From NCBI GenBank assembly GCA_019638085.1, contig JAHBUL010000001.1, positions 1 through 64,000 on the forward strand: a stretch of DNA of 64,000 bases, in the 5' to 3' direction. A program made the translations under genes and the position numbers. Positions 1 through 64,000 of the stretch are shown here, piece after piece. This DNA comes from Flavobacteriales bacterium (GTDB taxonomy: Bacteria > Bacteroidota > Bacteroidia > Flavobacteriales_F > PHOS-HE28). How positions within the stretch are numbered: the first letter of the stretch is position 1; the number at the start of each line of letters is the position of its first letter. Below the pieces are notes generated by a model. It worked only from the letters and a program-made list of their open reading frames with translations, made no database searches and was not told where the DNA came from.

Positions 1-174
1 AGTGGCCTTGGCCACGCTGCGCACCTTCCCGGCTACCGTCCAATCAATGCCCGTGATGCCTTCGCGCGTGTCCCGCACCAGGTTCCCCAAGGCATCGTAC
101 CCGTAGTTGTAGGCCGTGTTGATGTCCGGGTGCTCCGGGTCGAAGGTGCCCGTGGTGAAAGCCACACCACTCAC
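1..174 (-). pseudogene. Rhs/YD-repeat protein fragment, runs off left edge
   Basis: Reading leftward from the ybeY stop, one frame encodes residues typical of Rhs/YD-repeat proteins (YNYGYDALGNLVRDTREG followed by ITGIDWTVAGKVRSV). YD repeats form the large beta-shell of Rhs toxins and wall-associated polymorphic proteins. Homology starts almost at the ybeY stop codon, with no signal peptide or upstream repeats. The frame is closed by a TAA about 65 bases upstream inside ybeY. The only nearby starts are GTG codons, one overlapping the ybeY stop as GTGA. A full Rhs protein runs to hundreds or thousands of residues, so this is most simply a 5'-truncated copy. What lies left of the window is unknown. 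Confidence 0.6.
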
Positions 175-599
175 TTCAGCAACGCCAAGTACTTGTCCTC
201 CTCGTCCCGCATGGCCTTCCGCTTGGCCGCGTTCTTATCGCTGTGGCCCATGAGGTGTAACAGGCCGTGTACCATCACGCGGTGCAATTCCTGCTGCGCT
301 GTTACGCCGTAGGTCTTCGCATTCTCCCGAACGCGGTCGTAGCTGATCAGGATGTCACCTGAGATACCGGTGCCGGTCTGCAGGTCGAAGGTGATCACAT
401 CCGTGTATTCGTCATGCCCGAGGTAGCGCTTGTTGTAGGGCAGCAGGCCCTTGTCGCTCAGCAGTACGAAGGTGACCTCACCGATGGAATGTCCGTGGTC
501 CGAAGCCACCGCACGGATCCATTTCCGCAGCTTCTCGCGCTCTCGGAAGGCATTGGGAACACCGATGGCCTTGAACGCGATGATGCCGCCTCGGGCCAT
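171..599 (-). CDS. ybeY: Endoribonuclease YbeY (rRNA maturation factor)
   Basis: This 142-residue protein is of normal family length. YbeY is a single-domain zinc metalloenzyme acting in 16S rRNA 3' end maturation and 70S quality control in the cytoplasm. The diagnostic segment is HGLLHLMGHSD near residues 110-120. The first two histidines match the zinc ligands of the HGxLHLxGxDH motif, while the third ligand position is Asp, a variant I recall as common in Bacteroidota. The upstream TDVITFD and GDILIS strands also fit. Its ATG overlaps the stop of the upstream ATPase gene as TAATG, so the two are probably translationally coupled. Confidence 0.95.
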   Translation of the reverse strand: MARGGIIAFKAIGVPNAFREREKLRKWIRAVASDHGHSIGEVTFVLLSDKGLLPYNKRYLGHDEYTDVITFDLQTGTGISGDILISYDRVRENAKTYGVTAQQELHRVMVHGLLHLMGHSDKNAAKRKAMRDEEDKYLALLK

Positions 600-1036
600 T
601 ATTCCACCACCGGTTTCAAACTGAAGCTGATCGCAACGGTGGAACCATTGTCCGAGAACTCCACTTTATCGGAAAGGGCGCGCATCAGGAAAACCCCGCG
701 ACCGTGCGGCTTTTCAATGTTCTGCGGATCCGTGGGGTCAGGCAGGTGCTCGTAATCGAACCCGGGACCTTCGTCATTGACAATGAAGGTGATGTTATCT
801 CCTTCGATCGTATAGCCCAACATCACCTGTTTACCAGGGTCCAGTGCGTTGCCATGGTGGATGGCATTGTTCACCGCTTCGGTAAGGGCGATCAGGATGT
901 TCCCATAAAGCGACTCGTGCACGTTATAGCGCGCGCAGGCCTCATCGATAAGCTTCTCCGCAAGGGCAATGTTCTCCGCTTTGGCGGGGAATTCAATGCG
1001 CTGGGTGAAGTGGACGTCTTCAGTAAGAGCTCCCAT
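599..1036 (-). CDS. RsbW/SpoIIAB-like serine kinase ATPase
   Basis: This 145-residue protein is a stand-alone GHKL ATPase domain. The N box is LTEAVNNAIHHGN (around residues 50-62), the G1 box is NDEGPGFD and the G2 region is KPHGRGVFLMR. There is no histidine dimerisation domain, so it is not a sensor kinase. It fits the RsbW/SpoIIAB group, which phosphorylates anti-sigma antagonists or binds sigma factors. No STAS-domain partner is adjacent; the SpoIIE-type phosphatase at 30701 could belong to such a circuit, but that is speculation. It lies 9 bases after the DUF4175 gene and overlaps ybeY by one base, which suggests one operon. Confidence 0.85.
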   Translation of the reverse strand: MGALTEDVHFTQRIEFPAKAENIALAEKLIDEACARYNVHESLYGNILIALTEAVNNAIHHGNALDPGKQVMLGYTIEGDNITFIVNDEGPGFDYEHLPDPTDPQNIEKPHGRGVFLMRALSDKVEFSDNGSTVAISFSLKPVVE

Positions 1037-1045
1037 GGTCTGTTT

Positions 1046-4000
1046 TCAGGGTCGGTCAAAAGTATCGAAATACTGATCCACACGGGATTTATAGTAGGGT
1101 TTGAGCCCTGGAGGCACCGTGCGGAGCAGTTCTGCCTCGCGCATTTTGTCGCGCTGGTAGTTGAAAAAGCGTGCTGGATCGGGATGATCACGGTCCTTGC
1201 CTTGGGTGCTTTCCCGCTTCTGGTCGAGCTCTCGTTCCCGTTCGGCCTTCTCCGCCTCCAGCAGTCGTGTCATGATGTCCTGCTGGCGCTTGATGGATTC
1301 CTGTGTGATGTTCTTGTTTACGATGTCCTTCTCATTCTGTTCCATCTGGTCCGCCAATTTCTGCAGACCGTTGCCACTGCCGGAGCCATCCTTGTTCAAT
1401 TCCTGGGCCATGCGCTGCATTTCCTGCCGGAGCGCTGCTTGCTGCGCGGCCAATTGGGCCAACTGCTGGCTCATGCCGGGACCCATGCCACCGGGATTTT
1501 GCTCACCGGGATTTTCCCCCGGTTTCTTGCCTTTCTCCAAGGCCTTCTTCATCTCCTCCAGCTGCTTGGATAAGGCCTCTTGTTGGCTCTTGATCTTCTG
1601 CATCTTCTTGCTGTCGCCGCTGCTGCTACCCGCACCACCCGGCTTCTTGCAGCTCCCCTTGCCCGGCATGCCACTTGCCTGTTGCTGCATCTGCTGAAGC
1701 GCCTCGTCCAGCATCAGGGCCAGGTTGTTCAACGAGGTCATGGCACGCTGCTGCCGGTCGGCGGCCAACGGTCGTTCACGCGCATTGGCCCGCGCCTCGG
1801 CCAAATGTGTGAGCGCTTGGTCCATGTTCTCGTTCACCAGGTTCATCTCCCGGTTCACCATGGCTTGCAACTGCGGTACACGCTTGCTCAGCGCAAAGAG
1901 TGAGTCCTCCACCAAGCGGGCATCGTCGCGCAGCTTTTTCTGCTGTCGCCCGATGTCCACCAAGCGCGGATCCTTCACGGCGGTGACCTCCAGCTCATCC
2001 ATGTTCGCTTCCTGGTCGAAGCTCAACTGTACGATGTTCTCCAGCAATTGTCGCAATGCGTCCATGTCCTCCTCGGCCTGCTCCTGCTGGTCCTGCTCCA
2101 TGCTGTTCCGCATTTCCATGGCCAACTGCTCCATCTGCTCACCCGCCTTTTTCTGGCTTTCACTGGCCTTTTTATCCTGCTTCTTTTCCAACTGCTCACT
2201 GCTGTTCTTCTGCTCCTGCTCAATGCTCTTCTCCTGCTCCTCGGTCTTCGGCAGGTCCAGCGGGCGCTCCAACGCCTCGTTCTTCTTGGCCAAGGAGTCC
2301 AGTTGATCGCGAACGTCCTGGAATTCCTTGTTCAGCGAATCCTGCTTCTGCTTCAGGTCCTCCTTATCACTGTTGCCATCCTTGGTCTCTTCACTCAATT
2401 TCTGTTGCTCTTCTGCCAGCTTGTCCAACTGCTCGGCGATGTCCTCCGCCTTCTGCTCCACCTCCATCTGCTTGAACTGTTCCAAGGCCCGGTCCAGCTC
2501 CTTCTCGATGTCCTCCTGGCTGAGCTTCATGTCCTGCATCTTCTCCTGCAGTTGCTCCTTGTCGATCTTCTCCAGCATCTCCTGCACCTGCCGGTAGAGC
2601 TCCTTCATCTCCTCGCTCAACACGTTCTCGAAAAGCTCCTGCACCTGCTGCTGTTTCTGCAGGATGCGCTCGTCGCTTTCCTTGAAGCTCTGCTGCTCCT
2701 GCTGGGTCTGCTTAAGCTGCTCGGTGGCTTTTTCAATGCGTTGCTCCAGCTGCTTCTGGCGGTCCAGCACGTTCTGCATCTTCTGCTTGTCCTGCCAACT
2801 CAGCTCCTTCTTGTCCTGCATTTCGCGGCGCATCTTCTCCAGGTCACGTTGCAGGTCCTGTGCTTGCTGGATGCTTTCGCGTAGCTCATCCTTGATCGCC
2901 TCGCCCTGCTTGTCCTGTTTCTCAGCAAGCTCCTTCAGGCTAGGGGCTTCGAAGTAATGGGTGATGCTCCGTGCGCTCTTGGAGCCATGCACACCATCAT
3001 TGTCCCACACCTCGAACCAGTATTCCAGCTTGTCGCCCGGCATCAAGCGCAGGTCGCCCAGATCCTCGAAGTGGAAGAAGCTCTGCCGCGTGGTGTTGGG
3101 CTGGATTCCGATGTCCTTGGTGAGTTCCCGCTTGTCCGCCGGGATGCTGTCGCCACCTGCGGTTACGCCGTAATGGAAGGTAAGGCGCTTGAAGCCGTGG
3201 TCGTCGCCGATGTCACCCTTGAAGTAGAGGCGACGTGGCGAAAGGCTGTCGGCCTTTTGTTCCACGGCGATGGTGGGATAGAGATCTGGCACCACATCCA
3301 CGCGGTATTGTGCCGGTGTCTGCGCCTTCAGGTCACCATTGCCGGGGACCAGTGAATAGGAGCTGCCCCGGAGAAAGCGGCGACTTGCAGTGAAGCGCTG
3401 GTCGCCCGGATGTGCCGGTAACAGGTTGTAGGTGGTGTCATCAAAGGCGATGGCGAGCTTGTCCGCACTGCGCGTCTCGGCCATCCAAGTAACGCGCGTC
3501 CCGGCGGGCACGCTGATGTCGCCGGTGTTGTTGGTCACCGTGTTCTTCAACCCCAAGTAGGGCGGATAGTCCAAGGCCACGGTGAGGCCGAGCAACATGG
3601 GATTGGCCTCGGTATTCAGGCGCAACGCCCCGCTGCGGAAACCATCGGCGCCCAAGCGGAAGTCCACGGCCTCCTGCACGTTGCGGAAGCGGTGGGTGAA
3701 GTGTGAGGCATCTTGACGAACCAGAGGAATACGCTTGCCGTCCTGCTCCAAGAACACTTGCTGTGGCAATGCATCGCCGCGCATTTCCACCTTCAGCTCG
3801 AAGTCCTCGTTCTCGGGCACGGTGAGTTCCTTGTTCAAGACCACGAACTGAAAGGGTGCTTCCGGCAGGAACTCCGTGCTGTGGGCAAGGAGTCGTTTCG
3901 TCGGTCCGGTGATCACGCTGGGTGCGGCGAAGAGCATGATGAGCAATACCCCCACCGGTGGCAGCGCATAGCGTAGGTAGCGGCGGTTGAGCCCCAGATC

Positions 4001-4447
4001 GATGGCCGTGCTGAACGGCACGGGCGAAAGTTCGCGGCTGCGCTGGGCGATGCTGGCCTCAATGAGCATGCGGCGCTGTGGGTCCTCGTCGCTTTGGCCG
4101 CGCAGTTGCAACGTGTTCAGCAGCTTGTCCTTCACCTGCGGAAAGTGGTTGCCCACGATCCGGGCGGCTTCGGCATGGGTGATCACCGTGCCCAAATGGA
4201 AGAGCTTCACCAGCGGAATGGCAATGAAGCGCACCAGTACCACGGCCGTAACTGCGGCCAAGCTCCAGAACAGGGCTGTGCGCACGCTTGTACCGAATTT
4301 TCCGAAGTACTCGCTCAAGGAGACCACCAGGAAAAAGAGCACCAACAGACCCACGCTGTACAAGGCCCCCCGGATCAAGCGGTCCTTGTAGTACTTGCGG
4401 ATGAAGCCATCCAGCTTGGCGATGAGCAGTTCGTAGTCGGAAGCCAT
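1046..4447 (-). CDS. DUF4175 family coiled-coil membrane protein
   Basis: About 1,133 residues, taking the ATG that begins MASDYELLIAKL; an in-frame ATG nine codons upstream (4474) is less likely. Two membrane helices near residues 30-80 (GLLVLFFLVVSL, LFWSLAAVTAVVLV) and another near 160 are followed by a beta-rich periplasmic part, then about 500 residues very rich in Gln, Glu and Lys. Those form heptad-like coiled coils, with low-complexity KQKQD and EKMQD runs. A Gly/Pro-rich linker (GMPGKG, PGGMGPGM) precedes the C-terminus. This matches the Bacteroidota DUF4175 family, whose function is unknown. It sits upstream of the RsbW-like ATPase and ybeY with a 9-base gap. Confidence 0.88.
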   Translation of the reverse strand: MASDYELLIAKLDGFIRKYYKDRLIRGALYSVGLLVLFFLVVSLSEYFGKFGTSVRTALFWSLAAVTAVVLVRFIAIPLVKLFHLGTVITHAEAARIVGNHFPQVKDKLLNTLQLRGQSDEDPQRRMLIEASIAQRSRELSPVPFSTAIDLGLNRRYLRYALPPVGVLLIMLFAAPSVITGPTKRLLAHSTEFLPEAPFQFVVLNKELTVPENEDFELKVEMRGDALPQQVFLEQDGKRIPLVRQDASHFTHRFRNVQEAVDFRLGADGFRSGALRLNTEANPMLLGLTVALDYPPYLGLKNTVTNNTGDISVPAGTRVTWMAETRSADKLAIAFDDTTYNLLPAHPGDQRFTASRRFLRGSSYSLVPGNGDLKAQTPAQYRVDVVPDLYPTIAVEQKADSLSPRRLYFKGDIGDDHGFKRLTFHYGVTAGGDSIPADKRELTKDIGIQPNTTRQSFFHFEDLGDLRLMPGDKLEYWFEVWDNDGVHGSKSARSITHYFEAPSLKELAEKQDKQGEAIKDELRESIQQAQDLQRDLEKMRREMQDKKELSWQDKQKMQNVLDRQKQLEQRIEKATEQLKQTQQEQQSFKESDERILQKQQQVQELFENVLSEEMKELYRQVQEMLEKIDKEQLQEKMQDMKLSQEDIEKELDRALEQFKQMEVEQKAEDIAEQLDKLAEEQQKLSEETKDGNSDKEDLKQKQDSLNKEFQDVRDQLDSLAKKNEALERPLDLPKTEEQEKSIEQEQKNSSEQLEKKQDKKASESQKKAGEQMEQLAMEMRNSMEQDQQEQAEEDMDALRQLLENIVQLSFDQEANMDELEVTAVKDPRLVDIGRQQKKLRDDARLVEDSLFALSKRVPQLQAMVNREMNLVNENMDQALTHLAEARANARERPLAADRQQRAMTSLNNLALMLDEALQQMQQQASGMPGKGSCKKPGGAGSSSGDSKKMQKIKSQQEALSKQLEEMKKALEKGKKPGENPGEQNPGGMGPGMSQQLAQLAAQQAALRQEMQRMAQELNKDGSGSGNGLQKLADQMEQNEKDIVNKNITQESIKRQQDIMTRLLEAEKAERERELDQKRESTQGKDRDHPDPARFFNYQRDKMREAELLRTVPPGLKPYYKSRVDQYFDTFDRP

Positions 4448-4737
4448 GGGTGCAACAGGAGTGCCATGCCTCAACGGGAAGGCACCCCGGGAATTGTCCG
4501 AAAGTTAGGCAGTATCGTGGGGACGTAACTGCGGTACTTGATAACGTCTGTAAACACCAATCACCCGACAACCGTGCTTAGGATGGGCCGGACGGTCATT
4601 ATGCGGCCCAATGCTTGGCGTCGGCCCTCGCTTGGCATGTTGGAATCCCCTTGAGGCAGATCACGGGCTGAACTCACCGCAGACCCTTGGAGTCACCGGT
4701 TATTCCGAGCGCCGAAGAGGAGGATCCGCGGAAATCA

Positions 4738-5598
4738 CTATCCCCGCCGCACGCCCACCATATCCCCCAGCTTGCAAGCGGTGCCCGCCACGGCGGCGTA
4801 ACTCGTGTGTACCAAGGCCTTCAGCTTGTTGTTCCGGCGGAACCCCCATACGTCCTTCAGGAAATGCGGGAAGTTGTGCCCGTTCAGCAGGTCGAACGCG
4901 ATGGACATGGTAGGCTCCAAGGACTTGGCGGTGTGCCAAATGCCAAAGGGGATGAAGAGCGTTTCACCCGCCCCCACGGTGAAGGTGATGGGCGTGGCGT
5001 TGCGGTAAAGCGGGAACTTGTCGTAATCGGGATTCTCGTAGTCCGGAATGAGGGATTTCCACGTATTGTTCGGATCGGGATAGAGGTATTTTTCCTGTCC
5101 ACGTGGCCATACGGTGAACTGCTTCTTGCCGTACAGCTGGTTGATCCATGCACTAAGATGGTAATAGTCCAAGTGGATGTATGGGAATTTCCCGCCTGGG
5201 CCACCGATGAACAACTCGATCGCTCCACCCCATTCACCTCGAGCGAACCAAGGGCTTTCCAACCAATTCGGGGTGGCGTAGTTCAGTCCGAGCGGTTTCA
5301 GCATGGGCAGCACTTCGGGCAACTGACTTACCACTTGGTACTTGCATGGATAGGGCACCGGTCGGCTTGTATCCTTACCCTCCACCAGGTCAAGGATCTC
5401 GTTCATGGTATATTCCGTGTCGTCCACCACGGTTCGCCGGTCACCGTAATTTTTCCGGAACCATTCCGGGGTGAAGGTGCCGTTGGCCTTCCACACTTTG
5501 CTGGCATCGGTGAATACCAAGGGGATGCCCGGGATCCAATGTTCCTTTATGAACCTTTTGGGGCTCATCTCTTCGACGGAAGCGCGCTTGATCTCCAT
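4738..5598 (-). CDS. Cupin-like (JmjC/Cupin_8) oxygenase-type protein
   Basis: A 286-residue protein of the cupin_8/JmjC class, probably an Fe(II)/2-oxoglutarate dioxygenase of unknown substrate. The metal triad is visible as HLD in YIHLDYYHLS (around residues 141-148) and the distal His in FIPFGIWHTAKS (around residue 218). The N-terminal PKRFIKEHWIPGIPLVFTD resembles the bipartite entry seen in hydroxylases such as tRNA-wybutosine or ribosomal-protein hydroxylases. It has no signal peptide, so it is cytoplasmic. It stands between the CHASE3 kinase (128-base gap) and DUF4175 (about 290-base gap) on the same strand. The substrate cannot be read from the sequence. Confidence 0.85.
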   Translation of the reverse strand: MEIKRASVEEMSPKRFIKEHWIPGIPLVFTDASKVWKANGTFTPEWFRKNYGDRRTVVDDTEYTMNEILDLVEGKDTSRPVPYPCKYQVVSQLPEVLPMLKPLGLNYATPNWLESPWFARGEWGGAIELFIGGPGGKFPYIHLDYYHLSAWINQLYGKKQFTVWPRGQEKYLYPDPNNTWKSLIPDYENPDYDKFPLYRNATPITFTVGAGETLFIPFGIWHTAKSLEPTMSIAFDLLNGHNFPHFLKDVWGFRRNNKLKALVHTSYAAVAGTACKLGDMVGVRRG

Positions 5599-5726
5599 TC
5601 AATTCCATTTATTGGATGGCCCTATTACGCATCCGCTGCGCATAAGTTGAAGGACCCCCATTAATTCGGATGCCTTTGCCGTTGGGAAACAAGAATGACC
5701 AAATCTACACGATCCAGCGATCCGAC

Positions 5727-7505
5727 CTATTCGGGGAACGTGAGCGTAAAGGTGGTGCCTTGGCCCAAAGTGCTTTCCACATCCACATGTACCTCGTGCG
5801 CATTGAGGATGGTGCGGGCGCTGGTAAGCCCCAGCCCCATGCCGCCGGTACGGCCGGAGTAGAAGGCCTGGAAAAGCCGCTGGATGTTCTCCTCGGCGAT
5901 GCCTTTTCCATTATCGATCACACAAACGCGCACTTTGTCGCGGTGCATCACCGCTTTCAGTAACAGATGGCCCTTGCCCTCTTCCATGGCCTCGATCGCA
6001 TTGATGCAAAGGTTCGTGAGGGCCACACCGATCATGTCCGGGTCGGCCATCACCTTCGTTATGCCATCCTCCACGGAAACATCGGCACGCATCTCCAGCA
6101 GGTCCAATCGGTCCTGCACCGAGGTCAGTGCGGTGGTCAAAAGGGTCTCCACATTGCAGGCCCGCTTATGCAGTTCCTTGGTCTTGGAGGACTCCAATAG
6201 GTCGGTGATCAATTTACTGATCCGGTGCATGTTCCGCTCCAGTATATCCGAATATGGACTGATCTCTTCACGGACATCGGGTTCGAGCTCATCCAGCATT
6301 TGCTCCAAGGCCATATGCAGGTTAGTGAGCGGATTGCGCACTTCGTGGGCGATGGTGCGTGCGATCCCTCCGGTAATCGCCAAGCGGTCCCCTTCCGCCA
6401 AGAGCTCTTGGGCCCTCTTGGTCTCCGAGATATCCGTGATGGTCACTACGAAGCCGTCCAACAAGCGCAGTGCATGAATATGGGTCCATACTCCGGGCCG
6501 ATGCATGGATTGTTGGTTGCTCTCGTGGGGTGTCCCGGATTCCACCACCTCCCGGAACGCGTCGAACAGGCCCGATTGGCGCGTCCAAGGCAGTTGCACA
6601 AGCAGACGCTTACCGATCAACGGGTCATTTTCCCGGCCATAGATCCGTTCGCACTCCTGGTTGGCCAGTATCCACTCAAAGTCCACCACGAGTCCCATTC
6701 GATCACGAACGCTGCGGAAGGCCATGATGGCACTGGGCGAGCTGTCCAATACCCGCTTGAGGGATCGCTCCGCGAACTCCCGTGTACGCACCTCCTTGTT
6801 CAGCTCATCCACCTTCCGCTGGATCTCAGCCTCGGCGCTTTCAGCCTTGCTCAAGGCCCGGAACAGGCGCCAGAAGAGCACGCCCGTGGCCAAGATCGCC
6901 AGGATGGAGTACACCATCAGCATCATGGGGGTATCGGGTTCGAGGCTGCGCTCCTGGCTCAGGTCCATTTCACGGATCTGCTCGATCTCCCGGGTAAGCC
7001 TGTTCTTTTCGGCACGGATGCGCTCCATCAGGTCCCGCGACCGTCGCATCTGGTCCAGCTCATCACCTTGTACACCCACAGGTGAACTTCGCTCAGAAAG
7101 AAATTGCTCCTGGATCTGCCGGAGCACTTGTCGGGAAAGCTCTTGAATGGTCTCCAGGTCCAGGTCCGTAGCTCCGGCCCGATGCAAGGAATCCAATCGC
7201 CTGATGCTCTGCTCCACGGCCGGTTGCGCCATCCGGAAAGGCAGTACAAAGGAGGTATCGTGCGTGAGCACAAAACCGCGGACCCCGGTCTGTGCATCCT
7301 TTAGTCCGGAAACCATGGACTCGAGCTCGTGCAACACGGCGTTGCTGTCGCGGATGCTCTTGTTCGCCGTTGAATAGCGATCGAAAGTGCGGATGGTCGC
7401 AACCAGGAACAAGGCCAGCAAGATCACCGTGCCTGCATAAAGAGCCCTGAGCAGGCGGCGCTCCTTCAAGTTCCGCTTGGCCGGATCACCGATGCGGAAC
7501 AGCAT
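5727..7505 (-). CDS. CHASE3-domain sensor histidine kinase
   Basis: A 592-residue membrane kinase. Transmembrane helix 1 is near residues 24-42 (ALYAGTVILLALFLVATI). A CHASE3-type extracytoplasmic four-helix region (around 45-190) contains DAQTGVRGFVLTHD. Helix 2 is near 195-215, followed by a PAS domain (around 250-360). The H box IAHEVRNPLTNLH carries the phospho-acceptor His near residue 387. The N box (NLCINAIEAMEEG), G1 (DNGKGIAEEN) and G2 (GGMGLGL) complete the ATPase. There is no receiver domain. It lies 83 bases downstream of the NtrC-type regulator, which is its likely partner. Confidence 0.93.
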   Translation of the reverse strand: MLFRIGDPAKRNLKERRLLRALYAGTVILLALFLVATIRTFDRYSTANKSIRDSNAVLHELESMVSGLKDAQTGVRGFVLTHDTSFVLPFRMAQPAVEQSIRRLDSLHRAGATDLDLETIQELSRQVLRQIQEQFLSERSSPVGVQGDELDQMRRSRDLMERIRAEKNRLTREIEQIREMDLSQERSLEPDTPMMLMVYSILAILATGVLFWRLFRALSKAESAEAEIQRKVDELNKEVRTREFAERSLKRVLDSSPSAIMAFRSVRDRMGLVVDFEWILANQECERIYGRENDPLIGKRLLVQLPWTRQSGLFDAFREVVESGTPHESNQQSMHRPGVWTHIHALRLLDGFVVTITDISETKRAQELLAEGDRLAITGGIARTIAHEVRNPLTNLHMALEQMLDELEPDVREEISPYSDILERNMHRISKLITDLLESSKTKELHKRACNVETLLTTALTSVQDRLDLLEMRADVSVEDGITKVMADPDMIGVALTNLCINAIEAMEEGKGHLLLKAVMHRDKVRVCVIDNGKGIAEENIQRLFQAFYSGRTGGMGLGLTSARTILNAHEVHVDVESTLGQGTTFTLTFPE

Positions 7506-7588
7506 GCTCTGTAGGGTTCAGCACCTGTACCAAGCACGACCTTCGGAGTGTACGCTTTACGCTCACCGTACCCATGGCCAATGCCCGT

Positions 7589-8974
7589 TCAGATCTCAAT
7601 ACCAAAGGATTTCAGCTTGTTGTAAAGCGTCTTGCGGTCGATGTTGAGCATCTCGGCCGTCCGTGATTTGTTGAAGCCATTCCGCTCCAGCGCCTTCAAG
7701 ATGGCCTGCTTTTCCGCGGAATGGGAGATTCCTTTCAGCCCATCTGCAGACATGGTATCCACCGAAACGCGCTCCTGCGCACGAGGCGCAGGCATGCCAC
7801 TGATGACCTCTGCGGGAAGTCCGTTCATTTGGATCAAGGGGGTGGTAGTGAGCAGCACCGCACGTTTCACCACGTTGCCCAGCTCACGCAGGTTACCCGG
7901 CCAGGAATGCGCTTTGATCCGTGCCTCCACAGCCTCCTCGAAGCCCTCCACCGATTTGTCCAGTTGCTTGTTGGCCTTCTCAAGGAAGTACCGCGCGAAT
8001 ACCATAATGTCCTCCGGACGGTCACGCAAGGGAAGCAAGGCCAAGCTGAATTCATTGATCCGGTGCAACAGGTCCTCTCGAAAACGACCCTCCGCCACGG
8101 CCGTGCGCAGGTCCTCATTCGTAGCCGCAAGTACCCGTACATCCACCATGATATCCTTCTCGTCCCCTACCCGCTTGATGCGTCGCTCTTGGAGCACACG
8201 CAGGAGCTTCACTTGGTTCTCATAGGTCAAGTTTCCGATCTCGTCCAGGAACAAGGTGCCTCCGTTTGCCTGTTCGAAGCTGCCGCGCTTGTCGCTGACG
8301 GCACCGGTGAAGGCCCCTTTTACATGACCGAAAAGCTCGCTTCCCGCGAGGTCCTTGGGCAATGCACCACAATCCACCGCAACGAAGACGTTCGCAGCCC
8401 GCTTGCTTTGCCGGTGGATCTCCTTGGCGACGAATTCCTTGCCGGTGCCGGTATCGCCTGTGATCATCACGGTCATGTCCGTGGGAGCTACCAGCGTGAT
8501 ATGCGCTGCCAGGCCGGCGGCATGCGCGCCATTGCCTTGGACGTAATCCGATGGTTCTTCCTTTGTTGCTGCTGACCGGGTCCTAGCGCTATCGGATTTA
8601 GCGGGGCCCTCATCAGCTAAGGCCTCCTTGATGCGCATGAGGATCTCGTCCGGATAGAGGGGTTTACCCACATAGTCAAAGGCACCTTTGCGCATAAGGT
8701 CCACGGCGGTGCGGACATCGGAGTAGCCGGTGATGATGATCACTGCGGTCTCCCGTGAAATGCCCTTGATATGCTGGAGCATTTCCGCGCTATCGGTATC
8801 CGGAAGGCGGTGGTCACACAGGACCAGGTCATAACGCTTCTGTTTCAAAAGCTCCTTCGCCGTTGACCCCCGCTGTGCGGAATCGACAGTGTAGCCCTGC
8901 TTCGTGAGAAAGCGTGTGAGCAAGGTGCAGATATCGGCATCGTCATCAATAACGAGCAAGTTGGATTTCGCCAT
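7589..8974 (-). CDS. NtrC-family sigma-54 dependent response regulator
   Basis: About 461 residues from the ATG that begins MAKSNLLVIDDD; an in-frame ATG at 9013 would overlap the upstream gene and adds an unconserved tail. The receiver domain (1-120) has acceptor Asp54 in LVLCDHRLPD. The AAA+ domain has Walker A GDTGTGKE, a GAFTGA loop that contacts sigma-54, and LFLDEIG as Walker B. A Fis-type helix-turn-helix closes the protein (NKSRTAEMLNIDRKTLYNKL). It probably activates sigma-54 promoters on phosphorylation by the neighbouring CHASE3 kinase. No convincing -24/-12 promoter was found nearby, so its targets are likely elsewhere. Confidence 0.95.
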   Translation of the reverse strand: MAKSNLLVIDDDADICTLLTRFLTKQGYTVDSAQRGSTAKELLKQKRYDLVLCDHRLPDTDSAEMLQHIKGISRETAVIIITGYSDVRTAVDLMRKGAFDYVGKPLYPDEILMRIKEALADEGPAKSDSARTRSAATKEEPSDYVQGNGAHAAGLAAHITLVAPTDMTVMITGDTGTGKEFVAKEIHRQSKRAANVFVAVDCGALPKDLAGSELFGHVKGAFTGAVSDKRGSFEQANGGTLFLDEIGNLTYENQVKLLRVLQERRIKRVGDEKDIMVDVRVLAATNEDLRTAVAEGRFREDLLHRINEFSLALLPLRDRPEDIMVFARYFLEKANKQLDKSVEGFEEAVEARIKAHSWPGNLRELGNVVKRAVLLTTTPLIQMNGLPAEVISGMPAPRAQERVSVDTMSADGLKGISHSAEKQAILKALERNGFNKSRTAEMLNIDRKTLYNKLKSFGIEI

Positions 8975-8996
8975 AGGGTTTGTGGACGGGGTGATT

Positions 8997-9350
8997 TCAC
9001 GCTGTGAGGCCAAGCGAGCGCAGGCCGTCTAAGATACTGCCCTTGTCAAAGGGTTTGGCAATAAAAAGATCGGCTCCGCGATCTTTCGCATTTTTCTGCT
9101 CATTGTCCACCGCGCTGATCGCGATCACCTGCACTTCCGGTTGGGCTTCTCTGATCTCAGGGATCAGTTGATAACCCAAGCCATCCGGCAAGTGGATATC
9201 CAAGAACACCGCTTGGTATACCCCAACATCCAATTGCGCTCGACCCTCTGCCATGGAGTGGGCGATATCACATTCAATACCCACCCGGCGCAACATGTTC
9301 TTTAACAGAAAGCAGATCTCTGTCTCATCATCGATCAACAGGACATTCAT
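8997..9350 (-). CDS. Single-domain response regulator (receiver)
   Basis: A 117-residue stand-alone receiver starting at MNVLLIDDET; the longer reading frame upstream has no domain. Acidic residues DD at 7-8, acceptor Asp51 (FLDIHLPD), the Ser/Thr position in VIAIS and the KPF lysine near residue 102 are all present. With no output domain it probably acts as a phosphate shuttle or sink, or by protein contact, in the kinase/NtrC circuit immediately downstream (22-base gap). It is the first gene of the leftward signalling run and diverges from mnmG. Confidence 0.9.
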   Translation of the reverse strand: MNVLLIDDETEICFLLKNMLRRVGIECDIAHSMAEGRAQLDVGVYQAVFLDIHLPDGLGYQLIPEIREAQPEVQVIAISAVDNEQKNAKDRGADLFIAKPFDKGSILDGLRSLGLTA

Positions 9351-9434
9351 CGGAAATCGGAGGTCTTCATATAAGGACAACGTGTGATGAGCAAATAACG
9401 GACCCGTTACCAAATGGCATGAGCAGCATCCGTA

Positions 9435-9683
9435 ATGCGTGGAGTATCCACCACCATTTGGGCAAAATATTCCCCGGATCCGAGTGCCGATCCTTCTCAG
9501 GTCCGGCGAAAAGTGAGGTCCTTTTCGACTACCAAGCTGGACCAGCGCAACGTACCTTTGGGGGTTGCCATTCCACACATCGAATGGATGGAGGTTCTGC
9601 ATGGATCATGTTCAATTTTCAAGCCGTTGGTGTCAGAAGCCGGGTTCGTCCACATCCATGCGATGTACTTCATATCGGAATGA
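9435..9683 (+). CDS. Possible small hypothetical protein
   Basis: An 82-codon frame opening MRGVSTTIWAKYSPDPS and ending HIHAMYFISE. Composition and codon choice look protein-like, but I recognise no family. There is no signal peptide or membrane helix. It lies wholly within the divergent spacer upstream of mnmG, and a -7-like TACCTTTGG box falls inside it, which argues against it. It may equally be a chance frame. Confidence 0.3.
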   Translation: MRGVSTTIWAKYSPDPSADPSQVRRKVRSFSTTKLDQRNVPLGVAIPHIEWMEVLHGSCSIFKPLVSEAGFVHIHAMYFISE

Positions 9684-9720
9684 TCAGATAACCTACTGTT
9701 CATCAACAAGATAAGACAAA

Positions 9721-9736
9721 TGTTCCACGTGGAACA
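9721..9736. promoter_or_regulatory. parS-like palindrome, copy 1
   Basis: TGTTCCACGTGGAACA is a perfect 16-bp palindrome with the CACGTG core and flanks of the chromosomal parS consensus (tGTTnCACGTGnAACa), bound by ParB/Spo0J. It sits 7 bases before the mnmG start codon, so bound ParB could also affect mnmG expression. Two further copies lie at 11235 and 11645. Confidence 0.75.
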
Positions 9737-9743
9737 GCGATAA

Positions 9744-11633
9744 ATGATGGAAGGATACGACATTGTCGTGGTGGGAGGAGGCCATGCCGGTTGCGAAGCT
9801 GCGGCTGCTGCGGCCAATATGGGCAGTTCGGTGCTGTTGGTCACCATGAACATGGGTGTGATCGCCCAAATGAGCTGCAACCCAGCCATGGGCGGCGTGG
9901 GTAAAGGCCAGATCGTCCGTGAGATCGACGCCTTGGGGGGCTATTCCGGCATTATCAGCGATATCAGCACTGTGCAGTTCCGCATGCTCAACCGTAGCAA
10001 AGGACCTGCTATGTGGAGCCCTCGCACACAGAACGATCGCGAGCTGTTTGCACACAGCTGGCGCAAGCAGCTCGAGGAAATTCCGAATGTGCATTTCCGC
10101 CAAGACACCGTTATAGGGCTGATCACTGAAACGGACAGCGCAGGAAAGGCCCACGTAACCGGTGTGCAAACCGGAATTGGAAGCACCATTCACTGCCGCG
10201 CCGTTGTGCTCACCAATGGTACTTTCCTTGGCGCAGTGATGCACATCGGCGAGAAACAATTCGGTGGTGGCCGATCTGGTGAAAAAGCCGCATATGGCAT
10301 CACCGAGCAACTTGCCGGATTAGGTTTCGAGTCGGGACGGATGAAGACCGGTACTCCTCCGCGCGTGGATGGCAGAAGCATTGATTATTCCAAACTCCAG
10401 GAACAACCCGGAGATGAGCAACCTGCGAAGTTCAGTTTTTCCGAACACACCCGACCAGCAACCAAACAACTGAGTTGCTGGATCACATACACCTCTCCCG
10501 AGGTTCATGATATTCTCCGGACCGGCTTCGATAGCAGCCCAATGTTCAGTGGCAGGATCCAAGGGATCGGACCACGGTACTGCCCGAGCATCGAAGATAA
10601 GATCGATCGCTTTGCCGATAAGGATAGCCACCAGATCTTTGTTGAACCAGAGGGTTGGAATACTGTGGAGACCTACATCAATGGGTTCAGTACCAGCCTC
10701 CCGGAAGAGGTGCAAACGGCTGCCCTGCGCAAACTACCAGGCTTTTCCGAAGCTCACATATTCCGACCTGGCTATGCCGTGGAATACGACTACTTCCCTC
10801 CTACCCAAGTCCAACATACGCTGGAAACAAAACTGGTGGATGGACTGTACTTCGCCGGTCAGATCAACGGCACTACCGGTTATGAAGAAGCCGCTTGCCA
10901 AGGTCTTATGGCCGGCATCAATGCGCATCTGAAGCTCTCTAATAATGCTCCACTCATCCTACGTAGGGACGAAGCCTATATCGGCGTCCTGATCGATGAC
11001 CTCATCACCAAGGGGACAGAAGAGCCTTACCGCATGTTTACCAGTCGTGCGGAATACCGGATCCTGCTGCGGCAGGATAACGCGGACCTTCGACTTACCC
11101 CACTCTCGCATTCAATCGGACTTGCAGATGATGCACGTATGCGCCGGACGGAGCTGAAGGCCGCTCACACCACCGAGCTACTGAGCGCCCTGAAAGCGGA
11201 AAGCGCGGATCCCGAAACGGCAAATCCGGTGATCGTTCCACGTGGAACAGACCCCTTGAAACAGAAGGTGAAATTCCATAACCTGCTTCTTAGGCCGCAG
11301 CTGAACTTTGCCGATATCGAACCGCTCTCACCTGTACTCACTTCGCTTACTCAAACATTCGGCGCCCTCCGCGATGAGGTCGTGGAGCAGACCGAGATCA
11401 AAGCAAAGTACGAAGGCTATATTGAGAAGGAACGGAATATGGCCGATCGACTTTCCCGCTTGGAAGATGTGCCTCTCGGCACCGATATGCCTTATTCAAA
11501 ACTCACCTCCTTATCCATGGAAGCTCGTCAAAAACTAGAAAAGATCCGTCCGAACACTCTTGGCCAAGCCTCTCGGATAAGCGGCATATCACCGGCGGAT
11601 ATTAGCGTGCTTATGGTATACCTCGGACGCTGA
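9744..11633 (+). CDS. mnmG: tRNA uridine-5-carboxymethylaminomethyl synthase MnmG (GidA)
   Basis: A 629-residue FAD enzyme that, with MnmE, installs the cmnm5 group on the wobble uridine of tRNAs. The N-terminal dinucleotide fold has VVVGGGHAGCEAA at residues 7-19. The family signature MSCNPAMGGVGKGQIVREID follows near residues 40-60, and GTTGYEEAACQGLMAG marks the second FAD-contact region. The length is normal for the family. A second in-frame ATG follows immediately (9747), so the exact start is uncertain by one codon. The coding sequence contains a parS-like palindrome at 11235. mnmE is not in the window. Confidence 0.97.
   Translation: MMEGYDIVVVGGGHAGCEAAAAAANMGSSVLLVTMNMGVIAQMSCNPAMGGVGKGQIVREIDALGGYSGIISDISTVQFRMLNRSKGPAMWSPRTQNDRELFAHSWRKQLEEIPNVHFRQDTVIGLITETDSAGKAHVTGVQTGIGSTIHCRAVVLTNGTFLGAVMHIGEKQFGGGRSGEKAAYGITEQLAGLGFESGRMKTGTPPRVDGRSIDYSKLQEQPGDEQPAKFSFSEHTRPATKQLSCWITYTSPEVHDILRTGFDSSPMFSGRIQGIGPRYCPSIEDKIDRFADKDSHQIFVEPEGWNTVETYINGFSTSLPEEVQTAALRKLPGFSEAHIFRPGYAVEYDYFPPTQVQHTLETKLVDGLYFAGQINGTTGYEEAACQGLMAGINAHLKLSNNAPLILRRDEAYIGVLIDDLITKGTEEPYRMFTSRAEYRILLRQDNADLRLTPLSHSIGLADDARMRRTELKAAHTTELLSALKAESADPETANPVIVPRGTDPLKQKVKFHNLLLRPQLNFADIEPLSPVLTSLTQTFGALRDEVVEQTEIKAKYEGYIEKERNMADRLSRLEDVPLGTDMPYSKLTSLSMEARQKLEKIRPNTLGQASRISGISPADISVLMVYLGR
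11235..11248. promoter_or_regulatory. parS-like palindrome, copy 2 (inside mnmG)
   Basis: GTTCCACGTGGAAC is a perfect 14-bp palindrome identical to the core of the copy at 9721. It lies within the mnmG coding sequence and encodes part of VIVPRGTDP. parS sites inside genes are common, because ParB loads as a clamp and spreads. Confidence 0.7.
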
Positions 11634-11644
11634 AACCATCGATC

Positions 11645-11658
11645 GTTCCACGTGGAAC
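11645..11658. promoter_or_regulatory. parS-like palindrome, copy 3
   Basis: This is the third exact copy of GTTCCACGTGGAAC, between the mnmG stop and the ATG of the methyltransferase gene at 11664. It shares four extra 5' bases (GATC) with copy 2. The site overlaps a possible GTG start at 11652, which supports the ATG as the true start. Confidence 0.72.
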
Positions 11659-11663
11659 ACACC

Positions 11664-12566
11664 ATGGAAACTGTTGATCAATGCCCCATTTGCGGCTCGA
11701 TGACGAGCAGCTTTGCGCTGTCCGCCAAGGACCATACTGTGAGCCACGAAGATTATACCATTCGCAAGTGCGACTCCTGCGGGTTTCATTTCACATCGCC
11801 GCGACCGAATCAGGACCAGATCGGGAAATACTATCTCTCTGAGGATTATATCTCCCATGCCGCGAAGGCTACCAGTCTGAAGGACCGGGTCTATCATACG
11901 GTCCGACGACGCGCTATCCGTGGAAAACACAAACTGATCCAAAGGTACCACGGAACAGGAAGTGTGCTCGATATAGGATGCGGGACCGGAGATTTTCTCG
12001 CCTATCTGAAACAGCAAGGCTATGCCGCGCAAGGCGTAGAGGTGAGTGATCAAGCACGCAGTCTAGCTGAATTGAAAGGACTGCCTGTTGCGAACGAACT
12101 GGTGCACATTCCTGCGAAGAACCAGTTCAAAGTGGTCAGTCTATGGCATGTGCTGGAACATATGCCCGATCCACTTCACACATTGGGATTGATCCATGCT
12201 CGATCTGCGGATGATGCCCTACTGATCATTGCGGTCCCGGATCGTTCCAGCTGGGACTGCGATCACTACGGTGCTCTTTGGGCGGCTTGGGATGTGCCCC
12301 GCCATCTCCTGCACTTTAGGCGTAAAGACATGCGCCAACTACTTACACGATCAGGCTTTGAACTGATCGAATCCAGGAATATGTGGTTCGATGCTCCATA
12401 TGTCTCCATGCTCAGTGAACAGTACTGCGGTGCCGGACCCATGAGGGCGTTGATCAAAGGTGCCATAACCGGCTTGTGGTCGAACTTGATCGCTTGGGCC
12501 TCAAATAGCCCTACTTCGAGTACATTGTTCTTGGCTAGAAAAGCAAAAACCCCCAGAGGGGCTTAA
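11664..12566 (+). CDS. Class I SAM-dependent methyltransferase with N-terminal zinc ribbon
   Basis: About 300 residues. Two CxxC pairs near the N-terminus (CPIC, CDSCGFHFTSPRP) form a zinc-ribbon-like knuckle. This precedes a Rossmann methyltransferase domain with motif I VLDIGCGTGDFLAYL near residue 100 and the post-motif YAAQGVEVS. The C-terminal half carries VVSLWHVLEHMPDP, typical of the Methyltransf_23 group. Substrates in this group include lipid, quinone or sugar moieties; none can be assigned here. It follows mnmG with a 30-base spacer containing a parS-like site. The ATG start was preferred over the upstream GTG that overlaps that site. Confidence 0.88.
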   Translation: METVDQCPICGSMTSSFALSAKDHTVSHEDYTIRKCDSCGFHFTSPRPNQDQIGKYYLSEDYISHAAKATSLKDRVYHTVRRRAIRGKHKLIQRYHGTGSVLDIGCGTGDFLAYLKQQGYAAQGVEVSDQARSLAELKGLPVANELVHIPAKNQFKVVSLWHVLEHMPDPLHTLGLIHARSADDALLIIAVPDRSSWDCDHYGALWAAWDVPRHLLHFRRKDMRQLLTRSGFELIESRNMWFDAPYVSMLSEQYCGAGPMRALIKGAITGLWSNLIAWASNSPTSSTLFLARKAKTPRGA

Positions 12567-12868
12567 ATTCGCGATTTGCAAGGATTTGATATCATTTTGG
12601 AATCTCCACTATCAATCAAGGGCGATAGCCTCGCAAACGCTAAATATGGAGATCGATATATATTGTTGATTATCAGGTACTTATACTCAACATGCCAAGG
12701 CAGCATGAAAATGAGCTCAATATTCTCCTTTGTGTTCCAGCGCCGATCAAATTCTGGAAAACCGGATCGTCCTCGCCCCTGAAGTTATGACCAAGGTATG
12801 GCACGAAGCTTCTTGTGAACCGACATCCATAAGGGTACCTTTGCAGCCCGAAATAAAGCCCCCGGAAC
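12567..12868. other. Intergenic region upstream of the ALDH7 gene
   Basis: A 302-base spacer, more AT-rich than its surroundings around 12640-12690. Apart from the promoter at 12813-12844, nothing was found. Short frames here show no protein-like features. Confidence 0.6.
12813..12844 (+). promoter_or_regulatory. Bacteroidota-type promoter for the ALDH7 gene
   Basis: TTG at 12813-12815, a 20-base spacer, then TACCTTTGC at 12836-12844. This matches the TTG / TAnnTTTGY consensus of Bacteroidota primary sigma factor. The ATG follows 24 bases later. Confidence 0.65.
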
Positions 12869-14425
12869 ATGAGCACCCTGACATCCCCATCACGCATCGC
12901 CGACCTATTGAAACAGTGGAATATTACTGAAGATCATTCAGGAGTTTCAACCGGTAAGCAATGGATGAAAGGAGAAGGCGATCGCCTCGTCTCCAAGTCA
13001 CCTGTGGACGATGTGGAGATCGGGACTGTTCGTGGTGCTTCCCGCGCTGAATATGATAAAGCAGTAAGTAAGGCACGGTCCGCATTCCTTGAATGGCGCA
13101 CATGGCCCGCACCGAAGCGCGGCGAGGTGGTACGGCAGTTCGGCGAGGAACTGCGCAAGCACAAGGCCGACCTAGGGAAACTGGTGAGCTATGAGATGGG
13201 CAAGAGCTATCAGGAAGGTCTGGGCGAAGTCCAGGAAATGATCGACATCTGCGACTTTGCAGTAGGTCTATCCCGTCAACTCCATGGCCTCACCATGCAC
13301 AGCGAACGTCCGGAGCACCGGATGTACGAGCAGTGGCATTCCATTGGACCGGTCGGGATCATCACGGCATTCAACTTTCCCGTGGCCGTTTGGGCGTGGA
13401 ATACCGCCCTGGCATGGGTTTGCGGCGATGTCGCCATTTGGAAGCCCAGCGAAAAGGTCCCCTTCTGCAGCTTGGCCTGCCAAGCCATCATCACCGAGGT
13501 ATTGGAGCGTAATAACGCTCCGGAGGGCGTGAGTGTGATCGTCAACGGTGGCCGGGAAGTAGGGGAGTGGCTTGCAAAAGATGAGCGCATTCCGATGGTG
13601 AGCGCCACAGGTAGTACCCGCATGGGGAAGGCCGTTGGTGCAGCTGTTGGGCAGCGCCTCGGCCGTTCATTGCTCGAGCTCGGTGGCAACAACGCCATCA
13701 TCATTTCTGATAAGGCAGACCTGGACATCGCCATGCATGCTTCGCTCTTCGGAGCTGTGGGAACGGCAGGTCAGCGTTGTACATCAACGCGCAGGCTTAT
13801 CATCCACGATACCGTTTTCCCGGTATTCACCCAGAAGCTGGTAAGTGCGTATGGCCAGCTCCGTATCGGTGATCCGCTGGATGAGAACAAACATGTGGGT
13901 CCTTTGATCGATAAGGACGCTGTGGATATGTACCTGAAGGCCTTGGATGACGCAAAGAAGCAGGGTGGCAAGATCCTCGTTGAAGGAGGCGTGGTAACCG
14001 GCAAGGAATTCCAGAGCGGGTGCTACGTGAAGCCGGCCATTGTGGAGGTGACCCCGGATATGCCGATCGTGCAACAGGAGACCTTTGCACCCATTTTGTA
14101 TGTGATGCGCTATAGCGGTGATGTTACCGCCGCGATCGCCATCCAGAACAATGTAAAGCAGGGGCTTTCCTCCTCCTTAATGACCACCGATATGCGCGAA
14201 ATGGAGCGTTTCCTGAGTGTGACCGGTAGTGATTGCGGTATCGCGAACGTGAACATCGGTACCAGCGGGGCCGAGATCGGTGGCGCTTTCGGTGGCGAGA
14301 AGGAGACCGGCGGAGGTCGTGAAAGTGGTTCAGATGCCTGGAAAGCTTATATGCGCCGGCAGACGAATACGATCAACTACGGTACAACCGTACCACTGGC
14401 ACAAGGGATCAAGTTCGACCTATAG
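12869..14425 (+). CDS. Aldehyde dehydrogenase, ALDH7/alpha-aminoadipic semialdehyde dehydrogenase type
   Basis: A 518-residue NAD(P)-dependent dehydrogenase. Catalytic Glu270 (LLELGGNNAII) and nucleophile Cys304 (GTAGQRCTSTRR) are in place. GPVGIITAFNFPVAVWAWN marks the cofactor fold. The ELGGNNAII and SATGSTRMGK segments resemble ALDH7 (antiquitin; L-aminoadipate-semialdehyde or piperideine-6-carboxylate dehydrogenase) rather than betaine or succinate-semialdehyde enzymes. It would oxidise aminoadipic semialdehyde in lysine breakdown. No lysine aminotransferase or dehydrogenase is adjacent, so the pathway is inferred only from the family. It has its own promoter and appears monocistronic. 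Confidence 0.9.
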   Translation: MSTLTSPSRIADLLKQWNITEDHSGVSTGKQWMKGEGDRLVSKSPVDDVEIGTVRGASRAEYDKAVSKARSAFLEWRTWPAPKRGEVVRQFGEELRKHKADLGKLVSYEMGKSYQEGLGEVQEMIDICDFAVGLSRQLHGLTMHSERPEHRMYEQWHSIGPVGIITAFNFPVAVWAWNTALAWVCGDVAIWKPSEKVPFCSLACQAIITEVLERNNAPEGVSVIVNGGREVGEWLAKDERIPMVSATGSTRMGKAVGAAVGQRLGRSLLELGGNNAIIISDKADLDIAMHASLFGAVGTAGQRCTSTRRLIIHDTVFPVFTQKLVSAYGQLRIGDPLDENKHVGPLIDKDAVDMYLKALDDAKKQGGKILVEGGVVTGKEFQSGCYVKPAIVEVTPDMPIVQQETFAPILYVMRYSGDVTAAIAIQNNVKQGLSSSLMTTDMREMERFLSVTGSDCGIANVNIGTSGAEIGGAFGGEKETGGGRESGSDAWKAYMRRQTNTINYGTTVPLAQGIKFDL

Positions 14426-14599
14426 GTCCGCGCCATTCCGACGCGGTTCTGGCAATCGAGCATTGGATGCTTCCTTTAAACGAACAGACTCAACTGTGCC
14501 GCTGAGTATTGTGGGGCCTTTAAGGAATTCAAGCCTCATACAAATCATTCCGCCTTATCAGGTGCTTGGTCGTTACGTTTGCGCCCTTCATTGCTCCGG

Positions 14600-15856
14600 A
14601 TGACCAATTCACCGATCTTGTGCCTGTTGTTTCTCCTCTTGATTGCTGCGTGCCAGCAACCGGAAAGATCCGTTGTAACGGATCAGTTGGCTGTCGGTCC
14701 GTGGCAAATGGTCTTGGACCTGGATACCACCGGGGCCAATGTGGACCTTCCTTTCCAATTCGACCTGAAGCGTGCCGGTGATGCATGGCACTTAGTGATC
14801 CACAATCAGGACGAAGCCATCCAAGTGGATTCGGTGGTGATAGCAGGGGACAGCATCCTGATCCGCATGCCCTTCTTCGATAGCGAGTTCCGAGGCACGA
14901 TCCTCAACCCCAAGGAGATCCAAGGGCTTTGGTACAACCTGTACAAGGGACCCCGATATTCCATTCCATTCAAGGCCACAGCAGGTGCTATGCCTCGCTT
15001 CGCGCATGCCGCCACCGCAACGGCAACGGATATCTCCGGGGATTGGGAAGTACACTTCACCGATGGCGAGGACGATGAACCCGCCATCGGGATCTTTGCT
15101 GTGGAAAATGGATATGTAAAGGGTTCCTTCGCCACGGAGACCGGCGATCTGCGATTCCTGGAAGGAATAACCACCCGGGATTCGCTATTTCTTTCTTCAT
15201 TCAATGGGTCCCAGGCCTTTCTCTTTCGAGCTGCGATCCACCCGGACAGCATCCTAGGTGAATTCCGGAGCGGGATCCACTGGAAGCAAGCATGGTATGC
15301 CATACGCAACCCCGCTTTCGCACTATCTGATGATGAAACCCTGACCAAGCTGGATACCAACTACCCCGTGGACTTTGCCTTCCCTGACCAAGATGGTGAA
15401 ATACGGGCCATGACCGATGACAAGTACAAGGGCAAGGTGATGGTGGTGGAGATCATGGGGACCTGGTGCCCGAACTGCCTTGACGAGGCACGGATGCTCC
15501 ACGAGTTTCAGGAAAAATACGCGGGGCAAGGGTTACAGACCGTCGCACTCTCCTTTGAGCGCTATCCGGACAGTACCTCGGCGTTCCGTGCCATCCGTCA
15601 ATTCCGGGATAGATTGGGGATCAACTACGATATGCTGTATGCAGGCATGGCACATCGGGACACCGTAGTAACCAAGCTCCCGTTCATAAGTCAATTGAAG
15701 AGCTATCCCACTACACTGTTGATCGGTCGCGATGGTACGGTCCGGCGCGTCATTACTGGTATTTATGGGCCCGGTACCGGAGCACGCTACCACCGCTTTA
15801 AGGACCGTATGGAGAACTCCATCGTGGAACTGCTACGCGAACCCGTGCAAGGTTGA
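14600..15856 (+). CDS. TlpA-like thioredoxin-domain lipoprotein
   Basis: About 418 residues from the ATG that begins MTNSPILCLL; an upstream in-frame ATG adds seven residues. The signal peptide ends in a lipobox (LLIAACQQ), so it is an outer- or inner-membrane lipoprotein. Residues of about 30-240 form a beta-rich region of unknown role, common in Bacteroidota TlpA proteins. The C-terminal 160 residues are a thioredoxin fold with active site WCPNC in MGTWCPNCLDEA. It is probably a periplasmic thiol-disulfide oxidoreductase. The stop codon abuts that of the convergent M28 peptidase gene, with no spacer. Confidence 0.88.
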   Translation: MTNSPILCLLFLLLIAACQQPERSVVTDQLAVGPWQMVLDLDTTGANVDLPFQFDLKRAGDAWHLVIHNQDEAIQVDSVVIAGDSILIRMPFFDSEFRGTILNPKEIQGLWYNLYKGPRYSIPFKATAGAMPRFAHAATATATDISGDWEVHFTDGEDDEPAIGIFAVENGYVKGSFATETGDLRFLEGITTRDSLFLSSFNGSQAFLFRAAIHPDSILGEFRSGIHWKQAWYAIRNPAFALSDDETLTKLDTNYPVDFAFPDQDGEIRAMTDDKYKGKVMVVEIMGTWCPNCLDEARMLHEFQEKYAGQGLQTVALSFERYPDSTSAFRAIRQFRDRLGINYDMLYAGMAHRDTVVTKLPFISQLKSYPTTLLIGRDGTVRRVITGIYGPGTGARYHRFKDRMENSIVELLREPVQG

Positions 15857-17401
15857 TCACTCGTTCTTTGGTGTGGATCGGTCCACTTTTGGCCGATCAT
15901 CCCGGTTGGCCACTTCCCATGCCGAGTGGAACACCAGCAATGCCCGTTCCCGGAGCAGGTCAAAGCGGATCTTGTCCACCTCATCGTAAGGACCGTGGTA
16001 GTCCTCATGAACGCCATTGAAGAAGAAGGCGATGGGGATGCCGTGCTTAGCGAAATTGTAATGATCACTCCGGAAGTAAAAGCGATTGGGATCACTGTCC
16101 GCATCGAAAGTGTAGTCCAGGTCCAACCGGGTATACAGGGCATTTTGCTCCTCTATTAGCTGGCCCAGTTCATTACTGATCCGCTTACTGCCGATCACGT
16201 ATACGTACGATGAACTATCTCCGTATACCGTATCCACTCGGCCGATCATATCGATGTTCAGATCCGCTACCGTACCGTCCAATGGAAAAACAGGGTGATC
16301 GGTGTACCACTGGGAACCCAGCAGTCCTTTTTCCTCCCCGCTCACGGTCATAAAAAGCAAGCTTCTCCGCGGCCCGTGCCCTTCGGCCTTCGCCTTGGCA
16401 AAAGCACGCGCCATGGCCATTACGGCCACCGTGCCGGAACCATCATCGTCGGCACCATTATGCACTTCTCCATCGATCACTCCAATATGGTCATAGTGTG
16501 CGGTCACCACCACAAGTTCATCCTTCAGGTCGCTTCCTTCCACATAGCCCAATACGTTCTCTCCGGTCAGTCGCTCGCTCAAGGATCTGTACGTGAACTT
16601 GATCGGCACTTTCACCATCACCCTTTTCCTGCTCGCTGTCTTCAGAGCCTTCTTCATGCTGAGGTGCGCATGGTCCAGTATGTCCTGTGCCAGTTCCGGG
16701 GTGATCACCACGATCTGCAGCCCACTCGGTTTTTCCTTCGCGCCGGGCTCATCCAAACGCATACGGCGCTGGTTCACCAGTGGTCCGTATCCTGCCATCA
16801 GCGAACGCGCACTATCATTCACCAGTAGCAGTACTTCCGTGCCGGTTCCGGCGAGTGTACTCGCCAAGGACTTCAGATCATTGAACGAGCTGGTGTTTCC
16901 ATGCCCATCGTCCAACATCATTACCACCTTGCTTGCCCCGCCGAGGCGAGTGCCACCTGCGGTCACCGGTGTTATCACCATCACTTCAGGGGCATCCAGT
17001 CCGTGCCGGACATTCTCATTGAAGTAAAAATAGTCCTCCAGGAAATTCCACTCCCGGTCATCCACTTTCAACCCTAATCCACCGATCTTGGATAGTACCA
17101 GTGGGAATTGCTGCCGATAGCCGTCGGCCATCATGCCTTTTTCCTGCGCATGTGGTACAGGTGGGATGCCATAGCTCCTGAATTGGTCCACGATGTAGGC
17201 AGCTGCCATTTTCTCACCCTTCATCCCTGCCTCCCGCCCTTCATATTCATCGCTGGCGAGTATGGTGAGATGGGTGCGCAACTCAGATTCGGTGATGGTG
17301 GCGGCATAGCGCATGGCCACGCTGTCCACTTGGCCAAAAACCGGCAGCAGCAAGCTGAGCAATATGCTCAAGAAAAACATTCTTGACATGATCTTGATCA
17401 C
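15857..17401 (-). CDS. Secreted M28 family zinc aminopeptidase
   Basis: A 514-residue exported peptidase with signal peptide MFFLSILLSLLLPVFGQ (ATG codons at residues 1, 5 and 8 make the start slightly uncertain). Zinc ligands of the two-metal M28 centre are visible: His in TAHYDHIG, bridging Asp in NGADDDGSG, the Glu pair in SGEEKGLLG, Asp in NIDMIGR and the final His in HEDYHGPYDE. An inserted PA-like region (around 110-250) lies before the catalytic domain. It probably trims peptides in the periplasm or outside the cell. It lies 12 bases after rpiB on the same strand and may share its transcript. Confidence 0.93.
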   Translation of the reverse strand: MIKIMSRMFFLSILLSLLLPVFGQVDSVAMRYAATITESELRTHLTILASDEYEGREAGMKGEKMAAAYIVDQFRSYGIPPVPHAQEKGMMADGYRQQFPLVLSKIGGLGLKVDDREWNFLEDYFYFNENVRHGLDAPEVMVITPVTAGGTRLGGASKVVMMLDDGHGNTSSFNDLKSLASTLAGTGTEVLLLVNDSARSLMAGYGPLVNQRRMRLDEPGAKEKPSGLQIVVITPELAQDILDHAHLSMKKALKTASRKRVMVKVPIKFTYRSLSERLTGENVLGYVEGSDLKDELVVVTAHYDHIGVIDGEVHNGADDDGSGTVAVMAMARAFAKAKAEGHGPRRSLLFMTVSGEEKGLLGSQWYTDHPVFPLDGTVADLNIDMIGRVDTVYGDSSSYVYVIGSKRISNELGQLIEEQNALYTRLDLDYTFDADSDPNRFYFRSDHYNFAKHGIPIAFFFNGVHEDYHGPYDEVDKIRFDLLRERALLVFHSAWEVANRDDRPKVDRSTPKNE

Positions 17402-17413
17402 AACGTTTAAGGC

Positions 17414-17842
17414 CTATCCCTCGATGGCGGAAACACGGCGCTGGTGGCGGCCTCCCTCGAAATCGGTGGTCAGGAAAGCTTCGGTGATGGCCACTGCTTC
17501 CTCCACGGAAATGAAGCGCGCAGGCAACGCCAGTATGTTCGCATCGTTATGCTGCCGCGCCAACTGGGCTATCTCAACGTTCCAAGCCAGTGCCGAACGT
17601 GCTCCTTGATGCTTGTTCGCGGTGATGTTCACCCCGTTACCACTTCCACAGATCACGATGCCCAAGTCAACCGTTCCAGCAACCACCGCTCCTGCCACGG
17701 CATGGGCATAGTCCGGGTAATCGGTACTTTCCTCACTGGAAGTGCCTTTATCCTCCACGGTGCGGCCACTACCTCGAAGATGCTCCACGAGTTGTTCCTT
17801 CAACCTGTAACCCGCATGATCACTGCCTATTGCGATACGCAT
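17414..17842 (-). CDS. rpiB: Ribose-5-phosphate isomerase B
   Basis: A 142-residue enzyme of the RpiB/LacAB family, interconverting ribose-5-phosphate and ribulose-5-phosphate in the pentose phosphate pathway. IGSDHAGYRLK at residues 5-15 is the phosphate-binding start. The catalytic base Cys lies in VICGSGNGVNI (around residues 66-70), and the anion-hole loop and NANILALPAR match the family, though here HNDANILALPAR. Length is normal. It precedes the M28 gene and faces away from the MORN gene. Confidence 0.95.
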   Translation of the reverse strand: MRIAIGSDHAGYRLKEQLVEHLRGSGRTVEDKGTSSEESTDYPDYAHAVAGAVVAGTVDLGIVICGSGNGVNITANKHQGARSALAWNVEIAQLARQHNDANILALPARFISVEEAVAITEAFLTTDFEGGRHQRRVSAIEG

Positions 17843-18164
17843 GGCCCAAAGATAATGGAGCTGTCAAGGATCCAACATTCAACCTGTTGATAAGCGAGTT
17901 ATCCCGTGTACAACTATCCATGGATTTTTTCGCCTTTATCCGATCCTGTGCTGCATATACGGATCTTCGATCAAAGCAAGGACCGATCATCAAAAACTAC
18001 ACACATCGATCCAACGATCGAAGGGCTCCCTGCAACCACCGGAACCATGAACATTTGGCTTTCCGTCCGTTATACACGATCGTTGACGCTTCACCGTTAC
18101 TTCCGCATCTACCACCGTTCCCCGATGTTCCTGGATCATCCCGTCTTGTTCATGGACTGTTGAA

Positions 18165-18173
18165 TACTTTTGG
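18165..18173 (+). promoter_or_regulatory. Probable -7 element of the MORN-repeat gene
   Basis: TACTTTTGG fits TAnnTTTG except for the final base. A TTG lies 16 bases upstream (18146-18148), shorter than the usual 19-21. Transcription would give a leader of about 85 bases containing the palindrome at 18243. Confidence 0.4.
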
Positions 18174-18242
18174 AAAGTGAGAATGACAAGCCTTGGCCAC
18201 TCCGATCGTCAACACGATCAACAGCCCTTACTATATCATCAT

Positions 18243-18258
18243 CTTCTTTTAAAAGAAG
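18243..18258. repeat. Perfect 16-bp palindrome before the MORN gene start
   Basis: CTTCTTTTAAAAGAAG is an exact palindrome ending 5 bases before the ATG at 18264. It could be an operator for a dimeric regulator, or a small RNA hairpin covering the ribosome entry site. Confidence 0.5.
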
Positions 18259-18263
18259 TATTA

Positions 18264-19772
18264 ATGATACTGATGTGTGTATTGTGGTTGGGGGTAAGTG
18301 CACAAGGTGAGGAGGGGTTCAAGCAGTACTTTTACCCCGATGGAAAGGTCAGCAGCGAAGGGTACTTGGTGGATGGTAAACCCGAGGGGCCTTGGAAAAC
18401 ATTTTATGAGAACGGGGTACTTAAAAGTGAAGGCAACAGGGTAGGATCCGAGTTGGATGGTACATGGTCGTTCTACGATCCCGCAGGTGATCTTTCAAGT
18501 ACTATCGAATACAGCAACGGCTTGAAGAATGGCCCACTGCGGAAGTATGAGGCAGATAGCCTTTTAGTGAGTGAGGAGAGCTATAAGCAAGGTGTGAAGG
18601 ATGGCCCCAGCACCACCTACTTTCCCGATGGGAAAATAGAGACAGTGGTGATCTACAAGAATGGTAAGGAGGAAGGAAAGGCCTATGAGTATGCAGAGGA
18701 TGGAAGACCCATTACCATCACGGATTGGCGCAGTGGTGTACTACAGCGCAGGCAAGCGATCAATCGGTATGATGCACGGCAGCTCAGGCAAGGTCCTTGG
18801 CAAGGGTACTATCCGGGTGGTTCATTGAAATGGGAAGGACGCTTTGTGGACGATAAGCGCCAAGGAATCTTCAAGGAATATGATAAGCAGGGTAACCTGA
18901 AGGAGTTGGCCAAATACGACCAGGACGAGATATTGCCCGATGCTGCGGAAACCACGTTGTTGGACATCAGGAACAGCTACCATCCGAACGGGACCGTGGC
19001 CAGTATAGGCAGCTATACCAAGGATGGAAAGAAGGAAGGATTGTTCCGACGGTTCGATGAGAACGGCAGACCTACGGACGCCTCGATCTATCGGAATAAT
19101 GCATTGATCGGTAGTGGTGGTGTAAGTGAGGCTGGCGCGATGAACGGGCCTTGGACCGAATATTATACCTCGGGTGAAAAGCGCGCGGAAGGGAGCTATA
19201 CGGATGGCAAGAAGGACGGACCCTGGACCTTTTTTCACAAAGGTGGGGAAGTGGAGCAGAAGGGAAATTATCGGGACGGGCTTCCGCAAGGAAATTGGAG
19301 GTGGTTCTATCGTACAGGAGAATTGCACCGGGAGGAGAATTATCGCCGAGGTAAAGAGGAAGGGGCTTCCGTGGAGTACGAGAGGGATGGCTCAGTGATC
19401 GTTCAAGGAGAATACATCGATGGGCTGAAGGATGGTGAATGGGTGTACCACGTGGGCGGGCATACCGAAAAGGGCGCGTATAGGGACGGACTGCGCGATG
19501 GGCCTTGGGTCAGCCAATACGATAACGGGAAGCGGCACTTTACAGGTGACTTTGTAGCGGGCGAGCGTAATGGGCGGCATCGGTGGTATTGGCCGAACGG
19601 ACGTCTCAAATTGGATGGGCGATATACAGCAGGCCTTGAGCAGGGGGATTTCAATTATTTCAACGAGGATGGAACGCTATTGCTCACCATTCGTTACAAG
19701 GATGGAATGGAAATGCGGATCGACAATGAAAAGCTACCTCCGCCATATGAACCGTCCGGTATTGCTCCGTGA
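18264..19772 (+). CDS. MORN-variant repeat exported protein (YwqK-like)
   Basis: About 502 residues. The ATG was chosen because it opens a short signal peptide (MILMCVLWLGVSAQG). The rest is almost entirely MORN_2-type repeats of about 22-24 residues, with the pattern Y-x-DGKxEGPWxxYxxxGxL. I count roughly 18-20 units, broken by one irregular linker (around residues 175-265). Annotated relatives carry the label 'YwqK family antitoxin', but nothing here suggests a toxin-antitoxin role. Such repeats form an elongated beta-hairpin ladder, probably at the cell surface or in the periplasm. The following kinase gene begins 35 bases later. Confidence 0.88.
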   Translation: MILMCVLWLGVSAQGEEGFKQYFYPDGKVSSEGYLVDGKPEGPWKTFYENGVLKSEGNRVGSELDGTWSFYDPAGDLSSTIEYSNGLKNGPLRKYEADSLLVSEESYKQGVKDGPSTTYFPDGKIETVVIYKNGKEEGKAYEYAEDGRPITITDWRSGVLQRRQAINRYDARQLRQGPWQGYYPGGSLKWEGRFVDDKRQGIFKEYDKQGNLKELAKYDQDEILPDAAETTLLDIRNSYHPNGTVASIGSYTKDGKKEGLFRRFDENGRPTDASIYRNNALIGSGGVSEAGAMNGPWTEYYTSGEKRAEGSYTDGKKDGPWTFFHKGGEVEQKGNYRDGLPQGNWRWFYRTGELHREENYRRGKEEGASVEYERDGSVIVQGEYIDGLKDGEWVYHVGGHTEKGAYRDGLRDGPWVSQYDNGKRHFTGDFVAGERNGRHRWYWPNGRLKLDGRYTAGLEQGDFNYFNEDGTLLLTIRYKDGMEMRIDNEKLPPPYEPSGIAP

Positions 19773-19806
19773 AGTAACTACACATGGATTTTTATGTTAG
19801 GGATGA

Positions 19807-22800
19807 ATGCATATTGAAAGCAGTGGAGACCCTGGACTTGACACGACCGATATGGATCGCGCACGGCTGTATGACGATCTTCTCGGAGGTGAACTGCTGG
19901 GATTGTTCCGGACCAGCCTAACGGGTCGCTTACTGGATTGTAATCAGGCCTTGGCCCATCTCTTGGGTTACAATTCCATTGAAGAACTGAAGAAAGTTCC
20001 TGTGGAAGGCCTCTATTTCGATCTTGCGGAACGACAGGAATTCATTGAGCAGCTCTTGGAGAAGAAAAGACTGAACAATTATGAATTACTGCTGAAGCAT
20101 CGCAATGGCCGATCGGTCCACGTACTGGAGAATGTGATCCTTCGGGAAGCACCTGGTAGGGCTTCGGTAATGGAAGGGGTATTGATCGATATCACAGCCG
20201 TGCGGCAATCCGAATTGGAGCAGCGGGTGCTGGCCAATAATTACAGGCAGCTCACCGAGCACATGAAGGACGGCATCGTGCTGGTGCAGCAAGGAAAAGT
20301 GGTCTATACCAATCGAGCGGCCGAATCACTGCTGGCATTAATTCCATCCTCCAACGTTCAATTCCTTGACCTGATCGAAGATCGGGACATTGCCATTGTG
20401 AAGGACCTGCTTCGCAGGGCGGAGGCTGGCGAGGAAGTAGAAACGGACCGGGTGCATTTTCAAGTGGCCGGCCAAGCGTCGCGCCCCTTGCTGTTGAACG
20501 GAACGGCTAGCTGGCACATGAATGCCGCAGCGATACAACTCACCTTGCATGACGGGGAAGCGCAACGGAACCTGATGCAGGAGCGCTTGCGCGCTACCAT
20601 GGCGGAGGAAATGAACGCGGTGCTGCGTAAGGAGATCGATGAGCACCAACGCACACAGGAAGCCTTGGTGAAGAGCCGAAGAATGTCCAAGAGCTTGATC
20701 GATAGCTCGTTGGATATGATCGTGGCGGTGGATCCCAATGGAAGTATCACGGAATTCAATCCAGCGGCTGTCATCAAGTTCGGGTACGAGGTGGAAGAAG
20801 TGGTCGGGAAGTCTTCACGGATACTGTACAAGGATCAACAGGAGTTCGAACGTGTACAACAAGAAATGGCCCGGTACGGAGCCTATGCCGGCGAGGTGCA
20901 GAACATCACCAAAGAGGGGAAAGTGTTCGTCAGTTTTATAGCGGCTTCGCGCTTGTTCGATGAGGATGGCCAAGCACTGGGAAGCATGGGGGTAAGTCGG
21001 GATGTTACCCAGGCCAAACGTGATCGTGAAGCACTTCGGCTGAGTGAGGAACGGTACAGGGACCTGGTGGATAATGCAACCGACCTGATCCATAGTGTGG
21101 ATGCCGAAGGCAGGATCCTCTTCACCAACACCGCATGGAAACAAACGCTTGGATATAACGAGGAGGACCTGGCCCACATGCATGTTTTTGATCTGATCGC
21201 TCCCGATCAACGCGAAGCCGCACGGCAGTGGTTGAAGCAGGATCCAGAGAACATGGATCCAAACCCTTGGCGCTCCATTTTTATTACCAAGGACGGGCGG
21301 GAATTGTTGCTGGAAGGAACTTCCACCGTTCGCAAAGAAGAAGGCCGGGCCATAGCCGTCCGAAGCATCTTCCGGGACATCACCGCTGCCCATGCGGCGC
21401 AGGAGCAGTTGCTGAAACATGCTGCCAAGGAAAAGGCCTTGTTCGAGGCGAGCGAGCATATTTTCTGGACCGTGGATCGACGGATCGCACTCACCAGCTT
21501 CAACCAAGGATACCAGAACATGGTGAAGCGCCTCCATGGTACGACCCCTCGGATCAATCTTGATCCACTTTCCCCCCGTGAACTCTTTGCTCCACGGGAG
21601 TACCATGATTTCTGGCAGGCCAAGTACGAAGAGGTGTTCAAAGGAGAGACCGTGCGTTTCGAGACCGATCTGATCGATGTGAATGGCCAACGGGTTTGTA
21701 ACATGATATACCTGAGTCCCGTGCTGGACGCCGATGGAAATGTGGAGGAGGCGTTCGGTATAGCGATCGAGGTGACTGCCGAACGGGTCGCAGAGGCCAA
21801 GGTCCAGGAGCAGGCCGCTCGACTGAACGCCATCTTCGAGAGCAGTGCGAACATGATGATCTGGTCACTTGATACCGATTATCGGATCACCGCCTGTAAT
21901 AAGCACTTCCAAGAGGTGGTGAAACAAAGCTTGGACCTTGAACTGGATGTGGGCGATAATATGCGCGAGCGTGTGCGGGAATCGGTCCCGGCTGAGGTGG
22001 ATTTACTCTGGGTTGAACAGTTCAATGCGCTGCTCGCCGGAAAAGCACAGCATGAAGAGTTGCGTTTCGAACGACCGGACGGAGTGATCTGGATCGAAGC
22101 GTACATGAGCCCGATCATTACGGATGGCGAGATCACCGGAGCGAGTTGCCTGGCCCACGACATTACGGAGAAGAAAAGAGCTGAGCAGGAGATGAGGGCG
22201 AGCCTCCAAGAAAAAGAAGTCCTCTTGAAAGAGGTACACCACAGGGTGAAGAACAACCTGCAGATCATCAGCAGCATCTTCAGCCTGCAGCGCGACCATG
22301 TGGGCGGGGATCCACGATCGATCAGCCTTTTGCACGAAAGCCAGGATCGCATCCGGAGCATGTCGTTCATCCACGAAAGCCTGTACCAGAACACCAACTT
22401 CACCCAAGTGGATTTCGCCCAGTACATCGAGGGCCTATGCAGCAACCTGGTGATGAGCTATTCGCTTTCCGGCCGGGTGCTGCTACAGACCGACCTGGTG
22501 CCCTTGATGCTGGATCTGGATAAGGCCATCCCCTGTGGCCTCGTGCTGAACGAGTTGATCAGCAACGCACTGAAGCATGCCTTCACCGATGGTCGTAAGG
22601 GAGTGATCAATATCGATCTACTACAAGAGAATGAGCGTGTGCGGATAAGGGTGGTGGATGATGGACAGGGCTTCCCGAAGGACTACGATGAAGAACGTGA
22701 CCGGGGGTTGGGTATGGAGTTGGTGGAGCTACTGATGAACCAACTGGATGGAAACGTGGAGCGAGTGAGCCGAGCGGGCGAGCAAGGGACCACGTATTTG

Positions 22801-22821
22801 ATTACTTTTGAACGTTCCTGA
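19807..22821 (+). CDS. Multi-PAS sensor histidine kinase, HisKA_2 type
   Basis: A 1,004-residue soluble kinase with no membrane segment. Six PAS domains follow one another (approximately 15-130, 145-250, 295-405, 415-535, 545-660, 673-795), most with PAC-like tails such as GSMGVSRDVTQAKRDREAL. The kinase core is HisKA_2 type: LLKEVHHRVKNNLQIISSI with the acceptor His near residue 811, then an ATPase with NELISNALKHAF, DDGQGFP and GLGMELVELL. HisKA_2 kinases often signal to atypical regulators. The LytTR regulator starts 10 bases downstream and is the obvious partner. The PAS ligands cannot be inferred. Confidence 0.94.
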   Translation: MHIESSGDPGLDTTDMDRARLYDDLLGGELLGLFRTSLTGRLLDCNQALAHLLGYNSIEELKKVPVEGLYFDLAERQEFIEQLLEKKRLNNYELLLKHRNGRSVHVLENVILREAPGRASVMEGVLIDITAVRQSELEQRVLANNYRQLTEHMKDGIVLVQQGKVVYTNRAAESLLALIPSSNVQFLDLIEDRDIAIVKDLLRRAEAGEEVETDRVHFQVAGQASRPLLLNGTASWHMNAAAIQLTLHDGEAQRNLMQERLRATMAEEMNAVLRKEIDEHQRTQEALVKSRRMSKSLIDSSLDMIVAVDPNGSITEFNPAAVIKFGYEVEEVVGKSSRILYKDQQEFERVQQEMARYGAYAGEVQNITKEGKVFVSFIAASRLFDEDGQALGSMGVSRDVTQAKRDREALRLSEERYRDLVDNATDLIHSVDAEGRILFTNTAWKQTLGYNEEDLAHMHVFDLIAPDQREAARQWLKQDPENMDPNPWRSIFITKDGRELLLEGTSTVRKEEGRAIAVRSIFRDITAAHAAQEQLLKHAAKEKALFEASEHIFWTVDRRIALTSFNQGYQNMVKRLHGTTPRINLDPLSPRELFAPREYHDFWQAKYEEVFKGETVRFETDLIDVNGQRVCNMIYLSPVLDADGNVEEAFGIAIEVTAERVAEAKVQEQAARLNAIFESSANMMIWSLDTDYRITACNKHFQEVVKQSLDLELDVGDNMRERVRESVPAEVDLLWVEQFNALLAGKAQHEELRFERPDGVIWIEAYMSPIITDGEITGASCLAHDITEKKRAEQEMRASLQEKEVLLKEVHHRVKNNLQIISSIFSLQRDHVGGDPRSISLLHESQDRIRSMSFIHESLYQNTNFTQVDFAQYIEGLCSNLVMSYSLSGRVLLQTDLVPLMLDLDKAIPCGLVLNELISNALKHAFTDGRKGVINIDLLQENERVRIRVVDDGQGFPKDYDEERDRGLGMELVELLMNQLDGNVERVSRAGEQGTTYLITFERS

Positions 22822-22830
22822 GAATAAGCC

Positions 22831-23586
22831 ATGGCGCAGACCACTGTACTGGTAGTTGAGGATGAGAGCATCGTCAGCAAAGACATTCAGCAAAGCCTGA
22901 AGAAATTGGGCTATCATGTGGTGGGCGCTGCCTCCACGGGTGAGAACGCCGTTGCATTGGCCTTGGAGGCCAAGCCGGACATCATTCTCATGGATATCAT
23001 GCTGAAGGGTGAGATGAACGGTATTGAGGCGGCAACCCGCATCCGTACCGAGGCCAACATCCCCGTGATATTCCTGACCGCCTATGCCGATGAAAGTACC
23101 CTGACCAAGGCCAAGGTGACACAGCCATATGGCTACATCATCAAGCCATTCAAGGAGATCGATATCCACACATCGATCGAAATGGCCCTCTACAAGCACA
23201 AAAAAGAGGCCGAGGTACTGAAGGAACGTGACCTCCTCTTCAACCTTGTGGAAGGCCAGAGCGGAAACAAGGATATTCTGTTCGTGAAGAGCAACAGCCG
23301 TATGGTGAAGCTCCGTACCAGCGACATTTATTATATCGAGGCGCTGAAGGACTACGTGGTGATCAATACCCTGAACACCCGCTACACCATCCACAGCACA
23401 ATGAAGGATATCGAGGCCAAACTGCCCGACCCTGACTTCTTGCGCGTCCATCGCTCCTTCATTGTCCGGATCGATAAGATCACCGCCATCGAACAGCCCA
23501 ATCTGATCCTGGAGAATGACAAAAAGATCATTCCGATAGGCGGCAGCTACAAGGATGAGCTGGCGAAGCGATTGAACTTGGTGTGA
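22831..23586 (+). CDS. LytTR-type response regulator
   Basis: A 251-residue regulator. The receiver (1-125) has EDES at 11-14, acceptor Asp in IILMDIMLKG near residue 56, a Thr in FLTAYAD and a KPF lysine. A linker helix leads to a LytTR DNA-binding domain (around 148-250) with KLRTSDIYYIEALKDYVVI and FLRVHRSFIVRIDKI. LytTR proteins bind pairs of direct repeats on one helix face. It is cotranscribed with the six-PAS kinase. It converges on rnr with a 108-base spacer. Confidence 0.95.
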   Translation: MAQTTVLVVEDESIVSKDIQQSLKKLGYHVVGAASTGENAVALALEAKPDIILMDIMLKGEMNGIEAATRIRTEANIPVIFLTAYADESTLTKAKVTQPYGYIIKPFKEIDIHTSIEMALYKHKKEAEVLKERDLLFNLVEGQSGNKDILFVKSNSRMVKLRTSDIYYIEALKDYVVINTLNTRYTIHSTMKDIEAKLPDPDFLRVHRSFIVRIDKITAIEQPNLILENDKKIIPIGGSYKDELAKRLNLV

Positions 23587-23694
23587 GAGTTAGGGCCATA
23601 GCGCATGCCTTTGGCCGCCACGGGCGCTGAGAATGGCGGATTGCATACGGGTCGTTGGTTTGTAGCTCCGGTTGGGCCTGGTCCAGAGAAGGAA

Positions 23695-26013
23695 CTACCG
23701 TCGTTTCCCGCCTTTTCCCTTTGAATTCCCACTACTTTTTCTTCCCTTTTTTGCGCCGGTACCTTTGGGGCTGCGGAAGCCGTTCCGTGCTTTGCCTTTG
23801 CTTGCGGCAGGGTAGGGGCGGGTCTCATCCCACTGGCCACGGCTGGATCGTTCGGGTGGTGGGGTCGCCGAGCCTTCATCCACCAAAGAGAAGTCGATCA
23901 CGCGCTTTTCCATATCCACCCCGCGCACCATTACCTCCAGCTCATCGCCCAAGCTGAAACGTCTACTCGTGCGCTGCCCGATCACGGAATAGCTCTCCTG
24001 GTCGAATTTGTAATGATCGCCGGGAAGGTCTCGCAAGCTGATCATGCCCTCGCACTTGTTCTCGATCACCTCCACATACATGCCCCATGAGGTAAGGCCG
24101 CTTACTATCCCAGCGAAGGTCTGTCCCACTCGGGCAAGCATGTATTCCGCCTGCTTGAACTTGATGCTGGCCCGTTCCGCATCCGCAGCGCGTTTTTCCA
24201 TAATGGAGCTATGGGCGCAACTGAGCTCCAGTGCATTTTTGTTCAGGGCCTTTCCGCCCGCCAGGTAATGAGCCATGGCCCGATGCACCATTAGGTCCGG
24301 GTAGCGACGGATGGGGCTGGTGAAATGCGTGTAATTATCGAAGGCCAGCCCGTAGTGGCCGATATTCTCCGTGCTGTAAATGGCCTTGCTCATGCTGCGG
24401 ATGGTCACCTGCTTCAGGATGTTCTCCTCATCGGTGCCTTTGATCTCGCGCATCAGCTTGTTGATGGCCTTTGGAAGGTCTTCCGGGCGGCCGTCGGTTT
24501 TCAGGTTGTGCCCGAAGCTCTTGGCCAGTACACGCAGTTGCTGCACTTTTTCAGGATCAGGCAGGTCATGGATCCGGTACACGAAAGGCGGCGCACCACC
24601 CTTACGGCTGCTCACCCATGTGGCCACCCGTTTGTTCGCCAAAAGCATGAACTCCTCGATCAACCAATTGGCCGGACCCATCACCTTCTCATACACTTCG
24701 ATCGGGCGCCCCTTTTCATCCAAGCGGAACTTCACTTCGTTGCCACCCACTTCCAACGCCCCGTTCTCCATGCGTTCGGTCCGCAGGATCTTCGAAATTT
24801 GATACAAGGCGAGCACCTCGCTCTGATACTCGTCCTTCCCGCCATCGATAATGGCCTGTGCGTCGGCATAGGCGAAACGCTTGTTGCTGCGCATGATGCT
24901 GCGGCCGAACCATTCGCCATGCAGCCGGGCCTTTTCATCCATTTCGAAGATGGCGCTGAAGCTCAGCTTATCCTCATCCGGGTTCAGCGAACACAGGTTG
25001 TTGCTCAAATGCTCCGGGAGCATGGGTACCACCCGATCCACGAGATAGACACTTGTGGCCCGGGCAGCAGCTTCTTGATCAATAACGCCGCCGGGCTGCA
25101 CATAATGGCTCACGTCGGCAATGTGTATTCCTACCTCCCAGTTGCCATTCTCCAGCTTGCGCACGCTCAAGGCATCGTCCAGGTCCTTGGCATCGTCCGG
25201 GTCGATGGTGAGGGTGACCACCTGCCGCATATCACGCCGTTTGGCGATCTCCGCCTTTGAAGTTGCGGAAGTGATGGCCTCTGCGGCCTCTTCCACTTCC
25301 GCAGGAAATTCAGCAGGTAGATCGAATTCCGCCAAGATGGCGTGTATCTCCACTTCGTGCTCGCCTGCCTTGCCCAGGATCCGCACCACGTTGCAGCGGG
25401 GCGATTCCCTTGGATCGGTCCATTCGAGCATTTCCGCGATCACCTTTTCGCCTGCTTTTGCGCCATTGAGCCCGTCCGGCGGGATCAGGAAAGGGCGGTT
25501 CACTTTCTGGTCGTCCGCCTTCAGGATCATTTGCCCGCCCTGTTTTTCCACCTTTCCCACGTAGCGGGTGCGGCGGCGTTCCAGCACTTGGAGCACTTTC
25601 CCTTCCGGGCGGCCACGCCCCCGGTCGATGCGGATGAGCACGCGATCGCCATGCATCGCCGTGCCGATGGCATGCTCAGGTACGTACACATCATCGCCCC
25701 CCTCGCCCAAACGGGCATAGCCCGCACCACTGGCAATAATGTCCAAGTGGGCTTCCATACCTCCGCTTTTTGCGCTACTGCGGGTTGGAGTGCTGGTTGC
25801 CACATACCGGCCTCGGGGGGCGCTTTCCGCTTTTCCTTTGGCGATAAGGCCTTGCAGGATGTTCTGCAAGGCATCCCGATCTCGTTTGTCCAGGCCCAGC
25901 TTCAACATCAATTGTTGGGCGGTGATACCGGAGCGACCAGCATCACGCAGCAAGGCCAATACGGCCGGCGCTGAAAGTCCATTCGGTTCGTGTACCCGGG
26001 TTTTTCTGCTCAT
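23695..26013 (-). CDS. rnr: Ribonuclease R
   Basis: About 772 residues from the ATG that begins MSRKTRVHEPNG; a longer frame to 26187 would run through the prs promoter and is rejected. It is a 3'-5' exoribonuclease that degrades structured RNA. An N-terminal winged helix (AVLALLRDAGRSGITAQQL) is followed by cold-shock domains and the RNB catalytic domain with TIDPDDAKDLDDALSV, carrying the metal-binding Asp cluster. An S1 domain (FAGIVSGLTSWGMYVEV) and a strongly basic Lys/Arg/Gly tail of about 50 residues complete it. The tail may help RNA or ribosome binding. It is divergent from prs. Confidence 0.95.
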   Translation of the reverse strand: MSRKTRVHEPNGLSAPAVLALLRDAGRSGITAQQLMLKLGLDKRDRDALQNILQGLIAKGKAESAPRGRYVATSTPTRSSAKSGGMEAHLDIIASGAGYARLGEGGDDVYVPEHAIGTAMHGDRVLIRIDRGRGRPEGKVLQVLERRRTRYVGKVEKQGGQMILKADDQKVNRPFLIPPDGLNGAKAGEKVIAEMLEWTDPRESPRCNVVRILGKAGEHEVEIHAILAEFDLPAEFPAEVEEAAEAITSATSKAEIAKRRDMRQVVTLTIDPDDAKDLDDALSVRKLENGNWEVGIHIADVSHYVQPGGVIDQEAAARATSVYLVDRVVPMLPEHLSNNLCSLNPDEDKLSFSAIFEMDEKARLHGEWFGRSIMRSNKRFAYADAQAIIDGGKDEYQSEVLALYQISKILRTERMENGALEVGGNEVKFRLDEKGRPIEVYEKVMGPANWLIEEFMLLANKRVATWVSSRKGGAPPFVYRIHDLPDPEKVQQLRVLAKSFGHNLKTDGRPEDLPKAINKLMREIKGTDEENILKQVTIRSMSKAIYSTENIGHYGLAFDNYTHFTSPIRRYPDLMVHRAMAHYLAGGKALNKNALELSCAHSSIMEKRAADAERASIKFKQAEYMLARVGQTFAGIVSGLTSWGMYVEVIENKCEGMISLRDLPGDHYKFDQESYSVIGQRTSRRFSLGDELEVMVRGVDMEKRVIDFSLVDEGSATPPPERSSRGQWDETRPYPAASKGKARNGFRSPKGTGAKKGRKSSGNSKGKGGKRR

Positions 26014-26096
26014 GTGGGTGCGAAGGTGGGAAGAAATGGGAGTTAGCCTTTCAGGAACAGGATAGCATAGGCCCAGAAAGATCCCATTAACGATCG

Positions 26097-26127
26097 TTGA
26101 TAACCGCCACTGTTTCATTACATTTGC
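26097..26127 (+). promoter_or_regulatory. Bacteroidota-type promoter of prs
   Basis: TTG at 26097-26099, a 19-base spacer, then TACATTTGC at 26119-26127, an exact TAnnTTTGY match. The prs ATG lies 32 bases further on. Confidence 0.7.
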
Positions 26128-26159
26128 GGCCCTTTTCGGGAGCTTCGGCTCCGGTAACC

Positions 26160-27119
26160 ATGGACCATCACCCAAACGATAGCGCAAAGATCTTCGGTGG
26201 CACAGCCACCCGTGATCTGGCTGAACGCATCGCCACCGAGAGCGGACAGCGGTTGGGTGAAGTGACCGTGAGTCGCTTCAGCGACGGGGAATTCCAGCCC
26301 AGTTTCGAGGAGACCGTGCGAGGAAACGTCGTCTTCATAGTGCAGAGCACCATGCCACCGAGCGACAACCTATTTGAGTTGTTGTTGATGGTGGATGCTG
26401 CCAAACGGGCAAGTGCCCAGCGCATCGTTGCCGTTATTCCGTACTTCGGTTTTGCTCGTCAGGACCGCAAGGACAAGCCCCGTGTGAGCATTGGCGCCAA
26501 GCTGGTGGCCAACATGCTCACTGCTGCTGGCGTGGACCGCATCATGACCATGGACCTGCATGCGGATCAGATCCAAGGCTTTTTCGAAGTGCCCGTTGAC
26601 CACCTTTTCGCCAGCAGTATTTTCCTGCCCCATATTCAGGGCCTGAAGCTCGATGACCTGATCATGGCCGCACCGGATACCGGAGGCACCAAGCGTGCCA
26701 ATGCATACGCCAAACACTTGGGCGTGGACATGGCCATCTGTTACAAGCAGCGCAAAGTGGCCAACAAGGTGGACAGCATGACCGTTATCGGCGATGTTGC
26801 CGGAAAGAACGTGATCCTCTTGGATGATATGGTGGACACGGCCGGCACGTTGACCAAGGCCGCGGCCATGATGATGGAGCAAGGGGCCAAGAGCGTCCGC
26901 GCCATGTGTACCCATGCCGTGCTCAGTGGAGAAGCCTGTGAGCGGATCCAGAAAAGCGAGCTGACCGAACTCATTGTTACGGACACCATTCCTGTGGGAG
27001 CCGAGAAGCTCCAAGCATCACCCAAGATCAAGCAACTGTCAGTGGCACAGTTGTTCGCCGACGTGATCCAGCGCGTGCGGCACCACGAAAGCATAAGCAG
27101 CCACTTCATCATCGCATAA
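26160..27119 (+). CDS. prs: Ribose-phosphate pyrophosphokinase
   Basis: A 319-residue PRPP synthetase, making PRPP from ribose-5-phosphate and ATP for nucleotide, His and Trp synthesis. The ATG used lies 32 bases after a clear promoter; an upstream in-frame ATG at 26097 overlaps that promoter. Motifs: SRFSDGEFQPSFEETVRG (substrate region), DLHADQIQGFF (metal/ribose), APDTGGTKRA, and the PRPP loop VILLDDMVDTAGTL. It heads the prs-rplY-pth operon, with a 15-base gap to rplY. Confidence 0.97.
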   Translation: MDHHPNDSAKIFGGTATRDLAERIATESGQRLGEVTVSRFSDGEFQPSFEETVRGNVVFIVQSTMPPSDNLFELLLMVDAAKRASAQRIVAVIPYFGFARQDRKDKPRVSIGAKLVANMLTAAGVDRIMTMDLHADQIQGFFEVPVDHLFASSIFLPHIQGLKLDDLIMAAPDTGGTKRANAYAKHLGVDMAICYKQRKVANKVDSMTVIGDVAGKNVILLDDMVDTAGTLTKAAAMMMEQGAKSVRAMCTHAVLSGEACERIQKSELTELIVTDTIPVGAEKLQASPKIKQLSVAQLFADVIQRVRHHESISSHFIIA

Positions 27120-27134
27120 CACCCCGTCGTCAAA

Positions 27135-27773
27135 ATGAAAAACGTCGAACTCATCGGCATCAAGCGCGAAGCCAACGGTACCACCGGTGCCAAGGAGGTC
27201 CGCCGCAACAAGCAAGTCCCTTGCGTCCTCTACGGAGGCCAGGAAGTCATTCATTTCAGCGTGGATGAACGTGCGCTTAGCAAGATCGTGCATTCTCCCG
27301 TTGCACATCGCGTGGAACTGAACATCGATGGTGAAAAACGGGTGGCCTTGTTGCAGGACAAGCAGTTCCAACCGGTTACCGATGCCGTGATCCATGCCGA
27401 CTTCATGGAAGTGATCGAAGGCAAGGAAGCCCGCTTGAGCATGACGGTCCGCCTGAAGGGCCAAAGTGCCGGTGTGCGCATGGGCGGAAAGCTGAACCAG
27501 AGCATGCGTAAGCTGCGTGTGAAGGGTAAGCCGGAAGCCATGCCCGAGGTGATCGAACTGGATATTTCCAAACTGGGCCTGGGTGAAAATATCCGGGTAC
27601 GGGATATTCAATTTCCAGGCATCACTCTTTTGGAGAAGCCACATGACGTGATCGTAAGTGTGAAGATGGCCAAGAAGGCCGTGGAGACCACACCGGAAGC
27701 CGGTGCTCCTGCCGCTGCTGGCGCTGCCACTCCTACTGATGGGGCGGAGAAGGCCGAAGCTGCCAAGAAATAA
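27135..27773 (+). CDS. rplY: 50S ribosomal protein L25 (Ctc form)
   Basis: A 212-residue L25 of the long Ctc type. An N-terminal 5S rRNA-binding beta-barrel (GIKREANGTTGAKEVRRNKQVPCVLYGG at residues 6-33) is followed by a TL5-like C-terminal domain (PEVIELDISKLGLGENIRV). An Ala/Pro-rich tail follows and is probably disordered. It assembles with 5S rRNA in the central protuberance. It sits between prs and pth, as in many bacteria. Confidence 0.96.
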   Translation: MKNVELIGIKREANGTTGAKEVRRNKQVPCVLYGGQEVIHFSVDERALSKIVHSPVAHRVELNIDGEKRVALLQDKQFQPVTDAVIHADFMEVIEGKEARLSMTVRLKGQSAGVRMGGKLNQSMRKLRVKGKPEAMPEVIELDISKLGLGENIRVRDIQFPGITLLEKPHDVIVSVKMAKKAVETTPEAGAPAAAGAATPTDGAEKAEAAKK

Positions 27774-27818
27774 TACGGAGCAACGTGTGGTTCGGCCACA
27801 CTTCGTTGTGTGAATTCA

Positions 27819-27855
27819 AAAGTACAAGCCCCGCTCGAAGCGGGGCTTGTACTTT
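27819..27855. terminator. Strong hairpin between rplY and pth
   Basis: A perfect 17-bp stem (AAAGTACAAGCCCCGCT and its complement) with a CGA loop. The left A-run and right T-run make it a bidirectional intrinsic terminator. It probably attenuates read-through from prs-rplY into pth. A weaker hairpin (GTGTGG/CCACAC) lies just upstream at 27785-27801. Confidence 0.75.
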
Positions 27856-27917
27856 CACTGCCCGCCCGATGCATGCGCCGGAACCGCGTACGCCTGGCGA
27901 GGTGAACCTCCTCATCC

Positions 27918-28481
27918 ATGAAATACCTGATCGCAGGTTTGGGGAATCCCGGACCGGAATATGCGGAAACCCGGCATAACATCGGCTTCCAAGCACTGGA
28001 CGCATTGGCCTCCACGTTCGAAACCCGCTTCGAACCGGGCCGATATGCGGATACGGCCCGCTTCAAGCACAAGGGACGCACCTTTGTATTGATCAAACCC
28101 CAAACCTTCATGAACCTCAGCGGCAAGGCGGTGCGCTACTGGCTGGATCAGGAAGGACTTGCTCCGGAGCACCTGATGGTGATCACGGATGACCTGGCCC
28201 TTCCCTTTGGAAAGGTTCGCCTGCGGGCCAGTGGGGGCGCTGGGGGCCACAACGGGCTGACCAGCATCATCGAATTGATCGGAACGGAAGCATTCCCACG
28301 GTTGCGTTTTGGTATCGGGAATGAGTTTGCACGTGGACGGCAAAGCGAATATGTGCTGGGAACATGGACCACGGAAGAGCGGGAGATCCTTGCTGACCGG
28401 ATCGAACTGGTGGGCAAGGCTGTTCTTCAATTCGGATTCCTGGGGATCGCGCAAGCGATGAACAGCTTCAACAAGAGGTAA
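27918..28481 (+). CDS. pth: Peptidyl-tRNA hydrolase
   Basis: A 187-residue Pth1 enzyme that releases peptides from drop-off peptidyl-tRNAs. GLGNPGPEYAETRHNIGF at residues 7-24 contains the catalytic His of RHN. FMNLSGKAV, DDLALPFGKVRLR and GGAGGHNGLTSI give the substrate cleft residues. Length is normal. It follows rplY after a terminator-like hairpin, so it may have partly independent expression. Confidence 0.97.
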   Translation: MKYLIAGLGNPGPEYAETRHNIGFQALDALASTFETRFEPGRYADTARFKHKGRTFVLIKPQTFMNLSGKAVRYWLDQEGLAPEHLMVITDDLALPFGKVRLRASGGAGGHNGLTSIIELIGTEAFPRLRFGIGNEFARGRQSEYVLGTWTTEEREILADRIELVGKAVLQFGFLGIAQAMNSFNKR

Positions 28482-28534
28482 AAAGCCATTCTGACGGTGT
28501 TATCTTCACCCACATAATCCAAAGAGCACGCAAC

Positions 28535-29029
28535 ATGGTTTCGAAAAAAGTGGAGAACGCGCTGAATGCGCAAGTGGCAAAAGAGGCGATGAGCAGCCAG
28601 GTCTATTTGGCCATGGCCTCCTGGGCGGAGGTGCAGGGCTTGGAGGGTGTGGCTTCATTCCTGTACAAACACAGCGATGAGGAGCGGATGCACGCTCTGA
28701 AATTGATGCGCTACATCAATGAGCGTGGCGGCCACGCAGTGGTGCCGGCCTTGGCGAAGCCCCCGAAGGAAATGAAGGGGATCATGGACATCTTCAAAAG
28801 CATCCTACAGCAGGAAGTGGAGGTTAGCGGCGAGATCAATGGCATTGTGGACCTCTGTCTGCAAGAGAAGGATTACACCACGCACAATTTCATGCAGTGG
28901 TATGTAGCCGAGCAGATCGAAGAGGAGCGATTGGCCCGCACCATGCTCGATAAGCTCAACCTGATCGGGAACGACAAGGGGGGGCTATACCTGTTCGATA
29001 GGGACCTGAGCGGTTCTTCAGCCCTCTAA
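28535..29029 (+). CDS. Ferritin (non-haem iron storage)
   Basis: A 164-residue FtnA-type bacterial ferritin. It assembles into 24-mer shells that oxidise Fe(II) and store ferrihydrite. The ferroxidase residues are recognisable: Glu17 in AKEAMSSQVYLAM, the EExxH-type segment SDEERMHALKLM (Glu and His near 50-53), Glu in QQEVEVSGEIN (around 93) and YVAEQIEEE (around 127-131). No haem-binding Met of bacterioferritin is evident. It lies 53 bases after pth and probably has its own promoter. Confidence 0.95.
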   Translation: MVSKKVENALNAQVAKEAMSSQVYLAMASWAEVQGLEGVASFLYKHSDEERMHALKLMRYINERGGHAVVPALAKPPKEMKGIMDIFKSILQQEVEVSGEINGIVDLCLQEKDYTTHNFMQWYVAEQIEEERLARTMLDKLNLIGNDKGGLYLFDRDLSGSSAL

Positions 29030-29198
29030 GCTGCTTGGAGCACATTATGTAGGTAACCCGGGCGTTCCCCGAAGATCGAAGGAACACGGCAGGTTCCCGT
29101 TGGGAAGCACGGAGCTATACACACCCCCCTGTGCATAGCCGGAAGTCCATGTGGCCAACACCCATGGCCAGTGGATCTACTTTGGCCGGACTTGAGGA

Positions 29199-29795
29199 AT
29201 GCAGCGCCGCGCTTATCACCCCGCCGAGAGCACGAAAAGGAGCTTTCGAGAGCAACCTTTCGTGTTGTTCCTGGTGTCTGTACCGTTACTGATGGCAGCG
29301 GTCCTCTTCGGTGGTGCAACCCAGCGTGAGCCGGATAAGGATACCACGGCCATCATCCAAGCCAGCTACATCTATAATATTGCGAAGTTGGTGGAATGGA
29401 GGGAGCCAGCCATGCGCCAAGGCCCATTCGTGATCGGGGTATTGGGGAGTGATAATCTGTACCGGGAGTTGGTGAACAAGTATGCCACCCGGTCGATCGG
29501 GAAACAGCCCATTGAGGTGAGGAAACTTCCCGAAATGCCGGAAGTTGATCGGTGCCACATCCTATTTGTACCCTCGGCGGACAAAGACCTTCTTGCTGCG
29601 ATCCTCAGGCAGGAGAACACACGATCCACCCTGATCATCACGGACTTTCCGGATGCCTTGGCCAATGGAGCTGTAGTGAACTTCATCCCGGCGAAGAATA
29701 CCTTGAAATATGAGATCAGCCTCGTGAATGCCGAAAAGCATCGCATCGATGTGGGACTTACTTTAAGACAACTCGCAGACAAAGTGGTGGAATAA
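29199..29795 (+). CDS. YfiR-like DUF4154 exported protein
   Basis: A 198-residue protein with a signal anchor near residues 20-40 (FVLFLVSVPLLMAAVLFGG). The mature part matches YfiR/DUF4154: AIIQASYIYNIAKLVEW, FVIGVLGSDNLYRELV, CHILFVPSADKDLLAAIL and STLIITDFPDALANGAVVNFI. In Pseudomonas, YfiR is a periplasmic repressor of the diguanylate cyclase YfiN; here no GGDEF gene follows. It lies directly upstream of a TPR protein and a HAMP/SpoIIE phosphatase, so it may control the phosphatase instead. The ATG abuts the next gene's start with no gap. Confidence 0.85.
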   Translation: MQRRAYHPAESTKRSFREQPFVLFLVSVPLLMAAVLFGGATQREPDKDTTAIIQASYIYNIAKLVEWREPAMRQGPFVIGVLGSDNLYRELVNKYATRSIGKQPIEVRKLPEMPEVDRCHILFVPSADKDLLAAILRQENTRSTLIITDFPDALANGAVVNFIPAKNTLKYEISLVNAEKHRIDVGLTLRQLADKVVE

Positions 29796-30692
29796 ATGAA
29801 ACGCGCCATTTCAATAGCTGTCTGCGCCCTCGCCATAGCGACCATGGCGGTCGCGCAGGGTGATCTCTTGGGCAAAGCCAACAAGAAATACCAAGAGGGC
29901 GACCTGAGAGAGGCCCAAACCCTCGTGGACCAAGCCATAAGGGATCCACAATTGGCGTCCGCGCCTGAAGTATGGGTATTGCGTGGATTCATCTACAAGG
30001 ACCTGTACAATGGAGCCACTGGCGAGCAGGCCGCTATCCTACGCGATGAAGCATTGGCCAGTCTTTATACGGCCGTGACCAATGATAGCGCCCACCAGTA
30101 TGACGAAAGCAGCATCCCGGCCTATTATTATCTGGCTCGCACCGTGTACAACGATGCAGTACGGGCGTTGAACGAACTGGAGCCTGACCAGGCCATCAGC
30201 CTCTACAGCAAGTATGGTGAAGCCCTCAGGCGTATGGCCCCTGACACGGTACTTACAGAGCGCAATGTGGAGTTCGACAATGCCCTGGGAACCGTATACG
30301 TGAAGCTCTTTGGAGAGGACCGGCAGGAGCTGAAATGGTATGATAAGGCTGTGGAAACTTACAAGCGCGTGCTGGCAGTGGACAGTTCCAACTACGGCGC
30401 CAACTACAACTTGGCCACCCTGTACTACAACCGTGGCGTCTACAATATCCAACGCATTTCGGCGGACAATGACATCCCCAGTATTCAGCAGATCCAGGAG
30501 GTGAGCCGCGAGTTCTTCACCTTGGCATTACCGTACATGCTGAAGGCCCACCGGATGAAACCGGAACGTACCGAAACGATCTTGGGCCTGGAGGGCATCC
30601 ATTACAGCCTTCAGGATGAGGAGCAGAGCAGGCATTACCGCCACCTCTACGAAGAGCTCCAGCACGACGAGCGGAAGGAAAAAGACAATTGA
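29796..30692 (+). CDS. Exported TPR protein
   Basis: A 298-residue protein with signal peptide MKRAISIAVCALAIATMAVAQ followed by helical TPR-like repeats. Clear units are GDLLGKANKKYQEGDLREAQTLVDQAI (around 22-50) and WYDKAVETYKRVLAVDSSNYGANYNLATLYYN (around 185-216). It is probably a periplasmic scaffold. It starts immediately after the YfiR-like stop and overlaps or abuts the phosphatase gene (a TTG overlaps its TGA as TTGA). This supports a three-gene operon. No enzymatic domain is visible. Confidence 0.85.
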   Translation: MKRAISIAVCALAIATMAVAQGDLLGKANKKYQEGDLREAQTLVDQAIRDPQLASAPEVWVLRGFIYKDLYNGATGEQAAILRDEALASLYTAVTNDSAHQYDESSIPAYYYLARTVYNDAVRALNELEPDQAISLYSKYGEALRRMAPDTVLTERNVEFDNALGTVYVKLFGEDRQELKWYDKAVETYKRVLAVDSSNYGANYNLATLYYNRGVYNIQRISADNDIPSIQQIQEVSREFFTLALPYMLKAHRMKPERTETILGLEGIHYSLQDEEQSRHYRHLYEELQHDERKEKDN

Positions 30693-30700
30693 ACCCGACC

Positions 30701-32485
30701 ATGCGGATCCGGATGACCATAGGGCGCCGCATCGGGATGGGCTTCGGCCTGTTCATATTCTTCGCCTTGGTGGTGGTGCTGCTCACCAACCGCACCATTG
30801 AGAACAGCCGCTCCATCAATGCGCAGATCAACAATGTGTACGGTCCATCCGTGGATGCGTTGGTCCGCTTGCGGAACCTGGTAGTGAATGCACGCACCTT
30901 GATCAAGCACTGGGCCTTGGTGGAAAGCATTCCTGATGCGCCCGAGAAAACCGCGCTGGTGAAGCTCACGGAGAACGACCTACCCGCGCTTCTGGACCGT
31001 ATTGATACCCTCCAGGGTTCGTGGGACAAGGACGAGGTGGCATCCATGAGCAAGGCCTTCCACGATATGAAGGAGCTCTTCACCCTGCATGACAGCGTGA
31101 AGCGGATGCTCCCCACCTTCGAGAGCTATAAGGATCCGGTGGCCTACTTCAATGCGCGCGATCTGGCGGAGGAAGGCGGAGCCCTGGACCTGCAGACCGA
31201 TAAAGTGCTGGCCGACCTGGATGGCCTGCTGGAAGAACAAGGCCGGAAGCGTGAGGCACTTCGGGATGGCATGCTACGGAGCTTCAATTCCCTGAAGTTC
31301 TTCGTGCTCTATCTGGGTACGGCCTTGGTGGTGATCGGATCCATAGTCGCCATCCTCTTGGTACGGGGGATCGTTAAGCCGGTGCGCCGGTTGCGCGGGA
31401 TCCTGCTCCAGCTTGGGCGGGGCGTATTTCCCCGGGCACGTATTGCCACAGGCAATGATGAGATAGGTGACATGAGCATGGCCCTGACCGGTCTGGTGGA
31501 GGGGTTGAAGCGCACCACGGATTTTTCCCATGCCTTGGCTGCGGGCGACTTCAAGGCCGAATACCAGCCCCTGAGCAACGAAGACGTACTGGGCCATGCG
31601 CTGCTGATGATGCGCAAGGAACTTGGCGAACGTGAACGGGTGTTGGAGGAAAAAGTGAGGGAACGCACCGAGGAAATGGTGCGGCAGAAGGATGAAGTTG
31701 AACGCCAGAGCCGCAAAGTGGTGGAACTGTACAAGAATGTTACCGATAGCATCCGCTACGCCAAACGGTTACAGGAGTCCATCCTTCCCTTGGACGCCCG
31801 GATCAGCGAACTCCTTCCGGGCAGCTTCGTTTTCTACAGGCCCAAGGATATCGTGAGCGGCGACTTTTATTGGGTGGAACAGGTCGATGGTAAGACGGTC
31901 TTTGCAGCGGTGGATTGCACAGGCCACGGTGTGCCGGGTGCATTCATGAGCTTGGTGGGTCACAATGGACTCAACCAGGTGGTGAAGGAACGGGGTGTGA
32001 CCACTCCTGCGGAAGTGCTGGACCAACTGAACAGGATCGCCTTCGATACGCTTCACAAGGACCGCGACCAGTACGTGCGCGACGGCATGGACATGGCCTT
32101 GTGTACCTTCCATCCCGACACCTTATTACTTGAGTTCGCAGGAGCCAATTGCCCCTTGTACGTGGTGCGGGATGGTGAAGTGCTGCAGTTCGCTTCCAAC
32201 AAAATGCCCATCGGGGGCTTTGAGCTGAAGGAGAAGACCTTCCAAGGTCATGAGGTGCAATTGGAGAAGGGGGATGCGGTCTATGTATTCTCCGACGGCT
32301 ATGCCGATCAGTTCGGAGGTCCTCGCGGGAAAAAGTTCCGCTATCGCCAGTTCCGTGAACTGCTAGTGAGGATCACGCTGGAAACCCCGGAACGCAAAAA
32401 GGCGATGTTGGTCGAGGCCTTCAACCAATGGAAGGGCACACAGGAGCAAGTGGATGATATCCTGGTGATGGGCATGCAGGTCTGA
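30701..32485 (+). CDS. HAMP-domain SpoIIE-type PP2C phosphatase
   Basis: About 594 residues from the ATG that begins MRIRMTIG; a TTG at 30689 is possible. Helix 1 is near residues 12-30, followed by a periplasmic helical sensor (30-200, MCP-like), helix 2 (FFVLYLGTALVVIGSIVAILLV) and a HAMP domain. A coiled-coil (around 300-350) precedes a SpoIIE/PP2C domain. Metal-binding Asp motifs are SGDFYW, AVDCTGHGVPGAFMS, FSDGYADQFGG and QVDDILVMG. Such proteins dephosphorylate STAS-domain anti-anti-sigma factors or analogous targets. The operon context with YfiR-like and TPR proteins suggests periplasmic input. Confidence 0.93.
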   Translation: MRIRMTIGRRIGMGFGLFIFFALVVVLLTNRTIENSRSINAQINNVYGPSVDALVRLRNLVVNARTLIKHWALVESIPDAPEKTALVKLTENDLPALLDRIDTLQGSWDKDEVASMSKAFHDMKELFTLHDSVKRMLPTFESYKDPVAYFNARDLAEEGGALDLQTDKVLADLDGLLEEQGRKREALRDGMLRSFNSLKFFVLYLGTALVVIGSIVAILLVRGIVKPVRRLRGILLQLGRGVFPRARIATGNDEIGDMSMALTGLVEGLKRTTDFSHALAAGDFKAEYQPLSNEDVLGHALLMMRKELGERERVLEEKVRERTEEMVRQKDEVERQSRKVVELYKNVTDSIRYAKRLQESILPLDARISELLPGSFVFYRPKDIVSGDFYWVEQVDGKTVFAAVDCTGHGVPGAFMSLVGHNGLNQVVKERGVTTPAEVLDQLNRIAFDTLHKDRDQYVRDGMDMALCTFHPDTLLLEFAGANCPLYVVRDGEVLQFASNKMPIGGFELKEKTFQGHEVQLEKGDAVYVFSDGYADQFGGPRGKKFRYRQFRELLVRITLETPERKKAMLVEAFNQWKGTQEQVDDILVMGMQV

Positions 32486-32520
32486 GCTGCGTGCTCCTTT
32501 AGCCATAAGGCATCCGGTAC

Positions 32521-33357
32521 CTACTGGAAACTCCAGCCACCTCCGCCTGCCGATTCGCGCGGGTTCAACAACATCACCGGGATCATCGCCTCATTGGTAA
32601 TGAGTTCCTGTTCGTAAGGCACGCCAAGCACACCAAAAATGTTCCCTCGGGCCAGGTTCATTATCGTGATCAGGTCGGCATCCACGCTCATGGCATGGTT
32701 GATCACTGCATCCACGAATTTGTTGCTGTCCACATCCGCGATGGTGGCCTCCAGCTCCACATTGCGTTCTCCGAAGTATTGCTTGGCAAAGCGGATGTTG
32801 TTCTCCAGCTGCTTCCGCAGGAACTCATCCGTTTCCCGCGGAGTGATCACATGCACTTTGCTGTCGAAGTAGCGTGCCATATCGGCCACCAAGGCCACCT
32901 TTTGGCGGGTTTCCTTTTGCAGGTCCATCGGCACCACGATGTTACTGTAACCGTTCTCCCGGATGTTTCGCTCTTGCACCACGATGAAGGGTACTTGCCC
33001 ATTGGTGATCACACGTAGGGCACGGCTGCCCGTGATGAACTGCATGCCTCGCATACCATGGGTGCCCATGATGATCAGCTCCGCACCGATCTCCGATGCC
33101 GTATTTCCGATCTCCTCATACACCGAACCTACACGCACTTGTGGGCGCACTTTCACCCGATCGCTCCATCGCTTAGCGCGCTCCACTTCCATGGCCACCT
33201 TCAAGCGCGCCTCCTCCAGCTCCGATTGCTTGGATACGATGTGAAGGATGTTCACCTCGGCATTCATCAACTCCGCCAATGCTGCGGCATGATTCATGGC
33301 GCAATCGGCCACTTTGGTGAAGTCCGTGGGTATCAGGATCTGTTTCTTATCGCTCAT
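32521..33357 (-). CDS. Tandem universal stress protein (UspA family)
   Basis: About 278 residues from the ATG that begins MSDKKQILIPTDF. Two Usp folds occur in tandem. The first has ILIPTDFTKVADCAMNHAA and the GTHGMRGMQ phosphate loop (around 98-106), close to the ATP-binding G-2x-G-9x-G pattern. The second (around 148-278) has NIVVPMDLQKETRQK but lacks a clear nucleotide loop, so it is probably degenerate. Function is generic stress survival. It converges with the phosphatase gene and diverges from the first ssb. Confidence 0.92.
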   Translation of the reverse strand: MSDKKQILIPTDFTKVADCAMNHAAALAELMNAEVNILHIVSKQSELEEARLKVAMEVERAKRWSDRVKVRPQVRVGSVYEEIGNTASEIGAELIIMGTHGMRGMQFITGSRALRVITNGQVPFIVVQERNIRENGYSNIVVPMDLQKETRQKVALVADMARYFDSKVHVITPRETDEFLRKQLENNIRFAKQYFGERNVELEATIADVDSNKFVDAVINHAMSVDADLITIMNLARGNIFGVLGVPYEQELITNEAMIPVMLLNPRESAGGGGWSFQ

Positions 33358-33451
33358 GATCGGCAAAGTACAGGTTCGTCGGTGGGCGGCTAAGATATGT
33401 GTGATCCACCACCCGCACCTAGCCCGAGATGATCAAAAATACCGTCCAACA

Positions 33452-33516
33452 AACGGTTATGAACGCCTATAAACGCATACTGACCGAATGCTGTCGGTAC
33501 GCTGCGGAATGTTTGC
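33452..33516 (+). promoter_or_regulatory. ssb-type activator array and promoter, copy A
   Basis: Three AACG decamers begin at 33452, 33462 and 33472, an exact 10-bp period. They are followed 40 bases later (from the last AACG) by AATGTTTGC (TTTG at 33512-33515), which resembles the Bacteroidota -7 element. No TTG -33 element is visible, suggesting activator dependence. The same layout precedes the ssb genes at 39148 and 58745. Confidence 0.65.
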
Positions 33517-33565
33517 AGCGGCCAAACAAACCGATCGGAACACAAACCCTAAACAACTGGAAAAC

Positions 33566-33925
33566 ATGGAAACGATGATCAAGAACCGCGTTCAACTGAT
33601 GGGCAACCTGGGAAAAGACCCGGACTTCAGGGAGTTTGACGGAGGAAAGAAGAAGGTGCGCTTCAGCGTAGCCACCAACGAACGGTTCACCTACGGAGAT
33701 GGACAGAGCAAGGAGGATACCCAATGGCACATCGTGGTGGCATGGGGCAAACTGGCCGAGCAAGCTGCGGAGCAGCTGAGCAAGGGAGCCCGGGTCTCCT
33801 TGGAAGGACGACTGGTTCACGGGTCCTATGAGACCAAGGACGGTCAAAAACGATACTTCACCGAAGTGGTGATGAACTCCTTCCAGGTCATGGAGAAGAC
33901 CGCGGAGATCGCGGAAGCCGCTTAA
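33566..33925 (+). CDS. ssb: Short single-stranded DNA-binding protein, paralogue A
   Basis: A 119-residue protein starting METMIKNRVQLMG; longer in-frame starts fall before or within the putative promoter. The OB-fold is complete: NRVQLMGNLGKDPDFREF, VRFSVATNERF, DTQWHIVVAWGKLAEQ and VSLEGRLVHGSY. It binds single-stranded DNA as a tetramer in known relatives. The C-terminus ends AEIAEAA with no acidic DDDIPF-like tip, so partner recruitment typical of replicative SSB is probably absent. It is the most diverged of three short paralogues in this window. A long hairpin follows the stop. Confidence 0.93.
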   Translation: METMIKNRVQLMGNLGKDPDFREFDGGKKKVRFSVATNERFTYGDGQSKEDTQWHIVVAWGKLAEQAAEQLSKGARVSLEGRLVHGSYETKDGQKRYFTEVVMNSFQVMEKTAEIAEAA

Positions 33926-33932
33926 CACGGCA

Positions 33933-33990
33933 CACATAAGAAACAGGAAGGGCCGCAGCACAAGCTGCGGCCCTTCCTGTTTCTTATGTG
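33933..33990. terminator. Perfect 27-bp hairpin terminator
   Basis: The 27-base arms 33933-33959 and 33964-33990 are exact complements with an ACAA loop. It lies between convergent ssb A and the PKD gene (8 bases beyond its stop), so it serves as a bidirectional terminator. Confidence 0.85.
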
Positions 33991-33997
33991 AGGTACT

Positions 33998-35608
33998 TCA
34001 GTACTTGAGGACACGAACGGACCGGACCGCAGTATCTCCCTGCAGCCTCAAGATGTACGACCCCGGTGGGATCGTGCGATAATCGAGTTGAGCGGTACCG
34101 TTGATAGTGAGTTGCCGATCATCTGCAATGCGCCCGGCCATGTCCAACAGCGTGACCCGGTAGGAGCCGTTCAGGGCATCTCCGCTCAAGGTCAATGCCC
34201 GGGAGAAGGGTTGAGGCCACGTCTTGACTTCATCCAGGTTGCTGCCTTCGGCTATTCCCGTGGTGAGAATTACGACCGTTTCGCAGTGGTCAGCGAAACA
34301 GCTGTCTTGGGTTTGCGGATCCCATGCAGAGACCAAAAGGCAGGTCGTATAGGTCCCTGTTCCGGTATAGGTATGTGTGGGCATGGGTCCATATCCGATG
34401 GACCCATCGCCGAAGTGCCATTCGTAGTACTGGGCTGTGGAGTTGCTCGAGTGGAAGGTGGCGACCGGTCCGTCGGTGGTCACCTGGAAGCCCGCGTTGA
34501 GCTGCTCGCAAGGATCTCCCCCGGTTATGGTCACGGTCTGGCAGGTATGGGCCCAGCACGTGTCCTGTGCCTGTTCGTTCCACAGGTAGGCTGAAAAGCA
34601 TGCCGTGTATGTGCCGGGGTAGTAGGTGTGTATCTCCGTCTGGTCGTAGCCCTGTTCACCGTCGCCAAAGTCCCAGAGGTAGCCGTCCGGGGCGAAGTTG
34701 GCCGTACCGGTAAAGAGCACGGTGTTCGTGCTCCCTTGGTTCCAGCTCATGGTGACCGCAAGGTCGTCGCAAGGGTCGTCACCTGTGATGGAGATCGTTT
34801 CACAATGGTTGACGAAGCAGCTATCCTGATCTTGCGGGTTCCACGCCCAAATACCAAGGCAAACATCGTAGGTGCCGGATTGATCGTAGGTGTGATGGGG
34901 GTTCGGGCCTGGACCGCTCGTACCATCCCCGAAATCCCACGAATAGGTCCATGAATTATCGATCACGGCATTCGTGAAGTTCACCGCCAGCCCGGCCGCC
35001 GAATGTTCGAAATCCGCATTGAGGCTGTCGCAAGGTGATCCGCTTTCCTCCACGATGATCGTGGTACAGGTGCTATCTGCACAATCCTGCCATGTGGCCA
35101 ACAGGCAAACGGTGTAGGTTCCTGACTGTTCATAATGATGGTCCGCATTGAGTCCGTTGCTCGCATGTCCATCACCGAAGTCCCATTCGAACACAGCACC
35201 AGCAGGAGCGTTGGTGCAGTTGTAAAAGAAGAAATTGCCAGTGCTCGGTGAGCTCGAAATAAAACAAGCTGAAAGTTGATCGCAGGGATCGCTGGATATA
35301 ATGGTGAACGTTTCGCAATGAAAGGCCGTGCACGTGTCCTGCGTCACGGGGTCCTTGGCCCATACCAATAGGCAGGTGGCGTACGTTCCGGGTTCGGTAT
35401 ACGTATGGGTTGGTACCGGGCCGTTTCCGGTGGTCCCATCACCAAAGTCCCAGATGTAATGTTGATCAGTGGAACTGTTCGAATGAAAAAAGGCGACCTG
35501 CCCGTCAGTGGTCACCTGGAATCCTGGGTTTAGGTTGTCGCAGGGTGACTGCGCCCATGCACCAAAGGCGAACCAGAAGAAGAAAGCAAGGGTGGGGAAT
35601 ATCCGCAT
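33998..35608 (-). CDS. Secreted five-PKD-domain protein with T9SS sorting domain
   Basis: A 536-residue exported protein with signal peptide MRIFPTLAFFFWFAFGAWAQ. Five PKD units follow, each with a WDFGDG-type strand (WHFGDG in the last) and a HTY-x-GTY hallmark. They lie between about residues 25 and 445. Units 1 and 5 are nearly identical in FQVTTDG and FGDG surroundings, a sign of internal duplication. The last about 80 residues form a type A T9SS domain (TWPQPFSRALTL, GSYILRLQGD), so it is exported through type IX secretion. PKD domains usually mediate carbohydrate or protein adhesion; no catalytic domain is seen. Confidence 0.92.
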   Translation of the reverse strand: MRIFPTLAFFFWFAFGAWAQSPCDNLNPGFQVTTDGQVAFFHSNSSTDQHYIWDFGDGTTGNGPVPTHTYTEPGTYATCLLVWAKDPVTQDTCTAFHCETFTIISSDPCDQLSACFISSSPSTGNFFFYNCTNAPAGAVFEWDFGDGHASNGLNADHHYEQSGTYTVCLLATWQDCADSTCTTIIVEESGSPCDSLNADFEHSAAGLAVNFTNAVIDNSWTYSWDFGDGTSGPGPNPHHTYDQSGTYDVCLGIWAWNPQDQDSCFVNHCETISITGDDPCDDLAVTMSWNQGSTNTVLFTGTANFAPDGYLWDFGDGEQGYDQTEIHTYYPGTYTACFSAYLWNEQAQDTCWAHTCQTVTITGGDPCEQLNAGFQVTTDGPVATFHSSNSTAQYYEWHFGDGSIGYGPMPTHTYTGTGTYTTCLLVSAWDPQTQDSCFADHCETVVILTTGIAEGSNLDEVKTWPQPFSRALTLSGDALNGSYRVTLLDMAGRIADDRQLTINGTAQLDYRTIPPGSYILRLQGDTAVRSVRVLKY

Positions 35609-35677
35609 GAAGATCAGGGTTTAATGCCGTCATGACGCACAGACCTCCAAACCCGTCGCCTACGCCATGATCCGGGA

Positions 35678-36835
35678 TCACTCAACAGCGTAGGAACTCT
35701 TCACCACGCGTAGCACCTGCAAGCCTTTTGGCGTGGTCACACGGAGCAGGTACGCCCCTGCATCAAGCCTTCGACCAGGAATGACCAATGGCCCCGAGGT
35801 AGGTGTGCGTCCCATTAAATGGATGCGCCCCACCACATCCATCAGCTCCCAATGGCTCTCTGATCCCACGCCCTCCACAGTGAGTTCCTCGGCAAAAGGA
35901 ACCGGAAAGGCATGCAGGGAAGTCGTGTTGCCGTGCCCCCCGATCCCCGTTGTCGCAAATGTGTACACAGCCTGGCAAGCCGAGCTGGAACAAGTGTCCG
36001 GTGTTAAAGGCCCCCACAGGTCCACTTCGCCGCAGACTTCGAAAATGCCTTCCTCCGTGTACGTGTGTATGGCAGGGCTGCCGGTGGCAGTAGTACCATC
36101 GCCAAAATCCCAGGTGATCGAAGAGTTCATGCCCGAGGTGATGCTTTGATCGAACACGGCAATGGTCTTCTCATATTGGATCACGCCGATGGCCGTTTGC
36201 AGGAGTGTACCGCAGGGTACTTCCGTAGGACCTAAGTAGATCCAGTTGCAAACGCTGGCGCTGCAAGTGGCGGTGCTCACGGTGAGGCAGGCCTCATACG
36301 GACCGGAGCCAGCATATGTGTGTTCAGGCGCTATTTCCGTGGAGGTGGTGCCATCGCCAAAGTCCCAGGCATAAGCACCGATAGGCAGCCCGGCGAACGA
36401 TTCATTGCTGAACTGGATCGCACCACTCTGCGCATTGATGGAGAATCCCGCCACCACATCCGCACAGGCCGAATCCACCGGTATGGACACCAGCTCGCAA
36501 TGAATGGATTCACACATACCCGTCTGGTCGTTCAGCACGCTAGTGCGCAGGCAGACCATGTAGTCATCCATCCCCGGGAAGGTGACCTGTGGCTGGGGGG
36601 TGAGACTGAACTCCATGAATTCCTCGCCGAGAAACCCCCACTCCATGCCTTGGATGGAGGAACCAGTACTCGGTGCAATGGTGGAGAAGGAGTAGTTGTA
36701 TGTGCCATTGTCCGTGTACGTGAAGCCCACCTCGTTCACGCTATCGCAGGGAATTTGCGCCAGTGCCCCCGTGGTTCCTGTGCCGGCCAAGAGCAGAACG
36801 CATAGGGATCGAACTAGGGAGAGAGGTCCGTTCAT
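35678..36835 (-). CDS. Secreted PKD-domain protein with T9SS sorting domain
   Basis: About 385 residues from the ATG that begins MNGPLSLVRSLCVLLLAG, overlapping the upstream stop as ATGA; the longer frame reads through the neighbouring gene and is rejected. After the signal peptide (cleavage near ALAQ) come three PKD-like units. The first is degenerate (MEWGFLGEEF); the others carry YAWDFGDGT and ITWDFGDGT. The C-terminal T9SS type A domain contains HAFPVPFAEELTV and GAYLLRVTTPKG. It is the distal gene of an ECF sigma / barrel-type protein / PKD operon. Confidence 0.9.
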   Translation of the reverse strand: MNGPLSLVRSLCVLLLAGTGTTGALAQIPCDSVNEVGFTYTDNGTYNYSFSTIAPSTGSSIQGMEWGFLGEEFMEFSLTPQPQVTFPGMDDYMVCLRTSVLNDQTGMCESIHCELVSIPVDSACADVVAGFSINAQSGAIQFSNESFAGLPIGAYAWDFGDGTTSTEIAPEHTYAGSGPYEACLTVSTATCSASVCNWIYLGPTEVPCGTLLQTAIGVIQYEKTIAVFDQSITSGMNSSITWDFGDGTTATGSPAIHTYTEEGIFEVCGEVDLWGPLTPDTCSSSACQAVYTFATTGIGGHGNTTSLHAFPVPFAEELTVEGVGSESHWELMDVVGRIHLMGRTPTSGPLVIPGRRLDAGAYLLRVTTPKGLQVLRVVKSSYAVE

Positions 36836-38346
36836 CTGCTGGGGCGTAGCGTGTAGGCCAAGCGGAAGCGAATACCCATGCGCTCCGGCACGGCATAAGG
36901 TGTTCCGTCGGTTGGTGACAAAGAAAGCAGTCCGCTGGCGTATCCGGGTGAAGCCCAGATGCCCAATCGCTCGTTGATGGCATAACCCACATCCGCAGCC
37001 AGACCACCGCTCAGCAGGATGGCTGTGCGCTTTTCCGTGGTCGATACATCCACGCTGCGCGTACCACCCTGCTCGTTCATCAAGGTGACTCCGGAGCGCA
37101 TGGTGTTGAACTCCATCGCCATGCCACCGCGAAACCCGAAATGCCAACGCCGCCATGCCTTATGCCAGCTACCTTCCAGCGGTACGCGTAGCGAGGTGTA
37201 GTGGTTCACGGCGGCAACGGTCCGGCGCACCTCGGTGAAGGTGGTCAGGGTATCCACATAGCTGTCCACTACTTGGCTGTTGAAGGTGATCACGTGGGTG
37301 ACCAAGGAATCCCGGATGGAACTGAACTGGTCCAAGTGCTGGAAATCGTAGCGGGCGGCGCTGTACTCCAGACCTGTGGCGAGGCCCCAACCACCTCGGT
37401 AGCTTAGGCCGGCAAGGACACCGAAGTTCAAGGTGTGATGCGGGGTCTCCGTGCTCTGCAGCGCATTCACCAGCTGGCTGTCGCCTCCATGCCAAGTGCG
37501 TGTTTCCCGGAATTGGCCAGCAGTGATCGCCACCCACCAAGCATGACGTGGGCCATGGAATTCCGGGGGAGTTCCAAACTGTGGTTCCGCAGCGTGCAAT
37601 TCGCGATCCAGAATGGATGAACGAACCTGTAGCATGCTGGGGCGGATCCTCTCCAGCCCGAACGCGTCGTCGCTTAGCGCGGGCTCAGCTGCCATGGCCA
37701 CAGCAGCCGGTGACAAGGGCTGTTCCGTAGAGCGCACCACACTCGTTGAGGCCGATAGCTCTTGCTCGGGATCGTTCGGTCCAACGTGTTCATTTTCCAC
37801 AACACGTACCGGTCGGTCAGGAATAGTTGCCGAACCCGTGCCGGGCGTGGGGCGCTCTACGCGGCTTTCATTGGAACCGGACACACGCGCAGAGCTGATC
37901 GCAACCGGCTCCGCTTTAACGACAGAGGCTTTGGTGCTCTGGTGCTCGGGTTTGGCAGCGGAAGAATGCGTTTCGCCCTGGACTTCCGAAGCGAACGTTC
38001 GGGTGCCTTCAACGTCGTGATCTACAAAAGATGCTTGCTGTACCTCAAGCGATGGTGCCGATCGCGGAGCGTTTTCACCCAGTGCGTTGGGCTGCATGCT
38101 CTGCTCGGGGTGCTGCGCATCCGCCATCTGCTTTTCCCTACCGCTGTTAATGCCCACATAGGTGGCGGTGCCCCCCAGGAGCAGCACCAAGGCCAGCCAG
38201 CCCCATTGGCGGCGAAGCCGTAGCAAGGTCAGGTGCGCCCAGTTCCGCTCCCGCACAATGCCTTCCCATACCGCTGTCGGAGGCGCTGCTTCCGCATCGC
38301 CCAAGCCCCGGCTGAAAAGCTCATCTATCGGATGTTTGTCATTCAT
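36832..38346 (-). CDS. Membrane protein with N-terminal anchor and beta-barrel-like C-terminus
   Basis: A 504-residue protein. The N-terminus (MNDKHPIDELFSRGLGDAE and PPTAVWEGIV) precedes one helix at about 45-66 (WLALVLLLGGTATYVGI). A low-complexity Ser/Glu/Pro-rich linker (70-230) leads to a C-terminal part of alternating strands (YRGGWGLATGLEYSAARYDF, LGIWASPGYASGLLSL) resembling Bacteroidota outer-membrane barrel domains. The anchor next to an ECF sigma gene suggests an anti-sigma-like role. The 8-base overlap with the sigma gene supports cotranscription. The combined topology is inferred; function unknown. Confidence 0.75.
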   Translation of the reverse strand: MNDKHPIDELFSRGLGDAEAAPPTAVWEGIVRERNWAHLTLLRLRRQWGWLALVLLLGGTATYVGINSGREKQMADAQHPEQSMQPNALGENAPRSAPSLEVQQASFVDHDVEGTRTFASEVQGETHSSAAKPEHQSTKASVVKAEPVAISSARVSGSNESRVERPTPGTGSATIPDRPVRVVENEHVGPNDPEQELSASTSVVRSTEQPLSPAAVAMAAEPALSDDAFGLERIRPSMLQVRSSILDRELHAAEPQFGTPPEFHGPRHAWWVAITAGQFRETRTWHGGDSQLVNALQSTETPHHTLNFGVLAGLSYRGGWGLATGLEYSAARYDFQHLDQFSSIRDSLVTHVITFNSQVVDSYVDTLTTFTEVRRTVAAVNHYTSLRVPLEGSWHKAWRRWHFGFRGGMAMEFNTMRSGVTLMNEQGGTRSVDVSTTEKRTAILLSGGLAADVGYAINERLGIWASPGYASGLLSLSPTDGTPYAVPERMGIRFRLAYTLRPSR

Positions 38347-38890
38347 GGTGTTCCATCACTTTCAGTTCCTCCAAACGGCGCTGCAACTGCTGCCGCGCCT
38401 TGGCCAATTGGCTTCGCGAGGTGCTTTCCCCGAATCCCATCAACGCTGCGATCTCTGCATGATCAAATCCCTCTATCGCGTACAGGTTGAAGACGGCCCT
38501 GTAACCTGCCGGTAATTCCTGCACGAGCCCCATCAACTCCTCCTGACCCAGGTTGGACAGGGCCACCGGCGCTACCGAGCGTTCCCGCACATGGTCCGTG
38601 CCCAGCACCTCGTCGCGCACGGATTTCTTCCGGAGATGATTGATGCAAGTATGTACCATGATCCGTCGTATCCATCCCTCCAAGGAGCCTTCCATTCGAA
38701 AGCCGTCCAGCTTGTCAAAAACCCGCACAAATCCTTCCTGCAACAGGTCCTCCGCCTCCGGCCGATGCCGCGCATAGCGGAGACACACGGCGAACATGCG
38801 CCGTGCAAAACGAGCGTACAGGGCCTCCTGCGCGCTGCGTTCTTCCCGCTGGCATCGGCGTGCCAACTCGTATTCGCTGAGCTCTCGCAC
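38339..38890 (-). CDS. ECF-family RNA polymerase sigma factor
   Basis: About 183 residues taking a GTG start just before RELSEYELARRCQRE. The open frame extends to an ATG at 39016, but that overlaps the activator array of ssb B and adds no conserved sequence; a TTG at 38914 is also possible. Region 2 is QEALYARFARRMFAVCLRYARHRPEAEDLLQEGF with VRVFDKLDGF. Region 4 is LPAGYRAVFNLYAIEGFDHAEIAALMGFGESTSRSQLAKAR. It probably directs transcription of the downstream barrel-type and PKD genes, as is usual for such trios. Confidence 0.9.
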   Translation of the reverse strand: MRELSEYELARRCQREERSAQEALYARFARRMFAVCLRYARHRPEAEDLLQEGFVRVFDKLDGFRMEGSLEGWIRRIMVHTCINHLRKKSVRDEVLGTDHVRERSVAPVALSNLGQEELMGLVQELPAGYRAVFNLYAIEGFDHAEIAALMGFGESTSRSQLAKARQQLQRRLEELKVMEHHE

Positions 38891-39015
38891 CGGGTGGGTA
38901 AAGGTGTTTTCCAAGGGGAAGACACGGAATAGCTGCTCCGCGCTGCCTCGGTAGCCTGTATTTCCTGAAAGATACACGGATGCCGGGGAAAGGGCGAAAA
39001 AATACCCGTACAGCA

Positions 39016-39091
39016 AACGCTTGCAAACAGATATGAACGACTACAAACGCAAGATCAACCGAATAAAGAAATGGCACCGCTGAATGTTTGC
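39016..39091 (+). promoter_or_regulatory. ssb-type activator array and promoter, copy B
   Basis: Four decamers start at 39016, 39026, 39036 and 39046 (AACG, AACA, AACG, AACG) at an exact 10-bp period. TTTG of the AATGTTTGC box is at 39087-39090, 41 bases after the last AACG. The block from 39035 to 39062 is nearly identical to copy C. Confidence 0.65.
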
Positions 39092-39147
39092 ATCGGAGTT
39101 CAACATCAACACCTCCATCAAACAGAAAACCCTTAAACCCCAATACC

Positions 39148-39516
39148 ATGAAAACGCTGAACAACACCGTCCGCTTGATCGGGAACCTGGGCTTCGATCC
39201 GGAAGTGCGCGAGATCGCCAAAGGCCGGAAAGTGGCCCGCTTCAGTGTGGCTACCAACGAGAGCTACACGAACACCGCGGGTGAAAAGGTCACCGATACC
39301 CAATGGCACACTGTGGTGGCCTGGGGCCGCATTGCCGACCAAGTGGAAATGATGCTGGGCAAAGGCTCACCTGTCATGGTGGAAGGCCGCCTGGTACACC
39401 GCACCTATGCCGGCAAGGACGGCCTGAAGCGCCACATCACAGAGGTGGTACTGAGCGACTTCAAGGTGATCGCCTTCAAGAAGAAGGAAGAGGACGAGAA
39501 CGCCAAGGCGGCGTAG
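39148..39516 (+). CDS. ssb: Short single-stranded DNA-binding protein, paralogue B
   Basis: A 122-residue OB-fold SSB starting MKTLNNTVRLIGNLGFDPEVR. The core motifs VARFSVATNESY, DTQWHTVVAWGRIADQVE and VMVEGRLVHRTY match the family. The tail ends KKKEEDENAKAA: mildly acidic but without a DDDIPF-like tip. It is very close to paralogue C (58745), much closer than to A, so B and C arose by a later duplication that included the leader. Upstream ATG codons at 39084 (out of frame) and 39088 lie in the promoter region. A hairpin terminator follows. Confidence 0.94.
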   Translation: MKTLNNTVRLIGNLGFDPEVREIAKGRKVARFSVATNESYTNTAGEKVTDTQWHTVVAWGRIADQVEMMLGKGSPVMVEGRLVHRTYAGKDGLKRHITEVVLSDFKVIAFKKKEEDENAKAA

Positions 39517-39526
39517 GTGACCCACT

Positions 39527-39568
39527 GAAGAGAAGGGTGGTTGCGGCAGGCTGCACCCACCCTTCTTC
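39527..39568 (+). terminator. Terminator hairpin after ssb B
   Basis: GAAGAGAAGGGTGG pairs with CCACCCTTCTTC across a GC-rich loop, with a two-base bulge. It ends near TTCATTT. Confidence 0.6.
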
Positions 39569-39607
39569 ATTTACAGTAGCCGGAGAATTCCCGAAACCCC
39601 GGAGAAC

Positions 39608-40042
39608 ATGAAGAAAACGACGATCAGTGAGCTCGTGGTAAGTAAGATCTACACCATACGCGATCACAAGGTCATGTTGGACCGGGACCTGGCAGAGCTT
39701 TATGGTGTCCCGACCAAAGAGTTGAAGCAGGCCGTACGCCGTAACGTCGAACGCTTCCCGGATGACTTCATGTTCGAGATGAGCAAAGCGGAATTCGAAC
39801 ATTGGAGGTCACAATTTGTGACCTCCGATCCGGGGGATAGTATGGGCTTGCGTTACGCACCGTTCTGCTGCCCCGAACACGGCGTGCTCATGCTTTCCAG
39901 CTTGTTGAACAGCGCGGCGGCGATCGCCTTTTTGGCGAGTGCGTTCATTCCTAGGGCGTCCCCGTCTATGTCAACCCTTGCTTACACCCGAATTCTCCCT
40001 CACAACACCGAACGGCTCATGTCAAACGCCAAGGCGATGTAG
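39608..40042 (+). pseudogene. Truncated ORF6N-domain DNA-binding protein
   Basis: Residues 1-98 are a clear ORF6N domain (VVSKIYTIRDHKVMLDRDLAELYGV, NVERFPDDFMFEMS, GVLMLSSLLNS), found in phage- and mobile-element-linked regulators. After LLNS the expected continuation of the form ERAIxVNIxIxR is lost and the sequence becomes non-homologous (AAAIAFLASAFIPRASPS). The frame then runs on to overlap 43 bases of the convergent GNAT gene. This suggests a truncated, decaying gene rather than a complete one. It lies 90 bases after ssb B. Confidence 0.7.
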
Positions 40043-40563
40043 TCCTTCTCGTTGAAGCGGAAGGCATCCACTATTTCCCAACCCAGCTTTTTCGTGTGGG
40101 CCTTTTCAGATATTTCGTTCACTTGGTTGATGAACGTGACCGAGATGGGATACCGCTTGAAAAACTCGATCCTCATTTCCTCGAAAAGCTGGTTCAGCAG
40201 TCCGCTTCCGCGATAGCGTAGGTCGATGCAGATGGGGCCGTATTGGAAGCTTTTCTCCGTGGTGATCGGTTTGTCTTGGAAGGACATTTGCGGAAAGCGG
40301 GATACCATGAAGTTGAAGATCTCCCACTGCTCGAAGTACGTCCAACTTCCGGCAAAGGCATAGGCGACTATCTCGCTGTTTTCGTCGGTAGCAACGAAGA
40401 GCCCGTTCAGCGTGATGATCTCCTCGATCTGTTCCGCTGTGAACGGGGTGGTCACGAAGCCTCGTTTCCGTTCGGCTTCGTTCAGATTCTTGTACAGGTA
40501 CTTCTCCTGCAATGCCAGCATACCTGGGATATCGCTCGTGGTTCCTATTCTGGTTGTGGTCAT
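40000..40563 (-). CDS. GNAT-family N-acetyltransferase
   Basis: A 187-residue acetyltransferase starting MTTTRIGTTSDIPGMLAL, typical of GNAT entry (the R-x-x-T-x-x-D-x-x pattern). The acetyl-CoA region is CIDLRYRGSGLLNQLFEEMR (around residues 118-137), close to the R/Q-x-x-G-x-G/A loop. C-terminal HTKKLGWEIVD fits a conserved substrate-side segment. The upstream extension to 40686 is rejected because it runs through the antitoxin promoter. The substrate is unknown. Its 3' end overlaps the degenerate ORF6N frame. Confidence 0.85.
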   Translation of the reverse strand: MTTTRIGTTSDIPGMLALQEKYLYKNLNEAERKRGFVTTPFTAEQIEEIITLNGLFVATDENSEIVAYAFAGSWTYFEQWEIFNFMVSRFPQMSFQDKPITTEKSFQYGPICIDLRYRGSGLLNQLFEEMRIEFFKRYPISVTFINQVNEISEKAHTKKLGWEIVDAFRFNEKDYIALAFDMSRSVL

Positions 40564-40640
40564 CACCGCTTTGTTGAGGACATCCAGATCAATTGAGGTC
40601 CATCGATCTGTCGAGCCAATGTAGTGCGGGGGCATTGGCT

Positions 40641-40649
40641 TATCTTTGA
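40641..40649 (+). promoter_or_regulatory. -7 element upstream of antitoxin-like gene
   Basis: TATCTTTGA matches TAnnTTTG exactly and lies 21 bases before the ATG at 40671. No well-spaced TTG was found. Confidence 0.4.
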
Positions 40650-40670
40650 AGTTGGCCAACTCCTTTGAAC

Positions 40671-40922
40671 ATGACATTTGACACAACTGCCAAGGTTTCC
40701 TTGACGCTTGAGCAAGTGATCGAGGTGGTGAAGCAGTTGCCTGCCAAGGCGAAACTGCGGATCGCGAAGGAGCTGGAACGGGATGGCGTGAAGGCGGAGT
40801 GGGACTTTGTGTTCAGCGCATTCAAGACCAGGGAGCTGGATATGGCGACGATCAATAAGGCCGTGGAGGCTGAACGGGCCAAAGCCTATGCAAAGCGCCA
40901 AGCGGGTAAGGCGGGTCATTGA
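40671..40922 (+). CDS. Antitoxin-like protein of a PIN toxin module
   Basis: An 83-residue protein starting MTFDTTAKVSLTLEQVIEVV. The segment VIEVVKQLPAKAKLRIAKELERD, followed by FSAFKTRELDMATINKAVEAERAKAYAKRQ, resembles small Bacteroidota antitoxins encoded just before PIN-domain toxins. It has its own -7 box. Its 3' end overlaps the start of the PIN remnant by 35 bases, the normal arrangement for such pairs. The antitoxin looks intact although the toxin is not. The family assignment is from memory of similar loci. Confidence 0.65.
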   Translation: MTFDTTAKVSLTLEQVIEVVKQLPAKAKLRIAKELERDGVKAEWDFVFSAFKTRELDMATINKAVEAERAKAYAKRQAGKAGH

Positions 40923-41058
40923 CGCCAATGTCCTGATCGTCATCAACTACAGTGGCTTAAGGGTGCCTTATTATATTGAACGCATGAACGAGGAGTCCAA
41001 AATAACCAACTCTACAAACGAATGGGGGAATTGCGCCTGTTCTTCCTGTGCTCCATGA
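40888..41058 (+). pseudogene. Truncated PIN-domain toxin
   Basis: The frame starting at the ATG in 40888-40890 encodes MQSAKRVRRVIDANVLIVI, the characteristic first strand of PIN-domain ribonucleases (VIDANVLI, with the first catalytic Asp). Within about 10 residues the similarity ends and the frame stops after 56 codons, where a PIN protein needs about 130. The remaining acidic residues are missing. It is therefore a 3'-deleted toxin. Confidence 0.65.
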
Positions 41059-41255
41059 TCATGTGTGCATCGCTTGCGTATGCTCAAGATGTACCTGGGG
41101 CTAGGCCATCAAGCTCCAATATTGAACTCATGGTGGTCCAAGACCTATGGTCGGTCGGTATGATCTGGATCACGGCAGAAGATGGAACTCTGGAGAAGGT
41201 TGGAGCATCGCTAGCGTCAGTTCCGGAGATCAAGTCACGGATTTTAGTAGGGTAA
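41022..41255 (+). CDS. Small exported hypothetical protein
   Basis: A 77-residue frame with a convincing signal peptide (LFFLCSMIMCASLAYAQ, cleavage near AYAQ-DV). The mature part of about 55 residues (IELMVVQDLWSVGMIWITAEDGTLEKVG) has no recognised family. It overlaps the end of the PIN remnant in another frame. It may be the 5' end of a larger exported protein lost with the toxin's 3' end, or a short real gene. Confidence 0.45.
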   Translation: MGELRLFFLCSMIMCASLAYAQDVPGARPSSSNIELMVVQDLWSVGMIWITAEDGTLEKVGASLASVPEIKSRILVG

Positions 41256-41611
41256 GCACTTATGTGTTGACCAGACAACGCAATCCCTGACCAGCAGGAA
41301 TCCCACGTCCACCAAATAAAAATCCGCCTCGGATCCAGCGTGATCCCTATCCCCGCGTTTGGTACATGACTCTGCGCTCGGCTTAACCGGCATTTCCGAA
41401 GATCAGCCGAGCCTTTATGCCGGAGCAATCATCCGCCTTCGGCGGTTTCAGGAGCGGGAGAAACCCCCAAAGGCAAGGCAAAGCCCGGCGAGTGAGCTCA
41501 AGAAGAAATAGGCTGGGGCAACCTGTAGGATCCTCCAAACACCTGCCAACGGAGCCAGAGCAACCATCCCGTAGCGTAATCACATTCGACCCCAGCCCCG
41601 ATCTTTGTACC
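41256..41611. other. Intergenic region before dut
   Basis: A 356-base spacer. A small hairpin CCGCC-TTC-GGCGG lies at 41433-41445, followed by TTTC, and may be a weak terminator. A TCTTTGTAC segment just before dut resembles part of a -7 box. No gene is supported here; the in-frame extension of dut into this region is unconserved. Confidence 0.5.
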
Positions 41612-42097
41612 ATGCCAGCCGAACCTCGATCCAACACCTTGCTAAAGGAACAGCAACGTACCACCACCGTGCGCGTGGTGAACAACAGCCGCCACCCCTT
41701 ACCGGAATACGCTACCGAACACAGCGCGGGTTTGGACCTCCGTGCTCATTTGGATGCGCCCATCACCCTTGCGCCCGGCGAATACAAGCTCATTCCCACC
41801 GGCCTACAAATTGAATTGCCCGAAGGCACTGAGGCACAGGTGCGCCCTCGCAGTGGACTGGCCTTCAAGCATGGCGTTACGGTGCTCAATTCACCCGGCA
41901 CCATCGATGCGGATTACCGCGGCGAGTTGGGGGTATTGTTGATCAATCACGGCAAGGAATCCTTCGAGGTGAAGGATGGTGAACGAGTGGCCCAATTGGT
42001 TGTTTCCCGCTACGAACGGATCCGTTTAGAGGAAAACGCGGACCTTCGCGCCTCTGAACGCGGCACCGGCGGCTTCGGCCACACCGGAAAACACTGA
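41612..42097 (+). CDS. dut: Deoxyuridine 5'-triphosphate nucleotidohydrolase (dUTPase)
   Basis: A 161-residue trimeric dUTPase, hydrolysing dUTP to dUMP to keep uracil out of DNA. Motif 1 AGLDLRA, motif 2 [11 protein letters not shown], motif 3 [13 protein letters not shown], motif 4 RVAQLVV and the C-terminal arm [10 protein letters not shown] are all present. The start [10 protein letters not shown] gives about 15 residues before the conserved fold; a longer frame from 41417 is not conserved. It is the first gene of a long plus-strand operon. Confidence 0.96.
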
Positions 42098-42113
42098 CCG
42101 AGAAAAACCCGAT

Positions 42114-43121
42114 ATGAAGATCATTGTTCCCATGGCAGGTATGGGCAAGCGGATGCGTCCGCACACCCACACTACCGCGAAACCCCTGTTGCCCATCGCT
42201 GGCAAACCCATTGTACAACGCCTTGTGGAGGACCTCGCCAAGGTGGCCGGTGAACCCGTGGAGGAAGTCGCTTTTGTGACCAACCCGAAGTTCGGTGCCG
42301 CAGTGGAGGAAGAACTGATGGCCATTGCGAAAGGCGTGGGTGCCAAAGGGACCATCCACCACCAGACCGAAGCACTGGGCACCGCCCATGCCATCCTCTG
42401 CGCACAGAGCGCACTCACGGGCCGCGTGATCGTGGCCTTCGCCGATACGCTCTTCCGCGCGGACATGAAGCTGGATGCCGATTGCGACGGGGTGATCTGG
42501 GTGAACAAGGTGGAGGATCCCCGAGCCTTTGGCGTGGTGAAACTGGATGATGCAGGGATCATCACCGAATTCGTGGAAAAACCACCCACCTTTGTGAGTG
42601 ACCTGGCCATCATCGGCATTTACTATTTCGCCGATGGCAAGCGCCTTCGCGAAGAGATGCAATACCTGATCGACAACGATATCCGCGACAAGGGTGAGTA
42701 CCAGCTCACCAATGCCATGGAGCACATGAAGCAGAAGGGTGCGCGCTTCAAGGCCGGTACCGTGGATGCGTGGATGGACTGCGGGAACAAGAACGCCATG
42801 GTGGATACCAACACCAAGGTGCTCGGCTACCTGAAGGATGAACCCGGAATGGTGGATGCTCAAGTGAAAATGACCGATAGTGTGGTGATCCCGCCTTGCT
42901 TCATCGCGGGGAATGTCACCTTGCATAATGCGGTGGTAGGTCCCTACGTTTCCATCGAGAGCGGCAGCACCATCACCGGAAGTGTGGTACGCAACTCCAT
43001 CGTCCGTTCGCAGGTGAACATCAGCGATGCGGTGATCGACAACAGCATGCTCGGCGAGCGTTCCTCCGTCCGTGGTCAAGCGATGGACCTGAGCATCGGG
43101 GACGATTGCACGATCGGATGA
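42114..43121 (+). CDS. Sugar-phosphate nucleotidyltransferase with hexapeptide tail
   Basis: A 335-residue NTP transferase of the RmlA/GlmU-like group. It starts with the nucleotide-binding signature IIVPMAGMGKRMRPHTHTTAKPLLPIAGKP (residues 3-32). VIVAFADTLF and VVKLDDAGIITEFVEKP carry the catalytic and metal-binding residues. The C-terminal about 80 residues are left-handed beta-helix repeats (CFIAGNVTLHNAVVGPYVSI, SVVRNSIVRSQVNIS). The product is probably an NDP-sugar for the envelope; the sugar is not determinable. It follows dut by 16 bases and overlaps the next gene (ATGA). Confidence 0.92.
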   Translation: MKIIVPMAGMGKRMRPHTHTTAKPLLPIAGKPIVQRLVEDLAKVAGEPVEEVAFVTNPKFGAAVEEELMAIAKGVGAKGTIHHQTEALGTAHAILCAQSALTGRVIVAFADTLFRADMKLDADCDGVIWVNKVEDPRAFGVVKLDDAGIITEFVEKPPTFVSDLAIIGIYYFADGKRLREEMQYLIDNDIRDKGEYQLTNAMEHMKQKGARFKAGTVDAWMDCGNKNAMVDTNTKVLGYLKDEPGMVDAQVKMTDSVVIPPCFIAGNVTLHNAVVGPYVSIESGSTITGSVVRNSIVRSQVNISDAVIDNSMLGERSSVRGQAMDLSIGDDCTIG

Positions 43122-44884
43122 ACCCCATGCAACAAGCGCTCCTCCCACTTCTTCTGGCACTCCTGTTGGCTGCATGCAGCGGGACCAGATCCGTGGGTGA
43201 TGTCGTTTCCTCGGACCTGGAAACCGAAGGCGTGGTACCCAAGGACAAGCGCGCCCAAGTGATGCGCCTGTTCATGGACGCCACGAGCGCTCGGCTGCAA
43301 GGCGATCCCGGCAAGGCGGTGCAACTCTACCGCTCCGTACTGAAGCTGGACCCTTCCAATGCGGCCTCCATGTTCGAACTGGCCAAGCTGTACCACCAAG
43401 GGCAACAAGGGGATGAGGCCCTGGCCTATGCGAAAAAAGCAGTGGCTGCGGATGGGTCGAACATCTGGTACCGGTTCATGGTGGCGGAGTTGAGCAGTCA
43501 ACTCGGCGATCTACCAGGGGCGACCAAGGCGTACCAAGGCATTTTGGACAAGTGGCCGGATCGTTATGAGGTCTACTTCGGATTGGCCGAGGTGCTCAGC
43601 CGGCAGGGAAAGATCGCGGAAGCACAGAAAGTTTATCGTGATCTGGAGAAACAGTTCGGCCCTACGGAGGAGTTGGTGATGCGCGAATACGACATGCTCG
43701 TAGGCGCCAACCAGATCGATAAAGCGCGTGAACTGTTGGAACGCGCCATCGCGGAGCAACCCGAGGAGTCGCGGTACTACGGCATGCTCGCCGATGTGTA
43801 CGTGGAACTGGGCCAAAAGGAGAAGGCGCTGGAACTCTATGAAAAGGCCATCGCCGCCAACCCCGATGACAGCATGACGCGCATCTCCTTGGCGCAATAC
43901 TATTATGATGATGGGCAGCTGGACAAAGGCTTTGAGCAACTTCGGGAGGCCTTCTCCGATCCTGATCTGGACATCGACCCGAAAATGCAGTTGCTTTTGG
44001 GCTTTTACCAAGTAACGGGGAACGGCCAGCCCGATAGCGTGGACCAGAAGCTGATCCAGCAAAGCCACGAGCTGATCCAAGTGATGAAGAAGGCCCATCC
44101 GCAATCGGGCAAGCCAAGCTCCATCGAGGGGGATTTCTTTATGCGTGAGGGCAAGCCGGAAGAGGCACGGACCGCCTTCCGCGAAGCGCTGGAACATGAA
44201 CAGGATAAATTCCCGATCTGGGCCGCGTTGCTCCAGTTGGACCTGCAATTATCCGACTGGAAGGCCTTGCACGAGGATGCCGAAAAGGCAGCCGATCTTT
44301 TCCCCACCCAACCGGAGCTCTTTCTGTACGAAGGCCTTGGCCTGAGCCAATTGGACCGGTATGATGAGGCCATTGATGCGCTGGTGATGGGACGCGATCT
44401 GGTGGTGGACAACAAGGCGCTGGAAGCACAGTTCTGGAGCCTGCTGGGCGATACATACAATTCAGCGAAGAACTACGCGAAGAGCGATGAGGCCTATGGT
44501 AAGGCGCTTGGCATCAACGCCAATGATGCCGGTGTATTGAACAATTGGGCATACTACCTCAGTGAACGTGGCGAAAAGCTGGAGAAGGCTGAAGAAATGA
44601 GCCGAAAAAGCAACGATCTGGCACCCGGCACGGCCACCTATATGGACACCTATGCCTGGATCCTGTACAAGGAGGGCAAGTATGAACAGGCGCGCGAATG
44701 GCAGGAGAAGGCCATAAAGGCCAGCCCCACGCCGGAAGGCGTTCTGCTGGAGCACTACGGGGACATCCTCTACAAACTCGGCGATAGCGCAGGAGCGCTG
44801 GAGCAGTGGAAGAAGGCGCAAGCCGCCGGTGATGCCAGTGATCTGATCGACCGCAAGGTCAGTGAAGGCATCTTGGTGGAATGA
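43118..44884 (+). CDS. TPR-repeat lipoprotein
   Basis: About 588 residues from the ATG overlapping the upstream stop as ATGA. The signal peptide ends in a lipobox (LLLAACSG). At least ten TPR units follow, for example VMRLFMDATSARLQGDPGKAVQLYRSVL, YYGMLADVYVELGQKEKALELYEKAI and GVLNNWAYYLSERGEKLEKAEEMSRKS, covering most of residues 40-575. It is an outer-membrane scaffold. It is placed between a nucleotidyltransferase and DUF4292, which suggests a role in envelope assembly. Confidence 0.9.
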   Translation: MNPMQQALLPLLLALLLAACSGTRSVGDVVSSDLETEGVVPKDKRAQVMRLFMDATSARLQGDPGKAVQLYRSVLKLDPSNAASMFELAKLYHQGQQGDEALAYAKKAVAADGSNIWYRFMVAELSSQLGDLPGATKAYQGILDKWPDRYEVYFGLAEVLSRQGKIAEAQKVYRDLEKQFGPTEELVMREYDMLVGANQIDKARELLERAIAEQPEESRYYGMLADVYVELGQKEKALELYEKAIAANPDDSMTRISLAQYYYDDGQLDKGFEQLREAFSDPDLDIDPKMQLLLGFYQVTGNGQPDSVDQKLIQQSHELIQVMKKAHPQSGKPSSIEGDFFMREGKPEEARTAFREALEHEQDKFPIWAALLQLDLQLSDWKALHEDAEKAADLFPTQPELFLYEGLGLSQLDRYDEAIDALVMGRDLVVDNKALEAQFWSLLGDTYNSAKNYAKSDEAYGKALGINANDAGVLNNWAYYLSERGEKLEKAEEMSRKSNDLAPGTATYMDTYAWILYKEGKYEQAREWQEKAIKASPTPEGVLLEHYGDILYKLGDSAGALEQWKKAQAAGDASDLIDRKVSEGILVE

Positions 44885-45774
44885 GGTTGGGGCACTGGTT
44901 CGCGGTCCTCGGTACGCTTTTATTGCTTGCCGGTTGCCGGGTGGTGAAACCAGTGGCTGGTGAAAAGGCGCGGGACCTGGAACCGCGTTCGGCCAATGAA
45001 CTGCTGGATATATTGAAGGCCCAGGATGCGATCGGCATCCGTTACTACAGCGCCAAGGCGGATGTGTCCATGAAGACCGACACTGAAAAACGCAGTTTCA
45101 AGGCGCATGTACGTGTGGTACGCGATAGTGCGGCCTGGCTCAGCATTACACCGGCCTTGGGCATCGAAGTGGCGCGGGCGTTGCTCACCCGGGACTCCTT
45201 GCAGCTGATCGATAAATTCCACGATACGTACTGGATAGGGGATACCACGCAGGCCCAAGCCAAATTCGGGGTACAGCCGAGCCTGAAACTGCTACAGGAA
45301 GCGCTTTTAGGTCTGCCCATCGATCTACAGGTGGAGGAAAAATACCGCAGTGATCGTGAGGATGGCATGTATACGCTCACCGGCAAGGAGAGGCGGAAAT
45401 TCATTCGCGCAGCTGAGGATATCTCGCTCGGTGATACGCTACCACACGACAAGGACATGCGGGAGAAGCAGCTGGAACGCACCCTGCGTAAGGCCGAGCG
45501 CCGCGAAGCGATGGTGTACAAGTATTGGATAGATCCCGACAGCATGCGTGTAAGCCGGGTCCTCATCAGCGATCTTGCACACGATCAACAAGCCGATGTG
45601 CGTTATATGGAGTGGAAAAGCGTGGATGGCCATTCCATTCCCGGTCTGGTCATCCTTTCTTTGTCCGCGCCGGGCCAAACCGCCTTTGGCACCTTGTACT
45701 TGGACCGCATCCAACTGAATGGACCGCTCAACCTCCCCTTCCGCATACCGGAAAAGTTCACCCCGATGGAGTAG
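44881..45774 (+). CDS. DUF4292 lipoprotein
   Basis: A 297-residue lipoprotein with signal MRLGHWFAVLGTLLLLAGC (lipobox LLAGC). The mature protein matches Bacteroidota DUF4292, with LolB/LolA-like beta structure (YYSAKADVSMKTDTEKRSFKAHVRVVRDSAAWLSI and GIEVARALLTRDSLQLID). By analogy with LolB it might carry or insert outer-membrane lipoproteins or lipids; that is inference. The start overlaps the TPR gene as ATGA. A C-terminal ending in FRIPEKFTPME fits the family. Confidence 0.88.
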   Translation: MRLGHWFAVLGTLLLLAGCRVVKPVAGEKARDLEPRSANELLDILKAQDAIGIRYYSAKADVSMKTDTEKRSFKAHVRVVRDSAAWLSITPALGIEVARALLTRDSLQLIDKFHDTYWIGDTTQAQAKFGVQPSLKLLQEALLGLPIDLQVEEKYRSDREDGMYTLTGKERRKFIRAAEDISLGDTLPHDKDMREKQLERTLRKAERREAMVYKYWIDPDSMRVSRVLISDLAHDQQADVRYMEWKSVDGHSIPGLVILSLSAPGQTAFGTLYLDRIQLNGPLNLPFRIPEKFTPME

Positions 45775-45787
45775 GTGGTGGGCCTTG

Positions 45788-46993
45788 ATGGCGCTGATCA
45801 TCATCGGCCTGTTGCCCGTTTCCGCGCAGAGCAGGAAGGACCTGGAGAAGCGTCGGGATGCGCTGGATGCCCAGATCAAGGAGACCAGTGCGTTGATCAA
45901 CAAGGCGCGGAGCGAGCAGCGCAGCACCCAGCAGCAAGTCCAATTGCTGGAGGCGCAGATCAAGCAGCGTCAAGAGTTGATCAATACGATGAACAGTGAG
46001 GTGTTCCGCATGGATCAGGAGATCCAGGACACGCGGGACAGCATTCGGCATTTGGAGAGCGACCTGGAGAAGCTGAAAGATGAATATGCGCGCATGCTGC
46101 AGTTCGCCTATATGAACCGCAGCGCCTACGATCGGCTCAGCTACATTTTCGCAGCGGAGAGCTTTGCACAGGCCTTCCGGAGATCCCGCTATTTGGAACA
46201 GTTGGCGCAGCAACGCAGCCAGCAGGCCGAACTGATCGAGGAGACGCGGACCACGTTGGCCAACAAAGTGGATGGATTACAGGCCACCCGGCAGGAAAAA
46301 TCAAGCCTACTGGATCGCCAATTGGAGCAAGCCCGGAAGCTCTCCGATGATCGAAAGGGTCAGCAAAGTGCCTTGGATGCGCTACGCAAGGAAGAGGGCC
46401 GACTGAAGCAGGCCTTGACGAAGCAGGAGAAGCAACGTCAGGAATTGGCCGCGGCCATCCGCAAGGCCATCGAAGCGGAGATCGCGAAGAGCAGGGCGGC
46501 GGCCAAGCCATCGGGCGCCAAGCCCAGCGGAAAAGTTGAATTCAGCCTCACTCCGGAAGCCAAGGAGCTGAACGCTGATTTTGAGAAGAACCGAGGCAAG
46601 TTGCCATGGCCCGTGGACAAGGGAACCATCACCAGCGGTTTCGGCAAGCAGGCACATCCGGTATTGCGGGGCATCCAGATAGAGAACAATGGCTTGGACA
46701 TCGGCTGTGTGCCGGGGGCACCGGTACGGGCCATCTTCCGTGGAGAGGTCAGCAGCGTGATCGTGATCCCTGGCGCAGGGAAGGCCGTGATGCTGAGCCA
46801 CGGAGCGTACCGCACGGTGTACAGCAACCTCCGCGATGTGGCGGTGAACAAGGGGGACAAGGTGGATACGAAGCAAGTAGTGGGTACAGTAATGACCGAG
46901 GACGGTGCCAGTACGGCCCATATCGAGATCTGGAAGATCGGAAGCGACGGCAGCCTGCAAAAGGTGGACCCGGCAGCTTGGATCCTGCAATAA
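45788..46993 (+). CDS. EnvC-like periplasmic factor with degenerate M23 domain
   Basis: About 401 residues from the ATG that begins MALIIIGLLPVSAQS (signal peptide); an in-frame ATG at 45719 would overlap DUF4292. Residues 20-240 are long coiled coils (QVQLLEAQIKQRQELINTM and similar). The C-terminal 120 residues are a LytM/M23 fold in which the zinc ligands are altered: HxxxD is read as NNGLDIG, and the last segment is TAHIEIWK. Such EnvC/NlpD proteins activate N-acetylmuramyl amidases at the septum rather than cutting peptidoglycan. It sits 13 bases after DUF4292. Confidence 0.88.
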   Translation: MALIIIGLLPVSAQSRKDLEKRRDALDAQIKETSALINKARSEQRSTQQQVQLLEAQIKQRQELINTMNSEVFRMDQEIQDTRDSIRHLESDLEKLKDEYARMLQFAYMNRSAYDRLSYIFAAESFAQAFRRSRYLEQLAQQRSQQAELIEETRTTLANKVDGLQATRQEKSSLLDRQLEQARKLSDDRKGQQSALDALRKEEGRLKQALTKQEKQRQELAAAIRKAIEAEIAKSRAAAKPSGAKPSGKVEFSLTPEAKELNADFEKNRGKLPWPVDKGTITSGFGKQAHPVLRGIQIENNGLDIGCVPGAPVRAIFRGEVSSVIVIPGAGKAVMLSHGAYRTVYSNLRDVAVNKGDKVDTKQVVGTVMTEDGASTAHIEIWKIGSDGSLQKVDPAAWILQ

Positions 46994-47015
46994 ACCGCCG
47001 GTGGCCCCGGAGCAC

Positions 47016-47024
47016 TACATTTGC
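47016..47024 (+). promoter_or_regulatory. -7 element upstream of tatA
   Basis: TACATTTGC is an exact TAnnTTTGY match, 41 bases before the tatA ATG. No TTG at the right distance was seen. It may be an internal promoter of the operon. Confidence 0.45.
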
Positions 47025-47065
47025 AACCTCGGACGGGGCGCTCACTGTCGACCCGCCGCACTATC

Positions 47066-47230
47066 ATGGGAAGATTAGGTCCAACAGAGATCATCCTCAT
47101 CGTCGCACTGATCCTGCTTCTGTTCGGGGGTAAGAAGATACCCGAGCTCATGCGTGGTCTAGGCAAAGGCATGAGGGAGTTCAAGGACGCCCAAAAGGAG
47201 GATCGGACACCCCCGTCCGATAACCCCTGA
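47066..47230 (+). CDS. tatA: Sec-independent translocase subunit TatA/E
   Basis: A 54-residue protein starting [33 protein letters not shown]. It has one N-terminal membrane helix, the FGGKKIPEL hinge and an amphipathic helix with [11 protein letters not shown], all hallmarks of TatA. It forms the pore-lining oligomer for folded protein export. tatC is not in the window. It lies 20 bases before gatA. Confidence 0.93.
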
Positions 47231-47250
47231 ACCCGCGTTCCACCGGCTCG

Positions 47251-48660
47251 ATGAGCATGCCGCGCACATTTCGTGAGGCCCAAGCAGCGTTGGCTTCCGG
47301 GTCCACTAGTGTGGTGGCCATTACGCGTGCTGCATTGGCCAAGGCCAAGGCTGATTCCGAATTGAATATCTTTCTTGAGCTTTTTGAGGAAAGTGCATTG
47401 GCAAAAGCTGCTGCAGTGGACGCCAAGCTGGCCAATGGCTCGGCGGGTCCATTGGCGGGGTCGATCATCAGCATCAAGGATAATCTGTGCTATGCGGGCC
47501 ATCGGGTGTCGGCCTCTTCGCACATGCTGGAGGGCTATGTGAGTCCTTTCAATGCCACCGTGGTGGAACGGGTGTTGGATGCGGATGCGGTGATCATCGG
47601 GCGCACCAATTGCGATGAGTTCGCCATGGGCAGCAGCAATGAGAGCAGTGCATATGGCGCGGTGAGCAACCCGGTTGACCCCACCCGGGTTCCGGGTGGC
47701 AGCAGCGGTGGTGCCGCAGCATCCGTGGCGGCAGGGATCTGCCACATGGCGCTCGCCAGTGATACGGGAGGTTCCATTCGCCAGCCGGCCTCGTTCTGCG
47801 GTATTGCCGGGTTCAAGCCCACCTACGGCCGCGTAAGTCGCTATGGCCTGATCGCCTTCGCCAGTTCGTTCGACCAGATCGGTCCTATGGCCCACGATGC
47901 CGAGGAGGTGGACCTTATTTACCGGGTGATCGCCGGGCCCGATGAACGGGACAATACCAGCAGCCACAAGCCATTTCCCGAAAGCATTCCGGAAGTCAGC
48001 AAGTTGAAGATCGGTTATTACGATCAGTGCTTGGAGCATCCGGGTATGGACCCCGAGATCAAAGCCCACGTGAACGCACAGGTCGAGCGGTTGCGGGGCG
48101 AAGGACATACCGTGGAGCCGGTGGAGCTTACCATGGCGGAACTCTTCGTGCCTACCTACTACATCCTTTCAACTGCGGAGGCCAGCAGCAACCTGGCCCG
48201 CTTTGATGGCATCCGCTTCGGCCACCGCGCCAGGGGTGCTGAAGGAGTGGACGACACCTTCCGACGCAGCCGTTCAGAAGGCTTCGGTCCCGAAGTGCAG
48301 CGCCGCATCCTGTTGGGAACCTTCGTTTTGAGCGCGGGCTTTTATGACGCCTACTATGCGCAGGGCATGCGGGTACGGCGGCTCATCCGCGAGAACACGT
48401 TGGAGGCTTTGTCCCACTTTGATATGATCCTGACGCCCACCTGCCCGGCCACGGCCTTCACCAAGGGCCAGATCAGCGACCCGCTCGCGATGTATTTGCA
48501 GGACATCTTTACCGTGCAGGCCAACTTGGCCGGGGTGCCCGCCATCTCCATCCCTACAGGGACCCATAGTAACGGCATGCCCTTCGGGATCCAACTGATG
48601 GCAAAGCCTTTCCACGACGAGCAGTTGCTGGCCCATGCCCGGCACGCGTTCCCTCGATAG
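47251..48660 (+). CDS. gatA: Glutamyl-tRNA(Gln) amidotransferase subunit A
   Basis: A 469-residue amidase-signature enzyme. It hydrolyses glutamine and supplies ammonia to GatB for converting Glu-tRNA(Gln) (and Asp-tRNA(Asn)) to the amidated form. The Ser-cisSer-Lys triad is visible: Lys in SIKDNLCYAG (around residue 76), cis-Ser in PGGSSGGAAASVA (around 150) and the nucleophile Ser in SDTGGSIRQPA (around 174). YGRVSRYGLIAFASS supports GatA over generic amidases. gatB and gatC are not nearby. Confidence 0.95.
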   Translation: MSMPRTFREAQAALASGSTSVVAITRAALAKAKADSELNIFLELFEESALAKAAAVDAKLANGSAGPLAGSIISIKDNLCYAGHRVSASSHMLEGYVSPFNATVVERVLDADAVIIGRTNCDEFAMGSSNESSAYGAVSNPVDPTRVPGGSSGGAAASVAAGICHMALASDTGGSIRQPASFCGIAGFKPTYGRVSRYGLIAFASSFDQIGPMAHDAEEVDLIYRVIAGPDERDNTSSHKPFPESIPEVSKLKIGYYDQCLEHPGMDPEIKAHVNAQVERLRGEGHTVEPVELTMAELFVPTYYILSTAEASSNLARFDGIRFGHRARGAEGVDDTFRRSRSEGFGPEVQRRILLGTFVLSAGFYDAYYAQGMRVRRLIRENTLEALSHFDMILTPTCPATAFTKGQISDPLAMYLQDIFTVQANLAGVPAISIPTGTHSNGMPFGIQLMAKPFHDEQLLAHARHAFPR

Positions 48661-48743
48661 GCTTTCGGCCGTATCTTCATACCCCGTCCACGTCAACGAT
48701 CGATCGTTGGTGCTGGAGGGCAACATACCTGCCACTCACGCGT

Positions 48744-50246
48744 ATGAAACGAGATATTCGCCTCCCCATGAACATCCGTCCCTTGCTCCTCGCCCTTCTT
48801 CTGGTGCCCTGCGGTCTCGCCGCACAGGATTCCATCATGTCGAACGACCCGGTGCTGGAACGCATCAACGACCTCAGCCGGCTACCGTGGTTGCTGCATG
48901 ATCCCTTCACCACCAATGTGGAAGAGTTGAACACGCACAACTTCGCACCTGGTGTGGTACCCACGTGGCCGGATGAGGTGTACAAGGAACGCTTGCTCGT
49001 ATTGGATGAGCTCAGCCCGTTCAAGCTCACCTACAATGGTCCGGTGCGCTCCTACATTGATATGTATGCCCAGCGCAAGCAGGAGCAGACCTCGCGCATG
49101 CTCGGTCTGGCCCAGCTGTATTTCCCGGTTTTTGAGGAAGCACTGGACCGGTACGGCCTTCCCCAGGAACTGAAGTATTTGGCCGTGGTGGAAAGTGCGC
49201 TCTACCCCGGTGCGCGTTCCCGTGCCGCTGCAGTAGGGCTTTGGCAGTTCATTATCGGCACGGGCAAGCTCTATGGGCTGCGTGTGGACAGCTATGTGGA
49301 TGAGCGCTGCGATATATACAAGAGCACCGATGCGGCGTGCCGTTACCTACGTGACCTGCATAAGATCTTCGGGGATTGGGAGCTGGCCCTTGCTGCATAC
49401 AACTGCGGGCCGGGTAATGTGAACAAGGCCGTACGTCGTGCTGGGGGCACCTTGGACTACTGGAAGATCTACGATTACCTGCCGCGCGAGACCCGTGGTT
49501 ATGTGCCGGCCTTCATTGCCGCGAACTACATATTCAACTATGCTGCAGATCACAACATCTATCCCACTATACCGAACTATTGCGCTTATGAAGTGGACAC
49601 GATCCATGTGCGCTATCCCTTGGAGCTGGACAAGCTTTCCGCCATTATCGGCGCCGACCCACAAGAATTGCGGGACCTGAACCCGATGTTCAAGGAAGGC
49701 GTGATCCCGGAGATGAAGTGGCCCACAACGGTGTACATTCCCGAGACCATGGTGGCCGCTTTCATCCAGAACGAGGACACCATCTCGCGCTCCTACCAGC
49801 CGGATGTAAGCGCACCTGCTCCCGGCAATGCCGTGGCACAGGCGAAGAGTGGCAACACGAAGACATACACCCATGTGGTGCGTAGGGGAGAAAGTCTTGG
49901 ATTGATCGCCCAGCGGAACCGGGTAAGCCTGCATGACCTTCGCCGATGGAACCACATCAAGGGCGATCGGATCCATGCCGGACAGCGCTTGGTATTACAC
50001 CGGGAGGAAGCAGAGCCTGCACCGGTTACCGCAGTCGCCACTCCTGATGAGGCGAAGACCGATCCCGTGAGCGCAGGAAAGGAAGAATACATCTACCATA
50101 CCATCCAGCCCGGGGATACCTTGTGGGAGATCGCGAAGAGCTATCCCGGGGTAAGTGTGGATGACCTGAAACGACTGAACGGGAACATGAACATCAGGCA
50201 TCTTACCGTGGGCAAGAAGATCAAGGTGGGCGTGGAGAAAGGCTGA
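48744..50246 (+). CDS. LysM-domain lytic murein transglycosylase (MltD-like)
   Basis: A 500-residue exported peptidoglycan lytic transglycosylase. The signal peptide includes RPLLLALLLVPCGLAAQ; an alternative start at 48768 (MNIRPLLL) is equally plausible. The SLT domain (around 130-260) has catalytic Glu in YLAVVESALYPGARSRAAAVGLWQF and AAYNCGPGNVNKAV. Two LysM domains follow: YTHVVRRGESLGLIA (around 370-415) and YHTIQPGDTLWEIAK (around 450-498). It cleaves MurNAc-GlcNAc bonds for wall growth. It is the last gene of the dut operon. Confidence 0.93.
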   Translation: MKRDIRLPMNIRPLLLALLLVPCGLAAQDSIMSNDPVLERINDLSRLPWLLHDPFTTNVEELNTHNFAPGVVPTWPDEVYKERLLVLDELSPFKLTYNGPVRSYIDMYAQRKQEQTSRMLGLAQLYFPVFEEALDRYGLPQELKYLAVVESALYPGARSRAAAVGLWQFIIGTGKLYGLRVDSYVDERCDIYKSTDAACRYLRDLHKIFGDWELALAAYNCGPGNVNKAVRRAGGTLDYWKIYDYLPRETRGYVPAFIAANYIFNYAADHNIYPTIPNYCAYEVDTIHVRYPLELDKLSAIIGADPQELRDLNPMFKEGVIPEMKWPTTVYIPETMVAAFIQNEDTISRSYQPDVSAPAPGNAVAQAKSGNTKTYTHVVRRGESLGLIAQRNRVSLHDLRRWNHIKGDRIHAGQRLVLHREEAEPAPVTAVATPDEAKTDPVSAGKEEYIYHTIQPGDTLWEIAKSYPGVSVDDLKRLNGNMNIRHLTVGKKIKVGVEKG

Positions 50247-50357
50247 TCCATCGGGAACCGAAGCCTTCGGGGTTTTCAACGATCTGAACGTTTTTGTTGA
50301 TGTTTTGATCGCCTCGATACGTGCCCGTTCAACTACTTTCGGTGCAAACGATGCACC

Positions 50358-50588
50358 ATGGGCCTCCCGAATATCCGTGAATTCATGCATGCGCATTGTC
50401 GGTTCCGGCTTCGCAGCGGCCGAGAGGTTTTTGGTGTGGTGTGGGAAGCCGGGTCCAACGCTGAAAGGCGCCTTCACTTTTCCACCATTGGGGAATACGA
50501 ACGTTCGCGGCGTGATCCACAGCACCTCCTCAACGCCATACCCATGTCACCGGAGGAGATCCTAATGGCCGAGCGGCTGAACGGCTGA
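50358..50588 (+). CDS. Small hypothetical protein
   Basis: A 76-residue frame between the transglycosylase and the convergent oligopeptidase gene. Residues 13-46 (HCRFRLRSGREVFGVVWEAG and RLHFSTIGEYERS) form a plausible small beta sheet, and PMSPEEILMAERL is a plausible amphipathic helix. Codon use resembles its neighbours. No family is recognised. If not a gene, this 365-base spacer is empty. Confidence 0.5.
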   Translation: MGLPNIREFMHAHCRFRLRSGREVFGVVWEAGSNAERRLHFSTIGEYERSRRDPQHLLNAIPMSPEEILMAERLNG

Positions 50589-50611
50589 TCCTCAAGAGGA
50601 AGAGAGCCCGA

Positions 50612-52762
50612 TCAGGTTCCTTGTCCGTTCAAGCTGCCCAGATGGCCCTTGGCGCGGCCCAAGAGGAAGGCATAGACCCGCGCCACCTCGTTCAATCGCT
50701 CAAATCGCCCGGTGGCCCCGCCATGCCCGGCATCCATGTTCGTCCAAAGCAGGATCGGACGGTTTCCTTGTTGATGTTCGCGCAGCCGCGATACCCATTT
50801 CGCAGGCTCCCAATACTGCACTTGGCTGTCGTGGAAACCACTGGTGGCCAATAAGGCCGGATAGTGCGCATCATGCACATTGTCGTATGGCGAATACTCA
50901 AGGATCCGTTGGAAGGAGCCTGATTCCCGGGGGTCGCCCCACTCATCGTACTCCCCTGTTGTAAGCGGAAGGGTGGGGTCCAACATGGTGTTGATCACAT
51001 CCACGAAGGGTACCTCCGCGACCACTGCATCCCAGAGGTCCGGCCGCATGTTCATCACTGCGCCAACTAACAGCCCACCAGCACTGCCGCCCATGCAGTA
51101 GAGTCTTTTCGGATCGGCATGGCCATCGGCCACCATCTGTTCGGCACAGGCGATGAAGTCCGTGAAGGTGTTCATCTTATGTTCCATGCGCCCGTTCTCG
51201 TACCAAGCACGGCCCAGTTCCTCTCCGCCACGCACATGCGCAATGCCGATGACGAAACCACGGTCCAGCAGGCTTAACCGCGCGCTGTTGAACACCGGCT
51301 CCACGTTGATCCCGTACGCACCATAGCCGTAGAGAAGGAAGGGGGCATGACCGTCCATGACCACATCGTGCCGGTGTACGAGACTGATCGGTATGCGGGA
51401 TCCGTCCTTGGCCGTGGCCCACACACGCTCGCTGATGTAGTTCGAGGCATCGAAGCCGCCCAGTACCTCCTGCTGCTTCAGCAAACGATCCCAGCCTGTA
51501 AGTAGGTCATGTTCGTACACGCTGGTAGGTGTGGTAAGCGAAGTGTATCCAAAGCGGAACTTCGTGGTATCCCATTCCGGATTGGTACCACCAAAGGCCA
51601 CGTAAGCGGGGTCGTGAAAACTGATCTCATGTTCCTTTCCGGTGCTGAGCTGACGAATGCACAGATGGGTCAGGCCGTTCTTGCGCTCGGTGGTCACCAG
51701 GTGGTCGCGGAATACTTCCGCGTCCTCCAGGAGCACATCTTCCCGATGAGGCACCACTTCGGTCCAATTCGTTTTCGCAGTAGCATCCTCAGGGCATTCC
51801 ACCAACCGGAAATTCCGGGCTTTCCAGTTGGTGAGGATGTAGAATTTCCCCGGTAAGTGCGGATTCTCGGCGTTCGGCACGTGCATGATGCTCATCTCAT
51901 GCCGTCGGCCGCGCGGAAAGAGGACCTTGAATTCCCCAAAGGGATCATCTGTGCGCAACAGACGATGCTCACTGGACAAGGTGCTCTCCGTGGAGATGAT
52001 CACATAACGGTCCGAACGACTGCGGAACACATCACAACTGAAGGCGCGGTTCTTTTCGTGGAACACCTCCACATCCGTGGCAGGGTCCGTTCCCATGATG
52101 TGGCGGAACACCCGGGCATTGCGCAGGCTGCGGTCCTTGCGGACATAGAAGAAGGTGCTGTCATCCGCGAACGCACCCCCATCGCTTGCTCGGATGATCA
52201 CGTCAGGCAGGTCTTGTCCGGTGGAGAGATCGCGGAACCGGATCTCGTACCTGCGGCGCCCCACCGTGTCGATGCTGTAGGCCATCAGCTTGTTCCCCGG
52301 GGCGATCTCGAAATCGGCCAGATCGAAGTAATCGTGGCCCACGGCCATGATGTTCTCATTGAGGAAATCCTCGAACTCTTCCGGGACCTGATCCCTTTCC
52401 GCCAGTACCGGAGCCCGCATGTGAATGGGGTATTCGGTTCCTTCGTCGAACCGGTATTGGTACCAGTATCCATTTTCACGGTAGGGAACGCTGATGTCGC
52501 TCTCCTTCACCCGCCCCTTCATTTCGGCGAACAGAGTGTGGCGCAGCTCCGCAACAGGTGCGAGCACCCCTTCCGTGTATGTATTTTCTTCCTGGAGATA
52601 GGCCGTTACCCGGCGTGTCTGCTCGTCCGGCGTCTTTGTCCGGCGTTGTTTTTCACTCAGCCTGAGCCAAGAGAATTCGTCGTTGCGTTCCAGCCCGTGC
52701 AGGGTGTACCGATGTGGTTCCTTGGCGGCACGTGGTGGGAGAGGAACGGTCTTGGATCTCAT
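50612..52762 (-). CDS. Oligopeptidase B (S9A prolyl oligopeptidase family)
   Basis: About 716 residues from the ATG that begins MRSKTVPLPPRAAKEPH; the longer frame overlaps recO. An N-terminal seven-bladed propeller gates a C-terminal alpha/beta hydrolase. The nucleophile Ser is in MGGSAGGLLVGAV, the acid Asp in the ILEYSPYDNV region and His in NMDAGHGGATGRF. GYGAYGINVEPVFNSARLSLLDRGFV is typical of oligopeptidase B, which cuts after basic residues in short peptides. There is no signal peptide, so it is cytoplasmic or periplasmic by another route. It follows recO closely and converges on the small frame at 50358. Confidence 0.93.
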   Translation of the reverse strand: MRSKTVPLPPRAAKEPHRYTLHGLERNDEFSWLRLSEKQRRTKTPDEQTRRVTAYLQEENTYTEGVLAPVAELRHTLFAEMKGRVKESDISVPYRENGYWYQYRFDEGTEYPIHMRAPVLAERDQVPEEFEDFLNENIMAVGHDYFDLADFEIAPGNKLMAYSIDTVGRRRYEIRFRDLSTGQDLPDVIIRASDGGAFADDSTFFYVRKDRSLRNARVFRHIMGTDPATDVEVFHEKNRAFSCDVFRSRSDRYVIISTESTLSSEHRLLRTDDPFGEFKVLFPRGRRHEMSIMHVPNAENPHLPGKFYILTNWKARNFRLVECPEDATAKTNWTEVVPHREDVLLEDAEVFRDHLVTTERKNGLTHLCIRQLSTGKEHEISFHDPAYVAFGGTNPEWDTTKFRFGYTSLTTPTSVYEHDLLTGWDRLLKQQEVLGGFDASNYISERVWATAKDGSRIPISLVHRHDVVMDGHAPFLLYGYGAYGINVEPVFNSARLSLLDRGFVIGIAHVRGGEELGRAWYENGRMEHKMNTFTDFIACAEQMVADGHADPKRLYCMGGSAGGLLVGAVMNMRPDLWDAVVAEVPFVDVINTMLDPTLPLTTGEYDEWGDPRESGSFQRILEYSPYDNVHDAHYPALLATSGFHDSQVQYWEPAKWVSRLREHQQGNRPILLWTNMDAGHGGATGRFERLNEVARVYAFLLGRAKGHLGSLNGQGT

Positions 52763-52829
52763 GGAGCGGGGGATCTGCCCGGCAGGGCGATGGGAAGCTG
52801 GCGAAATTAGCCTCCCGGAAGGGATGTCC

Positions 52830-53540
52830 TCAGAGTAGCAGGTCGTGGAGCACCGCAGGGGACCGTAGCTGGCCGAAGCCTTCCACATGCAGCCTGAAAT
52901 ACGTGAGCAGGTCGTCCAGGAGGTGTTTCCGGATATCCGCTGGAAGCGACCGTGTGTGGCTGGTTGTTCCGGTACTCAGGATGGCAGCGAGAGCCGTGGC
53001 GTTCGGTCTGTCCATGTACAGACCGTGAGCGCATTCCCCGCGGAAGAAGTGGCCTTCGCGCAGATCAAAGCGGTCTTCTCCGGGTTGTGGTGGCTCCGGC
53101 AGGAATCCCAAATGTCCGGCCAAGCGAACCAGGAGCAGTAGCGGAATATGCCCTAGGTTCCGGCCAGTATCGATGTCCTCCAGTGTTTCCTGTATGAAGT
53201 CGAACAAGGGGAGGTCGGGTGTTTCCTCGCGAAGCGTGCGATAGAAGACCTCCTGTGCGAATAGCAGCAACATCCCCCGGACCGGATCATTCGGGATCCC
53301 GACGAAAGGCTTCAAGATGCGGATCTCGCGTACCGCATGCAGTTCCCGCTCACGACTTTCGGTCACCACCAATTCCAAGCGATCCAGCGGTTGCAAGTGT
53401 GCAGGCTTGATGCCACCGCGCTTGCTCGTACGTACCATGTAGCTACGCGCACCGAACGACGCAGTATATGCCTTTAGGATCACGGAATTATCCCCGTGCT
53501 TGAATGTGCGGAGCACAACGGCCTGTGTGGTCTGCAGCAT
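52830..53540 (-). CDS. recO: DNA repair protein RecO
   Basis: A 236-residue RecO, which works with RecF/RecR to load RecA on SSB-coated gaps and anneals SSB-bound strands. The N-terminal OB-fold (TQAVVLRTFKHGDNSVILKAYTASFGARSYMVR) is followed by the helical domain (LFAQEVFYRTLREETPDLPLFDFI, LVRLAGHLGFLP). The zinc-finger cysteines are largely absent, which is usual in many Bacteroidota. It starts 22 bases after porZ on the same strand. Confidence 0.95.
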   Translation of the reverse strand: MLQTTQAVVLRTFKHGDNSVILKAYTASFGARSYMVRTSKRGGIKPAHLQPLDRLELVVTESRERELHAVREIRILKPFVGIPNDPVRGMLLLFAQEVFYRTLREETPDLPLFDFIQETLEDIDTGRNLGHIPLLLLVRLAGHLGFLPEPPQPGEDRFDLREGHFFRGECAHGLYMDRPNATALAAILSTGTTSHTRSLPADIRKHLLDDLLTYFRLHVEGFGQLRSPAVLHDLLL

Positions 53541-53561
53541 ATCAGGGGCTGCTGGCTGGTA

Positions 53562-55931
53562 CTACCGTACCACTGCAACCTTGGTGTTGCACTTATTGGT
53601 GCCCTCCGGATCCACGGAGAGGATGAGATAAACCCCGGTGCTTACCCGCTGACCTTTCATGTCGGTGGCCGGCCAAATGGCTTGCCCTCCCATGGAGATG
53701 GTACGATATACGAGGTTGCCCGCCACATCGGTGATGCGGACATCGCTACCACGGACCAAGCCGGTAATAGCCACCGGCCCGGTGAAGTTCTCGCGCACGG
53801 GGTTGGGGAATACCGTTGCACAGTCGGCTGTATTGCTACCTGCGGTGGCATCACCCCGGTAGCTTACGATCCCTTGGTCCGTCCCGATGAACAACTCGCC
53901 TGTGGCATCATCCATGGCCATGGCGATGATGTTGTCGCTGGGCAAAGGGCTGTTGGCCGCAGTGTAATGCGCGACCTGCTCGGTTCCATCCGCTGAAACA
54001 AGGTAGAGCCCACTGCTCTGTGTGCCCAGCCATTTCCTGTTGGCACCGTCCACTACAATGGCACTTACGGCTTCGGTCTCCAGCAGGATCTGTACGTTCC
54101 CGTCCTGCTCGATCAAGATCTGCTGAGCATCGAAGTTATCGCTGGAGAACACCGCATCCGGGTTGTAGAATACGGCAATGCCCTTGCCTGTACCGACCCA
54201 GATCTGGCGGTCCTGATCCTCGGCTATGCTGAAAATGTCCATGGAGGGCAGCTTGCCCTGCCCCTCAAAAGTGGAGAGTGCCTTGGCCTGATCGTCCCCG
54301 GGGTCCGATGGTGTTCCGTTGTCCGTGAAAACAAGCAAGCCCCCACTGCGGGGACGCACCACCCATTTATATCCGTTCTCTGCAACGATAATGTCCGAAA
54401 GGAGCGCATTATTCCCCAGTGCGGTACCGGTGCCGAATGCATACCAGTTGCCGTTCTTCAAACGAACACTGATGGGTTTGGAGCAATTGCTGTTGGTTGC
54501 CCACAGATTTCCCTTTTCGTCGTAGGCCAAGCCTCCTACTTGGGTGGGCACCGAATTGTCCGCGCTGTTCTGGAACCGTTGCAGGGAACTGTTGTCGGGT
54601 GTGAAAAACCCGATACCACGGCCATCCCGCATCTCCAGAATACCATCATCCCAGCTGCCGATGAATGCGTGGGAGCCATCATCGGGATCCACCTGCACGG
54701 CCATCACATCGTTCAGCGAACCAGCATAATCGTTGCTACCGGTATCGAATAAGGGGTCATTCCCCCGGTTGGCCGTATTCCAGCGACCGTCCACAAAATA
54801 ATGGACGCCGTCCTTCCGGTATTCGTAGGCCCAATTGTTGGATGGGCCACCAGTGGTCACATACACCGAGCCCTTGGCAGCAGACATGCGGTAGACCGTG
54901 TTGTTATCAGGTCCGTTCGGGTGTGAAATTGAGAAGTTGTTGTTGCTACGGAAGTCCACCAAGCCATGGCCGTCCGTGGCGATCCAGATGCCACCTTGGT
55001 CACGATGTATGGCATCCCTTGGGCGAAGATCCGCACCGTTCAGCTGATCCCCAAAGTAGATCACCACGCCATCGGTGTTGAATTCCCGCACCTTGTTCCT
55101 ACCTGTAACGGTCAAGCGTTGTCCATCATTGGAAACACGGAGGCTGTAATTAAAGTCACTTCCGGCAGCGGCCAACACTTGCCAGCCAGCATCAAAATAA
55201 TAGATCGTGTCCAGCTCCGACTGATCGTTCTCGCTCCCCCGATGGTTTACAAATAGTTGACCATTGAACGTGACGATCTCAGTGAAGGCACTGTTCGCAC
55301 TTGGAAGGTCATTGCGTTTATGCCAGTTTGTGTAGGCGGCCAGATTCGCCTCCCCTTGCCAAGCGGCGAATACACCCACTTGTGTGGCGGCATAGATGGA
55401 ATCATTATGGAATGTGATCGCGTTCACCTGTATCTGGGCAGCATTCGGTCCGATCAACCAGGTGTCCTTCACTTCCATGCGGGTCAAGTCCACTACTACG
55501 ATGCCGAAACCGCAGCCCAAGTACGCCAGGTCGTCCCGGCTCGTAATGCAATAGACCCCCTTGTCCCCTACAATGGCGCTCCGCTTGATGTCGGGCATAT
55601 TGGTGGTACTGCCGGAGCGGATCACATCCAGGTTGCCGTTCCGGTATCCGACCACCACGGCATTTCGGGAACTGTTCCACCCCAATGCTTGGATATTCAC
55701 ATCGCTCAGCGCGTTCACTTTGGTGTAACGCTCGGTCTCCCCGGTCTGAGCATTGTATTTGAAGAGGGCAGTAGTGGTGGCGCAGTATATATCGGAGTTG
55801 CCCTCCACCAAGGCAATGGTGTGCTTGTACTGGAAGTGGTCGCGCCATTGGCCGATCGCGGGTTGGGCAGAGATACTACCGGCCAGCAACGCAAGGCCGG
55901 TAATGGTGAACAGGATCTGGAGTGGACGCAT
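53562..55931 (-). CDS. porZ: T9SS component PorZ (two-propeller protein)
   Basis: About 789 residues from the ATG that begins MRPLQILFTITGLALLAG; the longer frame passes through the tRNA and has no conservation. After the signal peptide come two beta-propellers: the first opens IGQWRDHFQYKHTIALVEGNSDIYCATTTALFKYN, and repeated blades include DRQIWVGTGKGIAVFYN and TGELFIGTDQGIVSY. A C-terminal immunoglobulin-like domain (VFPNPVRENFTGPVAI) matches a type IX sorting domain. PorZ is a cell-surface member of the attachment complex that processes T9SS cargo. It is cotranscribed with recO. Confidence 0.92.
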   Translation of the reverse strand: MRPLQILFTITGLALLAGSISAQPAIGQWRDHFQYKHTIALVEGNSDIYCATTTALFKYNAQTGETERYTKVNALSDVNIQALGWNSSRNAVVVGYRNGNLDVIRSGSTTNMPDIKRSAIVGDKGVYCITSRDDLAYLGCGFGIVVVDLTRMEVKDTWLIGPNAAQIQVNAITFHNDSIYAATQVGVFAAWQGEANLAAYTNWHKRNDLPSANSAFTEIVTFNGQLFVNHRGSENDQSELDTIYYFDAGWQVLAAAGSDFNYSLRVSNDGQRLTVTGRNKVREFNTDGVVIYFGDQLNGADLRPRDAIHRDQGGIWIATDGHGLVDFRSNNNFSISHPNGPDNNTVYRMSAAKGSVYVTTGGPSNNWAYEYRKDGVHYFVDGRWNTANRGNDPLFDTGSNDYAGSLNDVMAVQVDPDDGSHAFIGSWDDGILEMRDGRGIGFFTPDNSSLQRFQNSADNSVPTQVGGLAYDEKGNLWATNSNCSKPISVRLKNGNWYAFGTGTALGNNALLSDIIVAENGYKWVVRPRSGGLLVFTDNGTPSDPGDDQAKALSTFEGQGKLPSMDIFSIAEDQDRQIWVGTGKGIAVFYNPDAVFSSDNFDAQQILIEQDGNVQILLETEAVSAIVVDGANRKWLGTQSSGLYLVSADGTEQVAHYTAANSPLPSDNIIAMAMDDATGELFIGTDQGIVSYRGDATAGSNTADCATVFPNPVRENFTGPVAITGLVRGSDVRITDVAGNLVYRTISMGGQAIWPATDMKGQRVSTGVYLILSVDPEGTNKCNTKVAVVR

Positions 55932-56005
55932 ACGGTCGGGTGCTACGGAGGTCACAACGCGAAAGAGGAGGGATCGGTATGGCATATCGTTGAAGGCCTG
56001 AAATG

Positions 56006-56035
56006 CAGAACGCCCCGAATTTACGGGGCGTTCTG
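56006..56035 (-). terminator. Terminator hairpin after tRNA-Cys
   Basis: A 12-bp perfect stem (CAGAACGCCCCG and its complement) with a six-base AT loop. It lies directly downstream of the tRNA on the minus strand and upstream of porZ. Confidence 0.7.
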
Positions 56036-56036
56036 T

Positions 56037-56110
56037 TGGAGGTCGCGTGCGGATTCGAACCGCAGTAGCAGCTTTTGCAGAGCTGTGCCTAACCACTCGG
56101 CCACGCGACC
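56037..56110 (-). tRNA. tRNA-Cys (GCA anticodon)
   Basis: The minus strand folds as a full cloverleaf: acceptor GGTCGCG/CGCGACC, D-loop AGTGGTTAGGC, anticodon stem CAGCT/AGCTG around loop CTGCAAA (anticodon GCA), and T-arm GCGGTTCGAATCCGC. The discriminator is U73, the Cys identity base, and CCA is encoded (TCCA at 56040-56037). It lies between folB and porZ. Confidence 0.95.
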
Positions 56111-56177
56111 ACTTGATTCCCCATGTTCGACCAATAAAATTGGTGTTCAAGGGGCCGCGAAGATAACGGGTTCCAAC

Positions 56178-56528
56178 TTATCCGCCCACGGTATATACCA
56201 CACTGTCCACAGCACCGGCGATCGGCGGGTGTTCCTTCACCAGTCGGACTTGCCAGAGAAAGCCATGTGGCCACTCTTTCCGGAGTGCGTCCAGTATTCT
56301 GGCCGCCACGTGCTCGATCAATTGGGATCGGATGGCCATCTGCTCCACAACGATCGCCGTAACGCGGCCATAGTCAATGGTGTCCGCGAGCTTGTCCGTG
56401 CGTTCGGCACGTGCCATGTCGCCCTCCACGGCTACATCCACGCGGTAGTGCCCCCCGATGCGTCCCTCCTCGGACAAGCAGCCGTGGTAGGCATACACCT
56501 TGATCCCTTTCACCTCGATCAGCCCCAT
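56178..56528 (-). CDS. folB: Dihydroneopterin aldolase
   Basis: A 116-residue FolB for the aldol cleavage of dihydroneopterin in folate synthesis. GLIEVKGIKVYAYHGCLSEE at residues 2-21 carries the conserved YHG motif, and DTIDYGRVTAIV with SQLIEHVAARI supplies the Glu of the active site. The C-terminal Lys in VRLVKEHPPI is the conserved catalytic-site lysine. The ATG lies 10 bases inside the end of gltX, so translation is coupled. Confidence 0.95.
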   Translation of the reverse strand: MGLIEVKGIKVYAYHGCLSEEGRIGGHYRVDVAVEGDMARAERTDKLADTIDYGRVTAIVVEQMAIRSQLIEHVAARILDALRKEWPHGFLWQVRLVKEHPPIAGAVDSVVYTVGG

Positions 56529-58054
56529 GCCAAACAACGATCAAGCCCCGCCCTCAGCCGGGAAACAACCTCTTCTTTGCCCAAGAGCGCGCTCACATCG
56601 AACATGCCCGGCCCTTGCATGCGGCCCGCCACGAAAAGACGATAGAGCGGCATGATCTGGCCAAGCTTCAGTCCGAATTCCTGAAGTACCGCATTCAACG
56701 CTTCCTCCAAATGCGGGGGTTGAACCGAAGGCAATCCGTCCACTTTGGCAATGAAAGCTTCCAGCGCATCAGCTACCTCGGGTTTCCAGCGCTTCTTCAA
56801 TTCGGCGAGGACTTCCTCATTGTTCCCCAAAGGCGAACCCTTGGTGAACAGGTAGACACCTTCAAGCATGTCCTCCGGAAAGGTGGCCCGCTCCTTCAGC
56901 ACGCTCACGGCAGCCGTGGCCTTTTCCAAGGAAGTACGGACGCCAATGCCTTCGAGTCCCTTTTGGAGCTCCGCACCCAACTCACTGTCGGGACGGGTAC
57001 GTAGGTATTGTTGGTTGAACCACTTGGCCTTCTCCGGATCGAATTTCGCTCCGCCTTTATGCACACGCTCCAAGTCGAAAAGTCCCGTGAGTTCGGCCAT
57101 GGACATGATCTCCTGTTCGGTGCCCGGGTTCCAGCCCAAGAGCGCCAGCATGTTCACGAAGGCCTCCGGATAGTATCCGCGTTCGCGGTAACCACTGCTT
57201 CGCTCACCGCTTGTGGGGTCCTGCCAATCCAAGGGGAAAACAGGGAAGCCGAGCCGGTCGCCATCGCGCTTGCTCAGCTTGCCGTTGCCATCCGGCTTCA
57301 GGATCAGCGGTAGGTGGGCGAAGGCCGGGCGCTCCCATCCGAATGCCTCATAGAGCAATACATGGAGCGGGGCGCTTGGCAGCCATTCCTCACCGCGGAT
57401 CACATGGGTGATGCGCATCAGGTGGTCATCCACGATGTTGGCCAGGTGGTAGGTGGGCATGCCATCACTCTTGTACAGCACCTTGTCGTCGATATTGCTG
57501 CTGTGAACGGTGACCCAGCCGCGGATCACATCCTCGAAGCGGACCTCCGCATTGCGCGGAACCTTCAACCGGATCACATGCTCATCATCACGCGCTAAGC
57601 GTTCCTGCGTTTCGGTGGCTGGCAGGGTGAGGCTGTTCTTCATGTGCTCCCGCGTAACGGCGTTGTATGCGGGGGCTGCCACACCGGCTGCCTTCAGCCG
57701 CTCGCGCATGGCATCGAGGTCCTCCGAGGTATCAAAGGCATAGTAGGCCTTGTCCTCCTGCACGAGCTTTTCGGCGTATTCCCGATAGAGGTGTTTGCGT
57801 TCGCTCTGGCGATAGGGCCCATCAGGTCCTCCGTCCCACGGACCTTCATCAGGCTTCATGCCGCACCAGGCCAGGGCTTCGCGGATGTATTCCTCGGCAC
57901 CGGGAACGAACCGTGCTTGGTCGGTATCCTCAATGCGCAAGAGGAAGGTCCCTCCGTGCTTGCGGGCGAACAGGTAGTTGTAGAGCGCCGTGCGGACACC
58001 GCCCATATGCAGCGGTCCGGTAGGACTTGGTGCGAATCGTACTCTTACGGACAT
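56519..58054 (-). CDS. gltX: Glutamyl-tRNA synthetase
   Basis: A 511-residue class Ib synthetase. RVRFAPSPTGPLHMGGVRTAL at residues 3-23 contains the HIGH motif as HMGG, RIEDTD is present, and the KMSKS loop reads LSKRDGDR. The start at MSVRVRFAPSPTG was chosen; an upstream frame of 12 residues is not conserved. If this is a non-discriminating enzyme, its product would feed the gatA-encoded amidotransferase in the same window. It overlaps folB downstream. Confidence 0.96.
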   Translation of the reverse strand: MSVRVRFAPSPTGPLHMGGVRTALYNYLFARKHGGTFLLRIEDTDQARFVPGAEEYIREALAWCGMKPDEGPWDGGPDGPYRQSERKHLYREYAEKLVQEDKAYYAFDTSEDLDAMRERLKAAGVAAPAYNAVTREHMKNSLTLPATETQERLARDDEHVIRLKVPRNAEVRFEDVIRGWVTVHSSNIDDKVLYKSDGMPTYHLANIVDDHLMRITHVIRGEEWLPSAPLHVLLYEAFGWERPAFAHLPLILKPDGNGKLSKRDGDRLGFPVFPLDWQDPTSGERSSGYRERGYYPEAFVNMLALLGWNPGTEQEIMSMAELTGLFDLERVHKGGAKFDPEKAKWFNQQYLRTRPDSELGAELQKGLEGIGVRTSLEKATAAVSVLKERATFPEDMLEGVYLFTKGSPLGNNEEVLAELKKRWKPEVADALEAFIAKVDGLPSVQPPHLEEALNAVLQEFGLKLGQIMPLYRLFVAGRMQGPGMFDVSALLGKEEVVSRLRAGLDRCLAWG

Positions 58055-58146
58055 CGGAAAGGACCCGTGATATAGTGGCGTGGGATGCACCTCCGCGCGT
58101 GTTCTCCGGGCGGCGCGAAAATAATGGTGTTAGGAAGCGGTGTCGC

Positions 58147-58449
58147 TCACACTTCAACCCCCTTCTCCACAATGCGCTTCCATTCTGGATGCTGGCGCAG
58201 GTGGGCCGTAACGAAGGAGCACATGGGAACCAACTTCAGGTTATTCTCTTCGATGTAGTTGAAGACGCGCTCAACGATCTCCGCGCCCACACCTTTTCCG
58301 GCGAGGGACTTGGGCACCTTGGCGTGCGTGAGGAACATCTTGGTTCCGTTCAGTTCATACTCCAACTTGGCCATACGGCCCTCCACTTCCATTTCGAATT
58401 GGCGGGAGCTCTTATCGTTGATCAGGGGAATCTGGGTCAGGTCGCTCAT
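58147..58449 (-). CDS. Small GNAT-type acetyltransferase (YjdJ-like)
   Basis: A 100-residue protein starting MSDLTQIPLINDKSSRQFEM. It has the compact acetyltransferase pattern of this family: LTHAKVPKSLAGKGVGAEIVERVFNYIEENNLKLVPMCSFV, with the G-x-G acetyl-CoA loop at about residues 58-62 and a HPEWKRIV tail. The substrate is unknown. The ORF upstream to 58611 is rejected because it runs through the ssb C regulatory region. It faces away from ssb C. Confidence 0.88.
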   Translation of the reverse strand: MSDLTQIPLINDKSSRQFEMEVEGRMAKLEYELNGTKMFLTHAKVPKSLAGKGVGAEIVERVFNYIEENNLKLVPMCSFVTAHLRQHPEWKRIVEKGVEV

Positions 58450-58610
58450 GTCAAAATGTTGTCTGTTCCCTTTAAACGGACTCACAGCATCCGTGGTGGA
58501 AAAGGCCTGCAAAGATACGAAGTTGTAAATGGAGAAGCATTTCGCCAGTAGTCGCGCGGAGATCCGGAAGGAACAAGACCTCTGCGAAGTGAACCCGGAT
58601 CCGTCCGGCA

Positions 58611-58686
58611 AACGACAGCAAACGGCTATGAACGACTACAAACGCAAGATCAACCGAATAAGGGGAAAACACCGGTGAATGTTTGC
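58611..58686 (+). promoter_or_regulatory. ssb-type activator array and promoter, copy C
   Basis: Four AACG decamers start at 58611, 58621, 58631 and 58641, an exact 10-bp period. TTTG of AATGTTTGC is at 58682-58685, 41 bases after the last AACG. This is the cleanest copy, with all four AACG intact. Confidence 0.7.
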
Positions 58687-58744
58687 AGCGGAGTTCAACA
58701 TCGAACGCTCATTCAACTACTGCAAACACACAAACCCCAATACC

Positions 58745-59113
58745 ATGAGAACGCTGAACAACACTGTACGCCTGATCGGTAATCTTGGCTTCGACCCGGA
58801 AGTGCGCGAGATCGGCAAGGACCGCAAAGTGGCCCGGATGAGCGTGGCCACGAACGAAAGCTACCTCAACGCCGCCGGAGAGCGCATCACCAACACCCAA
58901 TGGCACACCGTGGTGGCATGGGGCCGCATTGCCGAACAGGTGGAGCGGAGGCTGGCAAAGGGCACACCCGTAATGCTGGAAGGACGCTTGGTCCATCGGA
59001 GCTATGATGGAAAGGATGGCGTGAAGCGGCACGTGACGGAGATCGTCCTGAGCGATCTGAAGGTGATCACCTACGCCAAGGCTGGAACGGAAGATCAGAA
59101 AGTGGCTGCTTAA
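58745..59113 (+). CDS. ssb: Short single-stranded DNA-binding protein, paralogue C
   Basis: A 122-residue OB-fold SSB starting MRTLNNTVRLIGNLGFDPEVR, nearly the same as paralogue B over the whole fold (NTQWHTVVAWGRIAEQVE, VMLEGRLVHRSYDGKDG). The tail ends AGTEDQKVAA and lacks an acidic partner-binding tip. An upstream in-frame ATG at 58679 lies on the -7 box itself and is rejected. It sits close to the recO/porZ/tRNA/gltX region but is divergent from it. A terminator follows. Confidence 0.94.
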   Translation: MRTLNNTVRLIGNLGFDPEVREIGKDRKVARMSVATNESYLNAAGERITNTQWHTVVAWGRIAEQVERRLAKGTPVMLEGRLVHRSYDGKDGVKRHVTEIVLSDLKVITYAKAGTEDQKVAA

Positions 59114-59130
59114 GCTTCCATTAGGTCTGG

Positions 59131-59162
59131 CAACAAGGGCGCGGGAAACTGCGCCCTTGTTG
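59131..59162 (+). terminator. Terminator hairpin after ssb C
   Basis: CAACAAGGGCGC pairs perfectly with GCGCCCTTGTTG, loop GGGAAACT, followed by TATA. Confidence 0.7.
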
Positions 59163-59186
59163 TATAGGCGCCGGGCGGAACCCATG

Positions 59187-59217
59187 TTGCGGCGACAGCC
59201 GGAATAGCCACCTTTGC
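59187..59217 (+). promoter_or_regulatory. Promoter of the DUF748 gene
   Basis: TTG at 59187-59189, a 19-base spacer and CACCTTTGC at 59209-59217, one mismatch from TAnnTTTGY. The ATG at 59226 follows 8 bases later, so the leader is nearly absent. Confidence 0.5.
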
Positions 59218-59225
59218 AGCCCCGC

Positions 59226-61505
59226 ATGGACCCGCAACCCGCACCCGAGAAGAAGCACAAGCGCAGGCGTACGCTTGTGTTCGTCGGTGTCGGTTTGATC
59301 GTGCTCCTGAGCATCACCGCGTTCTTCGTGCCCTACCTGTTGAAGCGCTACATCGAAAAGCACAGTGTGGAATGGATAGGGCGCACGGTCACCATCAATA
59401 GCATTATCCTCAATCCGTTCACCTTCACTTATGCCGTGAACGGCGTGAAGTGCTCCGAGCCAGGGAGCGATGAAACGTTCGTCTCGTGGAAAAGGATAGC
59501 GGTGAAGAGCGACCTGTGGAACGGTTTTCAGAATAAGCACTGGCGCTTCCGAAAGCTGCGTGTGGAAGACCCCTACTTTCATATTACCCAGCAAGGGGAT
59601 CGCTTCAATTTCAGCGACTTGATGGAGATGGGCGGAAGTGATACTACGGCCTCCACAGACACCACGACCGTGCAATTCAGCATGGAGGATATCCGCATTT
59701 CCGGTGGGCGAATCGTGTATGCGAGCGATGTACTGAAAGCGCCCGTGGGGATCTCTGGCCTGCATGCCGAATGCAACCGCATCACCTCGGAAAGTGCGCG
59801 GATGGATTTTCTGCTCGGCCTCACCTTGGATGCCGGTGGAACGCTGTACGGTGGCTTCAAGATCGATACGGAGAAGTCGCTTTACGCTGTGCATGCCCAA
59901 TTGAAATCCTTTGCACTGCCGCAACTGCTACCCTACTTACAGGATTTCATGCACACCACGGCGCTGAAAGGCGATGTGGATGTCAGGCTGGATCTGGAAG
60001 ATAGCTGGGCCGACACTGCCGCGCTCGCCGTAAGCGGAGATCTGGCGTTGAACAACTTTGACCTTACTGATGGCCAAGGAGAGAGGTTGGTCGGGATGAA
60101 GAGTGGCCGGGTCGTGCTGGACACCCTGAATGCGAAGACGCAAAATTTCAAGATCAGCCGCGTGCTTGTGGACGGATTCAATACCCGCTACCAGCAATGG
60201 GCCGATGGCTCCAACACCTGGACCAAGGTGCTCAAGCTGGACAGCACCACAACCGGCGACAGCTCCAGCGTGACCCTGGCCGCTGAACCCGCGAACGTCT
60301 TCGTGATGCTTTCGGACTACATCCGCTTGCTGGGTCAGGATTTTGTGGCCAGCCAGTACACTGCCGACAGCATGGTGCTGGTCCACAGCTCCGTGGAGTT
60401 CGAGGATTTCACACCGGAAAAGCCGCTCCGTTATACCTTGGACGAAATCGACATCCGAAGCAGCCGGATAAACACCGCGACAGGAACAGCGGACTTCTAC
60501 GCTTCAGCACTTTTGAATGGCAGCGGTAAGCTGACGAGCAGCTTCAAGTTCGACCCGAGGAACTACCGCAACGTGGATGCCAACTTGCAAGTGACCGACC
60601 TTTCCTTGTCCGACCTCGATGCCTACAGCCGCTGGTATGGCGCATATCCCATCCAGTCCGGTACGCTCTCCTACACCAGTACCACAAGCATTCGGGACGG
60701 CAAGATCGATAGCGAGAACCATCTTGTTTCGGACAACCTCCGGTTCGCTAAAAAGATAGATGTACACGATGCCGGGATCTTCATCCTTCCACTACGGCTT
60801 GGTGCATCGCTGCTGCGCGATGTGCATGGCAAGATCGATGTGGATATCCCGGTGAAGGGCGACCTGAACGATCCCGAGTTCAAGCCTTGGCCCATCATAT
60901 GGCAGGTGCTGAAAAACCTGGTTGTGAAGGCTGCTGCCGCACCGGTGAAATTGGTGGCCGGGGTGTTTGGCGGCGGCAGCGATGATGTGGACATGGAGGA
61001 GGTGCGCTTCGCTCCCCTGCAAACTTCCCTCGGGAAGGAACAGCTGCGAGCCTTGGCCGGATTGGCCGAAACACTGAAGCAGAAGCCCGAACTCTATGTG
61101 GCGCTCGTGCGTGTGACGGACCTGAATGAGGAGCAGGAGGAGTGGGCGGCCCACCAGGCGAAAAAGGAATTTCTCGGCCTTTCCGGTGATGTTTCCGCAA
61201 AGGACAGTATCCGCGTAATGGAATTATCCCTCCGGGATAGTGCCTTTACGGCATACTTGGACGGGAAGACGCCGGCAATGCAGGGGAAGTCGGAACGCGA
61301 GCGATGCATTGCAGCCATTGGTGCGGACACAGTGAAACAGGCCGTTGAAATAAGTGAAGCGGAACGGCAAACGGCGGTGATGGCGCAGCTGATCGAAGAT
61401 GGAGTAGAGGTCAAGCGGATCGCCTTCAGGAACGGTTCAAAGGAAAAGCTACAGGGTCATATCGGTGCTCCTGGCTTCCGCTTTGTCCTGGACGTTGGGG
61501 AGTGA
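59226..61505 (+). CDS. DUF748/AsmA-like envelope protein
   Basis: About 759 residues from the ATG that begins MDPQPAPEKK; a TTG at 59214 is less likely. One N-terminal helix (LVFVGVGLIVLLSITAFFVPYLL) anchors it in the inner membrane. A repeat-rich periplasmic part of AsmA/DUF748 type follows (VNGVKCSEPGSDETFVSWKRIAVKSDLW, LRYTLDEIDIRSSRINTATG). AsmA-like proteins form bridges that move phospholipid to the outer membrane; a role here is inferred. The C-terminal 150 residues include ALAGLAETLKQKPELYVAL, an OmpA-like-variant segment seen in this family. Confidence 0.85.
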   Translation: MDPQPAPEKKHKRRRTLVFVGVGLIVLLSITAFFVPYLLKRYIEKHSVEWIGRTVTINSIILNPFTFTYAVNGVKCSEPGSDETFVSWKRIAVKSDLWNGFQNKHWRFRKLRVEDPYFHITQQGDRFNFSDLMEMGGSDTTASTDTTTVQFSMEDIRISGGRIVYASDVLKAPVGISGLHAECNRITSESARMDFLLGLTLDAGGTLYGGFKIDTEKSLYAVHAQLKSFALPQLLPYLQDFMHTTALKGDVDVRLDLEDSWADTAALAVSGDLALNNFDLTDGQGERLVGMKSGRVVLDTLNAKTQNFKISRVLVDGFNTRYQQWADGSNTWTKVLKLDSTTTGDSSSVTLAAEPANVFVMLSDYIRLLGQDFVASQYTADSMVLVHSSVEFEDFTPEKPLRYTLDEIDIRSSRINTATGTADFYASALLNGSGKLTSSFKFDPRNYRNVDANLQVTDLSLSDLDAYSRWYGAYPIQSGTLSYTSTTSIRDGKIDSENHLVSDNLRFAKKIDVHDAGIFILPLRLGASLLRDVHGKIDVDIPVKGDLNDPEFKPWPIIWQVLKNLVVKAAAAPVKLVAGVFGGGSDDVDMEEVRFAPLQTSLGKEQLRALAGLAETLKQKPELYVALVRVTDLNEEQEEWAAHQAKKEFLGLSGDVSAKDSIRVMELSLRDSAFTAYLDGKTPAMQGKSERERCIAAIGADTVKQAVEISEAERQTAVMAQLIEDGVEVKRIAFRNGSKEKLQGHIGAPGFRFVLDVGE

Positions 61506-61576
61506 GGCTACCCCGTGCGTTTGCACACATCATGGTGGTGAGGCAGTAACTTCGGCCTTCATCAACATCGTCCCCC

Positions 61577-63046
61577 ATGCCCACGACCACCTTGAAGTAT
61601 AGGACCGTCAACTACATCGCCGGAAAGCCCGGGGCCAATGGCCAGAAGCAATTGGAGGTGCGTTCGCCCCTGGACGGGAGCATCATCAGCAGCGTACCGT
61701 TGAGCACCGCCAAGGACCTCGATGCCGCCGTGAAGGCCGCCGAGGCTGCATTCCCTGCATGGAGCGCGATGCCGATCAAGGAGCGCTCACAGATCTTTTT
61801 CAAGTACCGCGAATTGTTGCTGAACAACCGCGAGGAGCTGGCCCGCTTAGTGCATGAGGAGAACGGCAAGACGATGGACGAGAGTTATGCCGAGGTGGAC
61901 AAGAGCGCGGAGCTCACCGAGTTCGCGTGCAGCCTGCCTCAGCTCATTCAAGGCGAGTTGCTTGAGGTGAGCAAGGGTGTGGAGTGCCGCATCGAGCGGA
62001 AGCCGCTCGGGGTGGTGGCGAGCATTTCTCCGTTCAACTTCCCGAACATGGTGCCGCATTGGACGATCCCCAACGCATTGATGTTGGGCAACACGATGAT
62101 CCTGAAGCCGAGCGAACTGGTACCGATCAGCGCGGTGCGCATTGCGGAGCTGCTGAAGGAAGCAGGTCTGCCCGATGGCGTCTTCAATGTGGTCAATGGC
62201 GACCGCGAGATCGTGGAGGCCATTTGCGATCACCCCGCCATCAAGGCCGTGAGCTTTGTGGGCAGCACCAAGGTGGCCAAGATCGTGTACGTGCGTGCTT
62301 CCGCATCACTGAAACGTGCGGTCTGCCTGGGTGGCGCGAAGAACCACTTGATCGTGCTACCGGACGCGCACCTTGAAATGACCGCCAGCAACGTGGTGGC
62401 CAGCATGAGCGGCTGTGCGGGCCAGCGGTGCATGGCGGCCGCACAGATGGTGGGTGTTGGCGGAATCGACCACATCATCGATCGAATGCTTGTGGAAGCG
62501 AAGAAGCTCATCCCCGGCAAGAATCTCGGACCGGTGATCAGTAAGGCTGCGTACGAACGCATCACCGGTTATATCGAGGAAGCCGAGAAGGCCGGTGCGA
62601 AGATCCTGCTCGATGGCCGCAACCCTACGGTTGAGGGCGGTGCGAAGGACGGATACTACCTCGGCCCTACGATCATCGACCACGTGACGCTCGACATGCG
62701 CATCGCGAAGGAAGAGGTCTTCGGCCCGGTGATCACCATCATCCGTGCAAAGGACCTCGACGCCGCGATCGACATCGAGAACGCGAACCCCTACGGCAAT
62801 GCGGCAGCGGTCTTCACCCAAAGTGGTGGACAAGCACGGCAAGTGATGGAGCGCGCCAGTGCCGGCATGATCGGCGTGAACATCGGCGTGCCCGTGCCCC
62901 GCGAGCCCTTCAGCTTCGGCGGCTGGAACGACAGCAAGTTCGGCACCTGCGACATCACCGGAAAGAGTTCAATTGAGTTCTGGACACAGTTGAAGAAGAC
63001 CACGACGAAGTGGAACCCGGAAGGGAAAGTGAATTGGATGTCGTGA
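61577..63046 (+). CDS. mmsA: Methylmalonate-semialdehyde dehydrogenase (CoA-acylating)
   Basis: A 489-residue ALDH-fold enzyme oxidising methylmalonate (or malonate) semialdehyde to propionyl-(acetyl-)CoA. The nucleophile is Cys285 in SGCAGQRCMAA. The usual general-base Glu is replaced by Asn in LGGAKNHLIVLPDA, a family hallmark consistent with CoA-dependent release. GVVASISPFNFPNMVPHW is the MMSDH cofactor segment. It functions in valine, myo-inositol or beta-alanine catabolism. An aminotransferase gene follows 117 bases later, fitting beta-alanine or valine breakdown. Confidence 0.95.
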   Translation: MPTTTLKYRTVNYIAGKPGANGQKQLEVRSPLDGSIISSVPLSTAKDLDAAVKAAEAAFPAWSAMPIKERSQIFFKYRELLLNNREELARLVHEENGKTMDESYAEVDKSAELTEFACSLPQLIQGELLEVSKGVECRIERKPLGVVASISPFNFPNMVPHWTIPNALMLGNTMILKPSELVPISAVRIAELLKEAGLPDGVFNVVNGDREIVEAICDHPAIKAVSFVGSTKVAKIVYVRASASLKRAVCLGGAKNHLIVLPDAHLEMTASNVVASMSGCAGQRCMAAAQMVGVGGIDHIIDRMLVEAKKLIPGKNLGPVISKAAYERITGYIEEAEKAGAKILLDGRNPTVEGGAKDGYYLGPTIIDHVTLDMRIAKEEVFGPVITIIRAKDLDAAIDIENANPYGNAAAVFTQSGGQARQVMERASAGMIGVNIGVPVPREPFSFGGWNDSKFGTCDITGKSSIEFWTQLKKTTTKWNPEGKVNWMS

Positions 63047-63049
63047 TTG

Positions 63050-63119
63050 GAACGCAGATGAAGCAGATGGTTATGATCTGCGCGGATCTGAAGTTTGGAT
63101 CTATCTGCGTTCATCTGCC
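63050..63119. repeat. REP-like inverted ATCTGC repeat
   Basis: CGCAGATGAAGCAGAT (63053-63068) and ATCTGCGTTCATCTGC (63103-63118) form an imperfect inverted repeat, and ATCTGCGCGGATCT sits between them. It is directly after the mmsA stop and folds as a long hairpin. ATCTGCG-rich palindromes of this sort are dispersed in several Bacteroidota genomes. Confidence 0.55.
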
Positions 63120-63163
63120 TGACCCGCATCATCAGCATTCTATCTTCGACTTACGAAAACAAA

Positions 63164-64000
63164 ATGAGCACTCAAACCCAAACCAACCCCGCCGAGATCC
63201 TCAAGGAGAACCTCGAGCACACCATCTTCAGCTGGAACAAGCAAGGTGGCCTCAACCCGCTCAACATCGAGAGCGCCAAGGGCATCTACCTGCATACCCG
63301 CGACGGCAAGAAGATCATCGACTTCAGCTCCCAGTTGATGAACGTGAACATCGGGCATGGTCATCCCAAGGTGGCAGAGGCCGTGGCCAAGCAGATGGCC
63401 GAAGTGAGCTACGTGTACCCCGGCATGATCACCGAGGCGCGCGGCAAATTGGGGAAGACGCTCAGCGAGATCACACCGGGCACGCTCAACCGCACCTTCT
63501 TCACCAACGGCGGTGCTGATGCGATCGAGAACGCGATCAAGCTGGCTCGACTTTATACCGGGAGGCATAAGATCATCACGCTCTACCGCAGCTACCACGG
63601 CGCTACATATGGCGCGCTTTCCGCAGGCGGGGATCCGCGCGGCTTGCCCTACGACAGCCAGGGAGCGCCCAACTTCATCCATGTGGAGAACCCTTATTTC
63701 TACCGTTGCCCGTGGAACAGCAAAACGCCGGAGGAATGCACCGAGCGTGCGTTGGCGAACATGGAGCGCGTGGTGAAATTCGAAGGACCGGAGCACATCG
63801 CGGCGATCCTGATGGAAGGCGAAAGTGGCTCCAGCGGTTGCATCAAATACCCTCCCGGATACTGGAAAGGCGTGAAGGCCATCGCGGACAAGTACGGCAT
63901 TCTCACCATCTGCGACGAGGTGATGAGCGGCTTCGGGCGCACCGGCAAATGGTTCGGCATCGACCATCATGGTGTTGTTCCGGACATCCTCTGTATGGCG
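63164..64000 (+). CDS. Class III omega-aminotransferase (partial, cut by right edge)
   Basis: The first 279 residues of a PLP class III aminotransferase, starting MSTQTQTNPAEILKEN and running off the window. Features include INIGHGHPKV-like VNIGHGHPKVAEAVA, FTNGGADAIENAIKLARLYTG, the substrate-loop YRSYHGATYGALSAGG and LTICDEVMSGFGRTGKW, where the Asp binds the pyridine nitrogen. The Schiff-base Lys lies beyond the window. Beside mmsA it probably acts on beta-alanine or a similar omega-amino acid with pyruvate or 2-oxoglutarate. Confidence 0.92.
   Translation, partial: MSTQTQTNPAEILKENLEHTIFSWNKQGGLNPLNIESAKGIYLHTRDGKKIIDFSSQLMNVNIGHGHPKVAEAVAKQMAEVSYVYPGMITEARGKLGKTLSEITPGTLNRTFFTNGGADAIENAIKLARLYTGRHKIITLYRSYHGATYGALSAGGDPRGLPYDSQGAPNFIHVENPYFYRCPWNSKTPEECTERALANMERVVKFEGPEHIAAILMEGESGSSGCIKYPPGYWKGVKAIADKYGILTICDEVMSGFGRTGKWFGIDHHGVVPDILCMA

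Follow-up and report, generated by a model that had tools for sequence, protein, structure and literature searches.

A conserved DUF4154-TPR-SpoIIE operon in which a YfiR-like protein may control a SiaA-like phosphatase

The YfiR module is known for steering a cyclic-di-GMP enzyme. A YfiR-like gene that heads a short run of genes ending in a receptor phosphatase, here in a Flavobacteriales genome, raises the question of what a protein of this kind controls in such a setting. In the window (the whole 64,000-nucleotide stretch of DNA that was analysed), open reading frames and Pfam matches define three abutting genes, all on the forward strand: Y (29199..29795), a DUF4154/YfiR-like protein of 198 aa; T (29796..30692), an exported TPR protein of 298 aa with a hydrophobic N-terminus; and S (30701..32485), a two-TM HAMP-SpoIIE/PP2C receptor phosphatase. 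The ATG of T lies directly 3' of the stop codon of Y. As listed, S spans 30689-32485 (+, 598 aa) from a TTG that overlaps the stop of T, but we treat this TTG as an alternative start because the N-terminus of S, conserved in alignments, favours the ATG at 30701, which lies 8 nt beyond T. Pfam, hydropathy and coordinates agree with the first-pass annotation, which had described a DUF4154 gene followed without a gap by exported TPR and HAMP-SpoIIE genes. Our preferred reading, to which we assign a probability of roughly two in three, is that a SiaA-like phosphatase under the control of Y acts on phosphoproteins of the SiaC type, and that Y, T and S form one envelope-sensing operon.

Whole-genome searches of 315 relatives show how widely this arrangement is kept. 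Among the matches listed, with a contig-cut match (G034) and those spanning the PP2C domain only omitted from the S counts, Y shares its strand with S and lies 890-1315 bp upstream of it in 100 of 109 S-type matches (36/36 in the own genus and 64/73 elsewhere). The remaining nine comprise three that are Y-T-S on reading, four in which S is divergent from both Y and a TonB-plug gene, one with Y convergent with S and one split across contig ends. The triplets are tight, with a median Y-T gap of -1 and a median T-S gap of 12 bp across 105 triplets (4 duplicates among them), a set that excludes a small number of loci (L053, L055 and L069 among them) in which Y or T was missed, with overlapping ORFs or an uncalled T. 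The expectation that the genes would adjoin one another in relatives holds in nearly all S-bearing relatives examined, and because Y is upstream in 100 of the 109 listed matches, chance falls far short of explaining the gene order. Close relatives often keep gene order, and the three genes might on that ground be co-inherited neighbours with no common function; we give this very little credence, since the Y-S order holds in the own genus plus 20 other families in which S is ~40-49% identical, some genomes carry DUF4154-SpoIIE fusions, and G447, a genus genome that is 95% complete, has no match to Y and a low-scoring match only to S. Chance or unrelated neighbours were accordingly rejected on the survey.

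A relation of Y to YfiR is suggested by Pfam together with the Foldseek ranking of a low-confidence fold model. The PF13689 DUF4154 match scores 100 bits against a cut-off of 24.9 (E = 1.6e-28) and covers residues 53-193 (29355-29777, +), and the best 15 Foldseek matches are all YfiR entries, the best at E = 1.8e-3 and none at <=0.001; the fold models of Y and S are poor (mean pLDDT 51 and 55). The only matching NCBIfam YfiR-like equivalog (TOL_0243) gives 110.8 bits, below its cut-off of 125. YfiR went unmatched at E <=1 in a PDB sequence search using P0001 or a 30-sequence profile, and E. coli YfiR was unmatched by a custom DUF4154 profile whose model was swollen to 617 nodes by an uneven alignment. 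Y is the sole DUF4154 protein detected in the host genome. Its presumed periplasmic location is upheld by hydropathy, which gives a single N-terminal hydrophobic segment (residues 21-39) in the window protein and such a segment, with no later TM, in 95 of the 105 triplets.

T matches PF20308 TPR-S at 38 bits against a gathering threshold of 27.6 (E = 2.6e-9), and its further Pfam matches are confined to weaker TPR families and a weak PUL. It has one hydrophobic segment, at residues 4-22, and all 105 triplets carry such an N-terminal segment in T with no later TM. Gln21 is invariant in 28 aligned T proteins and sits just after what is likely the cleavage site, where T would be processed; a lipobox-like motif occurs in just 3 of the 105. 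The constant export-type N-terminus, and the position of T between Y and S, are what might be expected if T were the direct regulator of S and Y an accessory that binds a ligand for T or stabilises T. We consider this unlikely, as DUF4154 is also found near such receptors where no T was found. In L092 it immediately precedes an S-like receptor phosphatase; the S-type sensor region also occurs in receptors with kinase, MCP or GAF outputs near DUF4154 genes, which lie directly beside them in L089, L166, L174, L179 and L187 and are separated from them by a TonB-plug gene in L088, L163 and L170. In three proteins (L094, L095 and L198) DUF4154 is fused to SpoIIE in the layout DUF4154, coil, one TM, SpoIIE, called through Pfam for both domains in L094 and through custom profiles in the other two; L094 also holds a fusion of DUF4154 to a class III cyclase. 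These fusions and other-output receptors come from loci that were fetched for holding DUF4154.

The architecture of S runs from TM1 through a periplasmic sensor, TM2, HAMP and a helical linker to SpoIIE/PP2C, with hydrophobic segments at residues 15-33 and 199-217. The predicted sensor (residues 36-198; 30794..31282, +) is probably a four-helix bundle of the 4HB_MCP type: 4HB_MCP_1 matches 11 of 31 aligned S proteins at E <=0.1 (best 3.3e-6), the window S not among them, and a low-confidence fold model has long helices in this region. CHASE8 is absent from the families matched by the window S at E <=0.1 and from the 25 families listed, of 36, for the 31 S proteins. CHASE8 sensors are seen with some other DUF4154 proteins, unlike S. 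The HAMP domain (PF00672, E = 8.6e-6) occupies residues 223-274 (31355..31510, +) and is followed by the output domain (31841..32482, +; PF07228, E = 2.7e-22), in which D392, D409, D536 and D590 are invariant in the 31 aligned proteins. This PP2C appears to be SiaA-like without being SiaA. In a PDB sequence search it matched the SiaA PP2C structure 6K4E at E = 6e-34, the only other match at E <=0.1 being RssB (3e-4), with no RsbU; SiaA-PP2C is also the top Foldseek match of the low-confidence model. SiaA (NF038263) is the sole NCBIfam PP2C model that S matches at E <=0.01 (E = 1.5e-61), and the 209 bits obtained against this equivalog are far under its cut-off of 700.

That a phosphatase here replaces a cyclic-di-GMP output, as first proposed from the window, is supported in that the PP2C acidic residues are invariant, DUF4154-SpoIIE fusions occur, and GGDEF is undetected. 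Our search found no GGDEF domain (PF00990) in the host genome, and found one in just 3 of 315 relatives while returning positives in 8 of 14 control genomes; a c-di-GMP output was discarded on the host genome search. In P. aeruginosa, SiaA, SiaB and SiaC act on the diguanylate cyclase SiaD, according to the available parts of PMC7647112 and PMC8457831, and the operon might by that route still control c-di-GMP, through SiaC on a diguanylate cyclase. The genome search contradicts this unless a diverged cyclase escapes PF00990, and we regard it as exceedingly improbable.

A substrate for the phosphatase is more plausibly sought among SiaC-type proteins. The host encodes a SiaB-family kinase (NCBIfam SiaB_fam_kinase, 155.7 bits against a cut-off of 85) and three SiaC proteins above the Pfam cut-off, the latter on other contigs than the operon. 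All 177 relatives that carry a PP2C of this kind have SiaC, whereas 6 of the 138 that lack one do, a count from related genomes that tracks the PP2C type and not the Y-T-S operon itself; SiaC passed its cut-off in 0 of 14 control genomes, so that the SiaC search has no positive control. SpoIIE phosphatases classically target STAS anti-anti-sigma-like proteins. Two stand-alone STAS proteins, each with a Ser-containing motif (DSSGL and NSTGL), are encoded in the host genome, as is an RsbW-like HATPase_c_2 protein at 599-1036 of the window. The operon could therefore work as proposed but with these STAS proteins and the RsbW-like kinase, in RsbU/RsbW/RsbV logic, in place of SiaC. We find this rather unlikely, given that the PP2C of S is nearest to SiaA in PDB, Foldseek and NCBIfam, with RsbU unmatched in PDB, and that SiaC accompanies the PP2C type in every one of the 177 genomes, a one-sided comparison in that co-occurrence was counted for SiaC only.

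Domain content, conserved order, DUF4154-SpoIIE fusions, a host with no detectable GGDEF, and the presence of SiaB and SiaC are computational observations; control of the phosphatase by Y might operate on these parts as follows. Periplasmic Y would dock on S at its periplasmic domain, setting the signalling state of S, presumably as a repressor by analogy with YfiR. T would most likely act with Y as a co-sensor or titrating partner, taking the place of YfiB, or of the TonB-plug receptor in other loci. The signal would travel along TM2 and HAMP and reach the SiaA-like PP2C in the cytoplasm, which would remove phosphate from a SiaC-family (or STAS) regulator phosphorylated by the SiaB-family kinase, and the change in phosphorylation would switch the partner that this regulator binds.

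This arrangement shares with YfiBNR of Pseudomonas and E. coli a DUF4154 periplasmic protein beside a two-TM HAMP receptor with cytoplasmic output; in both, the operon also encodes a third protein of the envelope. The first-pass annotation had suggested a rewired version of YfiR logic; the phosphatase output is supported, but the hardware is unlike that of YfiBNR, with no CHASE8 match, no YfiB-like gene and no Cys145-Cys152 pair. The output is PP2C instead of the GGDEF of YfiN, the sensor is probably four-helix instead of CHASE8/PAS, a TPR protein stands in for the OmpA/Pal-like lipoprotein YfiB, and the order is Y-T-S as against yfiR-dgcN-yfiB in E. coli K-12. SiaABCD of P. aeruginosa likewise has a membrane HAMP-PP2C phosphatase, with an alike PP2C, and the host shares its SiaB-family kinase and SiaC; in contrast, the sensor region of S differs, its gene is unclustered with siaB or siaC, the host has no detected diguanylate cyclase, and S would be under the control of a YfiR-like protein. 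In RsbU/SpoIIE partner-switching phosphatases, too, a sensor region precedes a SpoIIE/PP2C catalytic domain, whereas the PP2C of S is nearer to SiaA by sequence and by Foldseek of the low-confidence model.

Swappable outputs behind a YfiR-YfiN core were published by Malone et al. in 2012 (PMC3375315), and the principle of one periplasmic input with many outputs is common to both systems. The accessible parts of that paper name GGDEF-EAL, HPT, histidine kinase and MCP outputs with a PAS core, and no PP2C; its Figure S5 legend includes a yfiNR pair of Rhodothermus marinus, and the string 'bacteroid' is absent from the main text as available. New here, in that we did not find it in print, is a PP2C output behind a YfiR-like protein, combined with a sensor of the four-helix type and a TPR protein as partner. 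We would place an even bet on a broader proposal, in which DUF4154/YfiR would be a periplasmic input module of general use that became coupled to a SiaA-like phosphatase in a lineage almost devoid of diguanylate cyclases (seemingly the class Bacteroidia). The Yfi and Sia controllers, both known from c-di-GMP regulation, would there make up a single SiaB/SiaC partner-switching pathway that dispenses with c-di-GMP, with the TPR protein as envelope-side third component and the DUF4154-coil-TM-PP2C fusions as its one-protein form. Should this hold, control of the YfiR type would be a portable input from the periplasm and not a c-di-GMP device, an operon of at least 21 families in one class would gain a pathway from the envelope to SiaC phosphorylation, and an input would be supplied for the SiaB/SiaC of a group nearly without diguanylate cyclases.

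Individual residues of Y bear on the comparison with YfiR. The disulfides of YfiR are Cys71-Cys110 and Cys145-Cys152 (available part of PMC4887326). In all 35 genus triplets, 4 duplicates among them, the domain of Y holds a single Cys (C119), equivalent to YfiR Cys110 in alignments, and the YfiR disulfide set is not reproduced, the Cys145-Cys152 pair being missing. On our reading of the alignment, the YfiN-binding hydrophobic patch of YfiR (160, 162 and 183) corresponds to L169, Y171 and L192 of Y; equating F162 of the window protein with YfiR F162 proved wrong, as an E. coli-P. aeruginosa alignment maps YfiR F162 to Y171. Positions 171 and 192 are mostly retained, and 50 of the 70 triplets from outside the genus have Gln at position 169. 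A reading of Gln169 as the mark of an interface altered for a four-helix sensor was not borne out by the counts of Leu at this position, which is present in 8/8 DUF4154 neighbours of same-sensor receptors with other outputs, in 4/4 divergent SpoIIE loci and in 33/35 genus triplets.

The three genes at 29199-32485 of the window are co-directional and encode a YfiR-like DUF4154/YfiR-HmsC protein of 198 aa (Y; Pfam, 1.6e-28), an exported TPR protein of 298 aa (T; PF20308, 2.6e-9) and a membrane protein with two predicted TM helices, a HAMP domain and a SpoIIE/PP2C domain (S). S is 598 aa as listed with a TTG start; its conserved N-terminus suggests that the true start is the ATG at 30701. The start codon of T directly follows the stop of Y, bearing out the first-pass annotation that the DUF4154 gene runs into the TPR gene without a gap. 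A ferritin gene lies upstream on the same strand and a universal-stress protein gene downstream on the opposite strand, and Y is the single DUF4154 match in the host genome (4.0 Mb, 99% complete). The gene at 33998-35608 (-) encodes a protein of tandem PKD domains that weakly matches a C-terminal sorting domain of a secretion system.

S and Y were each searched against the same 315 relatives, a survey whose class we infer to be Bacteroidia, and match positions were compared by script. From among the S-type matches listed, 109, nearly all full length, were examined (from 105 genomes; one contig-cut row, G034, and rows spanning the PP2C domain only were left out), and in 100 of them Y lies 890-1315 bp upstream of S on the same strand. 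This arrangement holds in 36/36 matches within the genus and 64/73 elsewhere, and among the matches listed it spans 20 families beyond the host's own; the genes are not rarely adjacent in relatives, the outcome that the first-pass annotation had named as telling against rewired periplasmic control. Three of the nine exceptions (G492, G526, G629) are Y-T-S when read as DNA, four have Y and a TonB-plug gene divergent from S (TonB-plug by Pfam for L161, by seed search for the other three), in one Y and S converge and a Y-T pair occurs elsewhere (G041), and one is split across contig ends (G506). Across 105 Y-T-S triplets, four of them duplicated by L032-L035, the median Y-T gap is -1 and the median T-S gap 12 bp. 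The DUF4154 family is not universal, since 41/392 genomes of an even phylum sample have it.

Hydropathy prediction gives T an N-terminal hydrophobic segment and no later TM in 105/105 triplets; Y has such a segment, again with no later TM, in 95/105, and S has two TM segments in 102/105 (four triplets are duplicates in each count). The DUF4154 protein is thus not predicted to lack a periplasmic location, and the pattern fits Y, T and the S sensor outside the inner membrane with the PP2C domain inside. We put at about 0.9 the probability that Y, T and S belong to a single signalling system. An action of Y on S is likely, and the odds that Y is a repressor are roughly even; judged by its position, T may serve as a co-sensor or titrator.

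The S output most resembles the SiaA PP2C domain: structure 6K4E is matched at 6e-34 in a sequence search and ranks first by Foldseek, and the NCBIfam SiaA model matches S at 1.5e-61, far under its equivalog cut-off. D392, D409, D536 and D590, which we take to be the metal-binding acids, are invariant among 31 aligned S proteins. A search positive in 8/14 control genomes detected no GGDEF in the host genome and detected it in 3/315 relatives, which together with the PP2C domain, its invariant acidic residues and DUF4154-SpoIIE fusions supports the proposal of a SpoIIE/PP2C output in place of cyclic-di-GMP. In P. aeruginosa, according to the available parts of two papers, SiaC is phosphorylated by SiaB, dephosphorylated by SiaA and acts on the cyclase SiaD (PMC7647112, PMC8457831). 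The host genome has three SiaC genes (L215, L216, L217), one of them next after a SiaB-family kinase gene, the pair lying at L215:7045-8030. S is matched at E up to 1e-60, mostly to its PP2C domain, in 177/315 genomes, related and not independent, and SiaC is present in 177/177 of these and in 6/138 genomes without such a match, by a search that lacks a positive control because 0/14 control genomes have SiaC over the cut-off. A SiaC-type substrate for S is somewhat favoured. The best RsbW-like HATPase_c_2 kinase match in the genome (599-1036 (-) of the window, E 8e-28) is a possible partner of two stand-alone STAS proteins.

When Y is aligned with E. coli YfiR, and that in turn with the P. aeruginosa protein, L169, Y171 and L192 of Y correspond to P. 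aeruginosa YfiR positions 160, 162 and 183, patch positions named in the available text of Malone et al. (PMC3375315). In triplets outside the genus, position 171 is F/Y in 64/70, 192 is L in 56/70 and 169 is Q in 50/70. Position 169 is Leu in 33/35 genus triplets and 4/4 divergent SpoIIE loci, and is hydrophobic or aromatic in 10/10 neighbours of CHASE8-kinases. We rejected a tie between Gln169 and sensor type: DUF4154 neighbours of same-sensor receptors with other outputs have Leu in 8/8. Whereas YfiR has two disulfides, Cys71-Cys110 and Cys145-Cys152 (PMC4887326, available part), these cannot form in Y because its domain has one Cys.

Malone et al. 2012 (PMC3375315, whose available text includes Rhodothermus marinus in a figure legend) already describe a widespread, modular YfiR-YfiN core whose outputs are GGDEF-EAL, HPT, kinase or MCP domains, and Y-T-S with PP2C is a variant of that kind. 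In the open-access literature, where absence in print is not proven, no paper was found joining YfiR with SpoIIE or PP2C, nor one on DUF4154 or on SpoIIE partner switching in Bacteroidetes; DUF4154 by itself leads to one paper there, on a YfiR-YfiB structure. A study on Campylobacterota (PMC9239204), the available portion of which has Bacteroidetes in a reference title only, describes SiaABCD as having merged a PP2C system with a c-di-GMP system.

The S sensor is probably a helical bundle, judging from long helices in a low-confidence fold model and from 4HB_MCP_1 matches in 11/31 S proteins (E up to 0.1, best 3.3e-6); at that threshold the window's own S is not matched, and related receptors near other DUF4154 genes match only below the Pfam cut-off. 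Same-sensor proteins near DUF4154 end in histidine kinase plus receiver (L088, L089, L163, L170, L179), GAF (L187), GAF-PAS (L166) or an MCP domain (L174); this last receptor, sensor-HAMP-MCP at L174:3736-5475, adjoins its DUF4154 gene, and at L088, L163 and L170 a TonB-plug gene intervenes. YfiN-type CHASE8 sensor-kinases adjoin DUF4154 by Pfam at L084, L086, L178 and L195, and in 10/54 non-triplet DUF4154 rows by seed search. DUF4154 and SpoIIE form one protein at L094 (633 aa, both domains by Pfam) and, by our own profiles, at L095 and L198; a long stretch, charged and coil-like, and a single predicted TM separate the two domains, and L198 has a further marginal segment inside its SpoIIE part. 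Directly after the L094 fusion, a second protein joins DUF4154 to a cyclase domain of class III, the adenylate/guanylate type (L094:7013-8842). The same-sensor, CHASE8 and fusion loci were all fetched for holding DUF4154 and therefore show possible couplings, not their frequency. TonB-plug genes abut DUF4154 genes outside triplets at L161, L163, L167, L169, L175 and others (25/54 non-triplet rows, a hand count mostly from seed search), and the TonB-plug receptor is perhaps an alternative third partner. At L184 and L188, two DUF4154 genes stand in tandem.
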